The translations under genes and the position numbers were made by a program. Below are positions 1 to 64,000 of a stretch of 64,000 nt of DNA, in pieces; positions within the stretch are counted from its first letter, which is position 1, and every line of letters starts with the position of its first letter. The notes below the pieces were generated by a model. It saw only the letters and a list, made by a program, of their open reading frames with translations. It was not told where the DNA came from and did not search any database. The stretch comes from Nocardioidaceae bacterium (GTDB lineage Bacteria; Actinomycetota; Actinomycetes; Propionibacteriales; Nocardioidaceae). Location of the stretch: positions 1 through 64,000 of the forward strand of contig JAURVT010000050.1 of assembly GCA_030655315.1 (NCBI GenBank), read 5' to 3'.

Positions 1-79
1 TCAGCACCAGCGCGATGACGGACGCGGCGATGAACGCGACCGGGCGCTTGGTCGGTGGCGTGCTCGGTCCGGTGCTCAC
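1..79 (-). CDS. N-terminal fragment of a membrane protein (possibly DUF6286)
   Basis: Only the first 26 codons are in the window; the gene runs off its left edge. Translation starts at a GTG whose bases overlap the TGA of the upstream Asp23-type gene (GTGA), so the two are translationally coupled. The visible part is a short Ser/Thr/Pro-rich cytoplasmic stretch followed by a hydrophobic segment (AFIAASVIALVL) that looks like the first membrane helix. In actinobacterial Asp23 clusters this position is often held by a small DUF6286-type membrane protein; that identification is by context only. Confidence 0.55.
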   Translation of the reverse strand, partial: MSTGPSTPPTKRPVAFIAASVIALVL

Positions 80-501
80 TGGACCCTCCTTCGGGGGGTG
101 TCGTCCTCGGTCTGGGTGATCACGTGGACGGTGACGTCGACCCGCCGCACGTCCAGACCCGACAGGGTGGTGGTGCGGGCCGCGACGCCGTCGCGGACCT
201 GCTGGGCGATCCGCGCGGCCGGGGCGGGCCAGGTGACGGCGACGTCGAGGTCGATCCAGGCACGGTTGCGGTCGAGCCGGACCGACGCGCGCGGGTAGCC
301 ACGGCCGGTGGCCTTCTGCAGGGTCGAGGCGTTGCGGACGGTGCCCTCGACCTCGTCGGCGGCACGCTCGGCGATGTGCGTGACCGCCTTGGACCTCACG
401 TCCAGCGAGCCGCGCTCCTCGGGCGCCCGGTCGGCGCCGCCCGTCGCGTCGGAGAGGGCGAACGGCTCCGCCCGGGTCGCTGGGGCGGACGTGTCAGCCA
501 C
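76..501 (-). CDS. Asp23/Gls24 family envelope stress protein
   Basis: A 141-residue soluble protein with a GTG start. After a disordered, acidic/Ala-rich N-terminus, an Asp23-like core runs from about residue 35 to the end (VRSKAVTHIAERAADEVEG, then alternating strands such as ASVRLDRNRAWIDLDVAVTW and VRRVDVTVHVI). Asp23/Gls24 proteins act at the cell envelope, tethered by small membrane partners, and respond to alkaline or envelope stress. The start overlaps the stop of the preceding DUF2273-like gene by 8 bp, and the stop overlaps the next start, so the cluster is one operon. It is one of three Asp23-type proteins here. Family confident, exact role not. Confidence 0.8.
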   Translation of the reverse strand: MADTSAPATRAEPFALSDATGGADRAPEERGSLDVRSKAVTHIAERAADEVEGTVRNASTLQKATGRGYPRASVRLDRNRAWIDLDVAVTWPAPAARIAQQVRDGVAARTTTLSGLDVRRVDVTVHVITQTEDDTPRRRVQ

Positions 502-670
502 GACGGCCCCGCACGAGCTCGGTCACGTCCAGCTCACCGTCGATCTGACCACCGACGAGGTAGCCGACGGCGCCGAGGACGATGCCCAGCAGGAGGCCGG
601 TGAAGCCGCCCACGGCGATGGCGATGGCGAGGAGCAGTCCGGCGATGAGGCCGACGGTCGAGGTGGTCAT
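494..670 (-). CDS. small membrane protein, DUF2273-like
   Basis: A 58-residue protein. The ATG at 670 is chosen over a longer reading because an AGGAGA ribosome site lies 5-10 bases upstream. Residues 6-40 are almost wholly hydrophobic and Gly-rich (LIAGLLLAIAIAVGGFTGLL, then a second hydrophobic run), giving one long or two short membrane helices; the C-terminal tail is charged. DUF2273-type proteins accompany Asp23 proteins and are thought to anchor them at the membrane (AmaP-like role). It sits between two Asp23-type genes, which supports an anchoring role. The function is inferred from context. Confidence 0.7.
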   Translation of the reverse strand: MTTSTVGLIAGLLLAIAIAVGGFTGLLLGIVLGAVGYLVGGQIDGELDVTELVRGRRG

Positions 671-732
671 GGCGTTTCTCCTTGAGGGTGCTGCGAAGGG
701 TGTGGGGATGGGGGACCGAGGGGCGGACCGGC

Positions 733-1029
733 TCACGCCGGCGCGGCCACGTCCTCGACGGTGACGTCGACGCGACCGGTCACGTGGCGGGCCGCGGCGC
801 GGCGGACCGCGTCGGCCGTGTCGCCGACCGAGGCGTCCCAGGTGACGACGACGTGGACGTCGGCGTCGTCGCCGGACAGGCGGACCCCCTCGACCCGGCG
901 ACCGGGCAGGTAGGTCGCGACCTCGCCGAACGAGCCGGCGTGGAGGTCGGCCACCCCGGGCACCGAGCGCACGGCGTCGGCGACGACGTCGGCGCGCTCG
1001 GTGCTCAGCGGTGTCGGATCACTGGACAC
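733..1029 (-). CDS. short Asp23-like protein
   Basis: A 98-residue protein with a GTG start that overlaps the stop of the main Asp23 gene by 11 bp. It contains a reduced Asp23-like pattern: an N-terminal helix (ADVVADAVRSVPGVADLHAG), a strand pair carrying VRLSGDDADVHVVVTW, a helix (VGDTADAVRRAAARHV) and a final strand (GRVDVTVEDV). This matches the second half of the longer paralogues. It could form mixed complexes with them at the membrane. The assignment rests on position and strand-helix pattern rather than a clear motif, so it is less certain than for its neighbours. Confidence 0.65.
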   Translation of the reverse strand: MSSDPTPLSTERADVVADAVRSVPGVADLHAGSFGEVATYLPGRRVEGVRLSGDDADVHVVVTWDASVGDTADAVRRAAARHVTGRVDVTVEDVAAPA

Positions 1030-1495
1030 GGGTCTGGGGCGCCTCGTCCTCGTGGTCGTCGTCCGAGCCGTCGTCGAGGTTCACGTCGTTCACGGTGATG
1101 TTGACCTCGGTGACCTGCAGGCCCGTCATGCGCTCGACGGCGCTGATCACGTTGCGACGCACACCGGCCGACAGGTCGGCGATCGAGACGCCGTACTCGG
1201 CGACGAGCTGCACGTCGACGGCGGCCTGGCGCTCGCCGACCTCGACCGACACGCCCTGGCTGTGGTTCGTCGACGAACCGGGGATGCGCTCACGCAGCGC
1301 ACCGACCGCACGGGCGGCGCCGCCACCCACGGCGTAGACACCGGAGACCTCGCGGGTCGCGATGCCGGCGATCTTCGAGACCACGGTGTCGGCGATCGTG
1401 GTGCGACCCTGCTCGGTGACCAGGGGACCGTCGGTCTTGGGGGCGACCTCGGTGGAGGTGCTGGTGGTGGCGGGCTTGCTGGAGGTGTCGGCCAT
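1019..1495 (-). CDS. Asp23/Gls24 family envelope stress protein (first gene of cluster)
   Basis: A 158-residue protein starting at the ATG at 1495 (MADTSSKPATTST), with AAAGG about 10 bases upstream; an upstream GTG would add residues with no family resemblance. The N-terminal 30 residues are disordered. The Asp23 core follows: GRTTIADTVVSKIAGIATRE, VYAVGGG, the strand VSVEVGERQAAVDVQLVAEY, a helix VRRNVISAVERMTG and the strand LQVTEVNITVNDVNL. The tail is very acidic (DDGSDDDHEDEAP). It is the best family match of the three and leads the operon. Transcription probably starts in 1496-1712, which it shares with a divergent gene. Confidence 0.88.
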   Translation of the reverse strand: MADTSSKPATTSTSTEVAPKTDGPLVTEQGRTTIADTVVSKIAGIATREVSGVYAVGGGAARAVGALRERIPGSSTNHSQGVSVEVGERQAAVDVQLVAEYGVSIADLSAGVRRNVISAVERMTGLQVTEVNITVNDVNLDDGSDDDHEDEAPQTRVQ

Positions 1496-1712
1496 GGGTG
1501 TGGACCTTTCGTGTCGGTGCTGCACGGTCTGTCGGTGATTGGTCGTCGCCCGCCGGTGGATCGTCACGCATGAGCGACGTGACCTGCGTCACGTCATCTT
1601 CGCGGGTCCCGGCGGGCTCGTCCCCAGCGTCACCCGTCCGAGTGGTAGTTGCTTGTTCAACCGGTCGTATCTCCCGAAACGTCCGGGTCGTCCTGCCTGG
1701 GAGGATGGGGAC

Positions 1713-2075
1713 ATGGTGGGACGAGGGCGACGGTCCGCCCGGTTGCTGGTGCACACGGCGGACGGCATGCCGGTGCACGACGCGGACGGGGGCCGGGTGA
1801 CGGCGAGCCGTCGCGAGGTCGTGGCCGCGGTCCGGACCCGCCTCGCCGCGACCGGCACGCCCCCCGGTCTGGTCGACGTCGTGGTCGAGGACGGCCGTCT
1901 CGTCGCGGTGGGCGCCCAGGTGGCCTGCCCGTGGGGGGTGGACCTGCGCCGCGCGGGTGAGGACGCCCGTGCCGAGGTGCTCGAGGCGCTGCTGGGCGTG
2001 CTGGGCCGCGACCCGGACTTCGACCACGACCGCGGCGTCCGCGTGCAGGTGTCCGACGTGTCCGTGCCCGACTGA
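1713..2075 (+). CDS. hypothetical protein, 120 aa
   Basis: The ATG at 1713 is preceded by GGGAGGATGGGG, a good ribosome site. The protein begins with basic residues ([11 protein letters not shown]), has no signal peptide or membrane segment, and ends in [12 protein letters not shown]. Its strand-helix-strand arrangement ([41 protein letters not shown]) recalls an Asp23-like fold and it is divergent from the Asp23 cluster, so a distant relationship is possible. I do not recognise the family. Confidence 0.6.
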
Positions 2076-2109
2076 CGCCCCTCCGGTCGCGGAGGGGTTG
2101 ACTGGCCCG

Positions 2110-3012
2110 GTGAGCCTTTCCGGACCGCGCCCCGCCGCGCGCCGACCCAGCGCGGACGGTGCGATGCTCGCGCTGGCGTCGATGACGAGCGTGCAGCTGG
2201 GCCTGGCCGCGGCCGTCGGGATCAGCGCGCAGATCGGGGCCGACGGGGCCGCCTGGATCCGGCTCGCCTGGGCAGGGGTGCTGATGGCCGTCATCGTGCG
2301 GCCCCGTCCGTCGCACTTCACGCGGCGGGCGTTCCTCGCCTGCGTCGCGCTGGGCTGCGTCACGGCGGCGGTCACCGTGCTGTTCATGCAGGCCGTCACG
2401 CGGCTGCCGCTCGGCACGGCCAGCGCGCTCGAGTTCCTCGGGCCGCTGTCGGTCGCCGTGCTGCGCGGGCGGGGGCGGACGCTCCGGTGGCCGGGGGTCG
2501 CGGCGGTCGGGGTGGTGCTGCTCACCGAGCCGTGGAGCGGCGGGACCGACCCGGTCGGCGTCGCCTACGCCCTGGCGGCGGCGTGCTGCTGGGCCGCGTA
2601 CATCCTGCTGACCCAGCGGGTGGGCGACGAGGTGAGCGGCGTGCGTGGGCTGGGCGTCTCGATGCCCGTCGCCGGCGTCGTGGCGACGCTGGTCGTCGGC
2701 CCCGGGACGTTCGACGACCTCACCTGGCCGCTGGTGGTCGCGGGGCTCGGCATCGCGGTGCTGCTGCCGCTGGTCCCGTTCACCCTGGAGATGCTCGCCC
2801 TGCGACGGCTGACCACCGCCGCCTTCGGCACGCTGATGAGCCTCGAGCCCGCGATCGCCCTCCTGGTGGGCCTGGTCGTGCTCGGTCAGGTTCCGGACCT
2901 GCTGCCCGTCGTCGGCCTGGTGCTCGTGGTCGCCGCCGGCATCGGGGCCGAGCGGACCGGCGGGCGTGACGACGCCGCCACGCCCGGAGATCGTGAAGAC
3001 CTCACATCGTGA
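2110..3012 (+). CDS. EamA/RhtA-type drug-metabolite exporter
   Basis: A 300-residue integral membrane protein of the EamA (DMT) superfamily, the usual size for RhtA-like threonine/homoserine exporters. The GTG at 2110 is the likely start, with GGAGGGG about 13 bases upstream. About ten hydrophobic helices form two repeats; diagnostic stretches are [20 protein letters not shown] in the first half and [20 protein letters not shown] in the second, the EamA signature seen in RhtA. The following gene encodes a MarR repressor, and the stop codon lies inside its predicted operator, so the exporter may belong to that regulon. Substrate unknown. Confidence 0.88.
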
Positions 3013-3014
3013 GG
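3000..3014. promoter_or_regulatory. palindromic operator, probably for the MarR protein
   Basis: CCTCACATCGTGAGG is a perfect 6-bp inverted repeat with a 3-bp spacer, 12 bp before the MarR start codon. It contains the stop codon of the upstream exporter. Short palindromes at this position are typical MarR autoregulation sites. Binding is inferred. Confidence 0.6.
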
Positions 3015-3026
3015 TAGGCTCACGAC

Positions 3027-3482
3027 ATGGACGGCGACCGGACCCGCGCGCTCGACCAGCTGCTCGAGCTCACCGTCCTGCTCGGCCAGGACATGGCGGT
3101 CGGGCTCGCCCGTGACGGCCTCACCGAGTCGCGGGCGCACCTGCTCTGGGTGCTCGACGCGAGCGGGCCGTGCCCGCAGCGCCACCTCGCCGACGCCCTC
3201 GGCGTCACGGCCCGCACCGTGACGGGACTCGTCGACGGCCTCGTCGACACCGGGTTCGTCACCCGTGAGACGCACCCGACCGATCGGCGCGCCACGCTCG
3301 TCACGCCGACGCCGCGGGGGCTCGCGGCCGTCGCGTCGCTGAGGGCAGGGCAGGCCGAGCTGGTCGGGCAGCTGTTCGGCGACGTGCCCGAGGCCGAGGT
3401 CGCGGCGCTGGTGGGCACCATGGACGGAGTCCTCGACCGGCTCCGCGCGGCGATCGCCGCCGAGGCCGGAGGATCACGATGA
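3027..3482 (+). CDS. MarR family transcriptional regulator
   Basis: A 151-residue winged-helix regulator with an ATG start. The DNA-binding region spans about residues 45-105: PCPQRHLADALGVTARTVTG (helix-turn-helix) followed by VDGLVDTGFVTRETHPTDRR, the MarR wing with its D-x-R-R motif. Flanking helices form the dimer interface. MarR proteins usually repress their own promoter and a neighbouring efflux gene, and release DNA on binding small phenolic or hydrophobic ligands. The stop overlaps the next gene (ATGA), so the two are co-translated. Confidence 0.92.
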   Translation: MDGDRTRALDQLLELTVLLGQDMAVGLARDGLTESRAHLLWVLDASGPCPQRHLADALGVTARTVTGLVDGLVDTGFVTRETHPTDRRATLVTPTPRGLAAVASLRAGQAELVGQLFGDVPEAEVAALVGTMDGVLDRLRAAIAAEAGGSR

Positions 3483-4114
3483 CCACCACCGACGCCGGCC
3501 GTCGCACCTCGTGGCGCGCGACCGCCTGGCACGTCGTCCGGCTCGAGGTCGGCATGTACGTCAGCCTCGCCCGGTGGGCCGCGCGGCGCCCGAGCCTCGG
3601 GGCGCCGGGGTCGCAGGTGCACGGGTACGCGCGGCTCGTGACGCCGATGCTCTGGCTCTTCGTGTTCGCGTCGGCCGTCGAGGTCGTCGTGCTCGACCTG
3701 CTGCTGCCCTGGATGGTGGTCCGCGTCGTCGCGCTGGTGCTCGGCATCTGGGGGGTGGTCTGGATGCTCGGGATGATCGCGTCGTACCGGGTGTTCCCGC
3801 ACCTGCTCGAGCCCGACCGCCTGCGCGTGCGCTGTGGCGCGCTGGTCGACGTCGTCCTGCCGTGGTCGGCGATCGCGTCGGTGGGCAGCGGTGACACGTC
3901 GCTCGAGAGCAGCATGCGCACGATGCAGGTCGACGACCTCGACGACGGCACCCGGTTGAGCGTCGGCGTGGGCGGCCGGGTCAACGTCCAGCTCACGCTG
4001 CGCGAGCCGGTCACCGTCTCGACGCCCCGGGGCTCGCTCGTCGTCACCCGGGTGAGCCTGTGGGCCGACGACCCGCGCGACCTCGTCCGCGACGTGCGCG
4101 CGCGCCTCCGCTGA
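3479..4114 (+). CDS. hypothetical membrane protein
   Basis: A 211-residue protein coupled to the MarR gene by an ATGA overlap. Two closely spaced hydrophobic helices lie near residues 58-105 (LWLFVFASAVEVVVLDLLLP and VVRVVALVLGIWGVVWMLGM). The C-terminal 110 residues look soluble and beta-rich (LRVRCGALVDVVLPWSAIAS, VNVQLTLREPVTV), like a PH-type domain next to membrane helices. No enzyme motif is visible. Context suggests MarR control. Family not recognised with confidence. Confidence 0.7.
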   Translation: MTTTDAGRRTSWRATAWHVVRLEVGMYVSLARWAARRPSLGAPGSQVHGYARLVTPMLWLFVFASAVEVVVLDLLLPWMVVRVVALVLGIWGVVWMLGMIASYRVFPHLLEPDRLRVRCGALVDVVLPWSAIASVGSGDTSLESSMRTMQVDDLDDGTRLSVGVGGRVNVQLTLREPVTVSTPRGSLVVTRVSLWADDPRDLVRDVRARLR

Positions 4115-4121
4115 GCGGGGC

Positions 4122-4820
4122 TCAGACCTCGAGCGTCGTCTCGCCGCCGAGCACCCGGCGGACCACGGGGCCCGGCGGGTCGTCGAGCAGCGTGGCCGCG
4201 ACGAAGTCGGCCGCGAGGCCGTCGAACACCCCTCCGCGACCCAGCATCGCGTGCTTGCCACCGCGCACGCCGACGAACCCGACGTCGGTCGTGCGGGCGA
4301 GGCGCGTCGCGACCCGGCGGGCGGTGACGGGCGAGGCGATCCGGTCCTCGTCGCCGTGCACGAACAGGACGCGGCGGCCGGACAGGTCGCGGTCACCGTC
4401 GCTCTCGTAGAGCCAGGGCGCCATCGCGACCACCGACCGCACGGGCGCCGCATCGCCGGCGAGCAGTGCCGCACGGCCTCCGAGGGAGTGGCCGACGAGG
4501 GCGACCGGGAGGTCGGGACCGAAGCGCTCGCCGACCTGCTCGACGGCCCAGCGGACGTCGTCGACCGGCGTGCGGTTCGAGTCCCACCCGCGGGCGGAGT
4601 TCAGCAGCCGCAGCACGGCCAGCCGGCCACGTCCTGCACGCGCGACGCGCAGTGCCACCGGGACCATCCGAAGGACCGACGGCTGCGTCGCGCTCACCGC
4701 GGTGCGATCGGGGCGGCCCGCCCCGCCGTGCAGGACCAGGACGACGCCGCGGGGGTGGCGGGGCGAGCGGGTGCTGACCAGTCGCGCGGCGGGAGGGCCG
4801 TCGGTACGTGCGTCGGGCAT
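4122..4820 (-). CDS. alpha/beta hydrolase
   Basis: A 232-residue soluble hydrolase starting at the ATG at 4820. The nucleophile elbow is GHSLGG (Ser near residue 119), followed by an acid-bearing strand (RRVLFVHGDEDRIASP) and a His in GGKHAMLGRGG. An early LVLHGGAG strand and oxyanion loop are also present. The length and the VHGDED motif resemble dienelactone-hydrolase or small-serine-esterase types. It is convergent with the upstream membrane gene and its 3' end lies only 7 bp away. Substrate unknown. Confidence 0.85.
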   Translation of the reverse strand: MPDARTDGPPAARLVSTRSPRHPRGVVLVLHGGAGRPDRTAVSATQPSVLRMVPVALRVARAGRGRLAVLRLLNSARGWDSNRTPVDDVRWAVEQVGERFGPDLPVALVGHSLGGRAALLAGDAAPVRSVVAMAPWLYESDGDRDLSGRRVLFVHGDEDRIASPVTARRVATRLARTTDVGFVGVRGGKHAMLGRGGVFDGLAADFVAATLLDDPPGPVVRRVLGGETTLEV

Positions 4821-4943
4821 GGGCGCCAGTCTCGTGCCGCCGGAGCCGCCCCGCTGATCGACCCGATCACGACCGGACGTCCTGACAAAGTACGATGGTC
4901 CTCGGTCCCGCTGGGGGACCGAACCGCTCCTCGAAGGTGTCTC

Positions 4944-5111
4944 GTGACCTCCCTGCTGATCGTCCTCCTGGTCGTCGCCGTCCTCGCCGCGCTCACCGCG
5001 CCGGCCGTCCTCGTCGGCCGCCACCGCCGCCCCGCCCCCTGGTCGGCGCAGGACCGCATCGGCGTCGCCCCCGACGCCTTCGACGACGACCGCGCCGCGC
5101 ACGCCGGCTGA
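4944..5111 (+). CDS. small single-pass membrane protein, 55 aa
   Basis: The GTG at 4944 follows GAAGG. The protein has one N-terminal membrane helix (LLIVLLVVAVLAALTAPAVL, residues 4-23), then a basic stretch (GRHRRPAPW) and a short soluble tail. A cytoplasmic positive patch after the helix predicts an N-out orientation. No family recognised. It is likely real because of the ribosome site, the clean hydrophobic segment and its lack of overlap with other genes. Confidence 0.55.
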   Translation: MTSLLIVLLVVAVLAALTAPAVLVGRHRRPAPWSAQDRIGVAPDAFDDDRAAHAG

Positions 5112-5508
5112 CCCTCTCCTGGCTCTTCCTCCTGACCGGCCCTGTCGAGGGGTGGGGTTCCTGCCCGGACCTTCCCGCCCTGGTCGGCGGGGGAGTGCGC
5201 GGCGAGGTCTCGGTCTGCGAGACGAACCGCCTGTTTGTCGGAGCTGACCGTGGCAGACGGCGCGAAGCACTGCCCTGGGCGGGGTGGCCGGCCCCGCCAT
5301 GGGCCGGGGCTCAGCCCGGACCTTCCCGCCGTGAGGGGCGGGGAAGTGCGCAGCGAGGACGGCGGGTGGGTCTGCCCGCGTCGAAGCGCGGGTCGGTGTC
5401 TCGGTCTGCGAGACGAACCGCCTCGGCGTCGGAGCTGACCGTGGCAAACCGCGCGAAACACGGCATATTCACCACGGTCAGCGCCTGCTTGCCACGGTCG
5501 CTGTGACT

Positions 5509-5879
5509 GGTGGGGCTGTGGGGACCGGCCGTCTCACCTGACGAGATCCCGCCCCGTGAGGCCTGCTCCCGACCGCGGCCGCCGCCCGCTCCGTCCTCGC
5601 TGCGCCTTTGGCCGACCATTGCGGCGAGCGCGACCGGCGGCCACCGTCGCGCTCGGGTGGCCGGCCCCGCCATGGGTCGGGGCTCAGCCCGGACCCCCGG
5701 CCATCGGCGGCGGGGAAGTGCGCAGCGAGGACGGCGGGTGGGGCTGCTGGCTCTAGGTGCGGGCCTGCGTCTCGGTCTGCGAGACGAACCACCCGTCCGC
5801 CAGAGCTGACCGTGCCAAACAGCACGCAACACGGCATATTCACCACGGTCGGCGCCTGTTTGCCACGGTCGCTGTGACT
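5509..5879. repeat. 371-bp repeat unit, copy A
   Basis: A full unit ending in CTGTGACT. In order it holds a CTCACCTGACGAGATCCCGC segment, a GC-rich middle (CCGGCCCCGCCATGGGTCGG), a GGGGAAGTGCGCAGCGAGGA segment, the short palindrome TCTCGGTCTGCGAGA and a 63-bp inverted-repeat core. Confidence 0.8.
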
Positions 5880-6250
5880 CGTGGGGTTGTCGGGATCCGC
5901 CGTCTCACCTGACGAGATCCCGCCCCATGAGGTCTGCTCCCGACCGCGGCCGCCGCCCGCTCCGTCCTCGCTGCGTCCTTGGCCGACCATCACGGCGAGC
6001 GCGACCGGCGGCCACCGTCGCGCTCGGGTGGCCGGCCCCCGCCATGGGTCGGGTCTCAGCCCGGCCCCCCGCCATGGGGGGCGGGGAAGTGCGCAGCGAG
6101 GACGGCGGGTGGGGCTGCTGGCTGTCAGGTGCGGCCACCGTCTCGGTCTGCGAGACGAACCGCCTTACCGCTGAAGCTGACCGTGGCAAACAGCGCGAAA
6201 CACGGCATATTCACCACGGTCAGCGCCTGTTTGCCACGGTCGCTGTGACT
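5880..6250. repeat. 371-bp repeat unit, copy B
   Basis: The second full unit, directly adjoining copy A and in the same order and orientation, also ending in CTGTGACT. It differs from copy A by scattered point changes and small compensating insertions or deletions in the GC-rich middle. Confidence 0.8.
6179..6241. repeat. 63-bp inverted-repeat core of repeat unit (also at 5437-5499 and 5808-5870)
   Basis: The left arm GACCGTGGCAAACAGCGC and right arm GCGCCTGTTTGCCACGGTC are inverted repeats around an AT-richer centre (CACGGCATATTCACCACGG). The same structure sits at the end of each 371-bp unit, 371 bp apart. It could form a strong RNA hairpin or DNA cruciform. Function unknown. Confidence 0.75.
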
Positions 6251-6388
6251 CGTGGGGCTGTCGAGATCCGCTGTCTCACCCGTCGAGACCGAGCCCGCGC
6301 CGACCTCGCTGCGCTCTTCCCCACCTACCCGGCAGTGGCCGGCTGGTCCGCGCGGCGCACCCCCTCAGGCCCGCACCGAGGGTTGGGC

Positions 6389-6649
6389 TCAGGACCCGTC
6401 GTCGAAGGCCTGGCGCAGCCGCTCGCGGGCGCAGCGCTCGGTGAGCTCTGGACGGTCCGCGGGCGGCACCGAGGAGAGGTCGAGCGCGCACTGGCGGACG
6501 GTCGTGGTGATCTCGGTGGTGGTGAACCGGTCACCGAGCTCGACGACGAGGCGTCGCACGGTGTCGTCGAGATGGCCGGAGGAGCGCTCGAAGTCGGCGC
6601 GGGCGCCGTCGTGCTCATCCCTGCTGTCCTGCGTGTCCTGGGTGTCCAT
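6389..6649 (-). CDS. three-helix bundle domain protein, 86 aa
   Basis: The ATG at 6649 gives an 86-residue acidic protein. After a hydrophilic N-terminus (MDTQDTQDSRDEHDG) the rest is helical with the pattern DTVRRLVVELGDRF, ITTTVRQCALDL and LTERCARERLRQAF. This resembles the three-helix bundle dimerisation domain found alone, or fused to arsenate-reductase-like proteins, in actinobacteria. No catalytic residues are apparent. It is divergent from the downstream SDR gene and is the first gene after the tandem repeat block. Confidence 0.6.
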   Translation of the reverse strand: MDTQDTQDSRDEHDGARADFERSSGHLDDTVRRLVVELGDRFTTTEITTTVRQCALDLSSVPPADRPELTERCARERLRQAFDDGS

Positions 6650-6883
6650 CCGGCTCTCTGCCTCACGGTCTCGCCGCCCGGCCAGGTGCCGGGCAGGGGG
6701 AGGTGGACGGCTCCGGGTCGAACCGTGGTCCACGATACCCACCCCGGTGGGCGGACCTACGCGCTTCGTCGTGCCGAACGGCCGAGGCTGCCTACCGTGG
6801 AAGAGGTCCGACCTCCTGCCACAGATGGGCCCCGGCGTGAGCCACCTCCCCGCCACCTCCACCGCAGCGGACGCCCGCTCGTG

Positions 6884-7729
6884 ATGCCCGTCCACGCCGA
6901 CGGCCCGCGGGTCGTCCTGGTCACCGGTGCCACGAGCGGAATCGGCCGCGCCACGGCCGGGCTGAGCGCGGCGGCTGGCGACCACGTCGTCCTGCTCGCC
7001 CGCCGGGCCGAGGTGCTCGAGGAGGTCGCCCGCGAGTGCGACGAGCTCGGCGCCGCGAGCACCACCGTCTGCGTCGCCGACGTGGCGGAGGACGTCGAGG
7101 TCGAGAAGGCCGTCGCCGAGGCGGTCGACGCGCACGGACGGATCGACGCGGTGGTCCACGCCGCCGGGGTGGCGGCCTACGGTCGCGCCGAGGAGGTGCC
7201 GGCCGACGTCTTCGAGGCGGTCGTCCGCACCAACCTGATCGGCTCGGTCAACGTGGTCCGCCACGTCCTGCCCCTGATGCGTGAGCGAGACCACGGCACC
7301 GTGGTGCTCGTCGGGTCGGTGATCGGCCACATCGCCGTGCCGTCGATGACCCCGTACGCAGTGAGCAAGTGGGGCGTCCGCTCGCTGGCCCGCCAGCTCC
7401 AGATCGAGAACCGCGACCGTCCCGGCGTCCACGTCGCGTACGTGGTGCCCGGCGGGGTCGACACCGACATCTACGAGAAGGCCGCGAACTACTCCGGCAG
7501 CCCCGGTCGCGCGCCGCTGCCCGTCTCGGTGGGCGTGGTCGCCCGCGCGACGATGCGCCAGCTGGACCGGCCGCGACGCGCGGTGCAGGTCGGGGTGGCC
7601 AACAACGTGCTGCGGCTGGCGTTCACCGTCGCGCCGTCGCTCTTCGACCTGCTGGTGGGCCCGCTGTTCCGCGCAGGCGCCACCGACCAGCGGGCCGACG
7701 TGGAAGCCGGCGCCGGCAACGTCCTCTGA
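6884..7729 (+). CDS. short-chain dehydrogenase/reductase
   Basis: A 281-residue classical SDR starting at the ATG at 6884. The cofactor motif is TGATSGIG (residues 14-21), followed by the basic LLARR at the end of the second strand, which favours NADP(H). The catalytic Ser lies in VLVGSVIG and the Tyr-Lys pair in YAVSK; the substrate loop follows PGGVDTD. The C-terminal 40 residues carry a hydrophobic stretch (VLRLAFTVAPSLFDLLVGPL), so it may associate with the membrane. It is convergent with mycothione reductase, with only 3 bp between stops. Substrate unknown. Confidence 0.9.
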   Translation: MPVHADGPRVVLVTGATSGIGRATAGLSAAAGDHVVLLARRAEVLEEVARECDELGAASTTVCVADVAEDVEVEKAVAEAVDAHGRIDAVVHAAGVAAYGRAEEVPADVFEAVVRTNLIGSVNVVRHVLPLMRERDHGTVVLVGSVIGHIAVPSMTPYAVSKWGVRSLARQLQIENRDRPGVHVAYVVPGGVDTDIYEKAANYSGSPGRAPLPVSVGVVARATMRQLDRPRRAVQVGVANNVLRLAFTVAPSLFDLLVGPLFRAGATDQRADVEAGAGNVL

Positions 7730-7732
7730 GCC

Positions 7733-9121
7733 TCAGCCCAGCTGCTCCTCGAGGTCGAGGAGCGCGCCCTCGACCACCTCGGTCAGGGCGGGGTGGATCC
7801 AGTACTGGCCGCGGGCCAGCCCGGCGACGGGCTGACCGAAGCTCATCGCCTGGATCAGCGGCTGGACCAGCACCGACGCCTGCGGGCCGACGAGGTGCGC
7901 GCCGACGAGCAGACCGGTCGCGCGGTCGCCCACGAGCTTGACGAGGTATCCGGAGTCGTCCAGACCCATGGCCCAGCCGTGCGCGGTGTCGCCGTACTCG
8001 TGCACGGCGACGGCGACGTCGAGGTCGGCGTCGCGCGCCTGCTGCTCGGTCAGGCCGACGGCCGCCACCTGGGGGTGCGCGAAGACCGCGTTGGGGACGA
8101 ACCGGTGGTCCGAGACGACGAGGTCCTCGGGGTGGAGGAGGTTGTGCTGGACCACCCGCGCGTCCTGGTTCGCGACGTGCTTGAGCGGCTCGGGGCTCGA
8201 CAGGTCGCCGAGCGCCCAGACCCCCTCGGCCGACGTGCGCTGGTGCAGGTCGACGACGACGCGGCCCGCGTCGTCGACGTCGACGCCGCCCCGCTCGACC
8301 TCGAGCACGTCGGCGTTGGTGCGGCGGCCCACAGCGACGAGCACCAGGTCGACGTCGGCGGTGGAGCCGTCCGAGAGGTGGAGCGCGGCCGGGCTGCCCG
8401 AGCCGCTGGTCACCTTCTCGAGCGTGGTGTCGAGCCGGACGTCCCACCGGCGGCGCACGGTGTCGGTGAACACCCGGGCCACCTGCTCGTCGTGGTTGGC
8501 GATCAGGTGCGGCGCGGAGTCGACCTGCACCACGCTGGAGCCGAGCGAGGCGAAGACGTTGGCCAGCTCGCTGCCCACGTAGCCGCCGCCGATGATGCCG
8601 ATGCGGTCGGGCAGGGCGTCGATGCGCATGATCGAGTCGCTGGTGTGGTGCGGCACGTCGTGCAGGCCCGGGATGTCGGGGAGCACGGGACGGCTGCCGG
8701 CGGCGAGCACCACCTGGTCGGCGGTGAGGGTGACGCTGCTGCCGTCCTCGAGGTCGACGGCCAGCTCGCGCGGGCCGGTGAAGCGGCAGGTGCCGGTGAG
8801 GACGTCGACCCAGTCCAGACCCTCGCGGTACTCCTTGCCGCCCGCGGCGATCCCGTCGACGCGGCCCATGATGCGCTCGCGCATCGAGCGCCAGTCGGCC
8901 CCGCGGAAGACGGTGTCGACGTCGAGGTCGGAGCCGTGCGCGGCCGACTCGGCCACCTCGGCGGGGTAGGCGTACATCTTGGAGGGGATGCAGCCGCGGT
9001 TGACGCAGGTGCCGCCGAACGGCCCCCGCTCGACCATCGCGACGCTGAGGTGCGAGAAGCGGTCGTCGAGGATCGTGTTGCCGGATCCTGCTCCGACGAC
9101 GACGAGGTCGTAGTGGGTCAT
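7733..9121 (-). CDS. mtr: mycothione reductase
   Basis: A 462-residue flavoprotein disulfide reductase that regenerates mycothiol from mycothione disulfide with NADPH. FAD binding is seen at VVVGAGSGN (residues 7-15), the redox disulfide in GGTCVNRGCIPSK (Cys39 and Cys44), the NAD(P) site at GIIGGGYVGSELAN, the second FAD site at WALGDLSSP and the active-site His-Glu in the C-terminal HPALTEVVE. The opening YDLVVVGAGSGNTILDDRF is more like mycothione reductase than lipoamide dehydrogenase. The next gene upstream is a probable mycothiol-dependent enzyme, supporting the assignment. Confidence 0.87.
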   Translation of the reverse strand: MTHYDLVVVGAGSGNTILDDRFSHLSVAMVERGPFGGTCVNRGCIPSKMYAYPAEVAESAAHGSDLDVDTVFRGADWRSMRERIMGRVDGIAAGGKEYREGLDWVDVLTGTCRFTGPRELAVDLEDGSSVTLTADQVVLAAGSRPVLPDIPGLHDVPHHTSDSIMRIDALPDRIGIIGGGYVGSELANVFASLGSSVVQVDSAPHLIANHDEQVARVFTDTVRRRWDVRLDTTLEKVTSGSGSPAALHLSDGSTADVDLVLVAVGRRTNADVLEVERGGVDVDDAGRVVVDLHQRTSAEGVWALGDLSSPEPLKHVANQDARVVQHNLLHPEDLVVSDHRFVPNAVFAHPQVAAVGLTEQQARDADLDVAVAVHEYGDTAHGWAMGLDDSGYLVKLVGDRATGLLVGAHLVGPQASVLVQPLIQAMSFGQPVAGLARGQYWIHPALTEVVEGALLDLEEQLG

Positions 9122-9138
9122 GGGGGCCTTCCGAGAGG

Positions 9139-9828
9139 TCATTCGGGCAGGTCGGAGTCGGGCAGCGGCCCGAGGTGGGAGAACGCGTCGAGGTACGGGT
9201 CGAGGTCGCCGGCGGTCACCCAGGAGCGGAGCTGGCGCTCGCTGCGGCGGCTGGTCAGCGCCCGGGTGAGGTCGAACGTCGAGGCGTGGACGACGACGCC
9301 GGGGTCGCCCTCGGCGGACTGCCAGGACCAGTCGTCGGACTCGAGACGGACGGGCGCGGCGGCGTCGTCGAGGGAGGCGGCGAGCCGGCCGGCCATCCGG
9401 TCGCGGATCGAGGCCAGGCCGTCGGTGTCGCGGGCGCCCGGCTCGTCGAGCGCGCCGCGCAGGTCCTGCTCGTGGATGAGCAGGTCGCCGAGGGGACGCG
9501 GGTCCTGCCGGCGCACGTAGGTCTCGAGGGCGTCGGCGTCGGCGGCCCACTCCTCGAGCAGCTCGGCGACGGACCGGTCGGCGCGGGCGTCGACCTGCTC
9601 CTGCGTCCACGTGCTGTTGTGGTCGTCGGCCTCCTCGCCGGCGAGGACGTCGTGGTCGAGGCCGATGACGTGCGACAGCAGCTCGCGGGCCGTCCAGTCC
9701 GGGCAGGCCGGCACGTCGACGTCCATCGCCTCCTCGCCCGCGTCCTCCACCAGGGCGACGACCCGCTCGTACGCGTCGCGCCACTCGCGTGCGGCGTCCG
9801 GGTCTCCGGTGGGGGTCTGGTCGGGCAT
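9139..9828 (-). CDS. maleylpyruvate isomerase-type, probable mycothiol-dependent enzyme
   Basis: A 229-residue protein of the DinB/MDMPI fold. The N-terminal four-helix bundle carries CPDWTARELLSHVIGLDHD and LLIHEQDLRGAL, which supply the metal-binding His residues typical of mycothiol-dependent S-transferases. The C-terminal part (ESDDWSWQSAEGDP, DLTRALTSRRS) matches the second domain of this family. It is 17 bp upstream of the mycothione reductase start on the same strand, so the pair probably form an operon for a mycothiol-linked detoxification or isomerisation. Substrate unknown. Confidence 0.8.
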   Translation of the reverse strand: MPDQTPTGDPDAAREWRDAYERVVALVEDAGEEAMDVDVPACPDWTARELLSHVIGLDHDVLAGEEADDHNSTWTQEQVDARADRSVAELLEEWAADADALETYVRRQDPRPLGDLLIHEQDLRGALDEPGARDTDGLASIRDRMAGRLAASLDDAAAPVRLESDDWSWQSAEGDPGVVVHASTFDLTRALTSRRSERQLRSWVTAGDLDPYLDAFSHLGPLPDSDLPE

Positions 9829-9944
9829 GCGGACTCCTGACGGGTGGGTGCAAGGCGGGCATCAGTCTGCCCGAGGGGCCGCGGTCACACCCGCCGAGCG
9901 GCCGGGACCCCGGCCGCTCGGCGGTGCGAGGCGAGCTGCCGGTG

Positions 9945-11981
<2,037 letters not shown>

Positions 11982-12052
11982 GATCAGCAGTATGGGCTGA
12001 GGCACTGACGGCCACCGATCACGCGAGGTGCGTCACACCCCGGTGTCGCGGG

Positions 12053-12496
12053 TCAGGTAAGACCGGACCAGCACTCGCCGCTGCCGCCCAGGAAGTCCTG
12101 CAGACCGTCGTGGACGAGGCCCACGTGGTCGTTGATCCACGGCTCGAGCGAGCGTCGGAGCAGCGGTGACTGCACGTCGACGGCGTAGGAGAGCCGCGTG
12201 CCGCCCGCGCTCCTCCGGAGCTCGATCGTCTCGAAGACCGTGGCGATCCCGGCCTCCGTGCGCAGCTTGAGCAGGCTGGGCGCGACGGACTCCACGACGC
12301 TCAGCGTGGCCCCGACGCTCTGCTCGCCGATGGCCATCGTGCAGCTCAGCTCGGACGACGGGTGCAGGGCGCCCGTCTCGTCGCCGTCGCACCGGTCGAC
12401 GCCGCTCCACGTCGCGAGGTTGTCGACGTCGACCAGTGCCGGCCACACCCACCTCAGGGGGACCGGGGAGTCGACGACGCAACGTTGGGCGAGCAC
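12053..12496 (-). CDS. SRPBCC (START-like) family protein
   Basis: A 147-residue protein with a GTG start. It has the helix-grip layout of polyketide-cyclase/START-like proteins: an opening strand with SPVPLRWVWPALVDVDNLAT, central strands ending in VFETIELRRSAGGTRLSYAV, and a long C-terminal helix (RRSLEPWINDHVGLVHDGLQ). Such proteins bind hydrophobic ligands; no catalytic residue can be named. It stands alone between glgX and the divergent HNH gene. Confidence 0.75.
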   Translation of the reverse strand: MLAQRCVVDSPVPLRWVWPALVDVDNLATWSGVDRCDGDETGALHPSSELSCTMAIGEQSVGATLSVVESVAPSLLKLRTEAGIATVFETIELRRSAGGTRLSYAVDVQSPLLRRSLEPWINDHVGLVHDGLQDFLGGSGECWSGLT

Positions 12497-12646
12497 CTCA
12501 TCGATGCTAGGCGCGGGTGTGGGGGGTGTGCAGGTCGTCGGGACGGTTTGGGGGGTGTGTGGGTGCTGGGCTGGTGCTGCTCACTGGCGGCTACGGGCCG
12601 GGGGCGGTCCGCGGCGGCGGGGTCGGTGGCCGGGTACGGGCTGTCT

Positions 12647-12673
12647 CTTGCATCGTCCACAGATGACTGCAAG
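12647..12673. promoter_or_regulatory. CTTGCA/TGCAAG inverted repeat
   Basis: CTTGCA at 12647 and TGCAAG at 12668 form a perfect 6-bp inverted repeat with a 15-bp spacer, upstream of the SOS-like box. The same half-sites form a tight palindrome at 36442. It may be a regulator site; no protein is assigned. Confidence 0.3.
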
Positions 12674-12700
12674 GCCCTTCCTTCGACATCCCTGCCTTGG

Positions 12701-12721
12701 TAGAATCGAGCATACGTTCGA
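12701..12721 (+). promoter_or_regulatory. LexA-type SOS box overlapping a -10 element
   Basis: TCGAGCATACGTTCGA at 12706-12721 matches the mycobacterial SOS box form TCGAAC-N4-GTTCGA at all but one position. It overlaps the 3' end of TAGAAT (12701-12706), a good -10 hexamer, and is followed by the GGAGGA ribosome site and the ATG at 12739. Repression by LexA at such a site would block transcription until DNA damage. Confidence 0.7.
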
Positions 12722-12738
12722 CTCACGGAGGACCTGTC

Positions 12739-14058
12739 ATGACCGTCTCTGCTCTCCCGCTCACCGAGCACCCCGCGTTCGCGGTGCTGGTCGCGGTCGA
12801 GGGCGCGCTCGCCGCGGGTGGTGACCTGTCGGTCTACGAGGGTCTGTCGGCCCAGGACGCGGTGACGCTCGCGGGGCGGTGGAGCCGGGTGAACTCCCGC
12901 GTGGCCGCGCATGCGATGGCCGCGACGCGGTCGGTGGACCGGTCGGGTGCTGCCAGGAAGGCCGGCTCGTCCTCGACGGGGTCGCTGCTGGCGAGCCAGT
13001 TCGGTGGCGACCGCCACGCCGCAGCACGGGACGTTCACCTGGGCCGGGCGCTGGAGAGGGCGACGCTGACCGAGCAGGCGCTCGCGGACGGGCTGATCTC
13101 CAAGGAGCAGGCCCGTCTGATCGCCCGGACCATCGCGGGTCTGCCCGACGACATTCCGGCTGAGACGCGCGCGACGTGCGAGCGGGCGCTGATCGAGGAC
13201 GCCCAGACCCTCACCTGGCGCGACCTGCAGTACTGCGCCGACCGGATCAGCGACCTCTTCAGGCCGGTCGAGGACGTCGACGCCGACGAGGGGCGGGCGG
13301 TCCAGGACCGGGAGCGCCTGGCGTACGAGCGGTCCCAGCTGTGGATGCGGGACAACCGCGACGGCACCTGGGGCGGGTCCTTCACCCTCCCCGAAGCGCA
13401 GGCCGGGGCGCTGAAAAGCGCGTTGGACGGGTTCGCAGCACCGCGCCGACGTCACCTCGACGACGGGCAGGGCGACACCGGCCTGACCTACCCCCAGCGC
13501 CAAGGCCGCGCGCTCGTCGCGCTCATCGACCACCTCCCCACCGACGGGTTGCCGGACGCCGGCGGGTCCGGGATGACCGTGACGGTGAACCTGGACCTGC
13601 AGCAGCTCATCGACGGCATCGGCACCGCGACCACGTCCACCGGGCAGCGCATGAGCGCCAGCCAGGTCCGGCTGCACGCCTGCCGAGCCGGGATCATCCC
13701 CCAGGTCCTCGGAGGACAGTCGCTCCCGCTCGACCTCGGCCGCAAGCAACGACTGTTCAGCCCGGCCCAGCGGGTGGCGCTGGCGCACCGGGACCAGGGC
13801 TGCGCGATGCCCGACTGCGACCGGCCACCGTCCTGGTGCGAGGCCCACCACGCCAGAGAACCCTGGGCCCACGGCGGGGCCACGGATCTGGAGGACGGCG
13901 TGCTGCTCTGCGCCTTCCACCACCGGATGATTCACGAGGACGACTGGGTCATCACCTTCGACACCGACGACAGGCGACCCGCGTTCATCCCACCGGCACG
14001 CCTCGACCCGTACCGGCGACCCCGCACCAGCACCCGCTACCGGCCCCGGCGGACGTGA
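12739..14058 (+). CDS. DUF222 / HNH endonuclease (13E12 repeat family)
   Basis: A 439-residue protein with an ATG preceded by GGAGGA. Residues about 20-330 form the helical DUF222 region (LLASQFGGDRHAAARDVHLG, LISKEQARLIARTIAGLP). The C-terminus is an HNH module: CAMPDCDRPPSWCEAHHARE, then HGGATDLEDGVLLCAFHHRM, with four zinc-type Cys residues and the His pair intact. Related 13E12 proteins occur in many copies in actinobacteria and several in mycobacteria sit behind SOS boxes, as here. The likely activity is DNA nicking or cleavage linked to DNA damage or mobility, but the biological role is unknown. Confidence 0.92.
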   Translation: MTVSALPLTEHPAFAVLVAVEGALAAGGDLSVYEGLSAQDAVTLAGRWSRVNSRVAAHAMAATRSVDRSGAARKAGSSSTGSLLASQFGGDRHAAARDVHLGRALERATLTEQALADGLISKEQARLIARTIAGLPDDIPAETRATCERALIEDAQTLTWRDLQYCADRISDLFRPVEDVDADEGRAVQDRERLAYERSQLWMRDNRDGTWGGSFTLPEAQAGALKSALDGFAAPRRRHLDDGQGDTGLTYPQRQGRALVALIDHLPTDGLPDAGGSGMTVTVNLDLQQLIDGIGTATTSTGQRMSASQVRLHACRAGIIPQVLGGQSLPLDLGRKQRLFSPAQRVALAHRDQGCAMPDCDRPPSWCEAHHAREPWAHGGATDLEDGVLLCAFHHRMIHEDDWVITFDTDDRRPAFIPPARLDPYRRPRTSTRYRPRRT

Positions 14059-14224
14059 GACGCATCTATGGCTTGGCGCATCTCCGCCGAGGGAGCTCTC
14101 GAGCGCCGTGGTCACGATCGACCTGGGCGACAGGGCGACGTCTCGGACCTGCGCATCGACCAGCCGGATCACCACCCGGCTCTCCTGAGGAGTCCGGACA
14201 TCTCGCCTGATCGGGAGGTGGGGC

Positions 14225-14725
14225 GTGGTCCGGTCTGGGATCGTGGGTGACGTGCCAAAGGTTCCGGGAACACGCGCCGTCCGCCGCATCGCCCTCGAGG
14301 TGCTGGGGTGGGTGCTCGTCGTGGTGGGCATCGCCGCCCTCGTCCTGCCCGGGCCGGGCCTGCTCGCGCTGTTCGCCGGGCTCGCCGTGCTGTCGCAGCA
14401 GTACGAGTGGGCCGAGCGGCGCCTCGAGCCGGTCAAGCGGCAGGCGTTCAAGACCGCCGCCGACGGCGTGCAGACCTGGCCGCGGATCATCGGGTCGACC
14501 CTCGGGGCGCTGTCGCTGGCCGTGATCGGCGTCGTGTGGGGCCTGCGACCTGACGCGCCCGGCTGGTGGCCGCTGCGCGAGTCGTGGTGGCTGATCGGCG
14601 GGTGGGGCACCGGAGCCACCCTGATCTTCTCGAGCATCGCCGCGCTGGCGATGATCGTCTACAGCTTCCGGCGGTTCCGCGGCGTCGACACCGACGCGGC
14701 CGCCGACGCCGCCACCTCGCGCTGA
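14225..14725 (+). CDS. PGPGW (TIGR02611-like) membrane protein
   Basis: A 166-residue protein with a GTG start 6 bases after GGGAGG. The first hydrophobic pair carries the PGPG motif (VLVVVGIAALVLPGPGLLAL and the following FAGLAVLSQQYEW), then a basic stretch ERRLEPVKRQAFKTA and two further helices (LGALSLAVIGVVWGL, LIFSSIAALAMIVYSF). The family is widespread in actinobacteria and of unknown function. The 166 bp between the HNH gene and this start hold only a weak 60-codon frame that I do not call. Confidence 0.8.
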   Translation: MVRSGIVGDVPKVPGTRAVRRIALEVLGWVLVVVGIAALVLPGPGLLALFAGLAVLSQQYEWAERRLEPVKRQAFKTAADGVQTWPRIIGSTLGALSLAVIGVVWGLRPDAPGWWPLRESWWLIGGWGTGATLIFSSIAALAMIVYSFRRFRGVDTDAAADAATSR

Positions 14726-14732
14726 CCGCCGC

Positions 14733-14760
14733 GGAGCCGGGACACGCGTCCCGGCTCCGA
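14733..14760. terminator. bidirectional hairpin terminator
   Basis: A perfect 12-bp stem (CGGAGCCGGGAC / GTCCCGGCTCCG) with a 4-base loop lies between two convergent gene ends and can serve both. No U-tract follows, as is common in GC-rich actinobacteria. Confidence 0.8.
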
Positions 14761-14770
14761 CGGACGGGCG

Positions 14771-15637
14771 TCAGCTCGCCGAGGGCGCCGCGCTCGGCTT
14801 CGGGGCGTCGGCTCCGGGCTTGGGGGCGTCGGCTCCGGGCTCGGGCGCGTCGGCTCCGGGCTTGGGCGCGTCCGCTCCGGGCTTGGGCGCGTCCGCACCG
14901 GGCTTGGGGGCGTCGGCTCCGGGCTTCGGGGCATCTGCGTCGGCACCGGGCTTGGGGCCGCCATCCTTGGCCGCCGGGCCACCGGCCGGTCCGCAGCCCT
15001 CACGGGCGTCCTCGGGCGGGGCCGGCTTCTCGCCGTCGGCGTCGCTCTTCGGGGCGGGCGGCTCGGGTGCGTCAGCCGGGGGCTTCGGCGCGTCGGCCGG
15101 CGGCTCGGGGGCGTCCGTCGGAGGCGTGGGTGCCTCGCCCTTCTCAGCACCGCCCTTCTCCGCGCCGGCCTTCGGAGTGGGGGGCTTGGGTGCGTCGGCC
15201 GGGAGTTTCGGCGCGTCCTTCTCCTCGCCCTTCCCGGCGCCCTTCTCGGGCGACCCCTGGGGTCCGCCCTCGGGCGGGGCGGGACAGGTGGTGGCGTCCT
15301 CGGACGACTCCTCGCCCTGGCTCGCGTCGTCGCTGGGCGCGGGGGTGGAGTCGCCGCCGCCGGTCTGGACCGACGCCGCGGTCGTGCGGACCGCGTCCGA
15401 GCCGGAGTCACCGCCGGCGATCGCGGGCACGGAGAAGGCCACCACGGCACCGGCGACGGCGAGCGCGGCGAGGCCGCCGGCGAGGCGTCCGCGGGTGGGG
15501 CGGCGGGTCCGTCCCACCGCGGGCAGCTCCGAGGTGGTCACGGTGGCGTCCTGGTCGGTGCGGCCGGCGTCGCGGCGGCGGCCCATCGCGCGCAGCTGGT
15601 CGAGGGGGTTCTTGTCCGAGGTCACGGTGGTCTCCAT
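14771..15637 (-). CDS. membrane-anchored Pro/Ala/Lys-rich repeat protein
   Basis: A 288-residue protein starting at the ATG at 15637. A short cytoplasmic part (LDQLRAMGRRRDAGR) leads to one membrane helix near residues 53-74 (LAGGLAALAVAGAVVAFSVP). The rest is an extracytoplasmic low-complexity tail. It ends in about ten copies of a seven-residue unit, PGADAPK with small changes, encoded by 21-bp direct repeats. Cys residues occur only in TTCPAP and EGCGP. Such tails often span or bind the cell wall. It is divergent from a response regulator, suggesting shared control. No enzymatic domain. Confidence 0.7.
   Translation of the reverse strand: METTVTSDKNPLDQLRAMGRRRDAGRTDQDATVTTSELPAVGRTRRPTRGRLAGGLAALAVAGAVVAFSVPAIAGGDSGSDAVRTTAASVQTGGGDSTPAPSDDASQGEESSEDATTCPAPPEGGPQGSPEKGAGKGEEKDAPKLPADAPKPPTPKAGAEKGGAEKGEAPTPPTDAPEPPADAPKPPADAPEPPAPKSDADGEKPAPPEDAREGCGPAGGPAAKDGGPKPGADADAPKPGADAPKPGADAPKPGADAPKPGADAPEPGADAPKPGADAPKPSAAPSAS
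14772..14960. repeat. 21-bp direct repeats coding for PGADAPK units
   Basis: Successive 21-bp units such as GGGCTTGGGGGCGTCGGCTCC (plus strand) encode the C-terminal heptads of the Pro-rich protein. Slippage here could change the tail length between strains. Confidence 0.75.
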
Positions 15638-15739
15638 CTGGTTCGGTCCCGGCTCCGACGGGGGCGTCGGGTCGGCGTTGTCACCACCGTGACGGCCGGG
15701 CCTGAAGACGACCTCAAGGACGACGCCGGACGGACCCTT

Positions 15740-15756
15740 CTTCAGGCGACCTTCAG
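15740..15756 (+). promoter_or_regulatory. 11-bp spaced direct repeat, OmpR/PhoB-type site
   Basis: CTTCAG occurs at 15740 and again at 15751, one helical turn apart, 23 bp before the response-regulator start. OmpR/PhoB-family regulators bind such head-to-tail repeats, so autoregulation is plausible. CTGAAG at 15702, the same half-site on the other strand, lies toward the divergent gene. Confidence 0.4.
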
Positions 15757-15778
15757 CCTGGCTCGCCACACTCGTGCC

Positions 15779-16474
15779 ATGGCAGCTCGTCCCTCCTCGG
15801 TCCCCCGTGCACGCGTCCTGGTCGTGGAGGACGACGACACGATCCGCACGAGCGTCGCGGCCGCACTCGCCGACGCCGGCCACGCGGTCGACGCCGCGCC
15901 CGACGGGTCGGACCTGGAGGAGCGGCTCGCGTCGTTCCGGCCGTCGGCGGTGGTGCTCGACTGGATGCTCCCCGGACGCGACGGACCCCGCCTCGCGCAG
16001 GTGGTGCGCGCGACGTCGGCGGCCGGCATCGTCATGGTCACCGCACGTGACGAGGTGCCCGACCGGTTGGCCGGGTTCGAGGCCGGCGTGGACGACTACG
16101 TGACCAAGCCGTTCGCGATGGCCGAGCTGCTCGCGCGGGTGACCGCGGTGCTGAGGCGTACGGGCGCGATCGGGTCGGTGGTCCAGGTGGCCGACCTGAC
16201 GATCGACGAGGAGGCCGGGCTCGTGATGCGCGCCGGACGCGCGGTCGACCTCACGGCCACCGAGTTCCGGCTCCTCGCCTACCTCGCGGCCAACCGCGAC
16301 CGGGTGCTGTCGGGCACGCAGCTGCTCACCCAGGTCTGGGGGTACGACGACTACGCCGAGAACCTGGTCCAGGTCCACATCAGCGCGCTGCGCCGCAAGC
16401 TCGAGGCGCACGGCGACCGCCTGGTGCACACCGTCCGCGGCCTCGGGTACCGGCTGAGCGCGCCGCCCCCCTGA
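15779..16474 (+). CDS. OmpR/PhoB-family response regulator (orphan)
   Basis: A 231-residue two-domain regulator with an ATG start. The receiver domain (residues 10-125) has the acidic pair in VLVVEDDDTIR, the phosphorylated Asp in AVVLDWMLPGRDGP, the Thr in GIVMVTARDE and the Lys in VDDYVTKPF. The C-terminal winged helix (about 135-228) carries VDLTATEFRLLAYLAANRDR and VQVHISALRRKLEAHG. No histidine kinase lies beside it, so it is an orphan within this window. A terminator hairpin follows at 16560. Confidence 0.93.
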   Translation: MAARPSSVPRARVLVVEDDDTIRTSVAAALADAGHAVDAAPDGSDLEERLASFRPSAVVLDWMLPGRDGPRLAQVVRATSAAGIVMVTARDEVPDRLAGFEAGVDDYVTKPFAMAELLARVTAVLRRTGAIGSVVQVADLTIDEEAGLVMRAGRAVDLTATEFRLLAYLAANRDRVLSGTQLLTQVWGYDDYAENLVQVHISALRRKLEAHGDRLVHTVRGLGYRLSAPPP

Positions 16475-16559
16475 CCCACCGGGTAGCCCTGCGTGCGCTC
16501 AGGACGATCCTGGTCGACCACCGGGTCGCGAGACGCAAGCCCCCTGTGCCCGGACGCAC

Positions 16560-16593
16560 GAACGCCCCACCCCGGTCGCGGGGTGGGGCGTTC
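16560..16593. terminator. strong hairpin terminator
   Basis: GAACGCCCCACCCCG pairs perfectly with CGGGGTGGGGCGTTC over 15 bp around a GTCG loop. It lies between the convergent response-regulator gene and a small minus-strand gene and can end both transcripts. Confidence 0.85.
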
Positions 16594-16604
16594 GGGGCGT
16601 CGGG

Positions 16605-16799
16605 TCAGGAGCGGTGCGAGCCGCCGCCGCCGTCGCCGGACTCGATGGACGCCTCGAGGGCGTCGACCTGGGACTGCCAGACCTGCTTGAAGATCGGACC
16701 GTCCAGCTCCTGGGGGTCGGCGATCGGCAGGACCGTGTCCTCGGAGCCGCCGAGGTCGGCTCCCTGGTCCACCTGCGCGTCGGTGCTCGTCGTCGACAT
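16605..16799 (-). CDS. small acidic hypothetical protein, 64 aa
   Basis: The ATG at 16799 has GAGG about 8 bases upstream. The protein is acidic and hydrophilic, with one probable amphipathic helix (IFKQVWQSQVDALEASIES) and a Gly-rich C-terminus. No Cys, signal or membrane segment. It begins with a TTSTDAQVDQGADLGG stretch typical of disordered tails. I do not recognise the family; the terminator directly after its stop supports a real gene. Confidence 0.5.
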   Translation of the reverse strand: MSTTSTDAQVDQGADLGGSEDTVLPIADPQELDGPIFKQVWQSQVDALEASIESGDGGGGSHRS

Positions 16800-16924
16800 G
16801 CTGCTACCTCGTGTTTCCTCGGACGGCCGGAAACGGCCCTGTGATCTCACTGTGACGCGTGGGGCGGCCGAACGCCACTTCTGGGGTGGTGGGAGTGGCT
16901 CGCGGCACACCCCCGGAGAGGCGG

Positions 16925-17788
16925 TCAGGCGGAGTAGTCGTAGAAGCCGCGACCGGACTTCTTGCCCACCAGGCCGGCGTCGACCATGCGGTCGAGGAGC
17001 GGCGGCGGCGAGTACAGGGGCTCCTTGAACTCGCCGTACATCGACAGGCCGATGGCGCGGACGGTGTCGAGCCCGATCAGGTCGCTCAGCGCGAGCGGGC
17101 CCATCGGGTGGCCGCACCCCAGCACCATGCCCTGGTCGATGTCGGCGGCCGACGCGTAGCCGGCCTCGTACATCCGGATCGCCGACAGCAGGTACGGCAC
17201 CAGCAGGCTGTTGACGACGAACCCGGCGCGGTCGGTGGCCTCGATCGGCTCCTTGCCGAGCGCGTCGGTGACGAAGCCGCGCATCCGCTCGGTCGTGTCG
17301 GACGACGTCGTCAGCGACGGCACCAGCTCGACCAGCTGCATCACGGGGGCGGGGTTGAAGAAGTGCACGCCCATCACCTGGCCGGGGCGGCCCGAGACGG
17401 CGCCGAGCTTGACGATCGGGATGGACGAGGTGTTGGAGGCGAGCACCGCGTCGTCCTGGGTGAGGATCGCGCCGATGGTGCTGAACAGGTCGAGCTTGGT
17501 CCGCTCGTCCTCCGAGGCCGCCTCGACGACGAGGTCGCGGTCGGCGAGCTCGGCGAGGCTGGTGCCGAAGCGCAGGCGGGAGCCGGCGGTGGCGCGCTCG
17601 TCCTCGGTGATCTTCTGACGCTTCAGGGCCCGGTCGAGCGAGGCCTCGACGCGCTTCTGCGCGCCGTCGGCGGCGTCCTGGTCGACCTCGACCACCAGGG
17701 TGTCCAGGCCCGCCCGGGCCGTCACCTCCGCGATGCCGGACCCCATCAGGCCCCCGCCGACGACGCCGACACGTGCGATCTCGCTCAT
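16925..17788 (-). CDS. 3-hydroxyacyl-CoA (3-hydroxybutyryl-CoA) dehydrogenase
   Basis: A 287-residue protein, the standard length for single-function enzymes of this family. It would interconvert 3-hydroxyacyl-CoA and 3-oxoacyl-CoA with NAD(P). The Rossmann motif is VGVVGGGLMGSGIAEVTARA at the N-terminus, the catalytic His lies in GVHFFNPAPVMQLVELV, and DRAGFVVNSLLVPYLLSAI with LIGLDTVRAIGLSMYGEF forms the helical C-terminal domain. The gene stands alone and is divergent from the arabinose operon. Confidence 0.92.
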   Translation of the reverse strand: MSEIARVGVVGGGLMGSGIAEVTARAGLDTLVVEVDQDAADGAQKRVEASLDRALKRQKITEDERATAGSRLRFGTSLAELADRDLVVEAASEDERTKLDLFSTIGAILTQDDAVLASNTSSIPIVKLGAVSGRPGQVMGVHFFNPAPVMQLVELVPSLTTSSDTTERMRGFVTDALGKEPIEATDRAGFVVNSLLVPYLLSAIRMYEAGYASAADIDQGMVLGCGHPMGPLALSDLIGLDTVRAIGLSMYGEFKEPLYSPPPLLDRMVDAGLVGKKSGRGFYDYSA

Positions 17789-17953
17789 CTGTCTCCTCCT
17801 CGGGTGCTGCGGCTCGACCCCAGCATGCCGCGCCAGCGGCGACGGGGTGCGACCGGTCGTCCCGGCCCGGGACGCCGGGGATCTCGGGGTGCGGGAGCAG
17901 CCCGTCGGGTGTATCTCGGTCCCGACCATCTGGACGAGGTGCAGCAGGGTGCA

Positions 17954-17971
17954 CCTGTGATCGTTAACAGG
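17954..17971. promoter_or_regulatory. LacI-family operator-like palindrome, distal site
   Basis: CCTGTGATCGTTAACAGG is an 18-bp near-perfect palindrome with a central CG, typical of LacI-family sites. It lies 80 bp upstream of a second similar site, allowing a DNA loop. It resembles, as I remember it, the AraR site of corynebacteria (ATGTWAGCGNTNACAT). Confidence 0.6.
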
Positions 17972-18020
17972 CGCGAGCGTCGGATCGCCCATCCTCAGCC
18001 GCAAAGTGTCGTAAGACGGC

Positions 18021-18049
18021 TTGACACGGGCCGATGTTAACGCTCACAC
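18021..18049 (+). promoter_or_regulatory. promoter -35 and proximal AraR-like operator of the arabinose operon
   Basis: TTGACA at 18021 is a perfect -35 hexamer. ATGTTAACGCTCACAC at 18034-18049 matches the remembered AraR consensus at 14 of 16 positions and covers the spacer and probable -10 region (CACACT, 18045). A repressor bound here would block polymerase. The rest of the 367-bp interval 17789-18155 holds no gene that I can see. Confidence 0.6.
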
Positions 18050-18155
18050 TCGGCGCACAAGGTGACGCCAGTCACAGCGGATCGTGGGGTTGTCCCGCAC
18101 GGACGCAGCGGTGCCGGCCAGGGTCTCGGCACCCGGTTCAGATGGAGGAACACCA

Positions 18156-19142
18156 GTGTTGAAGAAGATCATCACCCTCGCGGCCAGCGCCGTCGTCGTG
18201 ACCGCACTCTCGGCCTGCGGCGGCGGTGGCGACGGCGGTGCCGACGCGGCCGGCTCCGGCGACGGCGGCGGCGAGCTGACCATGGGCTTCGCCCAGGTCG
18301 GCGCCGAGAGCGGCTGGCGCTCGGCGAACACCAAGTCGATCCAGGAGTCGGCGAAGGCCGCCGGGGTCGAGCTCAAGTTCTCCGACGCGCAGCAGAAGCA
18401 GGAGAACCAGATCAAGGCGATCCGCTCCTACATCCAGCAGAAGGTCGACGTCATCGCGTTCAGCCCCGTCGTCGAGACCGGCTGGGACACCGTCCTTCTC
18501 GAGGCCAAGCGCGCGCAGATCCCGGTGATCCTCACCGACCGCGCGGTCGACTCCGACGACGACTCGCTCTACGAGACGTTCATCGGCTCGGACTTCGTCA
18601 AGGAGGGCGAGAAGGCCGGCGAGTGGCTCGTCGGCGAGGCCGGCTCGGACCCGACCAAGGTCGTCGAGATCCAGGGCACCACCGGCGCCGCCCCCGCGAT
18701 CGACCGCAAGGCCGGCTTCGAGGACGCGATCAAGGGCTCGTCCAACATCGAGGTCGTCGCCTCGCAGACCGGTGACTTCACCCGCTCCGGCGGCAAGCAG
18801 GTCATGGAGGCCTTCCTCAAGTCCAACCCCGACATCGACGTGGTCTACGCCCACAACGACGACATGGGGCTCGGCGCGATCGAGGCCATCGAGGCCGCCG
18901 GCAAGGTGCCCGGCCAGGACATCAAGATCATCACCGTCGACGCGGTCAAGGACGGCATGACGGCGCTGTCCGAGGGCAAGATCAACTTCATCGTGGAGTG
19001 CAACCCGCTCCTCGGCGACCAGCTGATGGACGCCGCGGAGAAGGTCGTCGCCGGTGACGAGCTGCCCAAGCGGATCGAGACCGAGGAGACGACCTTCGAC
19101 CAGGAGCAGGCCACGGCCGCGCTCCCGGACCGTCAGTACTGA
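18156..19142 (+). CDS. sugar ABC transporter substrate-binding lipoprotein
   Basis: A 328-residue lipoprotein that would capture the sugar outside the membrane. The GTG at 18156 follows GGAGG by 7 bases. The lipobox LSAC places the lipidated Cys at residue 21, followed by a Gly/Asp linker. The mature part is a Peripla_BP_4 (ribose/galactofuranose type) protein: ELTMGFAQVGAESGWRSANT, VDVIAFSPVVETGWDTVL, AQIPVILTDRAVDS and IDVVYAHNDDMGLGAIEAIE. It resembles YtfQ, so furanose sugars are likely ligands; L-arabinose is inferred from the downstream araBDA genes. Confidence 0.92.
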   Translation: MLKKIITLAASAVVVTALSACGGGGDGGADAAGSGDGGGELTMGFAQVGAESGWRSANTKSIQESAKAAGVELKFSDAQQKQENQIKAIRSYIQQKVDVIAFSPVVETGWDTVLLEAKRAQIPVILTDRAVDSDDDSLYETFIGSDFVKEGEKAGEWLVGEAGSDPTKVVEIQGTTGAAPAIDRKAGFEDAIKGSSNIEVVASQTGDFTRSGGKQVMEAFLKSNPDIDVVYAHNDDMGLGAIEAIEAAGKVPGQDIKIITVDAVKDGMTALSEGKINFIVECNPLLGDQLMDAAEKVVAGDELPKRIETEETTFDQEQATAALPDRQY

Positions 19143-19170
19143 TCCCCGCGGCACGACCCATGATCAGCGG

Positions 19171-19202
19171 CCCCCGCCACCCGCCGGGTGTGGTGGCGGG
19201 GG
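19171..19202 (+). terminator. intra-operon hairpin (attenuator or stabiliser)
   Basis: CCCCCGCCAC pairs with GTGGCGGGGG around a 12-base loop in the 127-bp gap between the binding-protein and ATPase genes. Such hairpins usually give the binding protein more transcript than the membrane components, by partial termination or by protecting the 3' end. Confidence 0.6.
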
Positions 19203-19269
19203 TCGCTCTCCACCCGCCGACGGGCCCCGGTCCGTCGGCACCGGCTCCATCGCTCCAGCAGAGGCAGAC

Positions 19270-20859
19270 ATGACGCAGACCCAGGCGGACGACCTCCGCC
19301 CCACGACCGCCGAGCCGGTGGTCCTCATGCGCGGCATCTCGATCGAGTTCCCGGGCGTCAAGGCCCTGCAGGACGTCGACCTGACCCTCCGCCCCGGCGA
19401 GGTGCACGCCCTCATGGGCGAGAACGGCGCCGGCAAGTCCACGCTGATCAAGGCGCTCACGGGGGTCTACACCCCCGACGCCGGCACCACCACGCTCAAC
19501 GGCGTGCAGGTCGCGTTCCACGGCCCCGCCGCGGCGCAGTCCGCCGGCATCAGCACCGTGTACCAGGAGGTCAACCTCTGCTCTAACCTCTCGGTCGCGG
19601 AGAACATCCTTCTGGGTCGCGAGCCGCGTCGTCTCGGCGGCATCGACGGCCGCGCGATGCGCGCCCGGTCGGCCGAGGTCCTCGCCCGCATGGGGCTGGA
19701 CGTCGACCCCGCCTCCATCCTCTCCAGCCACCCGATCGCGATCCAGCAGCTCGTCGCGATCGCCCGCGCGGTCGAGATCGACTCCCGCGTCCTGATCCTG
19801 GACGAGCCCACCTCGAGCCTCGACGCCGACGAGGTGGCCGAGCTGTTCCGCGTCATCCGCTCCCTGCGCGACGAGGGCGTCGCCATCGTCTTCGTGTCCC
19901 ACTTCCTCGAGCAGGTCTTCGAGATCTCCGACCGCATGACGGTGCTGCGCAACGGCCGCGTCGTCGGCGAGTACGCGACCGCCGAGCTCACCCGGCTCGA
20001 GCTCGTCTCGGCCATGCTCGGCCGCGAGATGGACCTGCTCGAGGAGATCGAGCGGGCCGTCGCCGAGTCCGCCCCGTCCGACGCGACCGACACCCCGCTG
20101 GTCCGGGTCACCGGGCTCGGACGCACCGGCGCCATCGAGCCGTTCGACCTGACAATCCGCGCCGGCGAGGTGGTCGGCCTGGCCGGCCTGCTCGGTTCGG
20201 GTCGCACCGAGCTGGCCCGCCTCCTGTTCGCCGCCGACCGCGCCGACGCCGGCCACGTCGAGGTGGACGGCAGGCCGCTGCGCCTGCGCGGGCCGCGCTC
20301 GGCGATCGCCGCCGGGATCGCGTTCTGCTCCGAGGACCGCAAGGGCGAGGGCCTGGTCGCCGACCTGTCCATCCGCGACAACCTCGTCCTCGCGATGCAG
20401 GCGGCGCGCGGGTGGGCCCGTCCGATCCCGCGACGCACCAAGGACGAGCTGGTCGAGAAGTACATCGAGGCGCTCGACATCAGGCCGGGCAACCCCGACG
20501 CGCTGATCGGCAACCTCTCGGGCGGCAACCAGCAGAAGGTGCTGCTCGCGCGCTGGCTCGTCACCGAGCCCCGGCTGCTGATCCTCGACGAGCCCACCCG
20601 CGGCATCGACGTCGGCGCCAAGGCCCAGATCCAGAAGCTGGTCGCCGACCTCGCCGCCGGCGGCATGGCCGTCCTCTACATCTCCGCCGAGCTGGAGGAG
20701 GTGGTCCGGCTCAGCGACCGCGTCGTCGTGCTCCGCGACCACCGCAAGATCGCCGAGCTCGACGGCCGCGACGTCAGCGTCTCCGACGTCATGGCGCTGA
20801 TCGCCAGCGGTGACCAGGCCGACCACCGCTCCGGCGGTACCGAGAGGAAGGCGTCATGA
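19270..20859 (+). CDS. sugar ABC transporter ATP-binding protein (two-domain)
   Basis: A 529-residue protein with two ABC domains that powers sugar import. The first half has a perfect Walker A (MGENGAGKSTLIKAL, near residue 52), a weak signature and Walker B RVLILDEPTSSLDADE. The second half has the usual degenerate Walker A (GLLGSGRTELAR), an intact LSGGNQQKVLLARWL signature and LLILDEPTRGIDVG. This asymmetry is normal for the RbsA/XylG/YtfR class. The stop overlaps the first permease start (ATGA). Confidence 0.94.
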   Translation: MTQTQADDLRPTTAEPVVLMRGISIEFPGVKALQDVDLTLRPGEVHALMGENGAGKSTLIKALTGVYTPDAGTTTLNGVQVAFHGPAAAQSAGISTVYQEVNLCSNLSVAENILLGREPRRLGGIDGRAMRARSAEVLARMGLDVDPASILSSHPIAIQQLVAIARAVEIDSRVLILDEPTSSLDADEVAELFRVIRSLRDEGVAIVFVSHFLEQVFEISDRMTVLRNGRVVGEYATAELTRLELVSAMLGREMDLLEEIERAVAESAPSDATDTPLVRVTGLGRTGAIEPFDLTIRAGEVVGLAGLLGSGRTELARLLFAADRADAGHVEVDGRPLRLRGPRSAIAAGIAFCSEDRKGEGLVADLSIRDNLVLAMQAARGWARPIPRRTKDELVEKYIEALDIRPGNPDALIGNLSGGNQQKVLLARWLVTEPRLLILDEPTRGIDVGAKAQIQKLVADLAAGGMAVLYISAELEEVVRLSDRVVVLRDHRKIAELDGRDVSVSDVMALIASGDQADHRSGGTERKAS

Positions 20860-22007
20860 GCACCGCCACCCCCGTGACGTTCGCCGCGCGCGCCCGTCAG
20901 AGCCGCCTGACGTGGCCGCTGCTGGCCCTGGTCGCGCTGCTGCTGGTCAACGTCGTCGTCACCCCCAGCTTCTTCTCGCTGCGGATCCAGGACGGCCACC
21001 TGTACGGCAGCCTGATCGACATCCTCAAGAACGGCGCCCCCACGCTGCTCATCGCGCTCGGCATGACGCTCGTCATCGCCACCCGCGGCATCGACCTCTC
21101 GGTGGGCGCGATCGTGGCCATCTCGGGCGCCGTCACCTGCACCTACATCGCCGGGGCGCCCGACCCCACGAGCGCCAGTGCCGCGATCATCGGCCTCTCG
21201 ATGGCGCTGGGCCTGTGTGTGCTGCTGGGGCTCTGGAACGGCTTCCTCGTCTCGGTGCTCGGCATCCAGCCGATCATCGCCACCCTGGTGCTGATGACCG
21301 CGGGCCGCGGCATCGCGATGCTCGTCACCGACGGCCAGATCATCACCGTCACCAACCCCGCGTACCGGCAGATCGGCGCCGGCTTCCTGGTGCTCCCGAT
21401 CTCGATCCTGATCAGCCTGGCCGTGCTCGCGGCCGTCGCGGTCGTCACCCGGCGCACGGCGCTCGGGATGCTGATCGAGTCGGTCGGCGTCAACCCCGAG
21501 GCCAGCCGCCTCGCGGGCGTCCAGGCCCGCACCATCATCTGGACGGTCTACGTGTTCGCGGCGCTCTGCGCCGGCGTGGCCGGGCTGATGATCAGCTCCA
21601 ACGTCAGCGCGGCGGACGCCAACAACGCCGGTCTGTGGATCGAGATGGACGCGATCCTCGCGGTCGTCATCGGCGGGACCTCGCTGGCCGGTGGTCGCTA
21701 CTCGCTCACGGGCACGCTCGTCGGCGCCCTGATCATCCAGACGCTGACCACCACGGTCTACACCGCGGGCATCGCGCCGGAGATCACGCTCCTGTTCAAG
21801 GCCGTCGTCGTCATCGCGGTCTGCCTGCTGCAGTCGCCGCGGGCCCGGGCCGCCCTCCGCCGGGGCAAGACGCCGCCGCCGGTGGTGCCCGACGCGGGCA
21901 CCCCGTCGGCCGCGCCCGACCTCGGCGTCCTCGCCGACGTCCCCGGCCCCGTCGCCCCCGCGTCGACGTCGTCCTCCCACTCCGCACAGAAGGCGGGCCA
22001 GCGATGA
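20856..22007 (+). CDS. sugar ABC transporter permease (YtfT-like)
   Basis: A 383-residue inner-membrane permease of the ribose-type family. About ten helices are visible, with the conserved GMTLVIATRGIDLSVGAIVA loop (residues about 68-87) and MDAILAVVIGGTSLAGGRYS, the cytoplasmic coupling region. The last 50 residues are a Pro/Ala-rich hydrophilic tail not usual in the family. Start and stop both overlap neighbours by 4 bp, so it is tightly co-translated with the ATPase and the second permease. Confidence 0.93.
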   Translation: MSTATPVTFAARARQSRLTWPLLALVALLLVNVVVTPSFFSLRIQDGHLYGSLIDILKNGAPTLLIALGMTLVIATRGIDLSVGAIVAISGAVTCTYIAGAPDPTSASAAIIGLSMALGLCVLLGLWNGFLVSVLGIQPIIATLVLMTAGRGIAMLVTDGQIITVTNPAYRQIGAGFLVLPISILISLAVLAAVAVVTRRTALGMLIESVGVNPEASRLAGVQARTIIWTVYVFAALCAGVAGLMISSNVSAADANNAGLWIEMDAILAVVIGGTSLAGGRYSLTGTLVGALIIQTLTTTVYTAGIAPEITLLFKAVVVIAVCLLQSPRARAALRRGKTPPPVVPDAGTPSAAPDLGVLADVPGPVAPASTSSSHSAQKAGQR

Positions 22008-23032
22008 AGGCCGCACAGCTCCCCACCCGGCCCGAGGGTGCGGCGCCCGTCGCCACCTCGCGTCCCGCGCGGCGCCGGACGCCGGTCCCCACCCGGTTCC
22101 TGCCGGTGATCGCCACGTTCGTGCTGTTCGTCGCGATGTTCGGCGTCGGGTCGGTGCGCTACGAGGGCTTCGCCTCCGGCCAGGTGGTCGCGAACCTGTT
22201 CATCGACAACGCGTTCCTGATCGTGCTCGCCGTGGGCATGACCTTCGTCATCCTCACCGGCGGCATCGACCTGTCGGTCGGCTCGGTGGTGGCGCTGTCG
22301 ACGATGGTGGCCGCGGCGGGCCTGCAGGCCGGCTGGTCGGCCCCGCTGACGATCCTCGCGGTGCTCGCGATGGGCTCGGGCTTCGGGCTGCTGATGGGCC
22401 TGGTGATCCACTACTTCGAGATCCAGCCGTTCATCGTGACGCTCGCGGGCCTGTTCCTCGCCCGCGGCCTCTGCTACGTCATCAGCGTCGAGTCCATCCC
22501 GATCAAGGACGACACCTTCCGCTCCATCGCCACCGGCGTGATCGAGCTGCCGGGCGGCACCGTCATCACCCCCAGCGTCGTGATCGCGCTCGTGGTGGTC
22601 GCGGTCGCGGCCTACGTCCTGCACCTCACCCGCTTCGGCCGCACCGTCTACGCCGTCGGCGGCAGCGAGTCGTCCGCGCGGCTGATGGGCCTCGCGACCG
22701 CGCGCGCCAAGGTGGGCGTCTACGTCATCAGCGGCTTCTGCTCGGCGCTCGCCGGACTGCTGTTCAGCTTCTACATGCTGTCGGGCTACAGCCTGCACGC
22801 GGTGGGCATGGAGCTGGACGCGATCGCGGCCGTCGTCATCGGCGGGACGCTGCTCTCGGGCGGCGTCGGCCTCGTCGTCGGGTCGTTGCTCGGGGTGCTC
22901 GTCCTGGGCACCATCCAGACGTTCATCTCGTTCGAGGGCACCCTGTCCTCATGGTGGACCAAGATCGCGATCGGGACCCTGCTCCTGATCTTCATCGTGA
23001 TGCAGCGGCTGTTCGTGGGCAGGAAGGCGTGA
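22004..23032 (+). CDS. sugar ABC transporter permease (YjfF-like)
   Basis: A 342-residue permease, partner of the previous gene. Key stretches are VGMTFVILTGGIDLSVGSVV and MELDAIAAVVIGGTLLSGGV, matching YjfF, the second permease of galactofuranose-type transporters. An N-terminal basic segment (SRPARRRTPVPTR) precedes the first helix. Having two permeases with one double ATPase and one binding protein is the YtfQRT-YjfF arrangement, which imports furanose forms of hexoses and pentoses. Its stop overlaps the GTG of the regulator gene. Confidence 0.92.
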   Translation: MKAAQLPTRPEGAAPVATSRPARRRTPVPTRFLPVIATFVLFVAMFGVGSVRYEGFASGQVVANLFIDNAFLIVLAVGMTFVILTGGIDLSVGSVVALSTMVAAAGLQAGWSAPLTILAVLAMGSGFGLLMGLVIHYFEIQPFIVTLAGLFLARGLCYVISVESIPIKDDTFRSIATGVIELPGGTVITPSVVIALVVVAVAAYVLHLTRFGRTVYAVGGSESSARLMGLATARAKVGVYVISGFCSALAGLLFSFYMLSGYSLHAVGMELDAIAAVVIGGTLLSGGVGLVVGSLLGVLVLGTIQTFISFEGTLSSWWTKIAIGTLLLIFIVMQRLFVGRKA

Positions 23033-24075
23033 CCGAGGTGCTCGGAGCGCCCTCGCGCGCCGCGGCGCGGGCGCCGGTGATGGCCGACGTGGCCCGTCTG
23101 GCGGGCGTCTCGCACCAGACCGTGTCGCGGGTCATCAACGACCACCCGCACATCCGGCCGGACACGCGGACCAGGGTCGAGGACGCGATCCGTCAGCTGG
23201 GCTACCGGCCCAACACCGCGGCGCGCACCCTGGTCACCCGACGCTCCGCCACGATCGGGGTCATCGGCAGCTCGAGCGGCCACTGGGGGCCCACCAGCGT
23301 GCACCGCACCGTCGAGGCCGCCGCGGCCGAGGCCGGCTACTTCGCCAGCTCGGTGAGCAGCGGGCTCGGGTTCGAGGCGCTGCGCTCGGCCATCGACCAC
23401 CTGCTGCGCCAGGCCGTCGAGGGCATCGTGATGATCGCCGCGCAGGACGAGGCCCTGCAGGCGGTGCGGGTGCAGGACCCGGGCGTGCCGCTCGTGGTCG
23501 TCGAGGGCGACCTGTCCAAGGCGCGCTGGGCCGTCGGCGTCGACCAGCACGAGGGCTCGCGGATGGCCACCCGGCACCTGCTCGACCTCGGCCACACCGA
23601 GATCGCCCACGTGTGCGGTCCGCTGGACTGGACCGAGGCCCGCGCCCGTCGCGACGGCTGGCGCCAGGCGATGACCGACGCCGGGCTGCGGCCGGCCGAG
23701 CCCGTGCTCGGCGACTGGACCGCGGCCAGCGGGTACGCCGCCGGGCAGGTGCTCGCGGGCCGTCCCGAGGTCACCGGCATCGTCGTCGCCAACGACCAGA
23801 TGGCCGTCGGCGTCATCCGGGCCCTGTCCGAGGCCGGTCGCCGCGTCCCCGAGGACGTCAGCGTCGTCGGCTTCGACGACATCCCCGAGTCGGGGTTCCT
23901 CGTGCCCCCGCTCACCACCGTCCACCAGGACTTCCCCGCGGTCGGGCGACGCGCCATCGAGGTCCTGCACGCGGCCATCGTGTCCGAGGACGAGGACCTC
24001 CCTCGCCTGATCGCCCCCGACCTCGTCGTCCGTCACAGCACCGCCCCACCCCGACGCCCAGGAGCCACCACATGA
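23029..24075 (+). CDS. LacI family repressor of arabinose genes (AraR-like)
   Basis: A 348-residue repressor; the GTG at 23029 overlaps the permease stop. The DNA-binding head is MADVARLAGVSHQTVSRVIN followed by the hinge helix YRPNTAARTLVTRRSATIG. The rest is a periplasmic-binding-protein-like ligand domain (VVVEGDLSKARWAVGVDQHE, VVANDQMAVGVIRALSEAGR, VSVVGFDDIPES). It sits inside the operon it probably controls; actinobacterial AraR of corynebacteria is also LacI-type. Two fitting operators lie upstream of the first gene. Inducer inferred to be L-arabinose or a derivative. Confidence 0.9.
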   Translation: MTEVLGAPSRAAARAPVMADVARLAGVSHQTVSRVINDHPHIRPDTRTRVEDAIRQLGYRPNTAARTLVTRRSATIGVIGSSSGHWGPTSVHRTVEAAAAEAGYFASSVSSGLGFEALRSAIDHLLRQAVEGIVMIAAQDEALQAVRVQDPGVPLVVVEGDLSKARWAVGVDQHEGSRMATRHLLDLGHTEIAHVCGPLDWTEARARRDGWRQAMTDAGLRPAEPVLGDWTAASGYAAGQVLAGRPEVTGIVVANDQMAVGVIRALSEAGRRVPEDVSVVGFDDIPESGFLVPPLTTVHQDFPAVGRRAIEVLHAAIVSEDEDLPRLIAPDLVVRHSTAPPRRPGATT

Positions 24076-25751
24076 CCCGCCCGCAGTACGTCGTCGGCAT
24101 CGACTACGGCACCCTCTCCGGGCGTGCCCTCGTCGTCCGCGTGTCCGACGGCGCCGAGCTCGGCACCGCGGTGCACGAGTACGCGCACGCCGTCGTCACC
24201 GACGTCCTGCCCGTGGGTGGCCGCCGGCTGCCGCCGGAGTGGGCGCTGCAGGTGCCGCAGGACTACCGCGACGTGCTGCGCCATGCGGTGCCGGCCGCGG
24301 TGGCCGACGCGGGCATCGATCCCGCCGACGTGATCGGCGTGGCGACGGACTTCACGGCGTGCACGATGGTGCCGACGCTGGCCGACGGCACCCCGCTGAG
24401 CGAGGACGACCGGTTCGCCGACCGTCCGCACGCCTACGTGAAGCTGTGGCGCCACCACGCGGCGCAGGGCCAGGCCGACCGGATCAACGAGCTCGCCGCC
24501 GCCCGCGGCGAGGCGTGGCTGCCGCGCTACGGCGGGCTGATCTCCTCGGAGTGGGAGCTCGCCAAGGGCCTGCAGCTGCTGGAGGAGGACCCCGAGGTCT
24601 ACGCCGCGACGGAGCACTGGGTCGAGGCGGCCGACTGGATCGTGTGGCAGCTGTGCGGCGGCTACGTGCGCAACGCCTGCTCGGCGGGCTACAAGGGCAT
24701 GCTGCAGGACGGGCAGTACCCGACGACCGACTTCCTGGCCGGGCTGAACCCCGACTTCGCCGGCTTCGTGGACGACAAGGTGGCGCACCCGATCGGCGAG
24801 CTGGGTGGGGTCGCCGGCACGCTCACGGCCGAGGCGGCCGGCTGGACGGGGCTGCCCGAGGGCATCGCGGTCGCGGTCGGCAACGTCGACGCGCACGTCA
24901 CCGCTCCAGCGGCACAGGCCACCGGGCCGGGGCAGCTGGTGGCGATCATGGGCACCTCGACGTGCCACGTGATGAGCGCCGACGTGTTGCGCGAGGTGCC
25001 GGGCATGTGCGGCGTCGTCGACGGCGGCATCGTCGCGGGGTCCTACGGCTACGAGGCCGGTCAGTCCGGGGTGGGCGACATCTTCGGGTGGTTCGTCCGC
25101 ACGGGCGTGCCGGCCGACTACGTCGAGGCCGCCGCGGCGGCGGGCGAGGGGCTGCACGAGCACCTGACGCGGCTCGCGTCCACGCAGGCAGTCGGCGAGC
25201 ACGGCCTCGTCGCGCTGGACTGGCACAGCGGCAACCGGTCGGTCCTGGTGGACCACGAGCTGTCAGGGATGGTGGTCGGGCAGACGCTCGCCACGCGTCC
25301 CGAGGACGTCTACCGGGCGCTGCTCGAGGCCACCGCGTTCGGCACCCGCGTCATCGTCGAGGCGTTCCGCGACAGCGGGGTGCCGGTCGAGGAGTTCATC
25401 GTCGCCGGGGGCCTGGCGAAGAACCACCTGCTGATGCAGGTCTACGCCGACGTCACCCGGCTGCCGCTGTCGGTGGCCGACTCCGAGCAGGGGCCGGCGC
25501 TCGGCTCGGCGATCCACGCCGCCGTCGCGGCCGGGGCCTACCCCGACGTGCCGACGGCGGCCAAGGCGATGGGCAAGGTGCGTCGCGGCGCGTTCGTGCC
25601 CGACGAGGAGTCGGCCGCCGTCTACGACCGGCTGTTCGCCGAGTACGTCGCGCTGCACGACCACTTCGGGCGGCACGGCAACGACGTGATGCGCCGGCTC
25701 AAGGCGCTGCGGCGCGAGGCCGTCGCGTCGCGCGAGGAGGTGTCGGCATGA
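24072..25751 (+). CDS. araB: L-ribulokinase
   Basis: A 559-residue FGGY-family kinase that phosphorylates L-ribulose to L-ribulose-5-phosphate with ATP. The N-terminal phosphate loop [14 protein letters not shown] is the AraB form. [13 protein letters not shown] and the C-terminal [20 protein letters not shown] (adenosine motif) complete the family pattern. Length is close to that of E. coli AraB. Start overlaps the regulator stop (ATGA) and the stop overlaps araD. Confidence 0.96.
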
Positions 25752-26425
25752 CCGCGGTGATGGACGTGACGCGGACGATCGCCACGCTGCGTCGCGAGGT
25801 CTGCGGCCTGCACGCCGAGCTGACCCGCTACGCGCTCGTGGTGTGGACCGCGGGCAACGTCTCGGCGCGCGTGCCCGGCCGGGACCTGATGGTGATCAAG
25901 CCCAGCGGGGTCTCCTACGACGACCTGACGCCCGAGAACATGGTGGTCTGCGACCTGCACGGTCGCGTCGTCGAGGGCGACCTGTCGCCGTCGTCCGACA
26001 CCGAGGCGCAGGCCTACGTCTACCGCGAGATGCCGCACGTGGGCGGCGTGGTGCACACGCACTCGCCCTACGCGACGGCGTGGGCGTCGCGGGCCGAGCC
26101 GGTCCCGTGCGTGCTGACGATGATGGCCGACGAGTTCGGTGGGGAGGTCCCGGTCGGCCCGTTCGCGCTGATCGGCGACGACTCCATCGGGCGCGGCATC
26201 GTCGAGACGCTGCGCGGGAGCCGGTCGCCCGCGGTGCTGATGCAGAACCACGGCGTCTTCGCCGTCGGCGCCGACGCGCGCAGGGCCGTCAAGGCCGCGG
26301 TGATGTGCGAGGACGTCGCCCGCACCGTGCACCTGGCGCGCCAGCTCGGCGAGCCGCTGGCGATCCCGCAGGCCGAGGTCGACAGCCTCTTCGACCGCTA
26401 CCAGAACGTGTACGGCCAGGGCTGA
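25748..26425 (+). CDS. araD: L-ribulose-5-phosphate 4-epimerase
   Basis: A 225-residue class II aldolase-fold enzyme that makes D-xylulose-5-phosphate. Substrate-binding [21 protein letters not shown] and [10 protein letters not shown] are present, with zinc ligands in [13 protein letters not shown] and the third His in [10 protein letters not shown]. It lacks any extension relative to E. coli AraD. It overlaps araB by ATGA and is followed by a 56-bp gap before araA. Confidence 0.95.
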
Positions 26426-26481
26426 CGCCCGGTCGTCCCCCCACCACCCACCTCGACACCCATGACACCGAACGGACCCCG

Positions 26482-27996
26482 ATGACAGCGCTCGAAGCAC
26501 CCCAGGACCACGAGGTCTGGTTCCTCACCGGCAGCCAGGGCCTGTACGGCGAGGACACCCTCGCCCAGGTCGCTGACCAGTCGCGCGCGATCGCCGACCA
26601 GCTCGGTGCCTCGCGGGACCTCCAGGCACGCCTGGTCTGGAAGCCGGTGCTCACCGACTCCGCCGCGATCCGGTCGTGCGTGCTCGAGGCCAACGCCGCG
26701 CCGGGCTGCGTGGGGCTCGTGGTGTGGATGCACACGTTCTCGCCCGCCAAGATGTGGATCGCCGGGCTCGACGCGCTGCAGAAGCCGCTGCTGCACCTGC
26801 ACACGCAGGCCGGCGCCGAGCTGCCGTGGTCGACGATCGACATGGACTTCATGAACCTGAACCAGGCCGCCCACGGCGACCGGGAGTTCGGGTACGTCCA
26901 GACCCGCCTCGGCGTCGCGCGCAAGACCGTCGCCGGTCACGTGGGCGACCCGCGGGTCACCGCCCGCGTGGGCGCCTGGGTCCGTGCGGCCACGGGCAAC
27001 CACGAGACGCGGACGCTGCGCCTGGCCCGCTTCGGCGACAACATGCGCGACGTCGCCGTCACCGAGGGCGACAAGGTCGAGGCGCAGCTGCACTTCGGTG
27101 TCTCGGTCAACACCTACGGGGTCAACGACCTCGTCGCGGTGGTCGACGCGGTCGCCGACGACGACGTCGACAAGCTCGTCACCGAGTACACCGACACCTA
27201 CGACGTCCAGGACGTGCTGCTGCCGGGTGCCGAGCGTGCCGAGTCGCTGCGCTACGGCGCGCGGATCGAGCTGGGGCTGCGCCGGTTCCTCACCGAGGGC
27301 GGCTTCGGGGCGTTCACCACGAACTTCCAGGACCTCGGCGGGCTGCGCCAGCTGCCGGGCCTGGCCGTCCAGCGGCTGATGGCCGACGGCTACGGCTTCG
27401 GCGGCGAGGGCGACTGGAAGACGTCGGTGCTGCTGCGCGCCACCAAGGCGATGGCCCAGGGCCTGCCCGGTGGCACCTCGTTCATGGAGGACTACACGTA
27501 CCACCTGGTGCCCGGGCAGGAGAAGATCCTCGGCGCGCACATGCTCGAGGTCTGCCCGTCCATCACCACGTCCAGGCCCACGCTGGAGATCCACCCGCTG
27601 GGCATCGGCGACCGCGAGGACCCCGTCCGGCTGCGCTTCACCGCCGACCCCGGTGAGGCCGTCGTCGTCGGCATCAGCGACCTCGGTGGACGGTTCCGCC
27701 TGACCGCCAACGAGATCGACGTCGTCGAGCCCGACGAGGCCCTGCCGCGGCTGCCCGTCGCGTGCGCGGTCTGGGAGCCCCGTCCGTCGCTGTCGACGTC
27801 TGCCGAGTCGTGGCTGATGGCCGGCGGCCCGCACCACACCGTCCTGTCGACGCAGGTGGGCACCGAGGAGCTCGACGACCTCGCCGAGATGACCCGGACC
27901 GAGCTCGTCGTCATCGACGCCGACACGACCACCCGCGAGCTCCGCCGCGAGCTGCGCTGGAACGCCGCCTACCACCGCCTGGCCGCCCGGCTCTGA
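26482..27996 (+). CDS. araA: L-arabinose isomerase
   Basis: A 504-residue enzyme converting L-arabinose to L-ribulose, the first catabolic step, which uses Mn2+ at an active site of Glu and His residues. Recognisable blocks are [16 protein letters not shown] at the N-terminus, [55 protein letters not shown] and [13 protein letters not shown]. Length and order match AraA throughout. Last gene of the operon, closed by a strong hairpin at 28000. Confidence 0.97.
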
Positions 27997-27999
27997 CCC

Positions 28000-28027
28000 C
28001 CCGCGCTCCCCGGGTGGGGAGCGCGGG
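28000..28027. terminator. terminator of the arabinose operon
   Basis: CCCGCGCTCCCC pairs perfectly with GGGGAGCGCGGG around a GGGT loop, 3 bp after the araA stop and 3 bp before the stop of the convergent reductase gene. It can end both transcripts. Confidence 0.85.
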
Positions 28028-28030
28028 CGG

Positions 28031-29215
28031 TCAGACGGGGATGGTGCCGGACGGGGAGCCGGTGCCCGAGGCGATGACCTCGCGGGCGGCGTCCTTGGCG
28101 TCCTCGACGAGCCAGAGCAGGACGCCGACGACCTTCCCGCCGTCGAGGTAGTACACGACCGCCTTGCCGTCGTCACCGTGGTCCTCGACGGTCTCGAGCG
28201 ACGCGTCGAGCGTGCCGATCGCCTCGTACCAGTCGTCGAACAGCACCGAGTAGTAGTACGGCGTGTGGTCGTACGTCTCGTCCGACCCGGCCAGGATGCG
28301 GCCGGCGGCGGCGCCCATCTCGTTGGCGTTGTCGACGTGCTCGACGCGGCGGCGGCCGAGGATCCGGTCGGGGTACTCGGCGACGTCGCCCGTCGCGAGC
28401 ACGTCGGGGTCGTCGGTGGTCAGGTGCTCGTCGACGACGATGCCGCCGTCGTCGGACCGGCGCAGGCCGGCCGCGCCCGCGAGGTCGCCGGCGGGCCTGA
28501 TGCCGAGGCCCACGACCACCACGTCGGCGTCGAGGGACGACCCGTCCTCCAGCTGCAGGGTGACGCCGTCGGCCGTGGACGTCCCGCCCGAGACCGTGGA
28601 GCCGCCGCGCACCTCGACGCCGGCGTCGGTGAACGCCTTCTCCAGGTGCGTCGCGATGGACGCGGGGAAGACCGGTGCGCCGAGCACGTCGTCCGGGTGC
28701 AGGAGCGTGACGCGGCAGCCGTTCTGGACCAGGGCCGCGGCCAGCTCGCTGCCGATGTAGCCGCCCCCGACGACGGCCACGTGCGCGCCGTCGGACGTGA
28801 GCTCGCGCAGCCGGTGGTAGTCGGTGAGCGTGCGGAAGTAGATCACGCGGTCGCCGGCGTCGAGGCCGTCGATCGTCGTGGGGTGCCCGCCGGTCGCGAG
28901 CAGCAGCCGCCCGTAGCCGAAGGTGTCGTCGCCGTCGGTGGTCACCACCTTGGCCTCGCGGTCGATGCCGGTCGCGCGGGTGCCGAGGTGGATCGTCGCG
29001 CCGGTCTCGTCGTGCGTCGACAGCGCGGCGTCGTCCTCGGTGAAGTCGGCGTCGGTCCACAGCTTCTTGGACAGCGCGGGACGCGGGAACGGCGCCGTCG
29101 GCTCCTCGCCGAGGATGCCGATGGTGCCCTCGGCGTCGCGCTCGCGGATGCCGTGCGCGGCGGTGTCGGCCGCCATGCCGCCGCCGATGATGAGGTAGTC
29201 GTACGTCTGGTGCAC
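28031..29215 (-). CDS. NAD(P)/FAD-dependent oxidoreductase (ferredoxin-reductase-like)
   Basis: A 394-residue flavoprotein with a GTG start. FAD motif DYLIIGGGMAADTAAHGIRE at the N-terminus, NAD(P) motif VAVVGGGYIGSELAAALVQN in the middle, and VLATGDVAEYPD near residue 270. The C-terminal third (YYYSVLFDDWYEAIGTLD) is the AIF/ferredoxin-reductase type. It lacks the redox CxxC of thioredoxin reductases. No ferredoxin or oxygenase partner lies nearby, so its electron acceptor is unknown. Confidence 0.88.
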   Translation of the reverse strand: MHQTYDYLIIGGGMAADTAAHGIRERDAEGTIGILGEEPTAPFPRPALSKKLWTDADFTEDDAALSTHDETGATIHLGTRATGIDREAKVVTTDGDDTFGYGRLLLATGGHPTTIDGLDAGDRVIYFRTLTDYHRLRELTSDGAHVAVVGGGYIGSELAAALVQNGCRVTLLHPDDVLGAPVFPASIATHLEKAFTDAGVEVRGGSTVSGGTSTADGVTLQLEDGSSLDADVVVVGLGIRPAGDLAGAAGLRRSDDGGIVVDEHLTTDDPDVLATGDVAEYPDRILGRRRVEHVDNANEMGAAAGRILAGSDETYDHTPYYYSVLFDDWYEAIGTLDASLETVEDHGDDGKAVVYYLDGGKVVGVLLWLVEDAKDAAREVIASGTGSPSGTIPV

Positions 29216-29243
29216 TGAGGCCTCCTGGCCCTGGGGAAGTCGG

Positions 29244-29513
29244 TCAGCTGTCGCGCAGGGCGTCGACGAGCTGCTCCTTGGTCATGTCCGAGCGGCCCTC
29301 GACGCCGATCTCCTGGGCACGCTCGTACAGCTCGTCCCTGGTCCACTCCTCGTACGAGGGGTGGCTGCCGCCCTTCTTCCCGACGGCCGAGCGCGAGCTG
29401 TTGGCGGCGGCGTTGGCGATGCGTGCGGACTTGGCCTTGCTGTTGCCCTCGTCGCGCAGCTTCTCGTAGAGCTCGTCGTCCTTGACGCTCGGTCCGGGCT
29501 CGTCCTTCGGCAT
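29244..29513 (-). CDS. small Rho-N/DUF7218-like protein, 89 aa
   Basis: A short, highly charged protein (Lys/Asp/Glu-rich). The C-terminal 35 residues (WTRDELYERAQEIGVEGRSD, then MTKEQLVDALRD) have the SAP/Rho-N helix-extended-helix pattern that binds nucleic acids. The middle is a flexible Ala/Ser/Lys stretch (IANAAANSSRSAVGKKGGS). Similar proteins are common in actinobacteria. It is upstream of the reductase on the same strand with a 28-bp gap. Confidence 0.75.
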   Translation of the reverse strand: MPKDEPGPSVKDDELYEKLRDEGNSKAKSARIANAAANSSRSAVGKKGGSHPSYEEWTRDELYERAQEIGVEGRSDMTKEQLVDALRDS

Positions 29514-29594
29514 CGGTGCCTCCTCCTCGTCGGTCCTCCCGACGCTACGACGGGGTGCCGGACGACGCAGATCATGGCTCAGGGGCCAGTGATC

Positions 29595-30920
29595 TCAGGG
29601 GAGTCGGGGGAGCGGCTCGGCGTCGAGCCACTGGGCGAGGAGGTCGCGCAGGGAGGCGCCGGTCGACGCCTCGGCGTGCTTGACGAACGCCTCGGTGGTG
29701 ACGGTGCCGTGCCGGCGCGCCGCCGTCCAGCCGCGCAGCATCTCGAAGAAGGCGTCGTCGCCGACGGTGCGGCGCAGGGCGTGCAGGGTGAGCGCGCCGC
29801 GCTTGTAGACGCGGTCGTCGAACATCAGCTCGGGGCCGGGATCGCCGACCACGACGTCCTGCGGCAGCTCGGCCAGACGGCCCCAGTGCTCCAGCGCCTT
29901 CTCGTGAGTGGACGGACCGCCGGACGCCTCGGACCAGATCCACTCGGCGTAGCAGGCGAAGCCCTCGTGCAGCCAGATCTGGTCCCACGTCGACAGCGTG
30001 AGCGAGTTGCCGAACCACTGGTGGGCGAGCTCGTGGGCCACCAGCCGCTCGAGCCCGCGGTGGCCGTCGAGGTGGTTGGCGCCGAAGATCGACAGGCCCT
30101 GGGCCTCGAGCGGGATCTCGAGGTCGTCGGCGGTGACGACCACGGTGTAGGACCCGAACGGGTAGGGGCCGAAGTGCTCGGCGAACGTCGCGAGCATCGC
30201 GGGCTGGCGCTCGAAGTCGGCGTCGTAGGAGGCGCGCAGGGCGACGGGCGCGACGTGGCGCTGCTCGACCCCCGAGGCGGTGCTGGTGCGGGTCTCGTAG
30301 CGCCCGATCTGGACGGTCGCCAGGTAGGTCGCCATCGGCTCGGGCTGGTCGAAGGTCCAGGTGGTGCTGCTCGCGCGACGGCGGCGGCCCGTGGGGTCGC
30401 CGTTGGCGACGACCGTGTAGTCCGACGGGGCGGTGATCTCGAACGAGTACGAGGCCTTGTCCGACGGGCGGTCGTTGCACGGGAACCACGACGGTGCCCC
30501 GCTCGGCTGTGCGGCGACCAGCGAGCCGTCGGTGAGCTCCTCCCACCCGACGGTGCCCCAGCGGCTGCGGACGGGGGCCGGCTTGCCGCCGTAGGCGACG
30601 ACCACCTCGAACGTGGTGCCCGACGGGATCGGCCGGCTGAGCTTGACGTGCAGCTTGCCGCGCACGTGGGAGAACCGGTCGACGCCGAAGCGCTTGACGG
30701 CGACCTTCGTGGCGCGCAGCCCGCGCAGGTCGAGGTCGAAGGTGTCGAGGTCGTCGGCCGCCTCGGCGGTGATCACGGCGCGCCCGTCGAGCCGGTTGCC
30801 GTCGACCGCGTAGTCGATCTCGAGCGCGTAGGAGCGCACGTCGAACGACAGGTCTCCGTGGCCCGGCACGTACTCGTCGGCCTCGGTGGGCGAGACGATG
30901 CTGGCGACGAGGTCCTTCAC
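29595..30920 (-). CDS. M1 family zinc aminopeptidase
   Basis: A 441-residue metallopeptidase. The zinc site HELAHQWFGN and the downstream LHEGFACY glutamate are intact, and GLSIFGANH stands in for the usual exopeptidase G-x-M-E-N loop with changes. N-terminal beta-sandwich domain about residues 20-200, catalytic domain to the end; the large C-terminal helical domain of PepN is absent. No signal peptide, so cytosolic. The GTG at 30920 overlaps the stop of the upstream peptide synthetase (GTGA), implying coupled translation and a related function, perhaps hydrolysis of its product. Confidence 0.88.
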   Translation of the reverse strand: MKDLVASIVSPTEADEYVPGHGDLSFDVRSYALEIDYAVDGNRLDGRAVITAEAADDLDTFDLDLRGLRATKVAVKRFGVDRFSHVRGKLHVKLSRPIPSGTTFEVVVAYGGKPAPVRSRWGTVGWEELTDGSLVAAQPSGAPSWFPCNDRPSDKASYSFEITAPSDYTVVANGDPTGRRRRASSTTWTFDQPEPMATYLATVQIGRYETRTSTASGVEQRHVAPVALRASYDADFERQPAMLATFAEHFGPYPFGSYTVVVTADDLEIPLEAQGLSIFGANHLDGHRGLERLVAHELAHQWFGNSLTLSTWDQIWLHEGFACYAEWIWSEASGGPSTHEKALEHWGRLAELPQDVVVGDPGPELMFDDRVYKRGALTLHALRRTVGDDAFFEMLRGWTAARRHGTVTTEAFVKHAEASTGASLRDLLAQWLDAEPLPRLP

Positions 30921-33900
30921 GCGGACGTGTCCTGCTCGGCCCACGGGCCGATCGGGTTGCCGACCCAGCGGGTGCCCGCGGGCACCGCCTCGCCGCGCAT
31001 CACCAGCGAGCCCGGGCCGACGGTGGCGTCGTGGCCGAGCGTCGCGGCCGGGAGCACGACGCTGTTCGGGCCCAGCGTGGAGCCGCGGGCCATCGTCACA
31101 CCGTCCATGGACATCATCCGATCATGGAAGAGGTGCGTCTGCACCACGCACCCCTGGTTGACGCTCGCGCCGTCGCCCAGGGTGATCAGGTCGGCCTCGG
31201 GCAGCCAGTACGTCTCGCACCACACCCCCCGACCGATCCGGGCGCCGAGCGAGCGGAGCCAGAGGTTCAGCACCACGCTGCCCTGCGCCGCGCGGGCGAA
31301 CCAGGTGGCGGCCAGCACCTCGACGAACGTGTCCGCGAGCTCGTTGCGCCACACGAACGAGCTCCAGAGCGGGTGGTCGCCCGCCGTGAACCGTCCGACC
31401 AGGCACCACTTCGCGGCCGTCGCGACCGCCCCGGCGACCGCCCCCGCGGCCATCAGCACCAGCCCGCCGAGCAGCGCGGCGAGCAGGTGGCCGCCGGCGT
31501 CGACCAGCAGCTGCAGCGCGGTGACGACGCCCAGCGCGACCGCGAGCGTCAGCACCACCGGCACGAGCCGGCAGGTCTCGACCGCCGCGCGGGCCACCTT
31601 GAGCCGGGTGGGCGGGTGGTAGGTGAGGCTCTGGTCGCCGGTCGACGCGGCCCGCCGCAGCTGCACCGGCGGGCTGCCGAGCCACGACGTGCCGGCCTTG
31701 GCGTCACTGCGCCGGGGGGCCGCGGACAGCACCGCGACGAGCCCCTGCTTGGGCACCTTGCGCCCGGGGGCGGTCATGCCGGAGTTGCCGACGAACGCCC
31801 GCTTGCCGATCTTGGCCCGCTCGACGCGCAGCCACCCGCCGCCGAGCTCGTACGACCCGATCAGGGTGTCGTCGGCGAGGAACGCACCGTCGTTGACGGT
31901 GGTGAGCGAGGGGATCATCAGCACCGTCGACGCCTCGACGTCGCGGCCGATGCGCGCCCCGAGCGCGCGCAGCCAGACCGGGGTCAGGGCGCTGGAGTAG
32001 AGCGGGAACAGCCAGGTCCGGGCCTCGTCGAGCACGCGCACGGTCGCCCAGGCCTGCCACGCGGGACGGCTGTGCACGGGGTGGTGGCCGCCCTCGAGGC
32101 CGAGGCCGAGCAGCCGCACCACCGCGAGCACGAGGGCCGCGTACGCGACGAGCGCGACGAGGGTCGCGAGCGGCAGCCAGGCGAGCGCGGGCAGGGCGGC
32201 GTCGCGGGTCGTCGCGGCACCGGCCACCGGACCCAGCAGCACCAGGCCGCCGAGCGCGAGGGCGAGGACGGGGAGCAGGGCGAGCCCGATGGCGGTCAGC
32301 CCGTAGGTGGCGACCCACCGTCGCCGCAGGGGTGGACGCTCGTCGGACCACGGCCCGCGCGCCTCGGCGACGCGGGCGGCCGGCGCGCCTGACCAGTACT
32401 CGCCCGCCGGGGTGCGCGCGAGCAGGGTGGACCCGGCGCCGAGCTCGCCGCCGTCCCCCACCCGTGCGCCGGCGACGACCGCGCTGCGCGCCCCGACACG
32501 GGCCCGGGCCCCCACCTCGACACGTCCGAGGTGCAGCACGTCGCCGTCGATCCAGTGCCCGCCGAGGTCCACCTCGGGCTCCACCGACGCGCCGTCGCCG
32601 ACGGTGAGCATCCCGGTGACCGGGGGCAGGGCGTGGAGGTCGACGTCGTGCCCGACGTCGGCGCCGAGGGCGCGCGCGTAGAGCGTCATCCAGGCGGCAC
32701 CCGCGAGGTTGGCCGCCCCCATCTCGTCGGCAAGCCGCTCGGCGGTCCACAGCCGCAGGTGCACCGAGCCGCCACGCGGGTGGTCGCCCGGACGGACGCC
32801 CGCGAGCAGCAGCCGGGCGCCGACGGCCGTGACGCCGAGGCGCCCGACGGGGCTCAGCAGCAGCAGCCAGCCCGCGAGCACCCACCACCACGAGACGCTC
32901 GGCGCCCAGGCCACGTCGAGCGGCCCGGCCAGGACGTTGCCGACGGCCGCGATCCACACGAGCCAGCGCAGCGCGGCGATCGTCCGGAGGGGGACGGTGA
33001 CGAGTAGCTGGACGGCCTGGGCGCGGCGGGGCGTCGGACGGACGGCGCGGTCGCGCAGGACGGTCTCGCCGGTCATCGAGTCGAGGAACTCGGCCAGCGA
33101 GCCCACCGTCGGGTGGTCGTAGACGTCGGCGATCGTGATCTCGGGGTGGTCCACGCGCAGCCGCGCGACCACCTGGGCCGCGGACAGGCTGCCGCCGCCG
33201 AGGTCGAAGAAGTCGTCCCCCGGACGCCGGGCCACCGCGCCGACGACGTCGTTCCACAGCGCCGCGACCCTGCCCTGCGTGCCCGGCAGGGTGGGGGCGT
33301 CGTCGTCGGCGGCGACGTCGATGAGCGGCCAGGGCAGCGCGTCGCGGTCGATCTTGCCCGAGGTGCGCGTGGGCAGGGTGTCGACGACCGCGAGCCGCGG
33401 GACCAGGGCCGCGGGCATCGCGTCGCGCAGCATCCGCATCGCCGCGGGCTGGTCGAGCTCGGCGCCGTCGGCGAGGGCGAGGTAGCCGACCAGCACCTGG
33501 CCGCCGGCGGTGGTCGTGCGCACGGCGACGGCCGCGGCGGCGACGCCGGGGATGCGCTGCAGCGCGGTGTCGACCTCGCCGAGCTCGATCCGTCGGCCGC
33601 CGACCTTGACCTGGTCGTCCGCGCGTCCGACGAAGACGAGCCCCGCGCCGTCGTCGCGCACGAGGTCGCCGCTGCGGTAGGCGCGGTCCCAGCCGAGCGT
33701 GGGGGCGGAGGCGTACTTCTCGGCGTCCTTGGCGGGGTCGAGGTAGCGGGCCAGGCCCACGCCGCCGATGACCAGCTGCCCGGTGGCGCCGGGCTCGACC
33801 GGCTGCATGTCGGCGTCGACGACGGCGAGGTCCCAGCCGTCGAGCGGGAGACCGATGCGCACCGGCTCGTCGGGCGCGAGCTGCGCGCCGCAGGCCACGA

Positions 33901-34789
33901 CGGTGGCCTCGGTGGGGCCGTAGGTGTTCCAGACCTCGCGGCCGGGGCGGGCCAGCCGGGTGCCGATCTCGGGTGGGCACGCCTCGCCGCCGAGGATGAG
34001 CAGCCGCACGTCGGCCAGCGCCTCGGCGGGCCAGAGCATCGCGAGGGTCGGCACCGTCGAGACGACCGTGATCGCGTTGGCGACCAGCCACGGCCCGAGG
34101 TCCATGCCGCTGCGGACGAGCGAGCGCGGCGCGGGCACCAGGCACGCACCGTGCGCCCAGGCGAGCCACATCTCCTCGCACGACGCGTCGAACGCGACCG
34201 AGAGCCCGGCCATCACGCGGTCGCCGGGACCGAGCGGCTCGTCCTGCAGGAACATCCGCGACTCGGCGTCGACGAACGCGGCGGCGGAGCGGTGCGTCAC
34301 GGCCACGCCCTTGGGGGTGCCCGTCGAGCCGGAGGTGAAGATGATCCAGGCGTCGTCCGTGACGTCGGGGCCGTCCGGCTCGACGGCCCCGCCCACCGCG
34401 CCGACCGTCTCGATCGTCAGCCCGTCGCGGACGACCGCGCGCACGCCTGCCTCGCCGAGCACCAGCCGCGCACGCTCCTCGGGGTCGTCGACGTCGACCG
34501 GGACGTAGGCCGCGCCCGCGCGCAGCACGCCCACGATCGCGACGTAGAGGTCGGTGGAGCCCGAGCGGATGCGCACGCCGACGCGGTCACCGCGTCCGAC
34601 GCCTCGCTCGGCGAGCTCGGCGGCCAGCGCGTCGGCGGCCTCGACCAGCTCGGCGTACGTCAGCTGCTCGGCGCCGTTGTCGAGCGCGGGGGAGTCGGGC
34701 ACCTGGTCGACCACCGCGTCCAGCACGTCCACGAGCGTGCGCGGTGCGGGGGCGTCGGACCCGCGCAGCAGGGACGTGCGGTCGTCGAT
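30917..34789 (-). CDS. Pls/PosA-type non-ribosomal peptide synthetase
   Basis: A 1290-residue membrane synthetase. Adenylation domain (about 15-505): FTSGSTGTPKGVAVTHRS, WNTYGPTEAT, YRSGDLV, VGRADDQVKVGGRRIELGEV and RTSGKIDRDALP. Carrier domain with phosphopantetheine Ser534 in LGGGSLS. Then six hydrophobic segments alternate with three hexapeptide-repeat-like domains (LGADVGHDVDLH, LGARIGRDVEAST, LGARIGRGVWCETYW), the layout of epsilon-poly-L-lysine synthetase. No condensation or thioesterase domain. Pocket residues read DAESIGTVVK, suggesting a basic amino acid. Start unresolved: the best ribosome site (GAGGAG) precedes an ATC at 34789. Confidence 0.88.
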   Translation of the reverse strand: MDDRTSLLRGSDAPAPRTLVDVLDAVVDQVPDSPALDNGAEQLTYAELVEAADALAAELAERGVGRGDRVGVRIRSGSTDLYVAIVGVLRAGAAYVPVDVDDPEERARLVLGEAGVRAVVRDGLTIETVGAVGGAVEPDGPDVTDDAWIIFTSGSTGTPKGVAVTHRSAAAFVDAESRMFLQDEPLGPGDRVMAGLSVAFDASCEEMWLAWAHGACLVPAPRSLVRSGMDLGPWLVANAITVVSTVPTLAMLWPAEALADVRLLILGGEACPPEIGTRLARPGREVWNTYGPTEATVVACGAQLAPDEPVRIGLPLDGWDLAVVDADMQPVEPGATGQLVIGGVGLARYLDPAKDAEKYASAPTLGWDRAYRSGDLVRDDGAGLVFVGRADDQVKVGGRRIELGEVDTALQRIPGVAAAAVAVRTTTAGGQVLVGYLALADGAELDQPAAMRMLRDAMPAALVPRLAVVDTLPTRTSGKIDRDALPWPLIDVAADDDAPTLPGTQGRVAALWNDVVGAVARRPGDDFFDLGGGSLSAAQVVARLRVDHPEITIADVYDHPTVGSLAEFLDSMTGETVLRDRAVRPTPRRAQAVQLLVTVPLRTIAALRWLVWIAAVGNVLAGPLDVAWAPSVSWWWVLAGWLLLLSPVGRLGVTAVGARLLLAGVRPGDHPRGGSVHLRLWTAERLADEMGAANLAGAAWMTLYARALGADVGHDVDLHALPPVTGMLTVGDGASVEPEVDLGGHWIDGDVLHLGRVEVGARARVGARSAVVAGARVGDGGELGAGSTLLARTPAGEYWSGAPAARVAEARGPWSDERPPLRRRWVATYGLTAIGLALLPVLALALGGLVLLGPVAGAATTRDAALPALAWLPLATLVALVAYAALVLAVVRLLGLGLEGGHHPVHSRPAWQAWATVRVLDEARTWLFPLYSSALTPVWLRALGARIGRDVEASTVLMIPSLTTVNDGAFLADDTLIGSYELGGGWLRVERAKIGKRAFVGNSGMTAPGRKVPKQGLVAVLSAAPRRSDAKAGTSWLGSPPVQLRRAASTGDQSLTYHPPTRLKVARAAVETCRLVPVVLTLAVALGVVTALQLLVDAGGHLLAALLGGLVLMAAGAVAGAVATAAKWCLVGRFTAGDHPLWSSFVWRNELADTFVEVLAATWFARAAQGSVVLNLWLRSLGARIGRGVWCETYWLPEADLITLGDGASVNQGCVVQTHLFHDRMMSMDGVTMARGSTLGPNSVVLPAATLGHDATVGPGSLVMRGEAVPAGTRWVGNPIGPWAEQDTSA

Positions 34790-34801
34790 GGGGAGCTCCT
34801 C
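34787..34801 (-). promoter_or_regulatory. ribosome site before an ATC start candidate
   Basis: On the minus strand GAGGAG is followed by CTCCCC and then ATC, ideal spacing for initiation, but no in-frame ATG, GTG or TTG lies between the malQ terminator and the conserved SLLRGSDAPAPRTLVDVL region. The first in-frame GTG upstream (34930) is inside the terminator stem. Confidence 0.5.
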
Positions 34802-34888
34802 GGGGCGCGGGCACAGGACGTCCCCATCATCGACGACGCCGGTGGCGCGCCGGCGAACCCCAGGTGAACCGTCCGCCCCGCTTCTGCC

Positions 34889-34938
34889 GGAGCTGTCGGT
34901 GCCGCACAGGGCCAGGACCCTGTGAGGCACCGACAACT
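34889..34938. terminator. terminator of malQ
   Basis: A 22-base arm beginning GAGCTGTCGGTGCCGCACAG and a partner ending GGCACCGACAACTC match at 20 of 22 positions around a 6-base loop. The hairpin begins 7 bp after the malQ stop on the minus strand. Confidence 0.8.
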
Positions 34939-34944
34939 CTCGGG

Positions 34945-36171
34945 TCAGAGGCGGCCCGCGGCCTCGGTGAGGGCGCGCAGGCGGGCGGCGAGCGCGGGGG
35001 TGAGGGCGCCGGGCTCCATCCGCCAGGCCCACCCTCCCTCGGTGCCGGGGGCGTTCATCCGGGCCTCGGAGCCGAGCCCCAGGACGTCCTGCGCCTGCAT
35101 CATCGCGAGGTCGCAGCGGGCCGCGAGCGCGAGCTCGATCATCGCCCACGACGGCTCGACGTCGGGATCGGCCGTGACGCCCGCCTCGGCCAGGGCCGCC
35201 TTGGCGAGCGCGCGGCGCGCCGGCTCGGCGTCCGCCCACCAGCCGCAGACGGTGTCGTTGTCGTGCGTGCCGGTGTAGACGACCTGGTGCTTCAGCTGGT
35301 TGACGGGATCGTGCGTGCCGGGCTCGTCCTCGTCCTCGGGGTCGAAGGCGAACTGCAGCACCGCCATGCCCGGGTAGCCGAGGTCGTCGCGCAGGTCGTG
35401 GACGGGCTGGTCGATGTCGCCGAGGTCCTCGGCCAGCACGGGGAGCTCGCCGAGCGCCGCGGTGGCGGCGTCGAACAGCGCGCGTCCCGGTCCGGGCTCC
35501 CATGCGCCCCCCTTGGCGGTGGCGTCGCCGGCGGGCACGGCCCAGTAGGCGACGAAGCCGCGGAAGTGGTCGAGCCGCACGAGGTCGAACAGGGCGAACG
35601 TGCGACGCAGGCGCTCGACCCACCAGCGGTAGTCGTCGGCCGCCACCGCGTCCCAGTCGTAGAGCGGGTTGCCCCAGAGCTGGCCCTCGGCGGTGTAGGC
35701 GTCGGGCGGCACGCCGGCCACCGCGTCGTCGCGGAAGTAGCCGGGCCACGCGCGCTCGTCGGCGCCGTCGGGCGCGACGTAGACGGGCACGTCGCCCATC
35801 AGGCGGACGCCGCGCTCGCGGGCGTAGTCGCGCAGCGCGCCCCACTCGCGGTCGAACCGCACCTGGTCGGCGAGGTCACCGCCGAACGACTCCCACGAGC
35901 CGGTCCAGTACGACTCCCGCTCGCGGAACGCCTCGAGGTCGGCGTCGCTGACGGGGGCGTCCGGGTGCTCGAGCAGCGCCGGCGAGGCCGCGAACGCCGA
36001 GGGCGACTTGTAGGGCGAGTGGTGCTCGTCGGGCACCGACACGGGCAGCACCTGCCACACGCTCTGCCCCGCGGCGGCGAGCCAGTCGACGAACGCGCGC
36101 GCGGAGTCGCCGAGGCGACCGTCGGGCAGGGAGGTCACGTGGAGCTGGACACCGCTCGCGTGGGGAAGCAT
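34945..36171 (-). CDS. malQ: 4-alpha-glucanotransferase, compact GH77
   Basis: A 408-residue amylomaltase that disproportionates maltodextrins. Start at the ATG at 36171; an adjacent in-frame GTG at 36174 is also possible. Catalytic blocks are intact: LVRLDHFRGFVAYWAVPAGD (nucleophile Asp), LPVLAEDLGDI (acid Glu) and YTGTHDNDTVCGWW. GQLWGNPLYDWDAV is also present. Usual GH77 enzymes have about 500 residues or more; this one lacks roughly 70 residues of the helical insertion after SAFAASPALLEHP. Partner in function to glgX elsewhere in the window. Confidence 0.88.
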   Translation of the reverse strand: MLPHASGVQLHVTSLPDGRLGDSARAFVDWLAAAGQSVWQVLPVSVPDEHHSPYKSPSAFAASPALLEHPDAPVSDADLEAFRERESYWTGSWESFGGDLADQVRFDREWGALRDYARERGVRLMGDVPVYVAPDGADERAWPGYFRDDAVAGVPPDAYTAEGQLWGNPLYDWDAVAADDYRWWVERLRRTFALFDLVRLDHFRGFVAYWAVPAGDATAKGGAWEPGPGRALFDAATAALGELPVLAEDLGDIDQPVHDLRDDLGYPGMAVLQFAFDPEDEDEPGTHDPVNQLKHQVVYTGTHDNDTVCGWWADAEPARRALAKAALAEAGVTADPDVEPSWAMIELALAARCDLAMMQAQDVLGLGSEARMNAPGTEGGWAWRMEPGALTPALAARLRALTEAAGRL

Positions 36172-36192
36172 CACGGGGACCAGCCTTCCACG

Positions 36193-36306
36193 CCCACCCC
36201 TCGTCCGTCGCTCCGCCACCACCCATCCGTCGCTCCGGCCCCACGCCGACGGGGCGGGAGCGACGGACCGGTGGGGCGGGAGCGACGGACGGCGGGGTGG
36301 GGGCGT
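36193..36306. repeat. cruciform-like block of four 12-13-bp repeats
   Basis: TCCGTCGCTCCG occurs at 36204 and 36226, and CGGGAGCGACGGA, its near-inverse, at 36255 and 36277. Together they form a long imperfect palindrome between malQ and the divergent HbhA-like gene. The following CCCGGGCC/GGCCCGGG pair (36321-36349) forms another hairpin. Confidence 0.65.
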
Positions 36307-36376
36307 GCTAGCAACCGGGGCCCGGGCCTGGTGCCGGATCCGGCCCGGGTGGGCGAGGCGGCCAGGTGTGACGCGG

Positions 36377-36470
36377 GTTACCGGGCGGTAAACGCCGAGA
36401 TCACGGGGTGACGGAGGTCTCCACGATTCGGGTCCATCCCCGCTTGCATTTGCAAGCACACCTGCAAGCA
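36377..36470. promoter_or_regulatory. palindromes in the HbhA-like gene upstream region
   Basis: The 400 bp between 36171 and 36572 hold no gene. GTTACCGGGCGGTAAAC (36377-36393) is a near-palindrome. GCTTGCATTTGCAAGC (36442-36457) is a 16-bp palindrome with a third TGCAAG half-site at 36463. These are candidate regulator sites for the gene at 36572. Confidence 0.45.
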
Positions 36471-36571
36471 TGGAGGTGCGGCAGCGAGGCAGCAGCACCG
36501 ATCACCGCCCCTCCCGCGACAGCACGGCGTCCATCGAGGCGTCGGACCTCACGACCCGAAGGACATCTCCC

Positions 36572-37234
36572 ATGGCTCCCAAGCTCTCCGACCCGACCAC
36601 CCCCCTGTATGCCGTCGTCGGCGCGACCGACGCCGTCGTGGCCAAGGTGCGCGCGGTCGTCCCCACGCAGAAGGACGTCGACGCCGCCGTCGCCGAGGTC
36701 AAGGCCGTCCCCGAGCAGGTCAAGGGGATCCCGGCCCAGGTCAGGAGCCTCCCCGAGCAGGCCCAGGCCTTCGCCAACGAGGTGCTCGGCGAGGCCGTCG
36801 GCGCCTACGTGCAGCTCGCCGAGCGCGGTGAGGACCTCGTGGGTCGCATCCGTCGTCAGGAGTCGAGCCAGGACCTGAAGAAGAAGGTCGCCACCGCCGA
36901 GCGCTCGGCGAAGGCCACCAAGACCACCGCCAAGAAGGCCGCCAAGCGCACCGAGACGGCCACCAAGCGTGCCGCCACCACCGCGAAGAACGCCTCGGAC
37001 GAGGCCGCGGAGCGCACCAACGCCGCCGTCAAGGACGCCGCCACGACCGCCAAGGTCGCTTCCGACGAGGCCGCGCAGCGCACCAACAGCGCCGCCAAGG
37101 GTGCCGCCACCACCGCCAAGAAGGCGACCAAGCAGACCCGCACGGCCGCCAAGCGCACCAACACCTCGACCAAGAAGGCCGCCGAGGCCGCGGTCGACGC
37201 CGCCGGCGACGCCGCCGAGAAGGTCGGCAGCTGA
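36572..37234 (+). CDS. heparin-binding hemagglutinin-like protein with histone-like tail
   Basis: A 220-residue protein with an ATG about 8 bases after GAAGGA. Residues 1-100 are helical and coiled-coil-like (VKAVPEQVKGIPAQVRSLPE, GAYVQLAERGEDLVGRIRRQ), as in mycobacterial HbhA. Residues 103-220 are a Lys/Ala/Thr-rich tail with repeats such as TKTTAKKAAKRT and ATTAKNASDEAAERTN, like HbhA and histone-H1-type tails that bind sulfated glycans or DNA. No signal peptide. A role in adhesion, lipid bodies or nucleoid binding is possible; the sequence does not decide. Confidence 0.75.
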   Translation: MAPKLSDPTTPLYAVVGATDAVVAKVRAVVPTQKDVDAAVAEVKAVPEQVKGIPAQVRSLPEQAQAFANEVLGEAVGAYVQLAERGEDLVGRIRRQESSQDLKKKVATAERSAKATKTTAKKAAKRTETATKRAATTAKNASDEAAERTNAAVKDAATTAKVASDEAAQRTNSAAKGAATTAKKATKQTRTAAKRTNTSTKKAAEAAVDAAGDAAEKVGS

Positions 37235-37256
37235 CACCGCACCACCGCGCACGGGT

Positions 37257-37291
37257 CGGGCCCGGCACTCCCTCGTGGGGTGCCGGGCCCG
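37257..37291. terminator. hairpin terminator
   Basis: CGGGCCCGGCAC pairs perfectly with GTGCCGGGCCCG around an 11-base loop, 22 bp after the HbhA-like stop and 19 bp before the acetyltransferase start. Confidence 0.8.
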
Positions 37292-37310
37292 TCTGCGTAG
37301 CCTGACCGCC

Positions 37311-37985
37311 ATGGACGAGCTCGACCACGCGTTCTGGCACGGCCTGGACGGGCACGGGCGACCGTGGTCCGACGGCGACGCGCTGGCGCGGAGGTACCGC
37401 GAGGACGTCAACGTCTTCGGGGCGACCCGCCCCGACGCGGGCCGGGCCGGGTGGGACGCGCTGGCGCGCCTGGTCGGCCCCGGCGGCACCGTCCTGGTGT
37501 CCGCCCGGCCCCTCGACCTGCCGGGGACCTGGGAGCGGCTGCGGGCGATCCCGGGCGTGCAGCTGGTCGCGGAGGCACCCGTCGGCCGGCCGGACCCCGA
37601 GGCCCTCGAGCTCGGTACGGGCGACGTGCCGGAGATGCTCGCGCTGACCGAGGCCACCGCGCCCGGGCCGTTCCTGTCCCGGACGCACGAGCTCGGCGCC
37701 TACGTCGGGCTGCGGCACGAGGGACGGCTGGTGGCGATGGCCGGCGAGCGGTCCCGCTGGCCGGGCTTCACCGAGATCAGCGCCGTCTGCACCGACCCGG
37801 GGTTCCGTGGCCGCGGTCTCTCGTCGCGGCTCGTGCGTCACGTCGCCGCCGGCATCGAGGCCCGCGGGGACGTCGCCTTCCTGCACACCTCGGCCGACAA
37901 CCCCGCACGCTCGGTCTACGAGCGGCTGGGCTTCGTGCTCCGCTCGCGTCCGGAGTTCGTGCTCGTCCGCGCGCCGCGGGCCTGA
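37311..37985 (+). CDS. GNAT family N-acetyltransferase
   Basis: A 224-residue protein. The N-terminal 100 residues are a variable domain (VLVSARPLDLPGTWERLRAI). The C-terminal GNAT fold has the acetyl-CoA loop VCTDPGFRGRGLSSRLVRHV (R/Q-x-x-G-x-G/A form) and FLHTSADNPARSVYERLGFV. This matches the FR47-like acetyltransferase class. Acceptor unknown. Confidence 0.88.
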   Translation: MDELDHAFWHGLDGHGRPWSDGDALARRYREDVNVFGATRPDAGRAGWDALARLVGPGGTVLVSARPLDLPGTWERLRAIPGVQLVAEAPVGRPDPEALELGTGDVPEMLALTEATAPGPFLSRTHELGAYVGLRHEGRLVAMAGERSRWPGFTEISAVCTDPGFRGRGLSSRLVRHVAAGIEARGDVAFLHTSADNPARSVYERLGFVLRSRPEFVLVRAPRA

Positions 37986-37989
37986 CGAC

Positions 37990-38033
37990 GCACCGCGGCC
38001 CGCCCGAGCAGGTGCTCGGACGGGCCGTGGTGC
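37990..38033. terminator. bidirectional hairpin terminator
   Basis: A 21-base stem (GCACCGCGGCCCGCCCGAGCA with TGCTCGGACGGGCCGTGGTGC, two or three mismatches) lies between the convergent acetyltransferase and osmoprotectant-binding genes. Confidence 0.8.
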
Positions 38034-38045
38034 GTGCCGGCGGTG

Positions 38046-38981
38046 TCAGAGGAGGTCGTTGGACTTCAGGAACTCGTCGGCGACGGTCTTGGGGTCGGCC
38101 TTGTCGACCTGGACCTTGGCGAGCGCCTCGGTGAGGTTCTCGGTGGTGAGGGCGGCCGAGACGCCGTTGAGCGCCTCGGTGACCTCGGGGGTCACCTTGT
38201 CGGACGTGATGAGCGGCACGATGTTCTGCGACGTGAACAGGTTCTCGGGGTCCTCGAGCGCCACGAAGTCCTCGGTGGTGAACGCCGAGTCGGTGGAGAA
38301 CACGTCGGCGACGTCGATGGTGCCGTCCTTGAGCGCCGAGATCGTCAGCGGGCCGCCGACGTCGAGCGGGCGGTAGCTCTTGAAGGTGAGGCCGTAGACC
38401 GACTCCAGGCCCTTGAGGCCCTGGAAGCGGCTCGGCCACTCCGGGGAGCCACCGGCGACGAGGTCGCCCGCGACGGGCTCGAGGTCGGCGATGGACTTCA
38501 GCGAGTACTTGTCGGCGGTCGACTGGGTGACGGTGACGGCGTCCTTGTCCTCGGCGGCGGACTGCTCGAGCAGCTCGGTGCCCTCGGGCAGCACCTTCTT
38601 CAGCTCGGTCTCGACCTGCTCGGGCGAGCTGACGCCCTCGGCCACGCCGTCGGGCGACAGGAAGGCCAGCAGGGCGCCGTTGTACTCCGGGACGGCGTCG
38701 ATGGAGCCGTCCTCGAGCGCCTTGATGTAGATCTCGCGCGAGCCGATGTTGGGCTGCGTGGTGACGTCGACGCCCTTGGCCTCGAGGGCGCCGGCATACA
38801 TGTTCATCAGGAGCTCGTTCTCGGGGAAGTTGGCCGAGCCGAGCGTGATCGACCCGCCGCCGCTGCCGCCGTCGTCGCCGGAGGAGAACGCGTCGTCGCC
38901 TCCGCCACCGCCGCCGCACGCGCTCAGGGAGAGACCGACGGCGAGGGCCGCGCCGATCAGGGTCAGGGGACGTCGTGACAT
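38046..38981 (-). CDS. osmoprotectant ABC transporter substrate-binding lipoprotein
   Basis: A 311-residue OpuBC/OsmX-type protein. The ATG at 38981 is preferred because AGAGG lies 9-13 bases upstream, while an in-frame GTG at 38990 has no spaced site. The lipobox LSAC is followed by a Gly-rich linker. Mature part: ITLGSANFPENELLMNMYAG, DAVPEYNGALLAF, and late strands IDVADVFSTDSAF and NIVPLITSDKV. It would bind glycine betaine, choline or a similar compatible solute. Last gene of the operon. Confidence 0.9.
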   Translation of the reverse strand: MSRRPLTLIGAALAVGLSLSACGGGGGGDDAFSSGDDGGSGGGSITLGSANFPENELLMNMYAGALEAKGVDVTTQPNIGSREIYIKALEDGSIDAVPEYNGALLAFLSPDGVAEGVSSPEQVETELKKVLPEGTELLEQSAAEDKDAVTVTQSTADKYSLKSIADLEPVAGDLVAGGSPEWPSRFQGLKGLESVYGLTFKSYRPLDVGGPLTISALKDGTIDVADVFSTDSAFTTEDFVALEDPENLFTSQNIVPLITSDKVTPEVTEALNGVSAALTTENLTEALAKVQVDKADPKTVADEFLKSNDLL

Positions 38982-38986
38982 GGGAG

Positions 38987-39793
38987 TCACCTCTCGTGGG
39001 TGGGTGCGGGTGTGACGGACGGCGCCGTGGGGACGGTGTCGTCGGGGGTGGTGCCGTCAGGACTGGTGTCGTCGGGCGTGCTGGTGGGGGAGTCGCCCGG
39101 ACGCGAGGTGCGGCGGCCGCGTCCCTTGACCGCACGGCCGTCGACGCCGGGGGAGACGACGAGCCGCTGGAAGCCGGCGAGGATGAGGTCGAGGACGATC
39201 GCGAGCAGGCCGACGAGCAGCGAGCCGGCGACCACCTGCGGGTAGTCGCGGGTGGCGATGCCGTCGATCAGGTAGCGGCCGAGGCCACCGAGTCCGACGT
39301 ACGCCGCGACCGTGGCGGTGGACACCACCTGCAGCGTGGCGTTGCGGATGCCGCCGAGGATGAGCGGTAGGCCGATGGGCAGCTCCACGCCGAACAGGAT
39401 CTTCGACTCGGTCATGCCCATGCCGCGGGCGGCGTCGATGGTGGCGCGGTCGACGGCCTGCACCGCCGCGTACGTGGTGGTCAGGATGGGCGGGATCGCG
39501 AGCACGACCAGGCCGATGACGACCGGGAGCAGCCCGATGCCGCTGATCACCACGACGATCGAGAGCAGCCCGAGCGTCGGCAGCGAGCGTCCGGCGTTGC
39601 CGGCGTTGATCGCGAGGAACGCGAAGCGCCCGGTGTGGCCGATGAGCAGGCCGATAGGGAACGCGATGACGAACGCGATCGCGAGCCCGAGGAACGTGTA
39701 GCCGAGGTGCTCGACGATCCGCTCGGGGAAGCTGCCCGTGACGCCCCAGGCCCAGCGCGACCCGTCCAGCAGGTAGGAGAAGGTGCCGCTCAT
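38987..39793 (-). CDS. osmoprotectant ABC transporter permease (second)
   Basis: A 268-residue permease with five to six helices. The conserved coupling loop is ATIDAARGMGMTESKILFGV followed by ELPIGLPLILGG, and VAAYVGLGGLGRYLIDGI is typical of OpuBB/OpuBD proteins. The C-terminal 50 residues form a Thr/Pro/Asp-rich tail (TSTPDDTSPDGTTPDD) of low complexity. The ATG overlaps the upstream permease stop. Confidence 0.9.
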   Translation of the reverse strand: MSGTFSYLLDGSRWAWGVTGSFPERIVEHLGYTFLGLAIAFVIAFPIGLLIGHTGRFAFLAINAGNAGRSLPTLGLLSIVVVISGIGLLPVVIGLVVLAIPPILTTTYAAVQAVDRATIDAARGMGMTESKILFGVELPIGLPLILGGIRNATLQVVSTATVAAYVGLGGLGRYLIDGIATRDYPQVVAGSLLVGLLAIVLDLILAGFQRLVVSPGVDGRAVKGRGRRTSRPGDSPTSTPDDTSPDGTTPDDTVPTAPSVTPAPTHER

Positions 39794-40470
39794 CGCGTGC
39801 TCACCCCCGCTCGCGTCCACGGCGTGAGGGCCCGTTGGGCGAGCACCAGGAGGAGGTCGGCGAGGAGCGCGAGCGCGATCGACAGCACGAGCCCGACCAC
39901 GATGGGCACCGAGTAGAACAGCTGGAAGCCGCGCGTGAAGAGCTGGCCGAGCCCGCCGACGCCGACCAGGGCGCCGACGCTGACCAGGCTGATGTTGGAG
40001 ACCGTGGCGACCCGGAGCCCGGCGAACAGCACCGGGAGCGCGATCGGCAGCTCCACCGAGACGAGCCGGCGGATGCGTCGGTAGCCGATCGCCGTCGCGG
40101 CCTGGGTGATCGTCGGGTCGACCGAGCGGAGCCCGTCGGCGACCGTGCGCACCAGCAGCGCGAGCGTGTAGATGCTGAGCGCCACGACGATGTTGAGGGG
40201 GTCGAGGATGCGGGTGCCCAGCAGCAGCGGCAGCACGGCGAAGAGCGCGAGCGACGGGATCGCGTACAGCAGGCTCGAGAGGTTGAGCAGCGGGTGGTAG
40301 AGCCAGCCGTAGCGCACCGCGAGGTAGCCGATCGGCAGCGACAGCACCAGGGCGATCACCACGGGGACGAGCGCGAGCACGACGTGCTGCTGGAGCGCGT
40401 CCCACACCAGGGTGCCGTTGACGTCGAGGTAGTCCACCAGCGACGCCAGGTAGTCGCCGATGCCGCTCAC
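39790..40470 (-). CDS. osmoprotectant ABC transporter permease (first)
   Basis: A 226-residue permease starting at a GTG that overlaps the ATPase stop (GTGA). Its coupling loop is ITQAATAIGYRRIRRLVSVE then LPIALPVLFAGLRVATVSNI, followed by VGVGGLGQLFTRGFQ. Two similar permeases per transporter is the OpuB/OpuC arrangement. Confidence 0.9.
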   Translation of the reverse strand: MSGIGDYLASLVDYLDVNGTLVWDALQQHVVLALVPVVIALVLSLPIGYLAVRYGWLYHPLLNLSSLLYAIPSLALFAVLPLLLGTRILDPLNIVVALSIYTLALLVRTVADGLRSVDPTITQAATAIGYRRIRRLVSVELPIALPVLFAGLRVATVSNISLVSVGALVGVGGLGQLFTRGFQLFYSVPIVVGLVLSIALALLADLLLVLAQRALTPWTRAGVSTR

Positions 40471-41513
40471 GCCGAGCCTCCGCCCGCCTGGTGGCGCTCG
40501 CGCAGGAACGTCGCGATGGTCTCGTGGCGGACGACGCCGTCGGCGCGTCCGTGCTCGTCGACGCGCACGGCGACGCCGAGCGGCGAGCGGATCGCGACGT
40601 CGAGCGCGGCGCGGACGCTGTTGTCGGGGCCGAAGGTGCCGTCGTGGTCGATCAGCGTCTCGCCGTCGCCGCGGGTCCAGCCGAGCGGGCGGCCGGCGTC
40701 GTCGCGGCTGAGCGTGGCGCCGTCGACGGCCCGGTCGACGGGCTCGACGGGGAGCGCCGAGGCCTGCGTGAAGGACAGGCCGCGGAAGCCGCGGTCGTGT
40801 CCGACGAAGCCGGCGACGAAGTCGTCCGCGGGCTCGGCGAGCAGCGTCTCGGGCGGGGCGATCTGGGCGAGTCGGCCGCCCTCGGCGAACACGGCGACGA
40901 GGTCGCCGATCTTGATCGCCTCGTCGATGTCGTGGGTGACGAACGCGATGGTCTTGCCGAGGTCCTGCTGCAGGCGCAGGAACTCGGCCTGCAGCTGGTC
41001 GCGGACGACGGGGTCGACGGCACTGAACGGCTCGTCCATGAGCATCACCGGCGGGTCGGCGGCGAGCGCGCGGGCGACGCCGACGCGCTGCTGCTGGCCA
41101 CCGGACAGCTGCACGGGGTAGCGCTTGGCGAACGACGTCGACAGGCCGACGCGCTCCATCAGCTCCAGGGCCTTCGCGCGGGCCTGCTTGCGGTCGGTGC
41201 CGAGCAGGAAGGGCACGGTCGCGATGTTGTCGACGATCGTGCGGTGCGGGAACAACCCGGCCTGCTGGATCACGTAGCCGATCCCGCGCCGCAGCTCGGC
41301 GGGGTCCTTGCTCGTGATGTCGTCGCCGTCGATGCGGATGGTGCCACCGGTCGGGTCGATCATCCGGTTGATCATCCGCAACGAGGTGGTCTTGCCGCAG
41401 CCGGACGGGCCCACCATGACGGTGATCTTGCCGTCGGGGAGGGTGAGGTCCAGGTGGTCGACGGCGGTGGTGCCGTCGGGGAAGGTCTTCACGACCTGGT
41501 CGAACTCGATCAC
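40467..41513 (-). CDS. osmoprotectant ABC transporter ATP-binding protein
   Basis: A 348-residue ATPase with a GTG start (VIEFDQVVKTFPDGT) after GGACGGAG. Walker A VGPSGCGKTTSLRMINRM, Q-loop YVIQQAGLFPH, signature VQLSGGQQQRVGVARALAAD and Walker B VMLMDEPFSAVDP are all intact. The C-terminal 110 residues resemble a reduced CBS-type regulatory region (DGVVRHETIATFLRER), known in OpuCA-type ATPases to sense ionic strength. First gene of the four-gene operon. Confidence 0.92.
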   Translation of the reverse strand: MIEFDQVVKTFPDGTTAVDHLDLTLPDGKITVMVGPSGCGKTTSLRMINRMIDPTGGTIRIDGDDITSKDPAELRRGIGYVIQQAGLFPHRTIVDNIATVPFLLGTDRKQARAKALELMERVGLSTSFAKRYPVQLSGGQQQRVGVARALAADPPVMLMDEPFSAVDPVVRDQLQAEFLRLQQDLGKTIAFVTHDIDEAIKIGDLVAVFAEGGRLAQIAPPETLLAEPADDFVAGFVGHDRGFRGLSFTQASALPVEPVDRAVDGATLSRDDAGRPLGWTRGDGETLIDHDGTFGPDNSVRAALDVAIRSPLGVAVRVDEHGRADGVVRHETIATFLRERHQAGGGSA

Positions 41514-41680
41514 GCGGGCTCCGTCCGGGGTTCGGGGATCGTGAGCGGTGAGCGGGCCCCACCAGGAGCCATGAGTATTTCCTGTTCGGCCCTCGCTGTC
41601 GCGGCGACCCAGCATCTGGGACGAGATGAAACGCAAACGTTGCACTCGCGTCGCCTGGGCTCCCGGGCGAGGGTGGACGC

Positions 41681-42499
41681 GTGACCGACTCCTCCGCGAC
41701 CTCCCCGCTCTGGCACCACGACACCGGCGGGACGGGCCCGGCGCTCGTGCTCCTGCACGCGTTCCCGCTCTCGTCGAGCACCTGGGACCGGCTCCTGCCC
41801 GAGCTCGACGAGGGCCGGCGCGTGGTGCTGGTCGACCTCCCGGGCCTCGGGCGCAGCGCCGTCCCCGAGGGGGAGCCGACGATGGCGCGCGCCCGCGACC
41901 TGGTGCTCGCGCTGCTCGACGACCTCGGGATCGAGCGGGCCGTGCTGATGGGGGTCTCGACCGGCGGGTACGTCGCGCTGGCCGTCGCGGCCCGCGCGCC
42001 GGAGCGCCTCGCTGGACTGGTGCTCGGCAGCACGTCCACGCGCCGGATCGCCCCCGACGTGCCGCAGGACCGCCGCGACACCGCGGACCGGGTCGAGCAG
42101 GACGGCGGCACGGCGTCCGTCCGCGGCTCGGCCGACGACGGCCTGGGCGCGACGGCGCACCGCGAGCAGCCCGGGCTGGTCGACCTCCTGCGCGGGATCA
42201 TCGACGCCGCCGACCCGCGCGGCGTCGCGTGGATGGCGCGGGCGATCGCGTCGCGCGACGACACCACGCAGGCGCTGGCCGACCTGGACCGCCCGGTGCT
42301 GCTGCTCTTCGGCGCCGAGGACGAGGGCACGCCGCCGGTCCGGGGCGAGGAGATGCGGGACGCGCGGGGCGCCGCCTCGGACACCGAGCTGGTGGTGCTC
42401 GACGGGACCGGCCACCTCACGGCGCTCGAGCAGCCGGTTCGCGTCGCGTCGGTGCTGGGGCCGTGGTGGCGACGGGTCGCCGCGGACGACCGCGTCTAA
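41681..42499 (+). CDS. alpha/beta hydrolase
   Basis: A 272-residue hydrolase starting at the GTG at 41681. The oxyanion strand LVLLHAFPLSSSTWDRL, nucleophile elbow MGVSTGGYVALAVAARAPER (Ser), acid strand VLLLFGAEDEGTP and catalytic His in DGTGHLTALEQP are all present. It resembles lactonase or 3-oxoadipate-enol-lactonase-type hydrolases in fold and length, but it is far from the pca genes and a PcaD role cannot be claimed. Divergent from the osmoprotectant operon. Confidence 0.87.
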   Translation: MTDSSATSPLWHHDTGGTGPALVLLHAFPLSSSTWDRLLPELDEGRRVVLVDLPGLGRSAVPEGEPTMARARDLVLALLDDLGIERAVLMGVSTGGYVALAVAARAPERLAGLVLGSTSTRRIAPDVPQDRRDTADRVEQDGGTASVRGSADDGLGATAHREQPGLVDLLRGIIDAADPRGVAWMARAIASRDDTTQALADLDRPVLLLFGAEDEGTPPVRGEEMRDARGAASDTELVVLDGTGHLTALEQPVRVASVLGPWWRRVAADDRV

Positions 42500-42619
42500 G
42501 ACTTCCCTCACGACCGTCTCACCGAGGCCTCACCCGCGGCCGTTGGAGTAGGGCTCAGACATCGAAGAACCACTCGACCGGCGCGCACGGCGCCGGCACC
42601 ACCCGATCGGGAGACCACC

Positions 42620-43180
42620 ATGCGCCGCAAGACCCTCGCCACCGCCGCCACCGGACTCGTCCTGGCCCTCGGCCTCACCGCGTGCGGGGACGACGACTCG
42701 GTCTCGAGCGACGAGCGCGAGCGCGCCTCGGCCGCCGCCATCGAGGCCGTCGGCGGCGGTCAGGTGACCGACGTGGGCCGCGGCGACGGCGACGACAACT
42801 ACGAGTACGACGTCGAGGTCCAGCTGGAGAACGGCAACGACATCGACGTCGAGCTCGACGAGGACTTCAACGTCACCAACAACCCGCCGCAGGCCGCCGC
42901 CTCGCAGAGCCCGTCCGCCGTCCCGAGCTCGGCCGCCCCGAGCGCCGCACCGTCGGCCTCCGCGTCGCCGAGCATCGACGACGACGCGCCGCTCACCGGC
43001 CAGACCCTGGAGCGCGCCTCGGCCGCGGCCATCGAGGCCGCCGGCGGCGGACGCGTCACCGACTCGAACGCCAGCGACGACGCCGACCACGCCTACGAGG
43101 TCGAGGTCCGCCTCGACAACAACGAGGACGTCGACGTCGAGCTCGACGAGCAGTTCAACGTCACCAACGTCGACCGCTGA
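42620..43180 (+). CDS. lipoprotein with two PepSY-like repeats
   Basis: A 186-residue lipoprotein; the lipobox LTAC gives a lipidated Cys at residue 22. Two near-identical domains follow: ERASAAAIEAVGGGQVTDVG with YEYDVEVQLENGNDIDVELD, and ERASAAAIEAAGGGRVTDSN with YEVEVRLDNNEDVDVELDE. Both end in FNVTN. A Pro/Ser/Ala linker separates them. The helix-then-two-strands plan is PepSY-like. It was made by duplication within the gene. Role unknown; PepSY proteins often inhibit peptidases. Confidence 0.8.
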   Translation: MRRKTLATAATGLVLALGLTACGDDDSVSSDERERASAAAIEAVGGGQVTDVGRGDGDDNYEYDVEVQLENGNDIDVELDEDFNVTNNPPQAAASQSPSAVPSSAAPSAAPSASASPSIDDDAPLTGQTLERASAAAIEAAGGGRVTDSNASDDADHAYEVEVRLDNNEDVDVELDEQFNVTNVDR

Positions 43181-43194
43181 CCCGGCACCACCAC

Positions 43195-43232
43195 GACGAC
43201 GCCCCGTACCGGCTCCGGTGCGGGGCGTCGTC
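43195..43232. terminator. bidirectional hairpin terminator
   Basis: GACGACGCCCCG pairs with CGGGGCGTCGTC, with further pairing (ACCGGCTCCGGT) in the loop. It lies between the convergent lipoprotein and glycoside hydrolase genes. Confidence 0.85.
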
Positions 43233-43235
43233 GCG

Positions 43236-44219
43236 TCACCGACCGGTCCGGGGCAGCGGGTCGGACAGCCCCAGCGACCACAGCGCCATGCCGTGCAGGC
43301 GGTGCTCGGCGGCGAGGTCGCGTCGGACGCGCCACGACCGCGCGTCGGACCACCAGACCCGGCCGCCGCCCGCGAGCGTGCCCGTCCACTCGCCCTGGCG
43401 CGCGTCCCAGCGGGGGTGCCGAGCCACCTGACGGGCCCGCCGGTCGGACACGGCGGCGCCGTCGCGCCCGGTGGGCCAGGTGTACCCGTAGCCCGCGACG
43501 CCGAGGTCGACCTGGCGCGCGGGCACCTGGCGCAGCAGCGTGCGCAGCGTCCGGCGCACCCACGGCAGGCCTCCGACGGGGCCGGCGCCGCTCCAGGTGG
43601 GGCCGTGCTGGTCGTAGGCCATCAGCACCACCCGGTCGAGCCGGCGGGCGAGGGCCGGGAGGTCGTAGCCGCCGCGACGGTAGTCGCGCGCCGTGGTGCT
43701 CGCCGTCACCGCCATGCTCAGCGTGGCCCCGCGGGGGAGCCGGCGGCGCAGCTCGGCGACGAACGCCGTCAGGCCGCGCCGGTCGCCCTGCCCCATCGAC
43801 TCGAGGTCGACCTGCACGCCGTCCCAGCCCCCGCGCACGGTCGCGGCGAGCCGGGCCGCGACACGTCGCCGGTTGGCCGGTGCCGCGAGCAGACGGTGTG
43901 CCGCGACCGGGTCGAAGTCGCCGAGACGCTCGGAGTAGTTGCCCACGAGCAGCTCGGCGCGGAGCCCCTCGCGGTGGGCGCGGTCGCGCAGGGCCCGCGC
44001 GGCCGCGTCGGGACGCCCGACCTGTCGGCCCGACGCGCTGACGTTGACGCCGTCGACGCCCACCGTGGTGAGGGCCGCGGCGTCCCGCGTGACCGCGGCC
44101 GCGTCGCCGGGAACGGCGTAGCCGGTGACCTCGAGTCGTGGTGCCGGCGCCGTGCCCGTCAGGGTGAGCGCGCACGCGGCTGCCGTCAGCGCCGCAACCA
44201 GGGCGTTCCACCACCTCAC
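43236..44219 (-). CDS. secreted GH18-like glycoside hydrolase
   Basis: A 327-residue protein starting at the GTG at 44219 with a signal peptide (VRWWNALVAALTAAACALTL). The TIM-barrel catalytic strand reads GGWDGVQVDLESM, the D-x-x-x-D-x-E core of GH18 in which the final Glu is the acid. LDRVVLMAYDQHGPTWSG supplies the M-x-Y-D motif and LHGMALWSLGLSDP the last strand. It belongs with the spore-germination/YaaH-like, chitinase-related hydrolases that cut peptidoglycan or chitin. Extracellular. Confidence 0.85.
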   Translation of the reverse strand: MRWWNALVAALTAAACALTLTGTAPAPRLEVTGYAVPGDAAAVTRDAAALTTVGVDGVNVSASGRQVGRPDAAARALRDRAHREGLRAELLVGNYSERLGDFDPVAAHRLLAAPANRRRVAARLAATVRGGWDGVQVDLESMGQGDRRGLTAFVAELRRRLPRGATLSMAVTASTTARDYRRGGYDLPALARRLDRVVLMAYDQHGPTWSGAGPVGGLPWVRRTLRTLLRQVPARQVDLGVAGYGYTWPTGRDGAAVSDRRARQVARHPRWDARQGEWTGTLAGGGRVWWSDARSWRVRRDLAAEHRLHGMALWSLGLSDPLPRTGR

Positions 44220-44259
44220 CGGGACATCATGCGCCCTCGGGGGGTGACAGAGTGGTCCC

Positions 44260-44679
44260 GTGGACGCTGACTCACTCCCGCCGGCCGAGTTCGCCTTCCC
44301 CGGCCCGCTGCGCGACTCCCTCGTCGCGGCGATCCTGGACGGCTCCAAGACGTCGACGTCCTCGACGCTCGCCGGGTACGCGGTGGACGGCGAGCCGCTG
44401 CCGCAGGTCGGCGAGCGCGCGGCGGTCGTCGACTCGGACGGCCGCCGCGTCGCGGTGATCGAGACCACCGAGGTCCGGCACCGACGGCTGGGCGACGTCG
44501 ACCTGGCGTTCGCGATCGACGAGGGCGAGGGGTACACCTCGGTCGCCGAGTGGCGCGCGGGGCACGAGCGGTTCTGGCACTCCGACGAGGTGCGCGCCGA
44601 GATGGGCGACCCCGACTACACCGTCGACGACGACACCGAGCTGGTGCTCGAGCGGTTCGTCGTGGTGCGGCGGCTCTGA
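44260..44679 (+). CDS. ASCH domain protein
   Basis: A 139-residue protein with a GTG start. The ASCH fold is seen in FPGPLRDSLVAAILDGSKTS (with Lys and Thr lining the cleft), VGERAAVVDSDGRRVAVIET, VDLAFAIDEGEGYTSVAEWR and the final strand LVLERFVVV. ASCH proteins bind RNA or modified nucleosides and some deaminate or hydrolyse them. Convergent with the RraA-like gene with stops 1 bp apart. Confidence 0.88.
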   Translation: MDADSLPPAEFAFPGPLRDSLVAAILDGSKTSTSSTLAGYAVDGEPLPQVGERAAVVDSDGRRVAVIETTEVRHRRLGDVDLAFAIDEGEGYTSVAEWRAGHERFWHSDEVRAEMGDPDYTVDDDTELVLERFVVVRRL

Positions 44680-44680
44680 C

Positions 44681-45199
44681 TCAGGCCAGGACGTCGGTGG
44701 CCACGACGAGCACGCCGTCGGCGTCGACGAGCACGTGGTCGTCGGTGGTGAAGGTGACCCCGCCGGCGTGCACGGGGACGTCGGACTGGCCGGCGCCGGT
44801 CTTGCTGCTCTTGCGCGGGTTGGAGCCGAGCGCCACGACGCCGAGGTCGAGCGTGGCCATCGCCTTGACGTCGCGGATCGCGCCGAACGCGACCACGCCC
44901 GCCCAGCCGTGCTCGACGGCGAGCGCCGCGATCACGTCGCCGACGAGCGCGCTGTGCAGCGAGTGCCCGCCGTCGACCACCAGCACCGCGCCGCCGCCGT
45001 CGGTGGAGAGCGTCGACTTCACGAGCGCGTTGTCCTCGTAGACCTTGACCGTGCGCACCGGCCCGCCGAACGCCTCGCGCCCGCCGTACGAGCGCAGCTG
45101 CACGTCGCAGGAGCGCGCGTCCTCCCCCAGGTCGTCGACGACGTCGGCGGTACCGACCCGTCCGGCGGCGAGATCGGCGAGCAGCGTGGCGGCGTCCAT
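44681..45199 (-). CDS. RraA family protein (HMG/CHA aldolase-like)
   Basis: A 172-residue protein starting at the ATG at 45199. Conserved blocks are the N-terminal FGGPVRTVKVYEDNALVKST, VLVVDGGHSLHSALVGDVIA and GWAGVVAFGAIRDVKAMATL; the Arg-Asp of GAIRD is the metal- and substrate-binding pair of the aldolase members. RraA was named for inhibition of RNase E, but many homologues are 4-hydroxy-4-methyl-2-oxoglutarate aldolases. The sequence fits either. Confidence 0.87.
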   Translation of the reverse strand: MDAATLLADLAAGRVGTADVVDDLGEDARSCDVQLRSYGGREAFGGPVRTVKVYEDNALVKSTLSTDGGGAVLVVDGGHSLHSALVGDVIAALAVEHGWAGVVAFGAIRDVKAMATLDLGVVALGSNPRKSSKTGAGQSDVPVHAGGVTFTTDDHVLVDADGVLVVATDVLA

Positions 45200-45220
45200 G
45201 CCCACGACCCTAGAGGAGTG

Positions 45221-45281
45221 GCCGAGATACGGGTTCTGCACCACGCGACGACGTCCGGTGGTGCAGAAGTCGTATCTCGGC
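45221..45281. repeat. 61-bp palindromic element, copy 1
   Basis: Left arm GCCGAGATACGGGTTCTGCA plus CCAC, right arm its near-inverse ending CGTATCTCGGC, around a 13-base loop. It lies between the rraA start and the DUF4349 stop. Confidence 0.85.
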
Positions 45282-45304
45282 GACTCGGGGAGGGGCGGGG
45301 CGGA

Positions 45305-46180
45305 TCAGGCGGGGGTGGGGCGACGGCGGCGGAGGCGGCGGACGGCGACCACGACGGCCGCGGCGGGCAGGCCGAGGGCGACGACGAAGGGGAGCAGGGC
45401 GCCGACGGCCGTCGTCACCCCAGACCAGGCGGCGGCGAGAGCCGACCACCCGGCGCCGAGGCCGGTCGCGAACCCGGTGGCGTCCTGGGTCGGCGCGGCC
45501 ACGGCGGTCCGCCGGAGCGAGACCTGGACGGTGGCGGTGTCGGTGCGGTCGCGCAGCGAGGCCTGCTGGGCCTGGAGCGACTCCAGCTCGGCCTGACGGG
45601 TGCCGAGCTCGGACTCCAGCCTGATCACGTCACCGATCGCCTGGGCCCGGTCGAGCAGGGCGCGGATGCGACGCAGGCTCGCCTGCGCGCTGGCCACCCG
45701 GCTCTCCACGTCGACCACCTCCTCGGTGACGTCGCGCGCCGTCTGGCGACGGTCGACGACGCGGCCGGCGCCGGCGATGCCCGCCATGGCCTCCTCGAAC
45801 GACGCGGTGGGCACGACGAGCCGCAGCGTCGTCCGGTCGAGGGCGCCGTCGTCGTCGGTGCTGGACCTCTCGTCGGCGACGTAGCCGTCGAGCCCGCCGA
45901 CGACGTCGAGCACCTCGTCGCGAGCCCCCTGGACGTCGGCGGTGCGCACCGCCAGCGAGCCCCGGCGCTCGATCCGGCGCTCGGTCAGCGTCGTGGCCGA
46001 GGCCCCGCCGGAGTCGGACGTCTGCTCGGTGCGGCCACTGCCGCCCGCCTCGGCGTCGGACGCCGCCGCGCCCTCGCTGGAGGCGTCGGAGCCGGCACCG
46101 CTGCAGGCGGTGAGACCGAGGAGCGCGACGGCGAGGAGCGCCGCGGCTTGCAGCCGGCGGGTGGTGGACGGTCGGTTCAT
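45305..46180 (-). CDS. DUF4349 lipoprotein
   Basis: A 291-residue lipoprotein with lipobox LTAC (lipid-bearing Cys near residue 26). A Ser/Gly/Ala linker leads to the DUF4349 region: RRGSLAVRTADVQGARDEVL, LDGYVADERSSTDDD, TTLRLVVPTASFEEAMAGIA and a long coiled coil (SRVASAQASLRRIRALLDRA, LESELGTRQAELESLQAQQA). A C-terminal membrane helix near 255-280 (ALLPFVVALGLPAAAVVVAV) and basic end complete it, so it is held at both ends. Function of the family unknown. Confidence 0.9.
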   Translation of the reverse strand: MNRPSTTRRLQAAALLAVALLGLTACSGAGSDASSEGAAASDAEAGGSGRTEQTSDSGGASATTLTERRIERRGSLAVRTADVQGARDEVLDVVGGLDGYVADERSSTDDDGALDRTTLRLVVPTASFEEAMAGIAGAGRVVDRRQTARDVTEEVVDVESRVASAQASLRRIRALLDRAQAIGDVIRLESELGTRQAELESLQAQQASLRDRTDTATVQVSLRRTAVAAPTQDATGFATGLGAGWSALAAAWSGVTTAVGALLPFVVALGLPAAAVVVAVRRLRRRRPTPA

Positions 46181-46263
46181 GGTGGCCCCCTGGCTGCGGG
46201 TGATCGGTGACGAGGTGTCGGTCCGACGCGGCCGCGGGTGCCCCGGTTCCCGCCCACCGAGTC

Positions 46264-46324
46264 GCCGAGATACGGCTTCTGCACCACGCGTCGCCCGCCG
46301 GTGGTGCAGAACCCGTATCTCGGC
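46264..46324. repeat. 61-bp palindromic element, copy 2
   Basis: Same 24-base arms and 13-base loop as copy 1 (GCCGAGATACGGCTTCTGCA left, CCCGTATCTCGGC right end). It sits in the divergent promoter region between the DUF4349 gene and the aldo/keto reductase. Confidence 0.85.
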
Positions 46325-46386
46325 CACTCGGTGGGGGCGACGGTTGCAGCGTGCGTCGTACCCGACCCCGACCTACGTTGGGCGGC

Positions 46387-47436
46387 ATGGACTACCGCAG
46401 CCTCGGACGCACCGGAATGATGGTCAGCCCCCTCTGCCTCGGGGCGATGATGTTCGGCGAGTGGGGCGAGCCCGACCACGACACGTCGATCGGGATCATC
46501 CACCGCGCGCTGGACGCCGGGATCAACTTCATCGACACCGCCGACGTGTACTCCCGCGGCGAGTCCGAGGAGATCGTCGGCAAGGCGCTCAAGGGCCGCC
46601 GCGACGACGTCGTGCTGGCCACCAAGTTCCACGGGCCGATGGACGTCGCGATGGGGGAGTGGGGCGACCCGCTCCAGCGGGGCAACTCGCGCCGCTGGAT
46701 CTTCCGCGAGGTGGAGAACAGCCTGCGCCGCCTCGGCACCGACTGGATCGACCTGTACCAGGTGCACCGTCCCGAGCGCGAGACCGACGTCGAGGAGACG
46801 CTGTCGGCACTCACCGACCTGCAGCGTCAGGGCAAGATCCGCGCCTTCGGGTCGTCGACGTTCCCCGCGCACCAGGTGGTGGAGGCGCAGTGGGTGTCGG
46901 AGAAGCGGGCGCTCGGGCGCTTCGTCACCGAGCAGCCGCCGTACTCGATCCTGGCGCGCGGCATCGAGGCCGACCTGCTGCCCGTCGCCGAGCAGTTCGG
47001 GCTCGGCGTCATCCCGTGGAGCCCGCTGGCCGGCGGCTGGCTCACCGGCCGGTTCCGCAAGGGCCAGGACGCACCGCAGAGCAACCGCGCGCAGCGGATG
47101 CCCGCGCGCTACGACCTCTCCGAGCCCGGCAACCAGCGCAAGCTCGACGCCGCCGAGCACCTCGCGCTCCTGGCCGAGGAGGCCGGGATGACGATGGTGC
47201 ACCTGGCCATCGCGTTCGTCCTGCAGCACCCGGGCGTCACCGCGCCCATCATCGGGCCGCGCACGATGGAGCAGCTCGAGACCCAGCTCGGCGCCGTCGA
47301 CGTGCGTCTCGGTGCCGAGGTGCTCGACCGCATCGACGAGATCGTCCCGCCGGGCGTCACGCTCAGCGCGGCCGACGCGGGCTACCAGTCGCCCGCCCTC
47401 ACCGACCCGTTCCTGCGCCGCCGCCGCACCTCCTGA
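46387..47436 (+). CDS. aldo/keto reductase
   Basis: A 349-residue NADPH-dependent reductase. The catalytic set is visible: Asp and Tyr in NFIDTADVYSRGESEEIVGK, Lys in VVLATKFHGPM and His in DLYQVHRPERETD. Cofactor-binding residues lie in VIPWSPLAGGWLTGRF and APIIGPRTMEQLE. This is the AKR11/YdhF-like class of general carbonyl reductases. Substrate unknown. Confidence 0.92.
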   Translation: MDYRSLGRTGMMVSPLCLGAMMFGEWGEPDHDTSIGIIHRALDAGINFIDTADVYSRGESEEIVGKALKGRRDDVVLATKFHGPMDVAMGEWGDPLQRGNSRRWIFREVENSLRRLGTDWIDLYQVHRPERETDVEETLSALTDLQRQGKIRAFGSSTFPAHQVVEAQWVSEKRALGRFVTEQPPYSILARGIEADLLPVAEQFGLGVIPWSPLAGGWLTGRFRKGQDAPQSNRAQRMPARYDLSEPGNQRKLDAAEHLALLAEEAGMTMVHLAIAFVLQHPGVTAPIIGPRTMEQLETQLGAVDVRLGAEVLDRIDEIVPPGVTLSAADAGYQSPALTDPFLRRRRTS

Positions 47437-47460
47437 CCACGGCACGGCCCGCCCACCGTC

Positions 47461-47521
47461 GTCGAGATACGGCTCTTACACCACGCGAAGCGCTGCGGTG
47501 GTGCTCAACCCGTATCTCGGC
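47461..47521. repeat. 61-bp palindromic element, copy 3
   Basis: Same length and layout as the other two copies, with more changes in the left arm (GTCGAGATACGGCTCTTACA). Its right arm ends CCCGTATCTCGGC. It lies between the convergent aldo/keto reductase and pobA genes and could serve as their terminator. Confidence 0.85.
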
Positions 47522-47537
47522 GACTCGGGTGGGACGG

Positions 47538-48716
47538 TCAGCCGCGGTAGCCGATGGGGAGGCCGGCGTAGTTCTCGGCGAGGCCGGCAGCGCCGGCCTC
47601 GCTCGAGGTGACCCACCGCAGCTGGGAGAGCTGGAGCTGCTCGTCGAACGGGTCGCCGCTGGTGTGCAGCATCGTGGTCATCCACCACGAGAAGTGGGTG
47701 CAGCGCCAGACGCGGCGCAGCGCGTCGTCGGAGTAGGAGTCGGCGAGGCGCTCGTCGCCCTTCAGCAGCGCCACCAGGGCGGGCGCGAGCATCCCGACGT
47801 CGGCGACGGCGAGGTTGAGGCCCTTGGCGCCCGTCGGCGGGACGATGTGCGCCGCGTCGCCGGCCAGGAACAGCCGGCCGTGGCGCATCGGCTCCATCAC
47901 GAAGCTGCGCATCGGCAGCACGCTCTTGTCGGTGATCGGGCCGGGCGTCAGCGCCCACCCGTCCTGGCCGTGGCCGAGGCGGGTGGCGAGCTCGTCCCAG
48001 ATCCGGTCGTCGGACCACCGCGCGACGTCCTCGCCCGGGGGCACCTGCAGGTACAGCCGGCTGACCGACGCCGACCGCATCGAGTGCATCGCGAATCCGT
48101 CGGGGTGCCAGGCGTAGATGAGCTCGTCGGTGGACGGCGCGACGTCGGCCAGGATGCCGAGCCACGCGTAGGGGTAGGTGCGCTCCCACGTGCGACGCAG
48201 CCGCTCGGGGACGGCGCCGCGGCTCGGCCCGAACGACCCGTCGCACCCCACCACCACGTCGGCGTCGAGACGCACCGACGCGCCGCCCGCGTCGGTGTAG
48301 GTGACGGACGGGTGGTCGGTCCCGACGTCGTGCACGGCGGTGTCGCTGATGCCGTAGACGACCTGTTGGCCGGCGGCCTCGCGGGCGCGGCCGAGGTCGA
48401 GCGTCACCTCGGTCTGCCCGTAGAGCCAGATGCTGCGGCCCACGAGGTCGACGAAGTCGAGGTGGTGGCGCTCGCCGGGCCACTGCAGGTAGATGCCGCG
48501 GTGCTCGTCGCCCTCGCGGTGCAGCCGCTCGCCGAGCCCGACGGAGTCGAGCAGCTCGACCGTCGAGCTCTCCAGGATGCCGGCCCGCACGCGCGATTCG
48601 ACGTACCCGCGGCTGCGGGTCTCGACCACCACGGACTCGACGCCGTCGGCCGCGAGCAGGTGCGACAGGAGCAGGCCGGCGGGGCCGGCTCCGACGATGG
48701 CGACCTGGGTCCTCAT
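47538..48716 (-). CDS. pobA: 4-hydroxybenzoate 3-monooxygenase
   Basis: A 392-residue flavin hydroxylase (390-395 is usual) that converts 4-hydroxybenzoate to protocatechuate. The ATG at 48716 follows GTGGAG; a GTG nine bases upstream is less likely. FAD motif VAIVGAGPAGLLLSHLLAAD, then SRVRAGILESSTVELL, the DG motif VVVGCDGSFGPSR and the GD motif GRLFLAGDAAHIVPPTGAKG are all intact. An IclR gene lies just upstream on the same strand, with a palindrome near its 3' end. Confidence 0.95.
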   Translation of the reverse strand: MRTQVAIVGAGPAGLLLSHLLAADGVESVVVETRSRGYVESRVRAGILESSTVELLDSVGLGERLHREGDEHRGIYLQWPGERHHLDFVDLVGRSIWLYGQTEVTLDLGRAREAAGQQVVYGISDTAVHDVGTDHPSVTYTDAGGASVRLDADVVVGCDGSFGPSRGAVPERLRRTWERTYPYAWLGILADVAPSTDELIYAWHPDGFAMHSMRSASVSRLYLQVPPGEDVARWSDDRIWDELATRLGHGQDGWALTPGPITDKSVLPMRSFVMEPMRHGRLFLAGDAAHIVPPTGAKGLNLAVADVGMLAPALVALLKGDERLADSYSDDALRRVWRCTHFSWWMTTMLHTSGDPFDEQLQLSQLRWVTSSEAGAAGLAENYAGLPIGYRG

Positions 48717-48750
48717 GGGCTCCACTAGACGCCCGTGCGCACCCGGCCGC

Positions 48751-49524
48751 CTACCCGCGCCTTCCGTCCGGCGGAAGCCCGAGGGTCAGCGTCCGGCCGA
48801 TGCCCTGCGCTGCCACCTGCAGCGCGGCGACGAGGCGGGGACGGTCGCGCTTGAGGCTCGGCACCACGACGCCGAGCGCCGCGACGACGTCGGTGCCCGC
48901 CACCACCGGCACCGCCACCGAGCACGCGCCGAGGCTCATCTCCTCGCTGGTCTGGGCGAAGCCCTCGCGGTGCACGCGGTCGAGCTCGCGCTGCAGCCGC
49001 CCGGGCTGGGTGACGGTGTAGGGCGTGACGCGCGTCAGGGCGTGCAGCACCTCGCCGCGGACGGCGTCGGGCGCGTGCGCGAGGAGCACCTTGCCCACGC
49101 CCGTCGCGTGCAGCGGGAGCCGCGACCCGACCTGGCTCACCACCGGGACCGAGGTGCGGCCGGAGAGCCGGTCGACGTAGAGCACCTGGTGCCGGTCGCG
49201 GACGGCCAGGTGCACGGTGGCGAGCGTCGCGGCGTAAAGGTCCTGGAGGAACGGTGAGGCGACCTGGCGCAGGTCGGACTGCACCGGGGCGAGCAGCCCG
49301 AGGTCCCACATCCGCCGACCGACCTCGTAGTCGCCGTCGGCCCGTCGGCGCAGCGCCCCCCACGCCACCAGCTCGGCGACCAGCCGGTGCGCGGTGCTGA
49401 GCGGCAGGTCGGCCCGCTCGGCCAGCGCCGTCAGCCCGAGGCGTCGGTGCTCGGGGTCGAACGCGGCGAGCACGGCCAGCAGCCGCGCCGACGCGGTCCG
49501 GGGGGCCGTCTCGTCGCCGTGCAC
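48751..49524 (-). CDS. IclR family transcriptional regulator
   Basis: A 257-residue regulator with a GTG start. N-terminal winged helix: LTALAERADLPLSTAHRLVA followed by ALRRRADGDYEVGRRMWDLG. C-terminal effector domain: VLYVDRLSGRTSVPVVSQVG, RLPLHATGVGKVLLAHAP and MSLGACSVAVPVV. IclR proteins such as PcaR, PcaU and PobR control protocatechuate and 4-hydroxybenzoate genes. It lies between pobA and the divergent pcaHG, both of which have a CTTCC-N7-GGAAG site upstream. Confidence 0.93.
   Translation of the reverse strand: MHGDETAPRTASARLLAVLAAFDPEHRRLGLTALAERADLPLSTAHRLVAELVAWGALRRRADGDYEVGRRMWDLGLLAPVQSDLRQVASPFLQDLYAATLATVHLAVRDRHQVLYVDRLSGRTSVPVVSQVGSRLPLHATGVGKVLLAHAPDAVRGEVLHALTRVTPYTVTQPGRLQRELDRVHREGFAQTSEEMSLGACSVAVPVVAGTDVVAALGVVVPSLKRDRPRLVAALQVAAQGIGRTLTLGLPPDGRRG
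48761..48777. promoter_or_regulatory. CTTCC-N7-GGAAG palindrome upstream of pobA
   Basis: CTTCCGTCCGGCGGAAG lies within the last codons of the iclR gene and 45 bp upstream of the pobA start. The same arms and spacing recur at 49546. Confidence 0.6.
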
Positions 49525-49545
49525 CGGTCGAGGCTACCGCGTCGT

Positions 49546-49562
49546 CTTCCACCTGACGGAAG
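49546..49562. promoter_or_regulatory. CTTCC-N7-GGAAG palindrome between iclR and pcaH
   Basis: CTTCCACCTGACGGAAG lies in the 80-bp divergent interval between iclR and pcaH, identical in arms and spacing to the site before pobA. Probably the IclR operator for both genes. Confidence 0.6.
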
Positions 49563-49604
49563 CCACGGGTCGGGGCGGGTCTCTGCTCGCCCTACGGTGC
49601 TCGG

Positions 49605-50357
49605 GTGAACCTCATCACCCAGGACGAGATCAGCGCCGAGATCGCGGCGGCGTCCACGCCCGGCGGCCCGCAGCCCCGGCTGGACTTCGGGCCCTACCGC
49701 AGCAGCCTGCTGCGCCACCCGACCAAGGACCTGCGCCACGCCGACCCCGAGACGATCGAGCTCGTGTCGCCGGTGTTCGGCCCGCAGGACGTCGACCCGC
49801 TCGAGGCCGACCTGACGATCCAGCACGGCGGCGAGCCGATCGGCGAGCGGATGGTGGTCACCGGACGGGTGCTCGACGGCGACGGCCGTCCCGTCCCGCA
49901 CCAGCTGGTGGAGGTCTGGCAGGCCAACGCCGCCGGTCGTTACATCCACCAGCGCGACCAGCACCCCGCGCCGATCGACCCGCACTTCACGGGCGTCGGT
50001 CGCTGCCTCACCGACGCGGACGGCACCTACGCGTTCACCACGATCAAGCCCGGCCCGTACCCCTGGAAGAACCACCGCAACGCCTGGCGCCCCGCGCACA
50101 TCCACTTCTCGGTGTTCGGGCGTGCGTTCACGCAGCGCCTCGTGACCCAGATGTACTTCCCGGGCGACCCGCTGTTCGCGCTCGATCCGATCTACCAGGC
50201 CATCACCGACGAGGCCGCCCGCGACCGGCTCGTCGCCACCTACGACCACGAGGTCACCAGGCCCGAGTGGTCCACGGGGTACCGCTGGGACATCGTGCTC
50301 GACGGGGCGGACGCCGTCCGCTTCGAGGCGCACCTCGACGAGGAGGACGACGCATGA
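49605..50357 (+). CDS. pcaH: protocatechuate 3,4-dioxygenase, beta subunit
   Basis: A 250-residue iron-binding subunit of the ring-cleaving dioxygenase that makes 3-carboxy-cis,cis-muconate. GTG start. Fe(III) ligands are visible: Tyr in KPGPYPWKNHRNAWRP, the two His of RPAHIHFSVFG and Tyr in TQMYFPGDPLF. The N-terminal ATIDAD-like core appears as VVTGRVLDGDGRPVPHQLVE. Stop overlaps pcaG (ATGA). Confidence 0.96.
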   Translation: MNLITQDEISAEIAAASTPGGPQPRLDFGPYRSSLLRHPTKDLRHADPETIELVSPVFGPQDVDPLEADLTIQHGGEPIGERMVVTGRVLDGDGRPVPHQLVEVWQANAAGRYIHQRDQHPAPIDPHFTGVGRCLTDADGTYAFTTIKPGPYPWKNHRNAWRPAHIHFSVFGRAFTQRLVTQMYFPGDPLFALDPIYQAITDEAARDRLVATYDHEVTRPEWSTGYRWDIVLDGADAVRFEAHLDEEDDA

Positions 50358-50917
50358 GCTTGCCCCCCACGCCCGGCCAGACGGTCGGGCCGTTCTTCGG
50401 CTACGCGCTCCCGTTCGAGCGCGACTCCGAGCTGGTTCCCGCCTCGCACCCGCGCGCGGTCCGGCTGCACGGGCACGTCCTGGACGGCGCCGGCGACCCG
50501 GTGCCCGACGCGCTGCTCGAGCTCTGGCAGCTCGACGAGGACGGCATGGTGGTGCAGGCCCACGGCTCGCTGCACCGCGACGGGTACACGTTCACCGGCT
50601 GGGGGCGCGCGTCCACCGACCGCGCCGGGCACTACCAGCTCGTCACGCTGCGACCGGGCGCCGAGGAGCCCGGCGGAGCCGCCTTCTTCTCGCTCGTGGT
50701 CTTCGCCCGGGGCCTGCTCGACCGGCTCCACACCCGGATCTACCTCCCCGGCCAGGACGACGCGCTCGCCGCCGACCCGCTGCTCGGCACCCTCGACGAC
50801 CGCGACCGCGCGACGCTGCTGGCCCACGACGAGGACGGGGGCGCGAGCCTTCGCTTCGACGTCCGTCTGCAGGGGAGTGGTGAGACCGCGTTCCTCCGCT
50901 ACGGTCGGTCCTCATGA
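50354..50917 (+). CDS. pcaG: protocatechuate 3,4-dioxygenase, alpha subunit
   Basis: A 187-residue partner of PcaH. TPGQTVGPFFGYALPFERDS at the N-terminus and VRLHGHVLDGAGDPVPDALL match PcaG; the iron ligands are absent, as expected for the alpha subunit. FARGLLDRLHTRIYLPGQDD is the interface strand. Overlaps pcaH and the CoA-transferase gene by 4 bp at both ends. Confidence 0.95.
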   Translation: MSLPPTPGQTVGPFFGYALPFERDSELVPASHPRAVRLHGHVLDGAGDPVPDALLELWQLDEDGMVVQAHGSLHRDGYTFTGWGRASTDRAGHYQLVTLRPGAEEPGGAAFFSLVVFARGLLDRLHTRIYLPGQDDALAADPLLGTLDDRDRATLLAHDEDGGASLRFDVRLQGSGETAFLRYGRSS

Positions 50918-51591
50918 GGGCTCGGGTGTGTGACTCCGCGGACGAGGCGGTGGCCGACGTCGCCGACGGTGCGACGGTGCTGGTGGGCGGGTTCGGCCTC
51001 GCCGGGATGCCGTTCACGTTGATCGACGCGCTGATCCGCCGGGGCGCCCGCGACCTCACGGTGGTGTCCAACAACGCCGGCAACGCCGACGTGGGCCTGG
51101 CGGCTCTGCTCGCCGCGGGCCAGGTGCGCAAGGTGGTGTGCTCGTTCCCGCGCCAGTCCGACTCGTACGTCTTCGACGGCCTGTACCGCGACGGGAGGAT
51201 CGAGCTCGAGGTGGTGCCGCAGGGCAACCTCGCCGAGCGGATGCGCGCCGCCGGTGCCGGGATCGGCGCGTTCTTCACCCCGACGGGGGCCGGGACGATG
51301 CTCGCTGAGGGCAAGGAGACCCGTGAGATCGACGGCCGCCTGCACGTCCTCGAGTCGCCCATCCGCGGGGACGTCGCGCTGATCGCCGCGCACACCGCGG
51401 ACACCGCGGGCAACCTGGTCTACCGCAAGACCGCCCGCAACTTCGGGCCCGTGATGGCCACCGCCGCCGCGACGACGATCGCCGAGGTGCGCGACGTCGT
51501 CGAGCCCGGTCAGATCGACCCCGAGGTCGTCGTCACCCCGGGCATCTACGTCGACCGGCTCGTCCGCGTCGAAGCAGGGGACAGAGCGTGA
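50914..51591 (+). CDS. pcaI: 3-oxoadipate CoA-transferase, subunit A
   Basis: A 225-residue CoA-transferase alpha subunit. Conserved stretches are VADGATVLVGGFGLAGMPFT, LTVVSNNAGNADVGLAALLA, VPQGNLAERMRAAGAGIGAF and YRKTARNFGPVMATAA. With subunit B it moves CoA from succinyl-CoA to 3-oxoadipate. A succinyl-CoA:3-ketoacid transferase is the closest alternative; the pcaHG context favours 3-oxoadipate. Confidence 0.9.
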   Translation: MRARVCDSADEAVADVADGATVLVGGFGLAGMPFTLIDALIRRGARDLTVVSNNAGNADVGLAALLAAGQVRKVVCSFPRQSDSYVFDGLYRDGRIELEVVPQGNLAERMRAAGAGIGAFFTPTGAGTMLAEGKETREIDGRLHVLESPIRGDVALIAAHTADTAGNLVYRKTARNFGPVMATAAATTIAEVRDVVEPGQIDPEVVVTPGIYVDRLVRVEAGDRA

Positions 51592-52220
51592 CACGCAGCA
51601 AGGACGAGATCGCCGCGGCGGTCGCCGCCGACATCCCCACCGGCGCCTACGTGAACCTCGGCATCGGCCAGCCCACCACCGTCGCCGACCACCTCGACGT
51701 CGGGCACGGCGTCGTGCTGCACACCGAGAACGGCATGCTCGGCATGGGACGCGCCGCGGTCGGCGACGAGGTCGACCCCGACCTCACCAACGCCGGCAAG
51801 GTCCCCGTCGTCGAGACCCCCGGGTGCTCGTACTTCCACCACGCCGACTCCTTCGCGATGATGCGCGGCGGACACCTCGACGTCTGCGTCCTCGGCGCGT
51901 TCCAGGTGTCCGTCGCCGGTGACCTCGCGAACTGGCACACCGGCGCCCCCGACGCGATCCCCGCCGTCGGTGGCGCGATGGATCTGGCCATCGGCGCCCG
52001 GTCGGTGTTCGTGATGATGACGCTGTTCGCCAAGGACGGGACCCCCAAGCTCGTGCCCGAGCTGACCTATCCCGTCACCGGCCTCGGGTGCGTCGACCGC
52101 GTCTACACCGACCACGCCACCTTCGCGCTCGCCGACGGCGCCGTCACCGTCGTCGAGACGTTCGGCAGCACCGCCGACGAGCTCGCCGACCGGCTCGGTC
52201 TGGAGCTCAGGACCCCCTGA
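51588..52220 (+). CDS. pcaJ: 3-oxoadipate CoA-transferase, subunit B
   Basis: A 210-residue beta subunit with a GTG start overlapping subunit A. The catalytic Glu lies in VVLHTENGMLGMGRAAVGDE, the family signature. GIGQPTTVADHLDVGHGVVL precedes it, and SVFVMMTLFAKDGTPKLVPE and YPVTGLGCVDRVYTDHATF follow. Last gene of the pca operon; a 192-bp interval with hairpins follows. Confidence 0.92.
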   Translation: MTRSKDEIAAAVAADIPTGAYVNLGIGQPTTVADHLDVGHGVVLHTENGMLGMGRAAVGDEVDPDLTNAGKVPVVETPGCSYFHHADSFAMMRGGHLDVCVLGAFQVSVAGDLANWHTGAPDAIPAVGGAMDLAIGARSVFVMMTLFAKDGTPKLVPELTYPVTGLGCVDRVYTDHATFALADGAVTVVETFGSTADELADRLGLELRTP

Positions 52221-52261
52221 CCGCCAGGGCTTCGTCCTGCGGGTCCGTCCGGTTCGTCCTA

Positions 52262-52412
52262 CCCTGGAGGAGCGGACGCCGACTCACGCAGACGGCCCGC
52301 GATCCCACCAGGGAGCCGGTGTCGTGCCGGGGTCACGAGCTCCGGCGCGACACCGGTTCTCTGCCGTGCGGCCCCGGTCGCCGGCTCTTCGGATCCCCCG
52401 CGAGGAGGCCTC
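52262..52412 (+). ncRNA. candidate structured 5' leader of the NUDIX gene
   Basis: TACCCT (52260-52265) could be a -10 element. CCCTGG (52262) can pair with CCAGGG (52308), and a second hairpin has arms at 52316-52330 and 52342-52356 (CCGGTGTCGTGCCGG / CCGGCGCGACACCGG, one mismatch). The ribosome site GAGGAGG follows. It matches no riboswitch class I know. The hairpin could instead be the pca operon terminator. Confidence 0.35.
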
Positions 52413-52883
52413 GTGCCCATCCCCGAGTTCATCGTCCGGCTCCGCGAGAAGATCGGCCACGACCCGCTCTGGCTGCCCGGCGTGACGGCCGTCGTCACCG
52501 ACCCGGGCGACCGCCTGCTGCTGGTGCGCCGGGCCGACGACGGCCGCTGGACGCCCGTCACCGGCATCGTCGACCCGGGCGAGGAGCCGGCGGTCGCGGC
52601 CCGTCGTGAGGTCGCCGAGGAGGCGGGCGTCGAGTGCGTCGTCGAGCGCCTCGCGTCGACCGCGGTCACTGGTCCGGTCCAGTACGAGAACGGTGACCTG
52701 GCCACCTACCTCGACCTGACGTTCGCGTGCCGCTGGGTCTCCGGCACCGCCCACGTGGCCGACGACGAGTCGACCGACGTCGGCTGGTTCGCCCGCGACG
52801 CCCTCCCCGCGATGGACGCCGAGTTCCTCCAGCGCATCTCCGCCGCCCTCGACGGCGGCCCCGAGGCCACCTTCGTCCGGTGA
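52413..52883 (+). CDS. NUDIX hydrolase
   Basis: A 156-residue pyrophosphohydrolase with a GTG after GAGGAGG. The Nudix box is complete: GIVDPGEEPAVAARREVAEE then AGV, with the metal-binding Glu residues. The helix before it, PIPEFIVRLREKIGHDPLWL, is common in actinobacterial NUDIX proteins. Acts on a nucleoside diphosphate derivative; the exact substrate cannot be read from sequence. Confidence 0.92.
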   Translation: MPIPEFIVRLREKIGHDPLWLPGVTAVVTDPGDRLLLVRRADDGRWTPVTGIVDPGEEPAVAARREVAEEAGVECVVERLASTAVTGPVQYENGDLATYLDLTFACRWVSGTAHVADDESTDVGWFARDALPAMDAEFLQRISAALDGGPEATFVR

Positions 52884-52920
52884 TCGCGCCGGGTGGCAGG
52901 TTCCCGGTCACTGACCCACG

Positions 52921-53027
52921 TCTGAGGTGGTCGGCGCCCGACGGGCCAGGCGCGTGAACGAAGGCGCCCTGGTGTTGGGCGTCGAGTGAGCAGCAACGCC
53001 GCCCGTCGGAGTGCCGACCACCTCAGA
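52921..53027. repeat. 107-bp palindromic element overlapping a gene end
   Basis: The 25-base left arm beginning TCTGAGGTGGTCGGCGCCCG and the 26-base right arm ending CCGACCACCTCAGA are inverted repeats with a few mismatches. An inner stem (CCAGGCGC with GCGCCCTGG) lies between them. The right arm covers the stop codon of the minus-strand gene at 53023, so the element may have set that protein's C-terminus or act as terminator. Confidence 0.75.
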
Positions 53028-53607
53028 AGCCGCAGCCGTCGAGGTAGGGGGCGTAGGCCCGGGTGCGGCTGACGGAGAAGGCGACCACCCGGGCCGAGCC
53101 GCCGGGGGCGGTGGTGCCGACGCGGTCGAGGCCGAACGCGAGGTAGCGGGTGCCGGCACGGTGCACGACGTACCACTGCTGGTCGATGCCGCGACGGGGC
53201 CGGCTCAGGTGCGAGGGGTAGGCGCGGCGCACGGCGGCGAGGGTGTCGCCGACCGCGATCCCGCGGGTGGTCCGGACCGACCGGCGGGAGGTGACGACCG
53301 ACTCGAGCCGACGACTGGTGTCGCCGACGTACCAGCCGAACCCGGCGAGGTAGCGGTCGCGGGGCCGGATCGTCCCCTCGCAGTCCGCGCCGCGGGTGCG
53401 GACCCAGGTGCCCGAGCGGACGAGCTGCTTGCGGGTCATCCCGGCCGCGACGGGCCCGATCCTGCCGGGTGAGAGCTCCCAGGCGCTCACCGGCGGTGGG
53501 GTGTCGACCGCCCGGGCGGGGGTCGCGACGACCGCGCCGAGGACGAGGGCGGACGAGGTCGCGGCAGCGGCCGCGAGCGTGCGGGCGGCACGGGTGCTAG
53601 TGGTCAT
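53023..53607 (-). CDS. secreted hypothetical protein
   Basis: A 194-residue protein with ATG after GGGGGAG. The signal peptide (residues 1-33) has a hydrophobic core LAAAAATSSALVLGAVVATP and a probable AxA cleavage at ARA-VD. The mature part carries two Cys (one in GADCEGTIRP, one in the last residues DGCGF) that may form a disulfide. It begins LSPGRIGPVAAGMTRKQLVR, a BLIP-like or SmpA/OmlA-like repeat pattern (GPVAAGMT, IAVGDTLAAVRRAYP). Function unknown. Confidence 0.75.
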   Translation of the reverse strand: MTTSTRAARTLAAAAATSSALVLGAVVATPARAVDTPPPVSAWELSPGRIGPVAAGMTRKQLVRSGTWVRTRGADCEGTIRPRDRYLAGFGWYVGDTSRRLESVVTSRRSVRTTRGIAVGDTLAAVRRAYPSHLSRPRRGIDQQWYVVHRAGTRYLAFGLDRVGTTAPGGSARVVAFSVSRTRAYAPYLDGCGF

Positions 53608-53702
53608 GGTGCTCCCCCGGAGGACCGGTGAGGACGACCGCCGGACGCAGCCGTCGACTGCTCCCAACCTGGCCCGGACCCGCCGGGGCGTCAAGGGCGT
53701 CG

Positions 53703-54407
53703 CTACTCGGCGGTCTCGGCGAGGCCGGGGAGCTCGCGGTCGCGGACGATCAGCTCGGAGACCTCGCGGACCTTCACGTTGCGGTGCTGGGAGACCCGCG
53801 TCATCGAGCGCCAGGCGGTCTCGGCATCGAGGCCGTAGCGCTGCATGACGATGCCCTGGGCCTGCCCGATGACGGTGCGCGACTCCACGGCCGTCCGCAG
53901 GTGCTCGATCCGCAGGGCGGAGGCGAGGGCGAGGCCGACCTGCCCGGCGACGAGGTACGCCGCGGCGAGGTCGTCGAGGTCGAAGTCGCGCTTCTCGGTG
54001 CCGTAGAGGTTGATCGCGCCAACTACCTGCCGGTCCACCGGGACGCGCACGGCCAGCAGGCTGCCGATGCCGAGCTCGGCGGCCTGCGGGCCCCACCGCG
54101 GCCAGCGGACGTCGTGCGCGACGTCGCGGACGGTGTAGTGCTCCTGGTCCTGGGCGGCGTCGACGCAGGGGCCCTCGTCGAGCTCGTACTGCAGCTCGTC
54201 GGCCCGGGTGACGTAGGAGTGCGAGCTCACCGCGGTGCGGTAGCGGGTGCGGTCGACGAGGGTGACGCTGCACGCGTCGAACCCGGTGGCGGCGGGGACG
54301 CCGTCGGCCACGCGCTGCAGGGAGTCCTCGACCCCGGGCGCGTCGACGACGTCGCGTCCCAGCTGCAGGGCCAGGCGGGAGACGATCCACTCGTCACGGT
54401 CGGCCAT
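53703..54407 (-). CDS. GAF and ANTAR domain regulator
   Basis: A 234-residue protein starting at the ATG at 54407 (GAGGGG upstream). GAF sensor domain about residues 25-165 (GFDACSVTLVDRTRYRTAVS, LDEGPCVDAAQDQEHYTVRD, IGSLLAVRVPVDRQVVGAIN). ANTAR RNA-binding domain about 170-225 (AVESRTVIGQAQGIVMQRYG, LDAETAWRSMTRVSQHRNVK). ANTAR proteins act as transcription antiterminators by binding paired hairpins in leader RNA. The signal sensed is unknown. Confidence 0.92.
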   Translation of the reverse strand: MADRDEWIVSRLALQLGRDVVDAPGVEDSLQRVADGVPAATGFDACSVTLVDRTRYRTAVSSHSYVTRADELQYELDEGPCVDAAQDQEHYTVRDVAHDVRWPRWGPQAAELGIGSLLAVRVPVDRQVVGAINLYGTEKRDFDLDDLAAAYLVAGQVGLALASALRIEHLRTAVESRTVIGQAQGIVMQRYGLDAETAWRSMTRVSQHRNVKVREVSELIVRDRELPGLAETAE

Positions 54408-54507
54408 CTCGGTCCCCTCTCCGGTGGGCTCGGGCCCACCAGCACGCATTGCACCACAGACCGCCGACCGCGCCGGCCGATCGGTGGCGGGTCGTAGGGT
54501 CGGGCCC

Positions 54508-55035
54508 GTGGGCGACCCCGAGCGCGACGCACCGGCCTTCGTGGTGCAGAAGCACCAGGCCTCGACCCTGCACTTCGACCTCCGGCTGGAGGTCGACGGC
54601 GTGCTCGTGTCGTGGGCCGTGCCCAAGGGGCCGTCCACCGACCCGGCCGTCAAGCGGCTCGCGGTCCGGGTCGACGACCACGCGATGTCCCACCTCGACG
54701 TCGAGGGCGTCCTCGGTGCCGGGCCGGGAGCGGGCACGGTCGTGGTCTGGGACCTCGGCACCTACCGCGACGACACGCGCCGCGACGGTCGCACGGTCCC
54801 CACGGCCGACGCGCTCGAGGCCGGGCACGTGCGGGTGCGGCTGGAGGGCCGCAGGCTTCATGGCGCGTGGGCCCTCACGCACACGCGGATGGGCGGCCTC
54901 GAGCGAAACTGGCTGCTGGTGAAGGTCGACGACGACGGGGCCGACCGTGACCGCGACCTGGTGGCCGACGAGCCCGGGTCGGTGCTCACCGGCCGGACCA
55001 ACGACGACCTCGCGCGCGGGGTGGACGCGGTCTGA
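54508..55035 (+). CDS. stand-alone LigD 3'-phosphoesterase domain protein
   Basis: A 175-residue protein with a GTG start. It consists of the PE domain of bacterial non-homologous end-joining ligase D: FVVQKHQASTLHFDLRLEVD, LVSWAVPKGPSTDPAVKRLA and VRVDDHAMSHLDVEG, with the metal-binding His and Asp residues intact, and RLHGAWALTHTRM as the late strand. It would trim 3'-phosphates or ribonucleotides at broken DNA ends. No ligase, polymerase or Ku gene is nearby, so it is a detached domain in this window. Confidence 0.88.
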   Translation: MGDPERDAPAFVVQKHQASTLHFDLRLEVDGVLVSWAVPKGPSTDPAVKRLAVRVDDHAMSHLDVEGVLGAGPGAGTVVVWDLGTYRDDTRRDGRTVPTADALEAGHVRVRLEGRRLHGAWALTHTRMGGLERNWLLVKVDDDGADRDRDLVADEPGSVLTGRTNDDLARGVDAV

Positions 55036-55041
55036 CGGCCC

Positions 55042-55365
55042 TCAGGCCGGTCCGGACCCCGCCGTGCCCGCCTCGTCCTGGCCGGACGAGATGGCGAACG
55101 CGACGCGGGGGAGCACCTCGTCCACGTCTAGCCCCACCTCCTTGCACAGGCGGGCCAGCACGGTGGCGGCGGTCAGGACGGTGCCCATCAGCGCCTCCTG
55201 CGCCGGCAGCTCGGCGAGCAGCGTGGCCGTCAGCCGGGCCAGGTCGCCGTCCTCGGCCAGGCCGTCGCCGAGCGCGGCGACCATCAGCGGGACGGCCGAG
55301 CCGACCGCCGTGCCGAGGGCGGCGGCGTCGAGGCCGGGGCGCGCGGGCCCGTCCTCAGGCGGCAT
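55042..55365 (-). CDS. hypothetical protein, 107 aa
   Basis: An ATG-started, mostly helical protein of small residues (LDAAALGTAVGSAVPLMVAA, LARLTATLLAELPAQEALMG, VLTAATVLARLCKEVGLDVD). Moderately hydrophobic in the middle but without a clear membrane segment. Its start overlaps the preceding gene's end by 11 bp, so the three minus-strand genes 55042-55980 form an operon. Not recognised. Confidence 0.6.
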   Translation of the reverse strand: MPPEDGPARPGLDAAALGTAVGSAVPLMVAALGDGLAEDGDLARLTATLLAELPAQEALMGTVLTAATVLARLCKEVGLDVDEVLPRVAFAISSGQDEAGTAGSGPA

Positions 55366-55600
55366 CGGTCTCGACGTCGCCGTTGGCGACGGCCTCGGCG
55401 TAGGTGCGCACGTCGGGGCCGGGCTGGTAGTCGATGAACCGACCCTTCATGCGGGCGTTGATCTCCTCGTACACCTTCTCCCAGGGCTCGCCCTGCATCG
55501 TGCCGGCGAGCTCGACGACGGCGTCGCGCAGTACCCCGTCCGCGTCCTGCAGGATCTTGGTGCGGGCCTCGTCGTTCCAGGCGATCTCGGACGGCTTCAT
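55355..55600 (-). CDS. hypothetical protein, 81 aa
   Basis: A charged, helical protein (IAWNDEARTKILQDADGVLR, EPWEKVYEEINARMKGRFID, YQPGPDVRTYAEAVANGDVE). No Cys, signal or membrane segment. The start overlaps the upstream gene's stop by 4 bp. The conserved-looking WEKVYEEINARMKGRFIDYQ block suggests a real family, but I cannot name it. Confidence 0.65.
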   Translation of the reverse strand: MKPSEIAWNDEARTKILQDADGVLRDAVVELAGTMQGEPWEKVYEEINARMKGRFIDYQPGPDVRTYAEAVANGDVETDAA

Positions 55601-55980
55601 GACGTTCCTCCCAGCCGACCGGCGCGGCGCCGGTCGATGACGAGCGCGGCGGTGTTCAGGGCTGCCCAGGCGCCGGTGACGGCGAGGACCTTCTGGCGTG
55701 CCTTCGACGTGGGGGCGGAGGCCGCGAGCATGGCGCCGTCGCTGAGGTCGAGGCCGATGCGGATCAGCATGGCCGCCTGGGTGACGGCCGGCGTGCCGCG
55801 CAGGGCGGCGATGGAGACGGCGAGGTCGCGGAAGCCGAACGTGGTCGCGACCAGGTCGTAGCGCTCCTGGCCCGTGCGGTCGTCGGTGATCGCGGCTCCG
55901 AGGTGGCGTGGCTTGGCGAGCGCGAAGGCGGCGTACGCGGCCGTCGCGGCCGACATGGACTTGCTGAGCGTCTGGGTCAC
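55597..55980 (-). CDS. hypothetical membrane-associated protein (DUF4267-like)
   Basis: A 127-residue protein with a GTG start. It has three to four weakly hydrophobic helices (MSAATAAYAAFALAKPRHLG, TQAAMLIRIGLDLSDGAMLA, VLAVTGAWAALNTAALVIDR) and the loop VATTFGFRDLAVSIAALRGT, a pattern of small DUF4267-like membrane proteins. First gene of a three-gene operon. Divergent from the WhiB gene. Confidence 0.6.
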   Translation of the reverse strand: MTQTLSKSMSAATAAYAAFALAKPRHLGAAITDDRTGQERYDLVATTFGFRDLAVSIAALRGTPAVTQAAMLIRIGLDLSDGAMLAASAPTSKARQKVLAVTGAWAALNTAALVIDRRRAGRLGGTS

Positions 55981-56060
55981 CCCGCCGACGCTAGATCACC
56001 CCCGGCCCGCACGCCGGTCGAGAAAATCTCCACATCGGGGTTTGCGTTGATGACGAAGTC

Positions 56061-56089
56061 TTGACTAGGTTCTGAACAAGTTCTTCCCG
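56061..56089 (+). promoter_or_regulatory. AT-richer upstream region of the WhiB gene with GAAC-AA-GTTC dyad
   Basis: TTGACT at 56061 and TAGGTT at 56066 are promoter-like. GAACAAGTTC (56074-56083) is a small inverted repeat. It is not an SOS box, which needs a 4-bp spacer. Stands out from its GC-rich surroundings. Confidence 0.35.
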
Positions 56090-56139
56090 GTGCTCCGACT
56101 CCGGGCTTCGACGCGGGGGAACGCGAAGGAGATCACACC

Positions 56140-56442
56140 ATGGCCAACCTGTCCCGGCTTCCGATGCCGATCCACGAGTCCTACGACTGGCAGACCGAGG
56201 GGGCCTGCGTCGGTGTCGACACCGAGCAGTTCTTCTCGCCCGAGTTCGAGCGCGGTCCGCGCCGAGACGCCCGCGAGGCCGCGGCCAAGGCGTTCTGTGC
56301 CCGCTGCCCCGTCGTCCGCGAGTGCCTCGAGCACGCCCTCCAGGTGCGCGAGCCCTTCGGCGTCTGGGGCGGCCTGAACACCAAGGAGCGCGACGAGCTC
56401 GGCGCCGCCGCCGCGGTCGGCCGCTCGGAGATCGCGGTCTGA
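56140..56442 (+). CDS. WhiB family regulator, WhiB3/WhiD-like
   Basis: A 100-residue iron-sulfur regulator. The four cluster Cys lie in WQTEGACVGVDTEQFF (Cys23) and FCARCPVVRECLEHAL (Cys53, Cys56 and Cys62), followed by the GVWGG turn (FGVWGGLNTKERDEL). The GVDTEQFFSPEFERGPRRD block is closer to WhiB3/WhiD than to WhiB1. The basic C-terminal tail of WhiB3 is missing here, which may weaken DNA binding. Senses redox state or nitric oxide and acts with the main sigma factor. Confidence 0.92.
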   Translation: MANLSRLPMPIHESYDWQTEGACVGVDTEQFFSPEFERGPRRDAREAAAKAFCARCPVVRECLEHALQVREPFGVWGGLNTKERDELGAAAAVGRSEIAV

Positions 56443-56536
56443 TGGATCGCCCGCGGGCGGCTCGAGCCGCCCACGTCCTGCTGCGGCTGCGCGTCCACCT
56501 GGCGTCGGCCCTCACCCTCATGAGCGGAGCACACAC

Positions 56537-57337
56537 ATGGACCTCGGCATCGCGGATCGCACCGCACTGATCACCGGCGGCGACTCGGGCATCGGCTGGC
56601 ACACCGCCCGCCTGCTGCTTGAGGAGGGCGCCACGGTCGTCCTGAGCGACCAGGACCAGGAGTCGCTGGACGCGTCCGCCGCGAAGCTGGAGGCGCCCGA
56701 GGGCAAGCTCTTCGCCTTCGCCGCTGACGTCACCAGCACCGCGTCGGTGCAGGCGCTCCAGGACAAGGTGGCCGAGGCCGTCGGCGACATCGACATCCTC
56801 GTCCAGTCCTCCGGCGTCACCGGGGCGCAGGGCCTGTTCCATGAGATCGACGAGGAGGGCTGGGCCACCACGGTCGACATCGACCTGATGGGGCCGGTCC
56901 GCCTGCTGCAGGCCTTCCTCCCCGCGCTCCGCCGCGGCGGGTGGGGCCGCATCGTCCTGATGACGTCCGAGGACGCGCTCCAGCCCTACGACGACGAGCT
57001 GCCGTACTGCGCGGCGAAGGCCGGCGTGCTGGCGCTCGGCAAGGGCCTCTCGCGCAGCTACGCCAAGGAGGGGCTGCTGGTGAACTGCGTGTCGCCGGCC
57101 TTCATCTCCACCCCCATGACCGACGCGATGATGGAGAAGCGGGCCGACGAGCTCGGCACCTCCACCGACGAGGCCATCGAGTCGTTCCTCGACGAGGAGC
57201 GCCCCTACATGGAGCTGAAGCGTCGCGGTGAGCCCGAGGAGGTCGCCAACGTGGTGGCGTTCCTGTGCTCGGACCGCGCCTCGTTCGTGAACGGCTCGAA
57301 CTACCGCGTCGACTCCGGCTCCGTCGCCACCATCTGA
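56537..57337 (+). CDS. short-chain dehydrogenase/reductase
   Basis: A 266-residue classical SDR. Cofactor motif ALITGGDSGIGWHTARLLLE, with Asp at the end of the second strand (VVLSDQDQ) favouring NAD(H). Catalytic Ser in VLMTSEDALQPY and Tyr-Lys in YCAAKAGVLALGKG. C-terminal FVNGSNYRVDSGSVATI is typical. Insertion ELGTSTDEAIESFLDEERPY suggests a hydrophobic substrate pocket. Substrate unknown. Confidence 0.92.
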   Translation: MDLGIADRTALITGGDSGIGWHTARLLLEEGATVVLSDQDQESLDASAAKLEAPEGKLFAFAADVTSTASVQALQDKVAEAVGDIDILVQSSGVTGAQGLFHEIDEEGWATTVDIDLMGPVRLLQAFLPALRRGGWGRIVLMTSEDALQPYDDELPYCAAKAGVLALGKGLSRSYAKEGLLVNCVSPAFISTPMTDAMMEKRADELGTSTDEAIESFLDEERPYMELKRRGEPEEVANVVAFLCSDRASFVNGSNYRVDSGSVATI

Positions 57338-57419
57338 CGCCCGCCCGCACCACCCGGTCTGACCCTGTGCCGGTCCCCGTCTGCGAACCCGCGGACGTCA
57401 CCGACCCGAAGGACCCCTC

Positions 57420-58301
57420 ATGACCGAGCCGAGCCACGACCCCCGCACCCCCGAGCAGGACCAGCCCGAGCAGACCCAGCCCGCGCCCGGCCTGGCCTCG
57501 GGGATGACGCCCCGCCCCGACCACGGCGAGGACTCCTACGTCGGCACCGGACGTCTCACGGGCAAACGCACGCTCGTCACCGGGGCGGACTCCGGCATCG
57601 GACGCGCCGTGGCGATCGCCTTCGCCCGCGAGGGCGCCGACGTCGTGCTGTCCTACCTGCCCGAGGAGGAGGCCGACGCGCGCGAGGTCGTCGCGCTGGT
57701 CGAGGCGGCGGGAGCCCGGGCGGTCACCGTCCCCGGTGACCTCTCCGTCGAGGAGGGCAACACCACCCTGGTGCGACGTGCCGTCGAGGAGCTCGGCGGC
57801 CTCGACGTCGTCGTGTCGGTGGCCGGCAAGCAGCAGTTCGTCGAGGACATCGCCGACCTGTCGAGCGAGCAGTTCGACGCCACGATGCGCACCAACGTGC
57901 ACGCCCTGTTCTGGCTGTGCAAGGCCGCGGTGCCGCACCTGCAGCCCGGTGCCGGCATCATCACGACGTCGTCGGTCCAGGCCTTCCAGCCCTCGGCCGG
58001 CCTGCTCGACTACGCGACCACCAAGGCCGCGATCAACACGTTCAGCAAGGCGCTGGCCCAGCAGCTCGCGCCGAAGGGCGTGCGGGTCAACGTCGTCGCG
58101 CCCGGTCCGTTCTGGACCCCGCTGCAGGTGGCCGGCGGTCAGCCGACCGACGCGCTGCCGGAGTTCGGGGACGAGACGCCGCTCGGTCGCGCCGGGCAGC
58201 CGGGCGAGATCGCCTCGGCCTACGTCTACCTCGCCTCGGACGACGCGTCCTACGCCACCGGGTCGACGGTCTCCGTCACCGGCGGCATGCCCACGCCCTG
58301 A
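57420..58301 (+). CDS. short-chain dehydrogenase, YhxC/GsiB-like stress type
   Basis: A 293-residue SDR with a 45-residue hydrophilic N-terminal extension (PEQDQPEQTQPAPGLASGMT) ending in YVGTGRLTGKRTLVTGADSG, the layout of the general-stress SDRs of Bacillus and other bacteria. Ser in GIITTSSVQAFQPS, Tyr-Lys in YATTKAAINTFSKALAQQL, GMPTP at the end. NADP-type (SYLPEEEAD) cofactor loop. Separated from the previous SDR by 82 bp. Confidence 0.92.
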   Translation: MTEPSHDPRTPEQDQPEQTQPAPGLASGMTPRPDHGEDSYVGTGRLTGKRTLVTGADSGIGRAVAIAFAREGADVVLSYLPEEEADAREVVALVEAAGARAVTVPGDLSVEEGNTTLVRRAVEELGGLDVVVSVAGKQQFVEDIADLSSEQFDATMRTNVHALFWLCKAAVPHLQPGAGIITTSSVQAFQPSAGLLDYATTKAAINTFSKALAQQLAPKGVRVNVVAPGPFWTPLQVAGGQPTDALPEFGDETPLGRAGQPGEIASAYVYLASDDASYATGSTVSVTGGMPTP

Positions 58302-58413
58302 CGGCGCGGATCGCCCGGTTCGTCCGTCATGCGACGGGGGCCGGGCGGCCCTACGTTCTAACGACGGAGCCGTGGCGTCGCCACCTGCCCCGCACCCACC
58401 AGAGGAGACGTGC

Positions 58414-58809
58414 ATGACCACCCCTTCGACCTCCGACGCGTCGGTCGGCCAGCTGCTCGGCCAGCTGTCCGAGCAGACCAGTCGGCTCGTCCACGACGAG
58501 CTGCAGCTGGCCAAGATCGAGATCCGCGACACCGTCCGGCACGCCGGGCTCGGTGCGGGCCTGTTCAGCGTGGCCGGCGTGCTGGCCCTCTACGGCGTGG
58601 GCGCGCTCGTCGCCACCGCGATCGTCGCGCTGGCGCTGGTGCTCGACACCTGGCTCGCCGCCCTGATCGTCACCGTGGTGCTGTTCGCAGGAGCCGGCGC
58701 CGCCGCCCTGGTGGGCAAGAAGCAGGTCGCGCAGGTTTCGGTCACGCCCGAGCGCGCCATCGAGAACGTCAAGCGCGACGTCGCCGAGGTCAAGGGAGAG
58801 AACCGATGA
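58414..58809 (+). CDS. phage holin-family protein (actinobacterial holin-X)
   Basis: A 131-residue protein. N-terminal amphipathic helix with LSEQTSRLVHDELQLAKIEI, then two membrane helices (GLFSVAGVLALYGVGALVAT, VLDTWLAALIVTVVLFAGAG) and a charged tail. This is the Act_Holin-X family, common on actinobacterial chromosomes and not evidence for a prophage. It overlaps the DUF3618 gene (ATGA), a frequent pairing. Confidence 0.9.
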   Translation: MTTPSTSDASVGQLLGQLSEQTSRLVHDELQLAKIEIRDTVRHAGLGAGLFSVAGVLALYGVGALVATAIVALALVLDTWLAALIVTVVLFAGAGAAALVGKKQVAQVSVTPERAIENVKRDVAEVKGENR

Positions 58810-59072
58810 GCTCACCGAGCGACGGCAACCCCGACGTGACGGCCGACGAGATCGTCGCCGACATCGAGCAGACGCGCGAGGAGATGGGCGAGACCATCGA
58901 CGCCCTCGCCGACAAGCTCAACCCCAAGCACGCCGCGCAGCACGGTGTCGACGCCGCCAAGGACGCGGTGACCGACGACCAGGGCAAGGTCAAGCCCGAC
59001 CTCCAGGCCGCCGCCGCGGCGCTGGTCGTCATGGTCGTCGCCACGGTCGTGCTGTGGGGCCGAAGATGGTGA
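58806..59072 (+). CDS. DUF3618 membrane protein
   Basis: An 88-residue protein. The DUF3618 signature is ADIEQTREEMGETIDALADK, followed by LNPKHAAQHGVDAAKDAVTD and a single C-terminal membrane helix (AAAALVVMVVATVVLW). It forms a set with the holin-X protein and the YihY protein, which it overlaps by 7 bp. Confidence 0.9.
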   Translation: MSSPSDGNPDVTADEIVADIEQTREEMGETIDALADKLNPKHAAQHGVDAAKDAVTDDQGKVKPDLQAAAAALVVMVVATVVLWGRRW

Positions 59073-60247
59073 GGCTCCTCCCGCGGCGCAAGGCCGACCG
59101 CGACGACGAGCCCACGCCGTCCCCCCGGGACGGTGCGCACCGAGGTGGCACGGACCAGGACGACCAGTCCGCGCAGCGGGACGAGGCCGCGACGCCCGAC
59201 GTGGAGGACGGGCGCAAGCCCGACGGCCCGTCGGAGATGACCAGGCCCTCCTGGTTCTACGTGCTGCGCAAGACCGCGCGCGAGTTCAGCGAGGACCAGT
59301 GCACCGACCTCGCCGCGGCGCTCACCTACTACGCCGTGCTCGCGATCTTCCCCGCCACGATCGCGCTGCTGTCGGTGCTCGGCCTGGTGGGCCAGAGCCA
59401 GAAGTCGATCGACACCGGGCTCGGCATCCTCTCCGACGTCGGCGCCGGGTCGGTCGCGGACTCCATCCGCCCCACCCTGCTCGAGCTCAGCCAGACGCCG
59501 GGCGCGGGACTGGCCCTCGTGGTCGGCCTGGCCGGCGCCCTGTGGTCCGCGTCCGGGTACGTCGGCGCCTTCAGCCGGGCGACCAACCGCGTGTACGAGA
59601 TCGGCGAGGGTCGGCCGGTGTGGAAGCTGCGCCCGGTCATGCTGCTGCTCACCGTCGTGCTGGTCGTGCTCGCCGCGGTGGCGCTCCTGCTGCTCGTGGT
59701 CACCGGTCCGGTGGCCCAGGCGGTCGGCGACGCGATCGGCCTCGGCAGCGCCGCGGTGCTCGCCTGGAACATCGCCAAGTGGCCGGTGCTGCTGCTCGTC
59801 GTGGTGACGATGGTGGCGCTGCTCTACTGGGCGACGCCCAACGTCAAGCAGCCGAAGTTCCGCTGGCTCAGCCTCGGCGCCGTGCTGGCGATCGTCGTCT
59901 GGGTGCTGGCGTCGGCCGCGTTCGGCCTCTACGTTGCCTACTTCTCCAGCTACAACAAGACCTACGGGGCCCTGGCTGGCGTCGTGGTGGCCCTGCTCTG
60001 GCTGTGGATCACCAACCTCGCGCTGCTCTTCGGTGCCGAGCTCGACGCCGAGATCGAGCGGGGACGGCAGCTGCAGGCCGGCTTCCCGGCCGAGGAGGAG
60101 ATCCAGCTCCCCGCGCGCGACACCAAGGCCATCGACAAGGCCGAGAAGAAGCGTGCCGACGACGTCCGTCGCGGTCGCGAGCTGCGCCGCTCGCACGGTC
60201 GCCCGGACGACGACGAGCCGCCCCGCGGTCGTCAGCGCGTCGACTAG
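59066..60247 (+). CDS. YihY/UPF0761 (BrkB-like) membrane protein
   Basis: A 393-residue protein starting at the ATG at 59066; a GTG twelve bases upstream is possible. The N-terminal 65 residues are hydrophilic. Then CTDLAAALTYYAVLAIFPAT, the family hallmark, and five more helices (LVVGLAGALWSASGYVGAFS, LLLTVVLVVLAAVALLLLVV, YWATPNVKQPKFRWLSLGAV, GVVVALLWLWITNLALLFGA). Often annotated ribonuclease BN in error. Role in the envelope, unknown. Basic C-terminal tail. Confidence 0.92.
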   Translation: MVRLLPRRKADRDDEPTPSPRDGAHRGGTDQDDQSAQRDEAATPDVEDGRKPDGPSEMTRPSWFYVLRKTAREFSEDQCTDLAAALTYYAVLAIFPATIALLSVLGLVGQSQKSIDTGLGILSDVGAGSVADSIRPTLLELSQTPGAGLALVVGLAGALWSASGYVGAFSRATNRVYEIGEGRPVWKLRPVMLLLTVVLVVLAAVALLLLVVTGPVAQAVGDAIGLGSAAVLAWNIAKWPVLLLVVVTMVALLYWATPNVKQPKFRWLSLGAVLAIVVWVLASAAFGLYVAYFSSYNKTYGALAGVVVALLWLWITNLALLFGAELDAEIERGRQLQAGFPAEEEIQLPARDTKAIDKAEKKRADDVRRGRELRRSHGRPDDDEPPRGRQRVD

Positions 60248-60264
60248 CTCGGCTTGCGGCTGCT

Positions 60265-60310
60265 CCACCGGCGTGGTTGTCTGGAATCGTTCCAGTCACC
60301 ACGCCGGTGG
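60265..60310. promoter_or_regulatory. nested palindrome: terminator stem around a Fur-type box
   Basis: Outer arms CCACCGGCGTGGT and ACCACGCCGGTGG are perfect 13-bp inverted repeats. They enclose CTGGAATCGTTCCAG (60281-60295), itself a perfect 6-bp dyad with a 3-bp spacer. The outer stem can terminate the YihY transcript; the inner dyad resembles operators of peroxide-sensing Fur proteins. It begins 17 bp after the YihY stop. Confidence 0.65.
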
Positions 60311-60350
60311 TGCGTCCACGCTCACCGGTCGTCGACGCGAGGAGGCCGCC

Positions 60351-60809
60351 GTGGACCACCAGCACGACACCCGCGTCGACCACCCCGCGCTGCTGCGCTC
60401 CAGCGGCCTGCGCGCCACGACCCAGCGGCTGCGCGTCCTCGACTTCCTCGGTGCGACCCCGCACGCGACCGCCCGCGACGTCCTCGTGGGCGTGCGGGCC
60501 GCCGGTGCGTCGATGTCGACCCAGGCGGTCTACGACGTGCTGCACGCGCTCGTCGGTGCCGGCCTGGCCCGCACGATCGAGCCGCCCGGCTCGTCCGCGC
60601 GGTACGAGGTCCGCGTCGGCGACAACCACCACCACCTGATCTGCCGGGGCTGCGGCGACGTCACCGACGTCGACTGCGCTCGGGGCACGTCCCCGTGCCT
60701 GACCCCGGCGACCGACCACGGCTTCGTCGTCGACGAGGCCGAGATCGTGTACTGGGGGACCTGCGCCGCGTGCGCCCGTCCCACGATTCCGAACGAGGAG
60801 CTGTCTTGA
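60351..60809 (+). CDS. Fur family repressor (FurA/CatR-like)
   Basis: A 152-residue Fur protein with a GTG start after GGAGG. DNA-binding half: [20 protein letters not shown] and [20 protein letters not shown]. Regulatory half: metal-binding [13 protein letters not shown], with structural Cys pairs CRGC and CAAC. It is translationally coupled to the catalase gene, as FurA/CatR proteins usually are with a catalase; such repressors lose DNA binding on oxidation by peroxide. The operator candidate lies directly upstream. Confidence 0.93.
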
Positions 60810-62323
60810 CCCAGATCGACGACAACGTGACCACGACGAACACCGGCGCCCCGGTCGACAGCGACGAGCACTCGCTGACGCAGGGCACCGGCGGCGGCAT
60901 CCTGCTGCACGACCACTACCTGATCGAGAAGATGGCGCAGTTCAACCGCGAGCGCGTCCCCGAGCGGGTCGTGCACGCCAAGGGCGCGGGCGCGTTCGGC
61001 GAGCTGGTCGTCACCGAGGACGTCTCGGCGTACACCAAGGCCGACTTCCTGCAGCCCGGGCGGACCACCGAGATGCTCGCCCGCTTCTCCACCGTCGCCG
61101 GCGAGCAGGGCAGCCCCGACACCTGGCGCGACCCCCGCGGGTTCTCGCTGAAGTTCTACACCGACCAGGGCAACTACGACATGGTCGGCAACAACACCCC
61201 GGTGTTCTTCGTCAAGGACCCGATGAAGTTCCAGGACTTCATCCGCTCGCAGAAGCGCATGCCCGACTCCGGCCTGCGCGACCACGACATGCAGTGGGAC
61301 TTCTGGTCGCTGTCGCCCGAGAGCGCGCACCAGGTGACCTGGCTGATGGGTGACCGCGGCATCCCCAAGTCGTACCGCCACATGGACGGCTTCAGCTCGC
61401 ACACCTACCAGTGGGTCAACGAGGCCGGCGAGCAGTTCTGGGTCAAGTACCACTTCAAGACCGAGCAGGGCATCGACTTCCTGACCCAGGACAAGGCCGA
61501 CGAGCTCGCGGGCTCCTCGCCCGACCACCACCGGCAGGACCTGTTCGGCGCGATCGCCGACGGCGACTTCCCGACCTGGTCGTTCGAGGTGCAGATCATG
61601 CCCGTCGCCGAGGCGGACGACTACCGCTTCAACCCCTTCGACCTCACCAAGGTCTGGTCGCAGAAGGACTACCCGCGCATCAAGGTCGGCACCATGACCC
61701 TGAACCGCAACCCCGAGAACTTCCACGCCCAGATCGAGCAGTCCGCGTTCGAGCCGTCCGCGCTGGTCCCCGGCATCGGCCTGAGCCCGGACAAGATGCT
61801 GCTCGGTCGCGTGTTCAGCTACGCCGACGCCCACCGCTACCGCATCGGCGCCAACTACACGCAGCTGCCCGTGAACGCGCCCAAGGCGCCCGTCCGCTCC
61901 TACTCCAAGGACGGCAGCATGCGGTACTCCTGGAACAGCCCCGAGACGCCGGTCTACGCGCCCAACACCAAGGGCGGTCCGCACGCGACCGGTCTCGGTG
62001 AGGACACCGGCTGGTACGGCGGCGGCGAGATGGTCCGTGCGCCCTACGAGCAGCATGCCGAGGACTCGGACTTCGTCCAGGCCGATATGCTCGTGCAGCA
62101 GATGGACGCCGACGCCCAGGAGCGCCTGGTCGGCAACATCGCCGGACACCTGTCCAACGGCGTCAGCGAGCCGGTCCTGCACCGTGCGTTCGAGTACTGG
62201 CGCCACGTGAACGAGGACATCGGCAAGCGCGTCGAGGCCGCCGTCTCGGACATCAAGGCCGAGAAGGACCCCACCACGGGTCAGTCGCCGGCCACCGAGG
62301 GTGACGAGGCCGTCAAGCGCTGA
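60806..62323 (+). CDS. katA: monofunctional heme catalase
   Basis: A 505-residue small-subunit catalase that disproportionates hydrogen peroxide. The start is the rare TTG at 60806, overlapping the Fur stop (TTGA) and 5 bases after GAGGAG. Active site [20 protein letters not shown] (His); heme ligand signature [14 protein letters not shown] (Tyr); NPVFF-like channel loop [17 protein letters not shown]-terminal [18 protein letters not shown] matches clade 3 catalases. Confidence 0.96.
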
Positions 62324-62350
62324 GGCCCCTCCCGCCCCGCACCACATCGT

Positions 62351-62383
62351 CGCCGCCGTCCCGACCACCTCGGGGCGGCGGCG
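62351..62383 (+). terminator. terminator of fur-katA
   Basis: CGCCGCCGTCCCGA pairs with TCGGGGCGGCGGCG (one G-U in RNA) around a 5-base loop, 28 bp after the katA stop. Confidence 0.8.
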
Positions 62384-62442
62384 TCGGCGTCTCCTGGGCA
62401 GGATGGACCTGCACCGTCCGCCGACACCCGAGGAGCCCACCC

Positions 62443-63330
62443 GTGCCCGAGCCGTTGAAGATCTTCGTGGGCGACGCCGTCGTGCCCGAGCACGAGGCTC
62501 GGGTGTCGGTGTTCGACGCCGGCTTCCAGTCCGGCGACGCGATCTGGGAGGGACTGCGGGTCTACGGCGGGCGGGTGCTCAAGCTCGACGCGCACCTGCG
62601 GAGGCTGGAGGAGTCCGCGCACGCGCTGCGGATCCGCCTGCCCTACGACCGCGACGGGTTCGTCGACGCGATCCGCCGCACCCTGGACGCCAACGGCTTC
62701 GTCGACGACACCCACCTGCGCCTGATGGTCACCCGCGGGTCGCGCTCGACGTCGGGCATGGACCCGCGCAACGCCCCCGAGGTCGGGACCCTCGTGGTGA
62801 TCGCCGAGCGCAAGCCTGTCGACGCCGAGCCGGCCCCGCAGCGGCTGCGCACCGCGAGCATCCGACGCCCCCACCCGCAGGTCGTCGACGCGAGCATCCA
62901 CCACGCCAACCAGCTGAACTCGATCCTCGCGCGGCTCGAGGTGCTCGACGAGCCCGAGGTGGACGCGACGCTGATGCTCGACGCGTTCGGCTACGTCGCC
63001 GAGGCCGACACCGCCAACCTGTTCTGCGTGAGCGACGGGGCGGTGAGCACGCCGTTCGCGACGTCGTGCCTGCACGGCATCACGCGCGGGAGCGTCCTCG
63101 CGATCAGCGCCGCCGCGGGGTACCCCACCACCGAGCGCCAGCTCACCCTGTTCGACGTCTACAACGCCGACGAGGTGTTCGTGACGGGCACCGTGTGCGA
63201 GCTGGTGCCCGTGACGGTCGTCGACGGCCGCCGGATCGGCACCGGGTCGCCCGGCCCGGTCTGGCGCGACCTCCTCGAGCGGTACCGCGACGAGGTGCGC
63301 GCCGACGTCGCCCGCGACACCGAGCTCTGA
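62443..63330 (+). CDS. class IV aminotransferase-like protein lacking the catalytic lysine
   Basis: A 295-residue protein of the D-amino acid/branched-chain aminotransferase fold. VSVFDAGFQSGDAIWEGLRV and LKLDAHLRRLEESAHALRI at the N-terminus, EADTANLFCVSDGAVSTPFA and LHGITRGSVLAISAA in the C-terminal half. At the Schiff-base position, where homologues have K-x-x-N or K-x-x-x-N, it reads ASIHHANQLNSILARLE, with no Lys in the segment. The enzyme may use another residue, or do non-Schiff-base chemistry, or bind PLP without transamination. Confidence 0.82.
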   Translation: MPEPLKIFVGDAVVPEHEARVSVFDAGFQSGDAIWEGLRVYGGRVLKLDAHLRRLEESAHALRIRLPYDRDGFVDAIRRTLDANGFVDDTHLRLMVTRGSRSTSGMDPRNAPEVGTLVVIAERKPVDAEPAPQRLRTASIRRPHPQVVDASIHHANQLNSILARLEVLDEPEVDATLMLDAFGYVAEADTANLFCVSDGAVSTPFATSCLHGITRGSVLAISAAAGYPTTERQLTLFDVYNADEVFVTGTVCELVPVTVVDGRRIGTGSPGPVWRDLLERYRDEVRADVARDTEL

Positions 63331-63331
63331 G

Positions 63332-63853
63332 GTGGCCACCGCCTGGACGGCGCCCGCGGTCGAGCCCGCCGACGGGCCGCTGGTCGGCGACGAGCGCGCG
63401 ATGCTGCAGGGGGTGCTCGACTGGCACCGCGCCTGCCTGCTGCAGGCGTGCGGCGGCCTGACGGGCGACCAGCTCGCGCGGGCGTCCGTGCCGCCGTCCA
63501 ACCTGACGCTGCTCGGGCTCGTGCGGCACCTGCGCAAGGTCGAGCGGGTGTGGCTGCGCGTGCGGGTGGGCGGCGAGGACCTCCCGGCGCTGCACGGCTT
63601 CGGCACCGGGGTCGACGTCGACTACGAGCAGCTCGACCCGTCGCGGGCCCGCGAGGAGCACGAGGCGCTGGTGGAGGAGTGGCGGCTCGCCGACGCCGCG
63701 GCGGCGTCCGTCCCGCTCGACGTCGAGGTGGACGCCAAGGGCGAGACCCTGTCGGTGCGCCTGGTCTACCTGCACCTGATCGGCGAGTACGCCCGGCACG
63801 CCGGCCATGCCGACCTGCTGCGCGAGCGCATCGACGGCGTCACCCGCGCCTGA
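63332..63853 (+). CDS. DinB/DUF664 family protein
   Basis: A 173-residue helical bundle protein with a GTG start 1 bp after the previous stop. The metal-binding His triad appears in LLGLVRHLRKVERVWLRVRV and HLIGEYARHAGHADLLRERI (two His). DUF664/DinB proteins are thiol-dependent enzymes in actinobacteria, often with mycothiol. Convergent with an AraC gene. Confidence 0.87.
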   Translation: MATAWTAPAVEPADGPLVGDERAMLQGVLDWHRACLLQACGGLTGDQLARASVPPSNLTLLGLVRHLRKVERVWLRVRVGGEDLPALHGFGTGVDVDYEQLDPSRAREEHEALVEEWRLADAAAASVPLDVEVDAKGETLSVRLVYLHLIGEYARHAGHADLLRERIDGVTRA

Positions 63854-63857
63854 GCCG

Positions 63858-64000
63858 TCAGGCGGGGGTGCGGCCCGCGCGACGGTGCTCGGCCGGGCTG
63901 GTCCCCCGGACCCGCTTGAACGCGGCACTGAGCGCGAAGGCGCTGGAGTAGCCGACCCGTTGGGCGATCGACTCGACCGCGGCGTCGGTGGTGCGCAGCT
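63858..64000 (-). CDS. C-terminal fragment of an AraC family regulator
   Basis: Partial: the 5' part runs off the right edge. The visible 46 residues are the second helix-turn-helix of an AraC regulator (VESIAQRVGYSSAFALSAAF, KRVRGTSPAEHRRAG), with the family-typical GYSS-x-F-x-x-AFKR and SPAEHRR. Regulated genes unknown. Confidence 0.88.
   Translation of the reverse strand, partial: LRTTDAAVESIAQRVGYSSAFALSAAFKRVRGTSPAEHRRAGRTPA

Follow-up and report, generated by a model that had tools for sequence, protein, structure and literature searches.

A 371-bp tandem array of mosaic palindromes as one locus of a putative MITE/ERIC-like repeat family in a Nocardioidaceae genome

The window, i.e., the entire 64,000-nucleotide stretch of a Nocardioidaceae genome that was analysed, contains an intergenic gap of 1,277 bp (5112-6388) that a codon-usage gene caller places between two small convergent genes, one encoding 55 aa on the forward strand (4944-5111) and the other 86 aa on the reverse strand (6389-6649), neither with a Pfam match. 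No coding signal was called within the gap, and PADLOC matched neither of the two flanking proteins, nor a DUF222 protein encoded elsewhere in the window. The original prediction of a 371-bp tandem repeat filling a 1.28-kb gap was borne out by Tandem Repeats Finder, whose by far top-scoring array in the window lies at 5282-6288 (period 371, 2.7 copies, 89% matches, score 1594), and by a repeat search, in which the unit start-to-start spacings were exactly 371 and the older partial copies that had been anticipated were found at 5150-5281. With the block search included, the whole array spans 5150-6325 with no assigned strand and consists of the old partial copies followed by three copies at period 371; the start of the extent first proposed (5150-6260) is correct and its end is ~65 bp short, the last right arm (copy 3, GTCTCACCCGTCGAGAC, 6273-6289, forward strand) and an outer block (CGACCTCGCTGCGC, copy 3 right half, 6301-6314, forward strand) lying beyond it.

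Each unit is built around a 63-bp dyad core, as had been claimed, located on the forward strand by the core model and block search at 5437-5499, 5808-5870 and 6179-6241; the third core was also recovered by the repeat search, and its outer arms are perfect over 15 bp. Arm and block searches placed the left palindromic arm GTCTCGGTCTGCGAGAC on the same strand at 5398-5414, 5769-5785 and 6140-6156 in copies 1 to 3 and at 5207-5223 in the older partial copy, which has a truncated core (5246-5273, forward strand) and matches the unit at 81-84% over 5207-5273. The right palindromic arm reads GTCTCACCTGACGAGAT in copies 1 (5531-5547) and 2 (5902-5918), both on the forward strand. Outer blocks CGTCCTCGCTGCGC occupy the left halves of the three copies on the reverse strand (5348-5361, 5720-5733 and 6091-6104) and the right half of copy 1 on the forward strand (5592-5605), the copy 2 right half carrying CGTCCTCGCTGCGT (5963-5976, forward strand). 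Additionally, the block search detected CCGCACCTGACAG, for which the consensus is CCGCACCCGACCG, in the left half of copy 3 (6122-6134, reverse strand), and a degenerate form of the same block, CTGCTCCCGACCG, in the right halves of copies 1 (5563-5575) and 2 (5934-5946) on the forward strand. The linker holds an extra hairpin, CGAGCGCGACCGGCGGCCACCGTCGCGCTCG, at 5625-5655 that is repeated identically at 5996-6026. The inversion runs along the whole element and is not confined to its ends; a 28-nt segment present at 5337-5364, 5709-5736 and 6080-6107 shows 89% complementarity with 6298-6325, which does not fix the exact element termini.

Several other repeats were observed in the window. An inverted-repeat scan of its gaps, run with loop settings that missed the core of the array, revealed a common hairpin, TCTGCACCACGCG...GTGGTGCAGA, in the gaps 45244-45304 and 46180-46386, the latter divergent and with the hairpin extending into a long imperfect inverted repeat. 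The divergent gap at 36191-36305 holds a long GGGAGCGACGGAC-type inverted repeat, each arm of which contains 22-bp tandem units, and 21-bp and 42-bp tandem repeats occur at 14796-14957 within a called gene (14771-15637, reverse strand). A glycogen-debranching-type gene (9945-12005, reverse strand) has its best contig-database matches in Microbacteriaceae (~76%) rather than in Nocardioidaceae, near relatives possibly having been left out of that search.

Beyond the window, the array unit returned 57 matches in its own 4.18-Mb genome. R1, a model of the core, identified 54 distinct core-like places at E <= 1, distributed over 41 intergenic gaps with none in called genes, and the gaps were divided by score and anatomy into two classes. 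Class A comprises ~30 core copies at ~19 intergenic loci that carry the large element found in the window, in gaps of 324-1,349 bp; some of these loci are degenerate, and about half are tandem arrays, with periods of 286, 316, 323, 324, 331, 339, 371 and 573 bp. Between class A loci, homology extends for ~280-340 bp at 66-77%, and the arrays C9 and C27 match at 88% across 624 bp; together these indicate that whole units and arrays were copied between loci. Class B consists of 22 loci with simpler hairpins, mostly in gaps of 83-200 bp and often starting 0-36 bp past a stop codon. Triple palindromes, in which a central 36-40-bp hairpin is flanked by TTTACCACGTGAACGTGGTAAA or TTTACCACGACGTCGTGGTAAAC, occur in class B convergent gaps (e.g., L187, G000:C19:61336-61409, and L192, G000:C24:88878-88953, among L186-L204 and others) and are themselves dispersed sequence families in which each copy keeps its own pairing.

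Across its loci, the class A element is a mosaic palindrome of ~290 bp with two mirror-image halves, each ordered outward from the centre as core arm TTTGCCACGGTC, arm GTCTCGCAGACCGAGAC, CCGCACCCGACCG and CGTCCTCGCTGCGC. A search tolerating mismatches recovered each of the three blocks outside the core arm in 22-23 of 38 halves, some halves being without some blocks, and the CCGCACCCGACCG and CGTCCTCGCTGCGC blocks are also present at other places in the sample. One class A element (L142, G000:C31) carries about three successive copies of the outer blocks CCGCACC...CGTCCTCGCTGCGC in its right half, at a period of ~57 bp. The palindrome GTCTCGN5CGAGAC is close to private to the element, with 17 of its 18 genomic sites inside class A elements. 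On the left, arm and core centres are 61.5-62.5 bp apart at ~12 loci, a variant group having 51.5-52.5 bp, and on the right they are 61-62.5 or 71-72.5 bp apart, giving classes of ~52, ~62 and ~72 bp that step by nearly one helical turn. Preferential conservation of the core and the TCTCG/CGAGA palindrome, part of the original prediction, was confirmed: over 12 loci, mean pairwise identity reached 0.90 in the arm and 0.83-0.87 in the core ends (values inflated because both were found by similarity, a bias that touches neither the spacing nor the near-exclusive presence of the arm in the element) vs. 0.46-0.49 for the left and 0.38 for the right spacers, sequence outside the element being at 0.355, the shuffled level. 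Spacers so much more divergent than the blocks are odd for a young MITE family, suggesting constraint on the blocks.

A search for the unit in its own genome and in relatives, which the original prediction had proposed, gave a divided answer, in that the unit is not confined to this gap and is absent from relatives. Exact class A arms were found in none of 340 other genomes of the family, a sample in which the window genome is the only species of its genus. Core-like palindromes scoring ~31-50 bits were detected in 33 other family genomes and, elsewhere in the order, in three genomes from one other family, the 26 that could be placed lying in convergent (14) and tandem (12) gaps; across 0.7 Mb of further contigs, which are almost all actinobacterial and come from outside the family, the core model scored 21 bits at best. 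Two junctions with informative relatives, at distances too great to fix an insertion site or target duplication to the base, permitted a comparison of gap length. The junction of an Rv2175c-like gene with a polyprenyl synthase gene measures 3-42 bp in relatives with clean calls vs. 701 bp with two units here, and the flhB-flhA junction measures 54-143 bp in most relatives vs. 1,059 bp with two units here. One relative has an flhB-flhA junction of 8 bp and another 557 bp, the latter probably a late start call because coding-like sequence begins earlier. With both junctions short in relatives and long here, gain of the class A element took place in this lineage. The inserted flhB-flhA array (L139, G000:C55) is followed by an flhA leader that bears GGACGG and resembles the leader of the relatives; in many family members (L218-L246), this leader contains two small GGACGG hairpins, GCCAGGACGGC and GCACCACGGACGGTGC, that recall CsrA-type GGA sites, and the window genome retains them downstream of the array.

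The placement of the elements relative to genes raises the alternative that they are bidirectional terminators or 3'-end insulators, in which transcripts of either flanking gene would stop at mirror-symmetric hairpins. Class A gaps are convergent at 9, tandem at 9 and divergent at 1 of 19 loci, and class B gaps are convergent at 16, tandem at 6 and divergent at none of 22 loci, against a background of 21 convergent, 87 tandem and 72 divergent among the other sample gaps of at least 60 bp. Convergent gaps are therefore enriched in class A (p = 0.0004) and class B (p = 2e-9), and divergent gaps are depleted in class A (p = 0.002); 18 of 19 class A and 22 of 22 class B loci adjoin one or more gene 3' ends. 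U-poor hairpin terminators have been reported in GC-rich actinobacteria (PMC8269248, PMC12288462), as have clustered hairpins across many bacteria (PMC8355165), and the proximity of class B hairpins to stop codons, combined with their retained pairing, also speaks for termination. The class A bias fits terminator function and fits equally well an element whose insertions are purged from promoter gaps, and a similar placement bias is known for REP elements elsewhere (PMC3733652). Against termination, one class A locus separates the neighbouring same-strand genes flhB and flhA, the gaps of relatives at the two compared junctions work without the element, and the region 4900-6700 contains no T-tract terminator-like site, i.e., no GC-rich hairpin followed by a U tract. 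The U-poor (I-shaped) terminators resemble class A as mirror-symmetric 3'-end hairpins between convergent genes with no U tract, and class A differs from them in being much longer, conserved in sequence across loci and absent from relatives, in having one array inside flhB-flhA, and in not maintaining pairing copy by copy. A link to a common neighbour gene was rejected, the flanking genes being diverse, as was a link to DUF222/HNH genes, of which the genome has 22 and only one (C22) stands beside an element; the window itself includes a DUF222 gene (13E12-type, HNH-like) at 12697-14058.

The pairing tests bear directly on this alternative. When class A arms were swapped between copies, own arms formed 15.7 of 26 pairs and chimeric arms 16.2 (sd 0.8), so that an arm pairs with its own partner no better than with that of another copy. 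Own pairing was kept in class B (20.3 own vs. 15.9 swapped pairs, sd 1.0) and, strongly so, in the core-like hairpins of other genera (19.4 vs. 14.2, sd 0.3), both sets having been found with a roughly palindromic model that favours palindromes, a bias of which the swap control removes most and perhaps not all. A first compensation statistic had been positive, and its class A signal disappeared after the arm swap with re-optimisation of the centre. Compensating changes that maintain pairing, a feature of intrinsic terminators, are seen in class B and in other genera and not in class A. Since own class A arms have no pairing advantage, what is conserved is sequence and spacing rather than the fold; the original suggestion that structure is under selection finds only partial support, and none as regards a fold. 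Judged from these sequence comparisons, the dyad symmetry of class A derives from conserved sequence, as in a protein-bound site, and class B and its counterparts behave as real hairpins. Overall, termination is considered an unlikely primary role of class A.

Conservation of sequence rather than pairing is what would be expected of a host nucleoprotein site, in which one or more DNA-binding proteins would occupy the core dyad and arms on one face of the DNA and form a chromosome-organising site or a transcription-collision barrier. The near-exclusive occurrence of GTCTCGN5CGAGAC within class A, the arm-core classes about one helical turn apart and the poor conservation of the spacers agree with this idea. 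Nevertheless, as few as two or three ancestral events may account for the spacing classes, the arm and core identities are inflated as described, the lineage restriction is strong and no protein is known to bind these blocks, leaving such a site unlikely. A more specific version, a putative multi-site DNA-protein assembly, seems distinctly improbable: a host protein would have recruited the dyad core and two arms, at ~52, 62 and 72 bp and hence integral helical turns, to ~19 mostly non-promoter gaps, where they would have been tandemly multiplied to serve as chromosome-organising sites or barriers to converging transcription in this genus.

A structured non-coding RNA family encoded by the units is highly improbable. 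Folding of the cores against shuffles, another proposed check, gave a mixed result, with the copy 3 hairpin (6135-6264, forward strand) clearly more stable (z = -4.5) and the other two copies less so (z = -1.6 and -3.0), and this stability is countered by the absence of any Rfam covariance-model match at gathering score in the window, of any promoter-like site found, of an own-arm pairing advantage and of more than slight covariation (a double change in 1 of 12 consensus pairs), as well as by the mirror symmetry of the blocks. That same symmetry, together with the lack of called coding signal, makes a decayed coding gene family, raised as a possible refutation, unlikely. A CRISPR was rejected, in agreement with the original prediction, as the 371-bp units are alike along their whole length instead of being short repeats with unique spacers. 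Phage or plasmid origin was also rejected, with no blastn match in phages or plasmids; the 17-bp arm occurs in three IMG/VR contigs, near the chance level estimated for so large a collection, and these contigs contain no core pattern and no core-model match.

The best reading, to which we assign roughly even chances, is that the array represents one site of a dispersed non-coding repeat family that is lineage-specific and consists of non-autonomous elements of the MITE/ERIC type, mobile now or in the past. It is preferred because it accounts for the dispersion, the mirrored blocks, the lack of coding, the gain in this lineage and the repeated tandem duplication, and the near-absence of class A from divergent gaps is expected if promoter insertions are purged. 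It is weakened by the absence of a Y1 transposase from the genome, by spacers that diverge far more than the blocks and by the degenerate state of some loci. Such an element would have spread through intergenic gaps, about half of its sites later undergoing tandem duplication, with the paired blocks possibly serving as recognition sites of the moving enzyme or of an exploited host protein; we infer transposition as the mode of movement, and likewise any enzyme, its existence as much as its identity. If mobile, the element would add a palindromic family to the Nocardioidaceae, where the literature searched described none, and would show tandem array growth in an otherwise tight genome. The contrast between the classes also separates look-alikes, a dispersed element that conserves sequence without own-arm pairing and small convergent-gap hairpins that keep their pairing here and in relatives, making the terminator question directly testable.

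Among known systems, REP/BIME elements with RAYT share with class A intergenic palindromes that are fewer in divergent gaps and mosaic and tandem arrangements; REP/BIME palindromes are described as commoner in unidirectional and convergent than in divergent gaps and as mosaic or tandem (PMC3733652, PMC2817692). A REP is a palindrome of 20-40 bp with a terminal tetranucleotide tag, GTAG or CGTC (PMC3733652), usually present in more than 100 copies, whereas class A has ~30 copies of an element of ~290 bp whose core measures 63 bp and whose arms measure 17 bp. The search for a cognate transposase, directed at the Y1 family (PF01797), gave no match in the genome, and the REP/RAYT identity was rejected for that reason. 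The enterobacterial intergenic repeats ERIC (127 bp) and YPAL (~168 bp), which have been described as MITE-like (PMC2759123), are closer in being short, non-coding, largely palindromic and dispersed between genes, and class A, with ~290 bp and ~30 cores at ~19 loci, likewise has the MITE character of a short, non-coding, multi-copy dispersed element. It differs from ERIC and YPAL in sequence, lineage and length, in its separate blocks with variable spacers and in its frequent tandem arrays; TA target duplications are a feature of ERIC and YPAL, and the class A insertion sites are not definable to the base with such distant relatives. Class A is most likely a new family within a known general kind of small element that moves or once moved.
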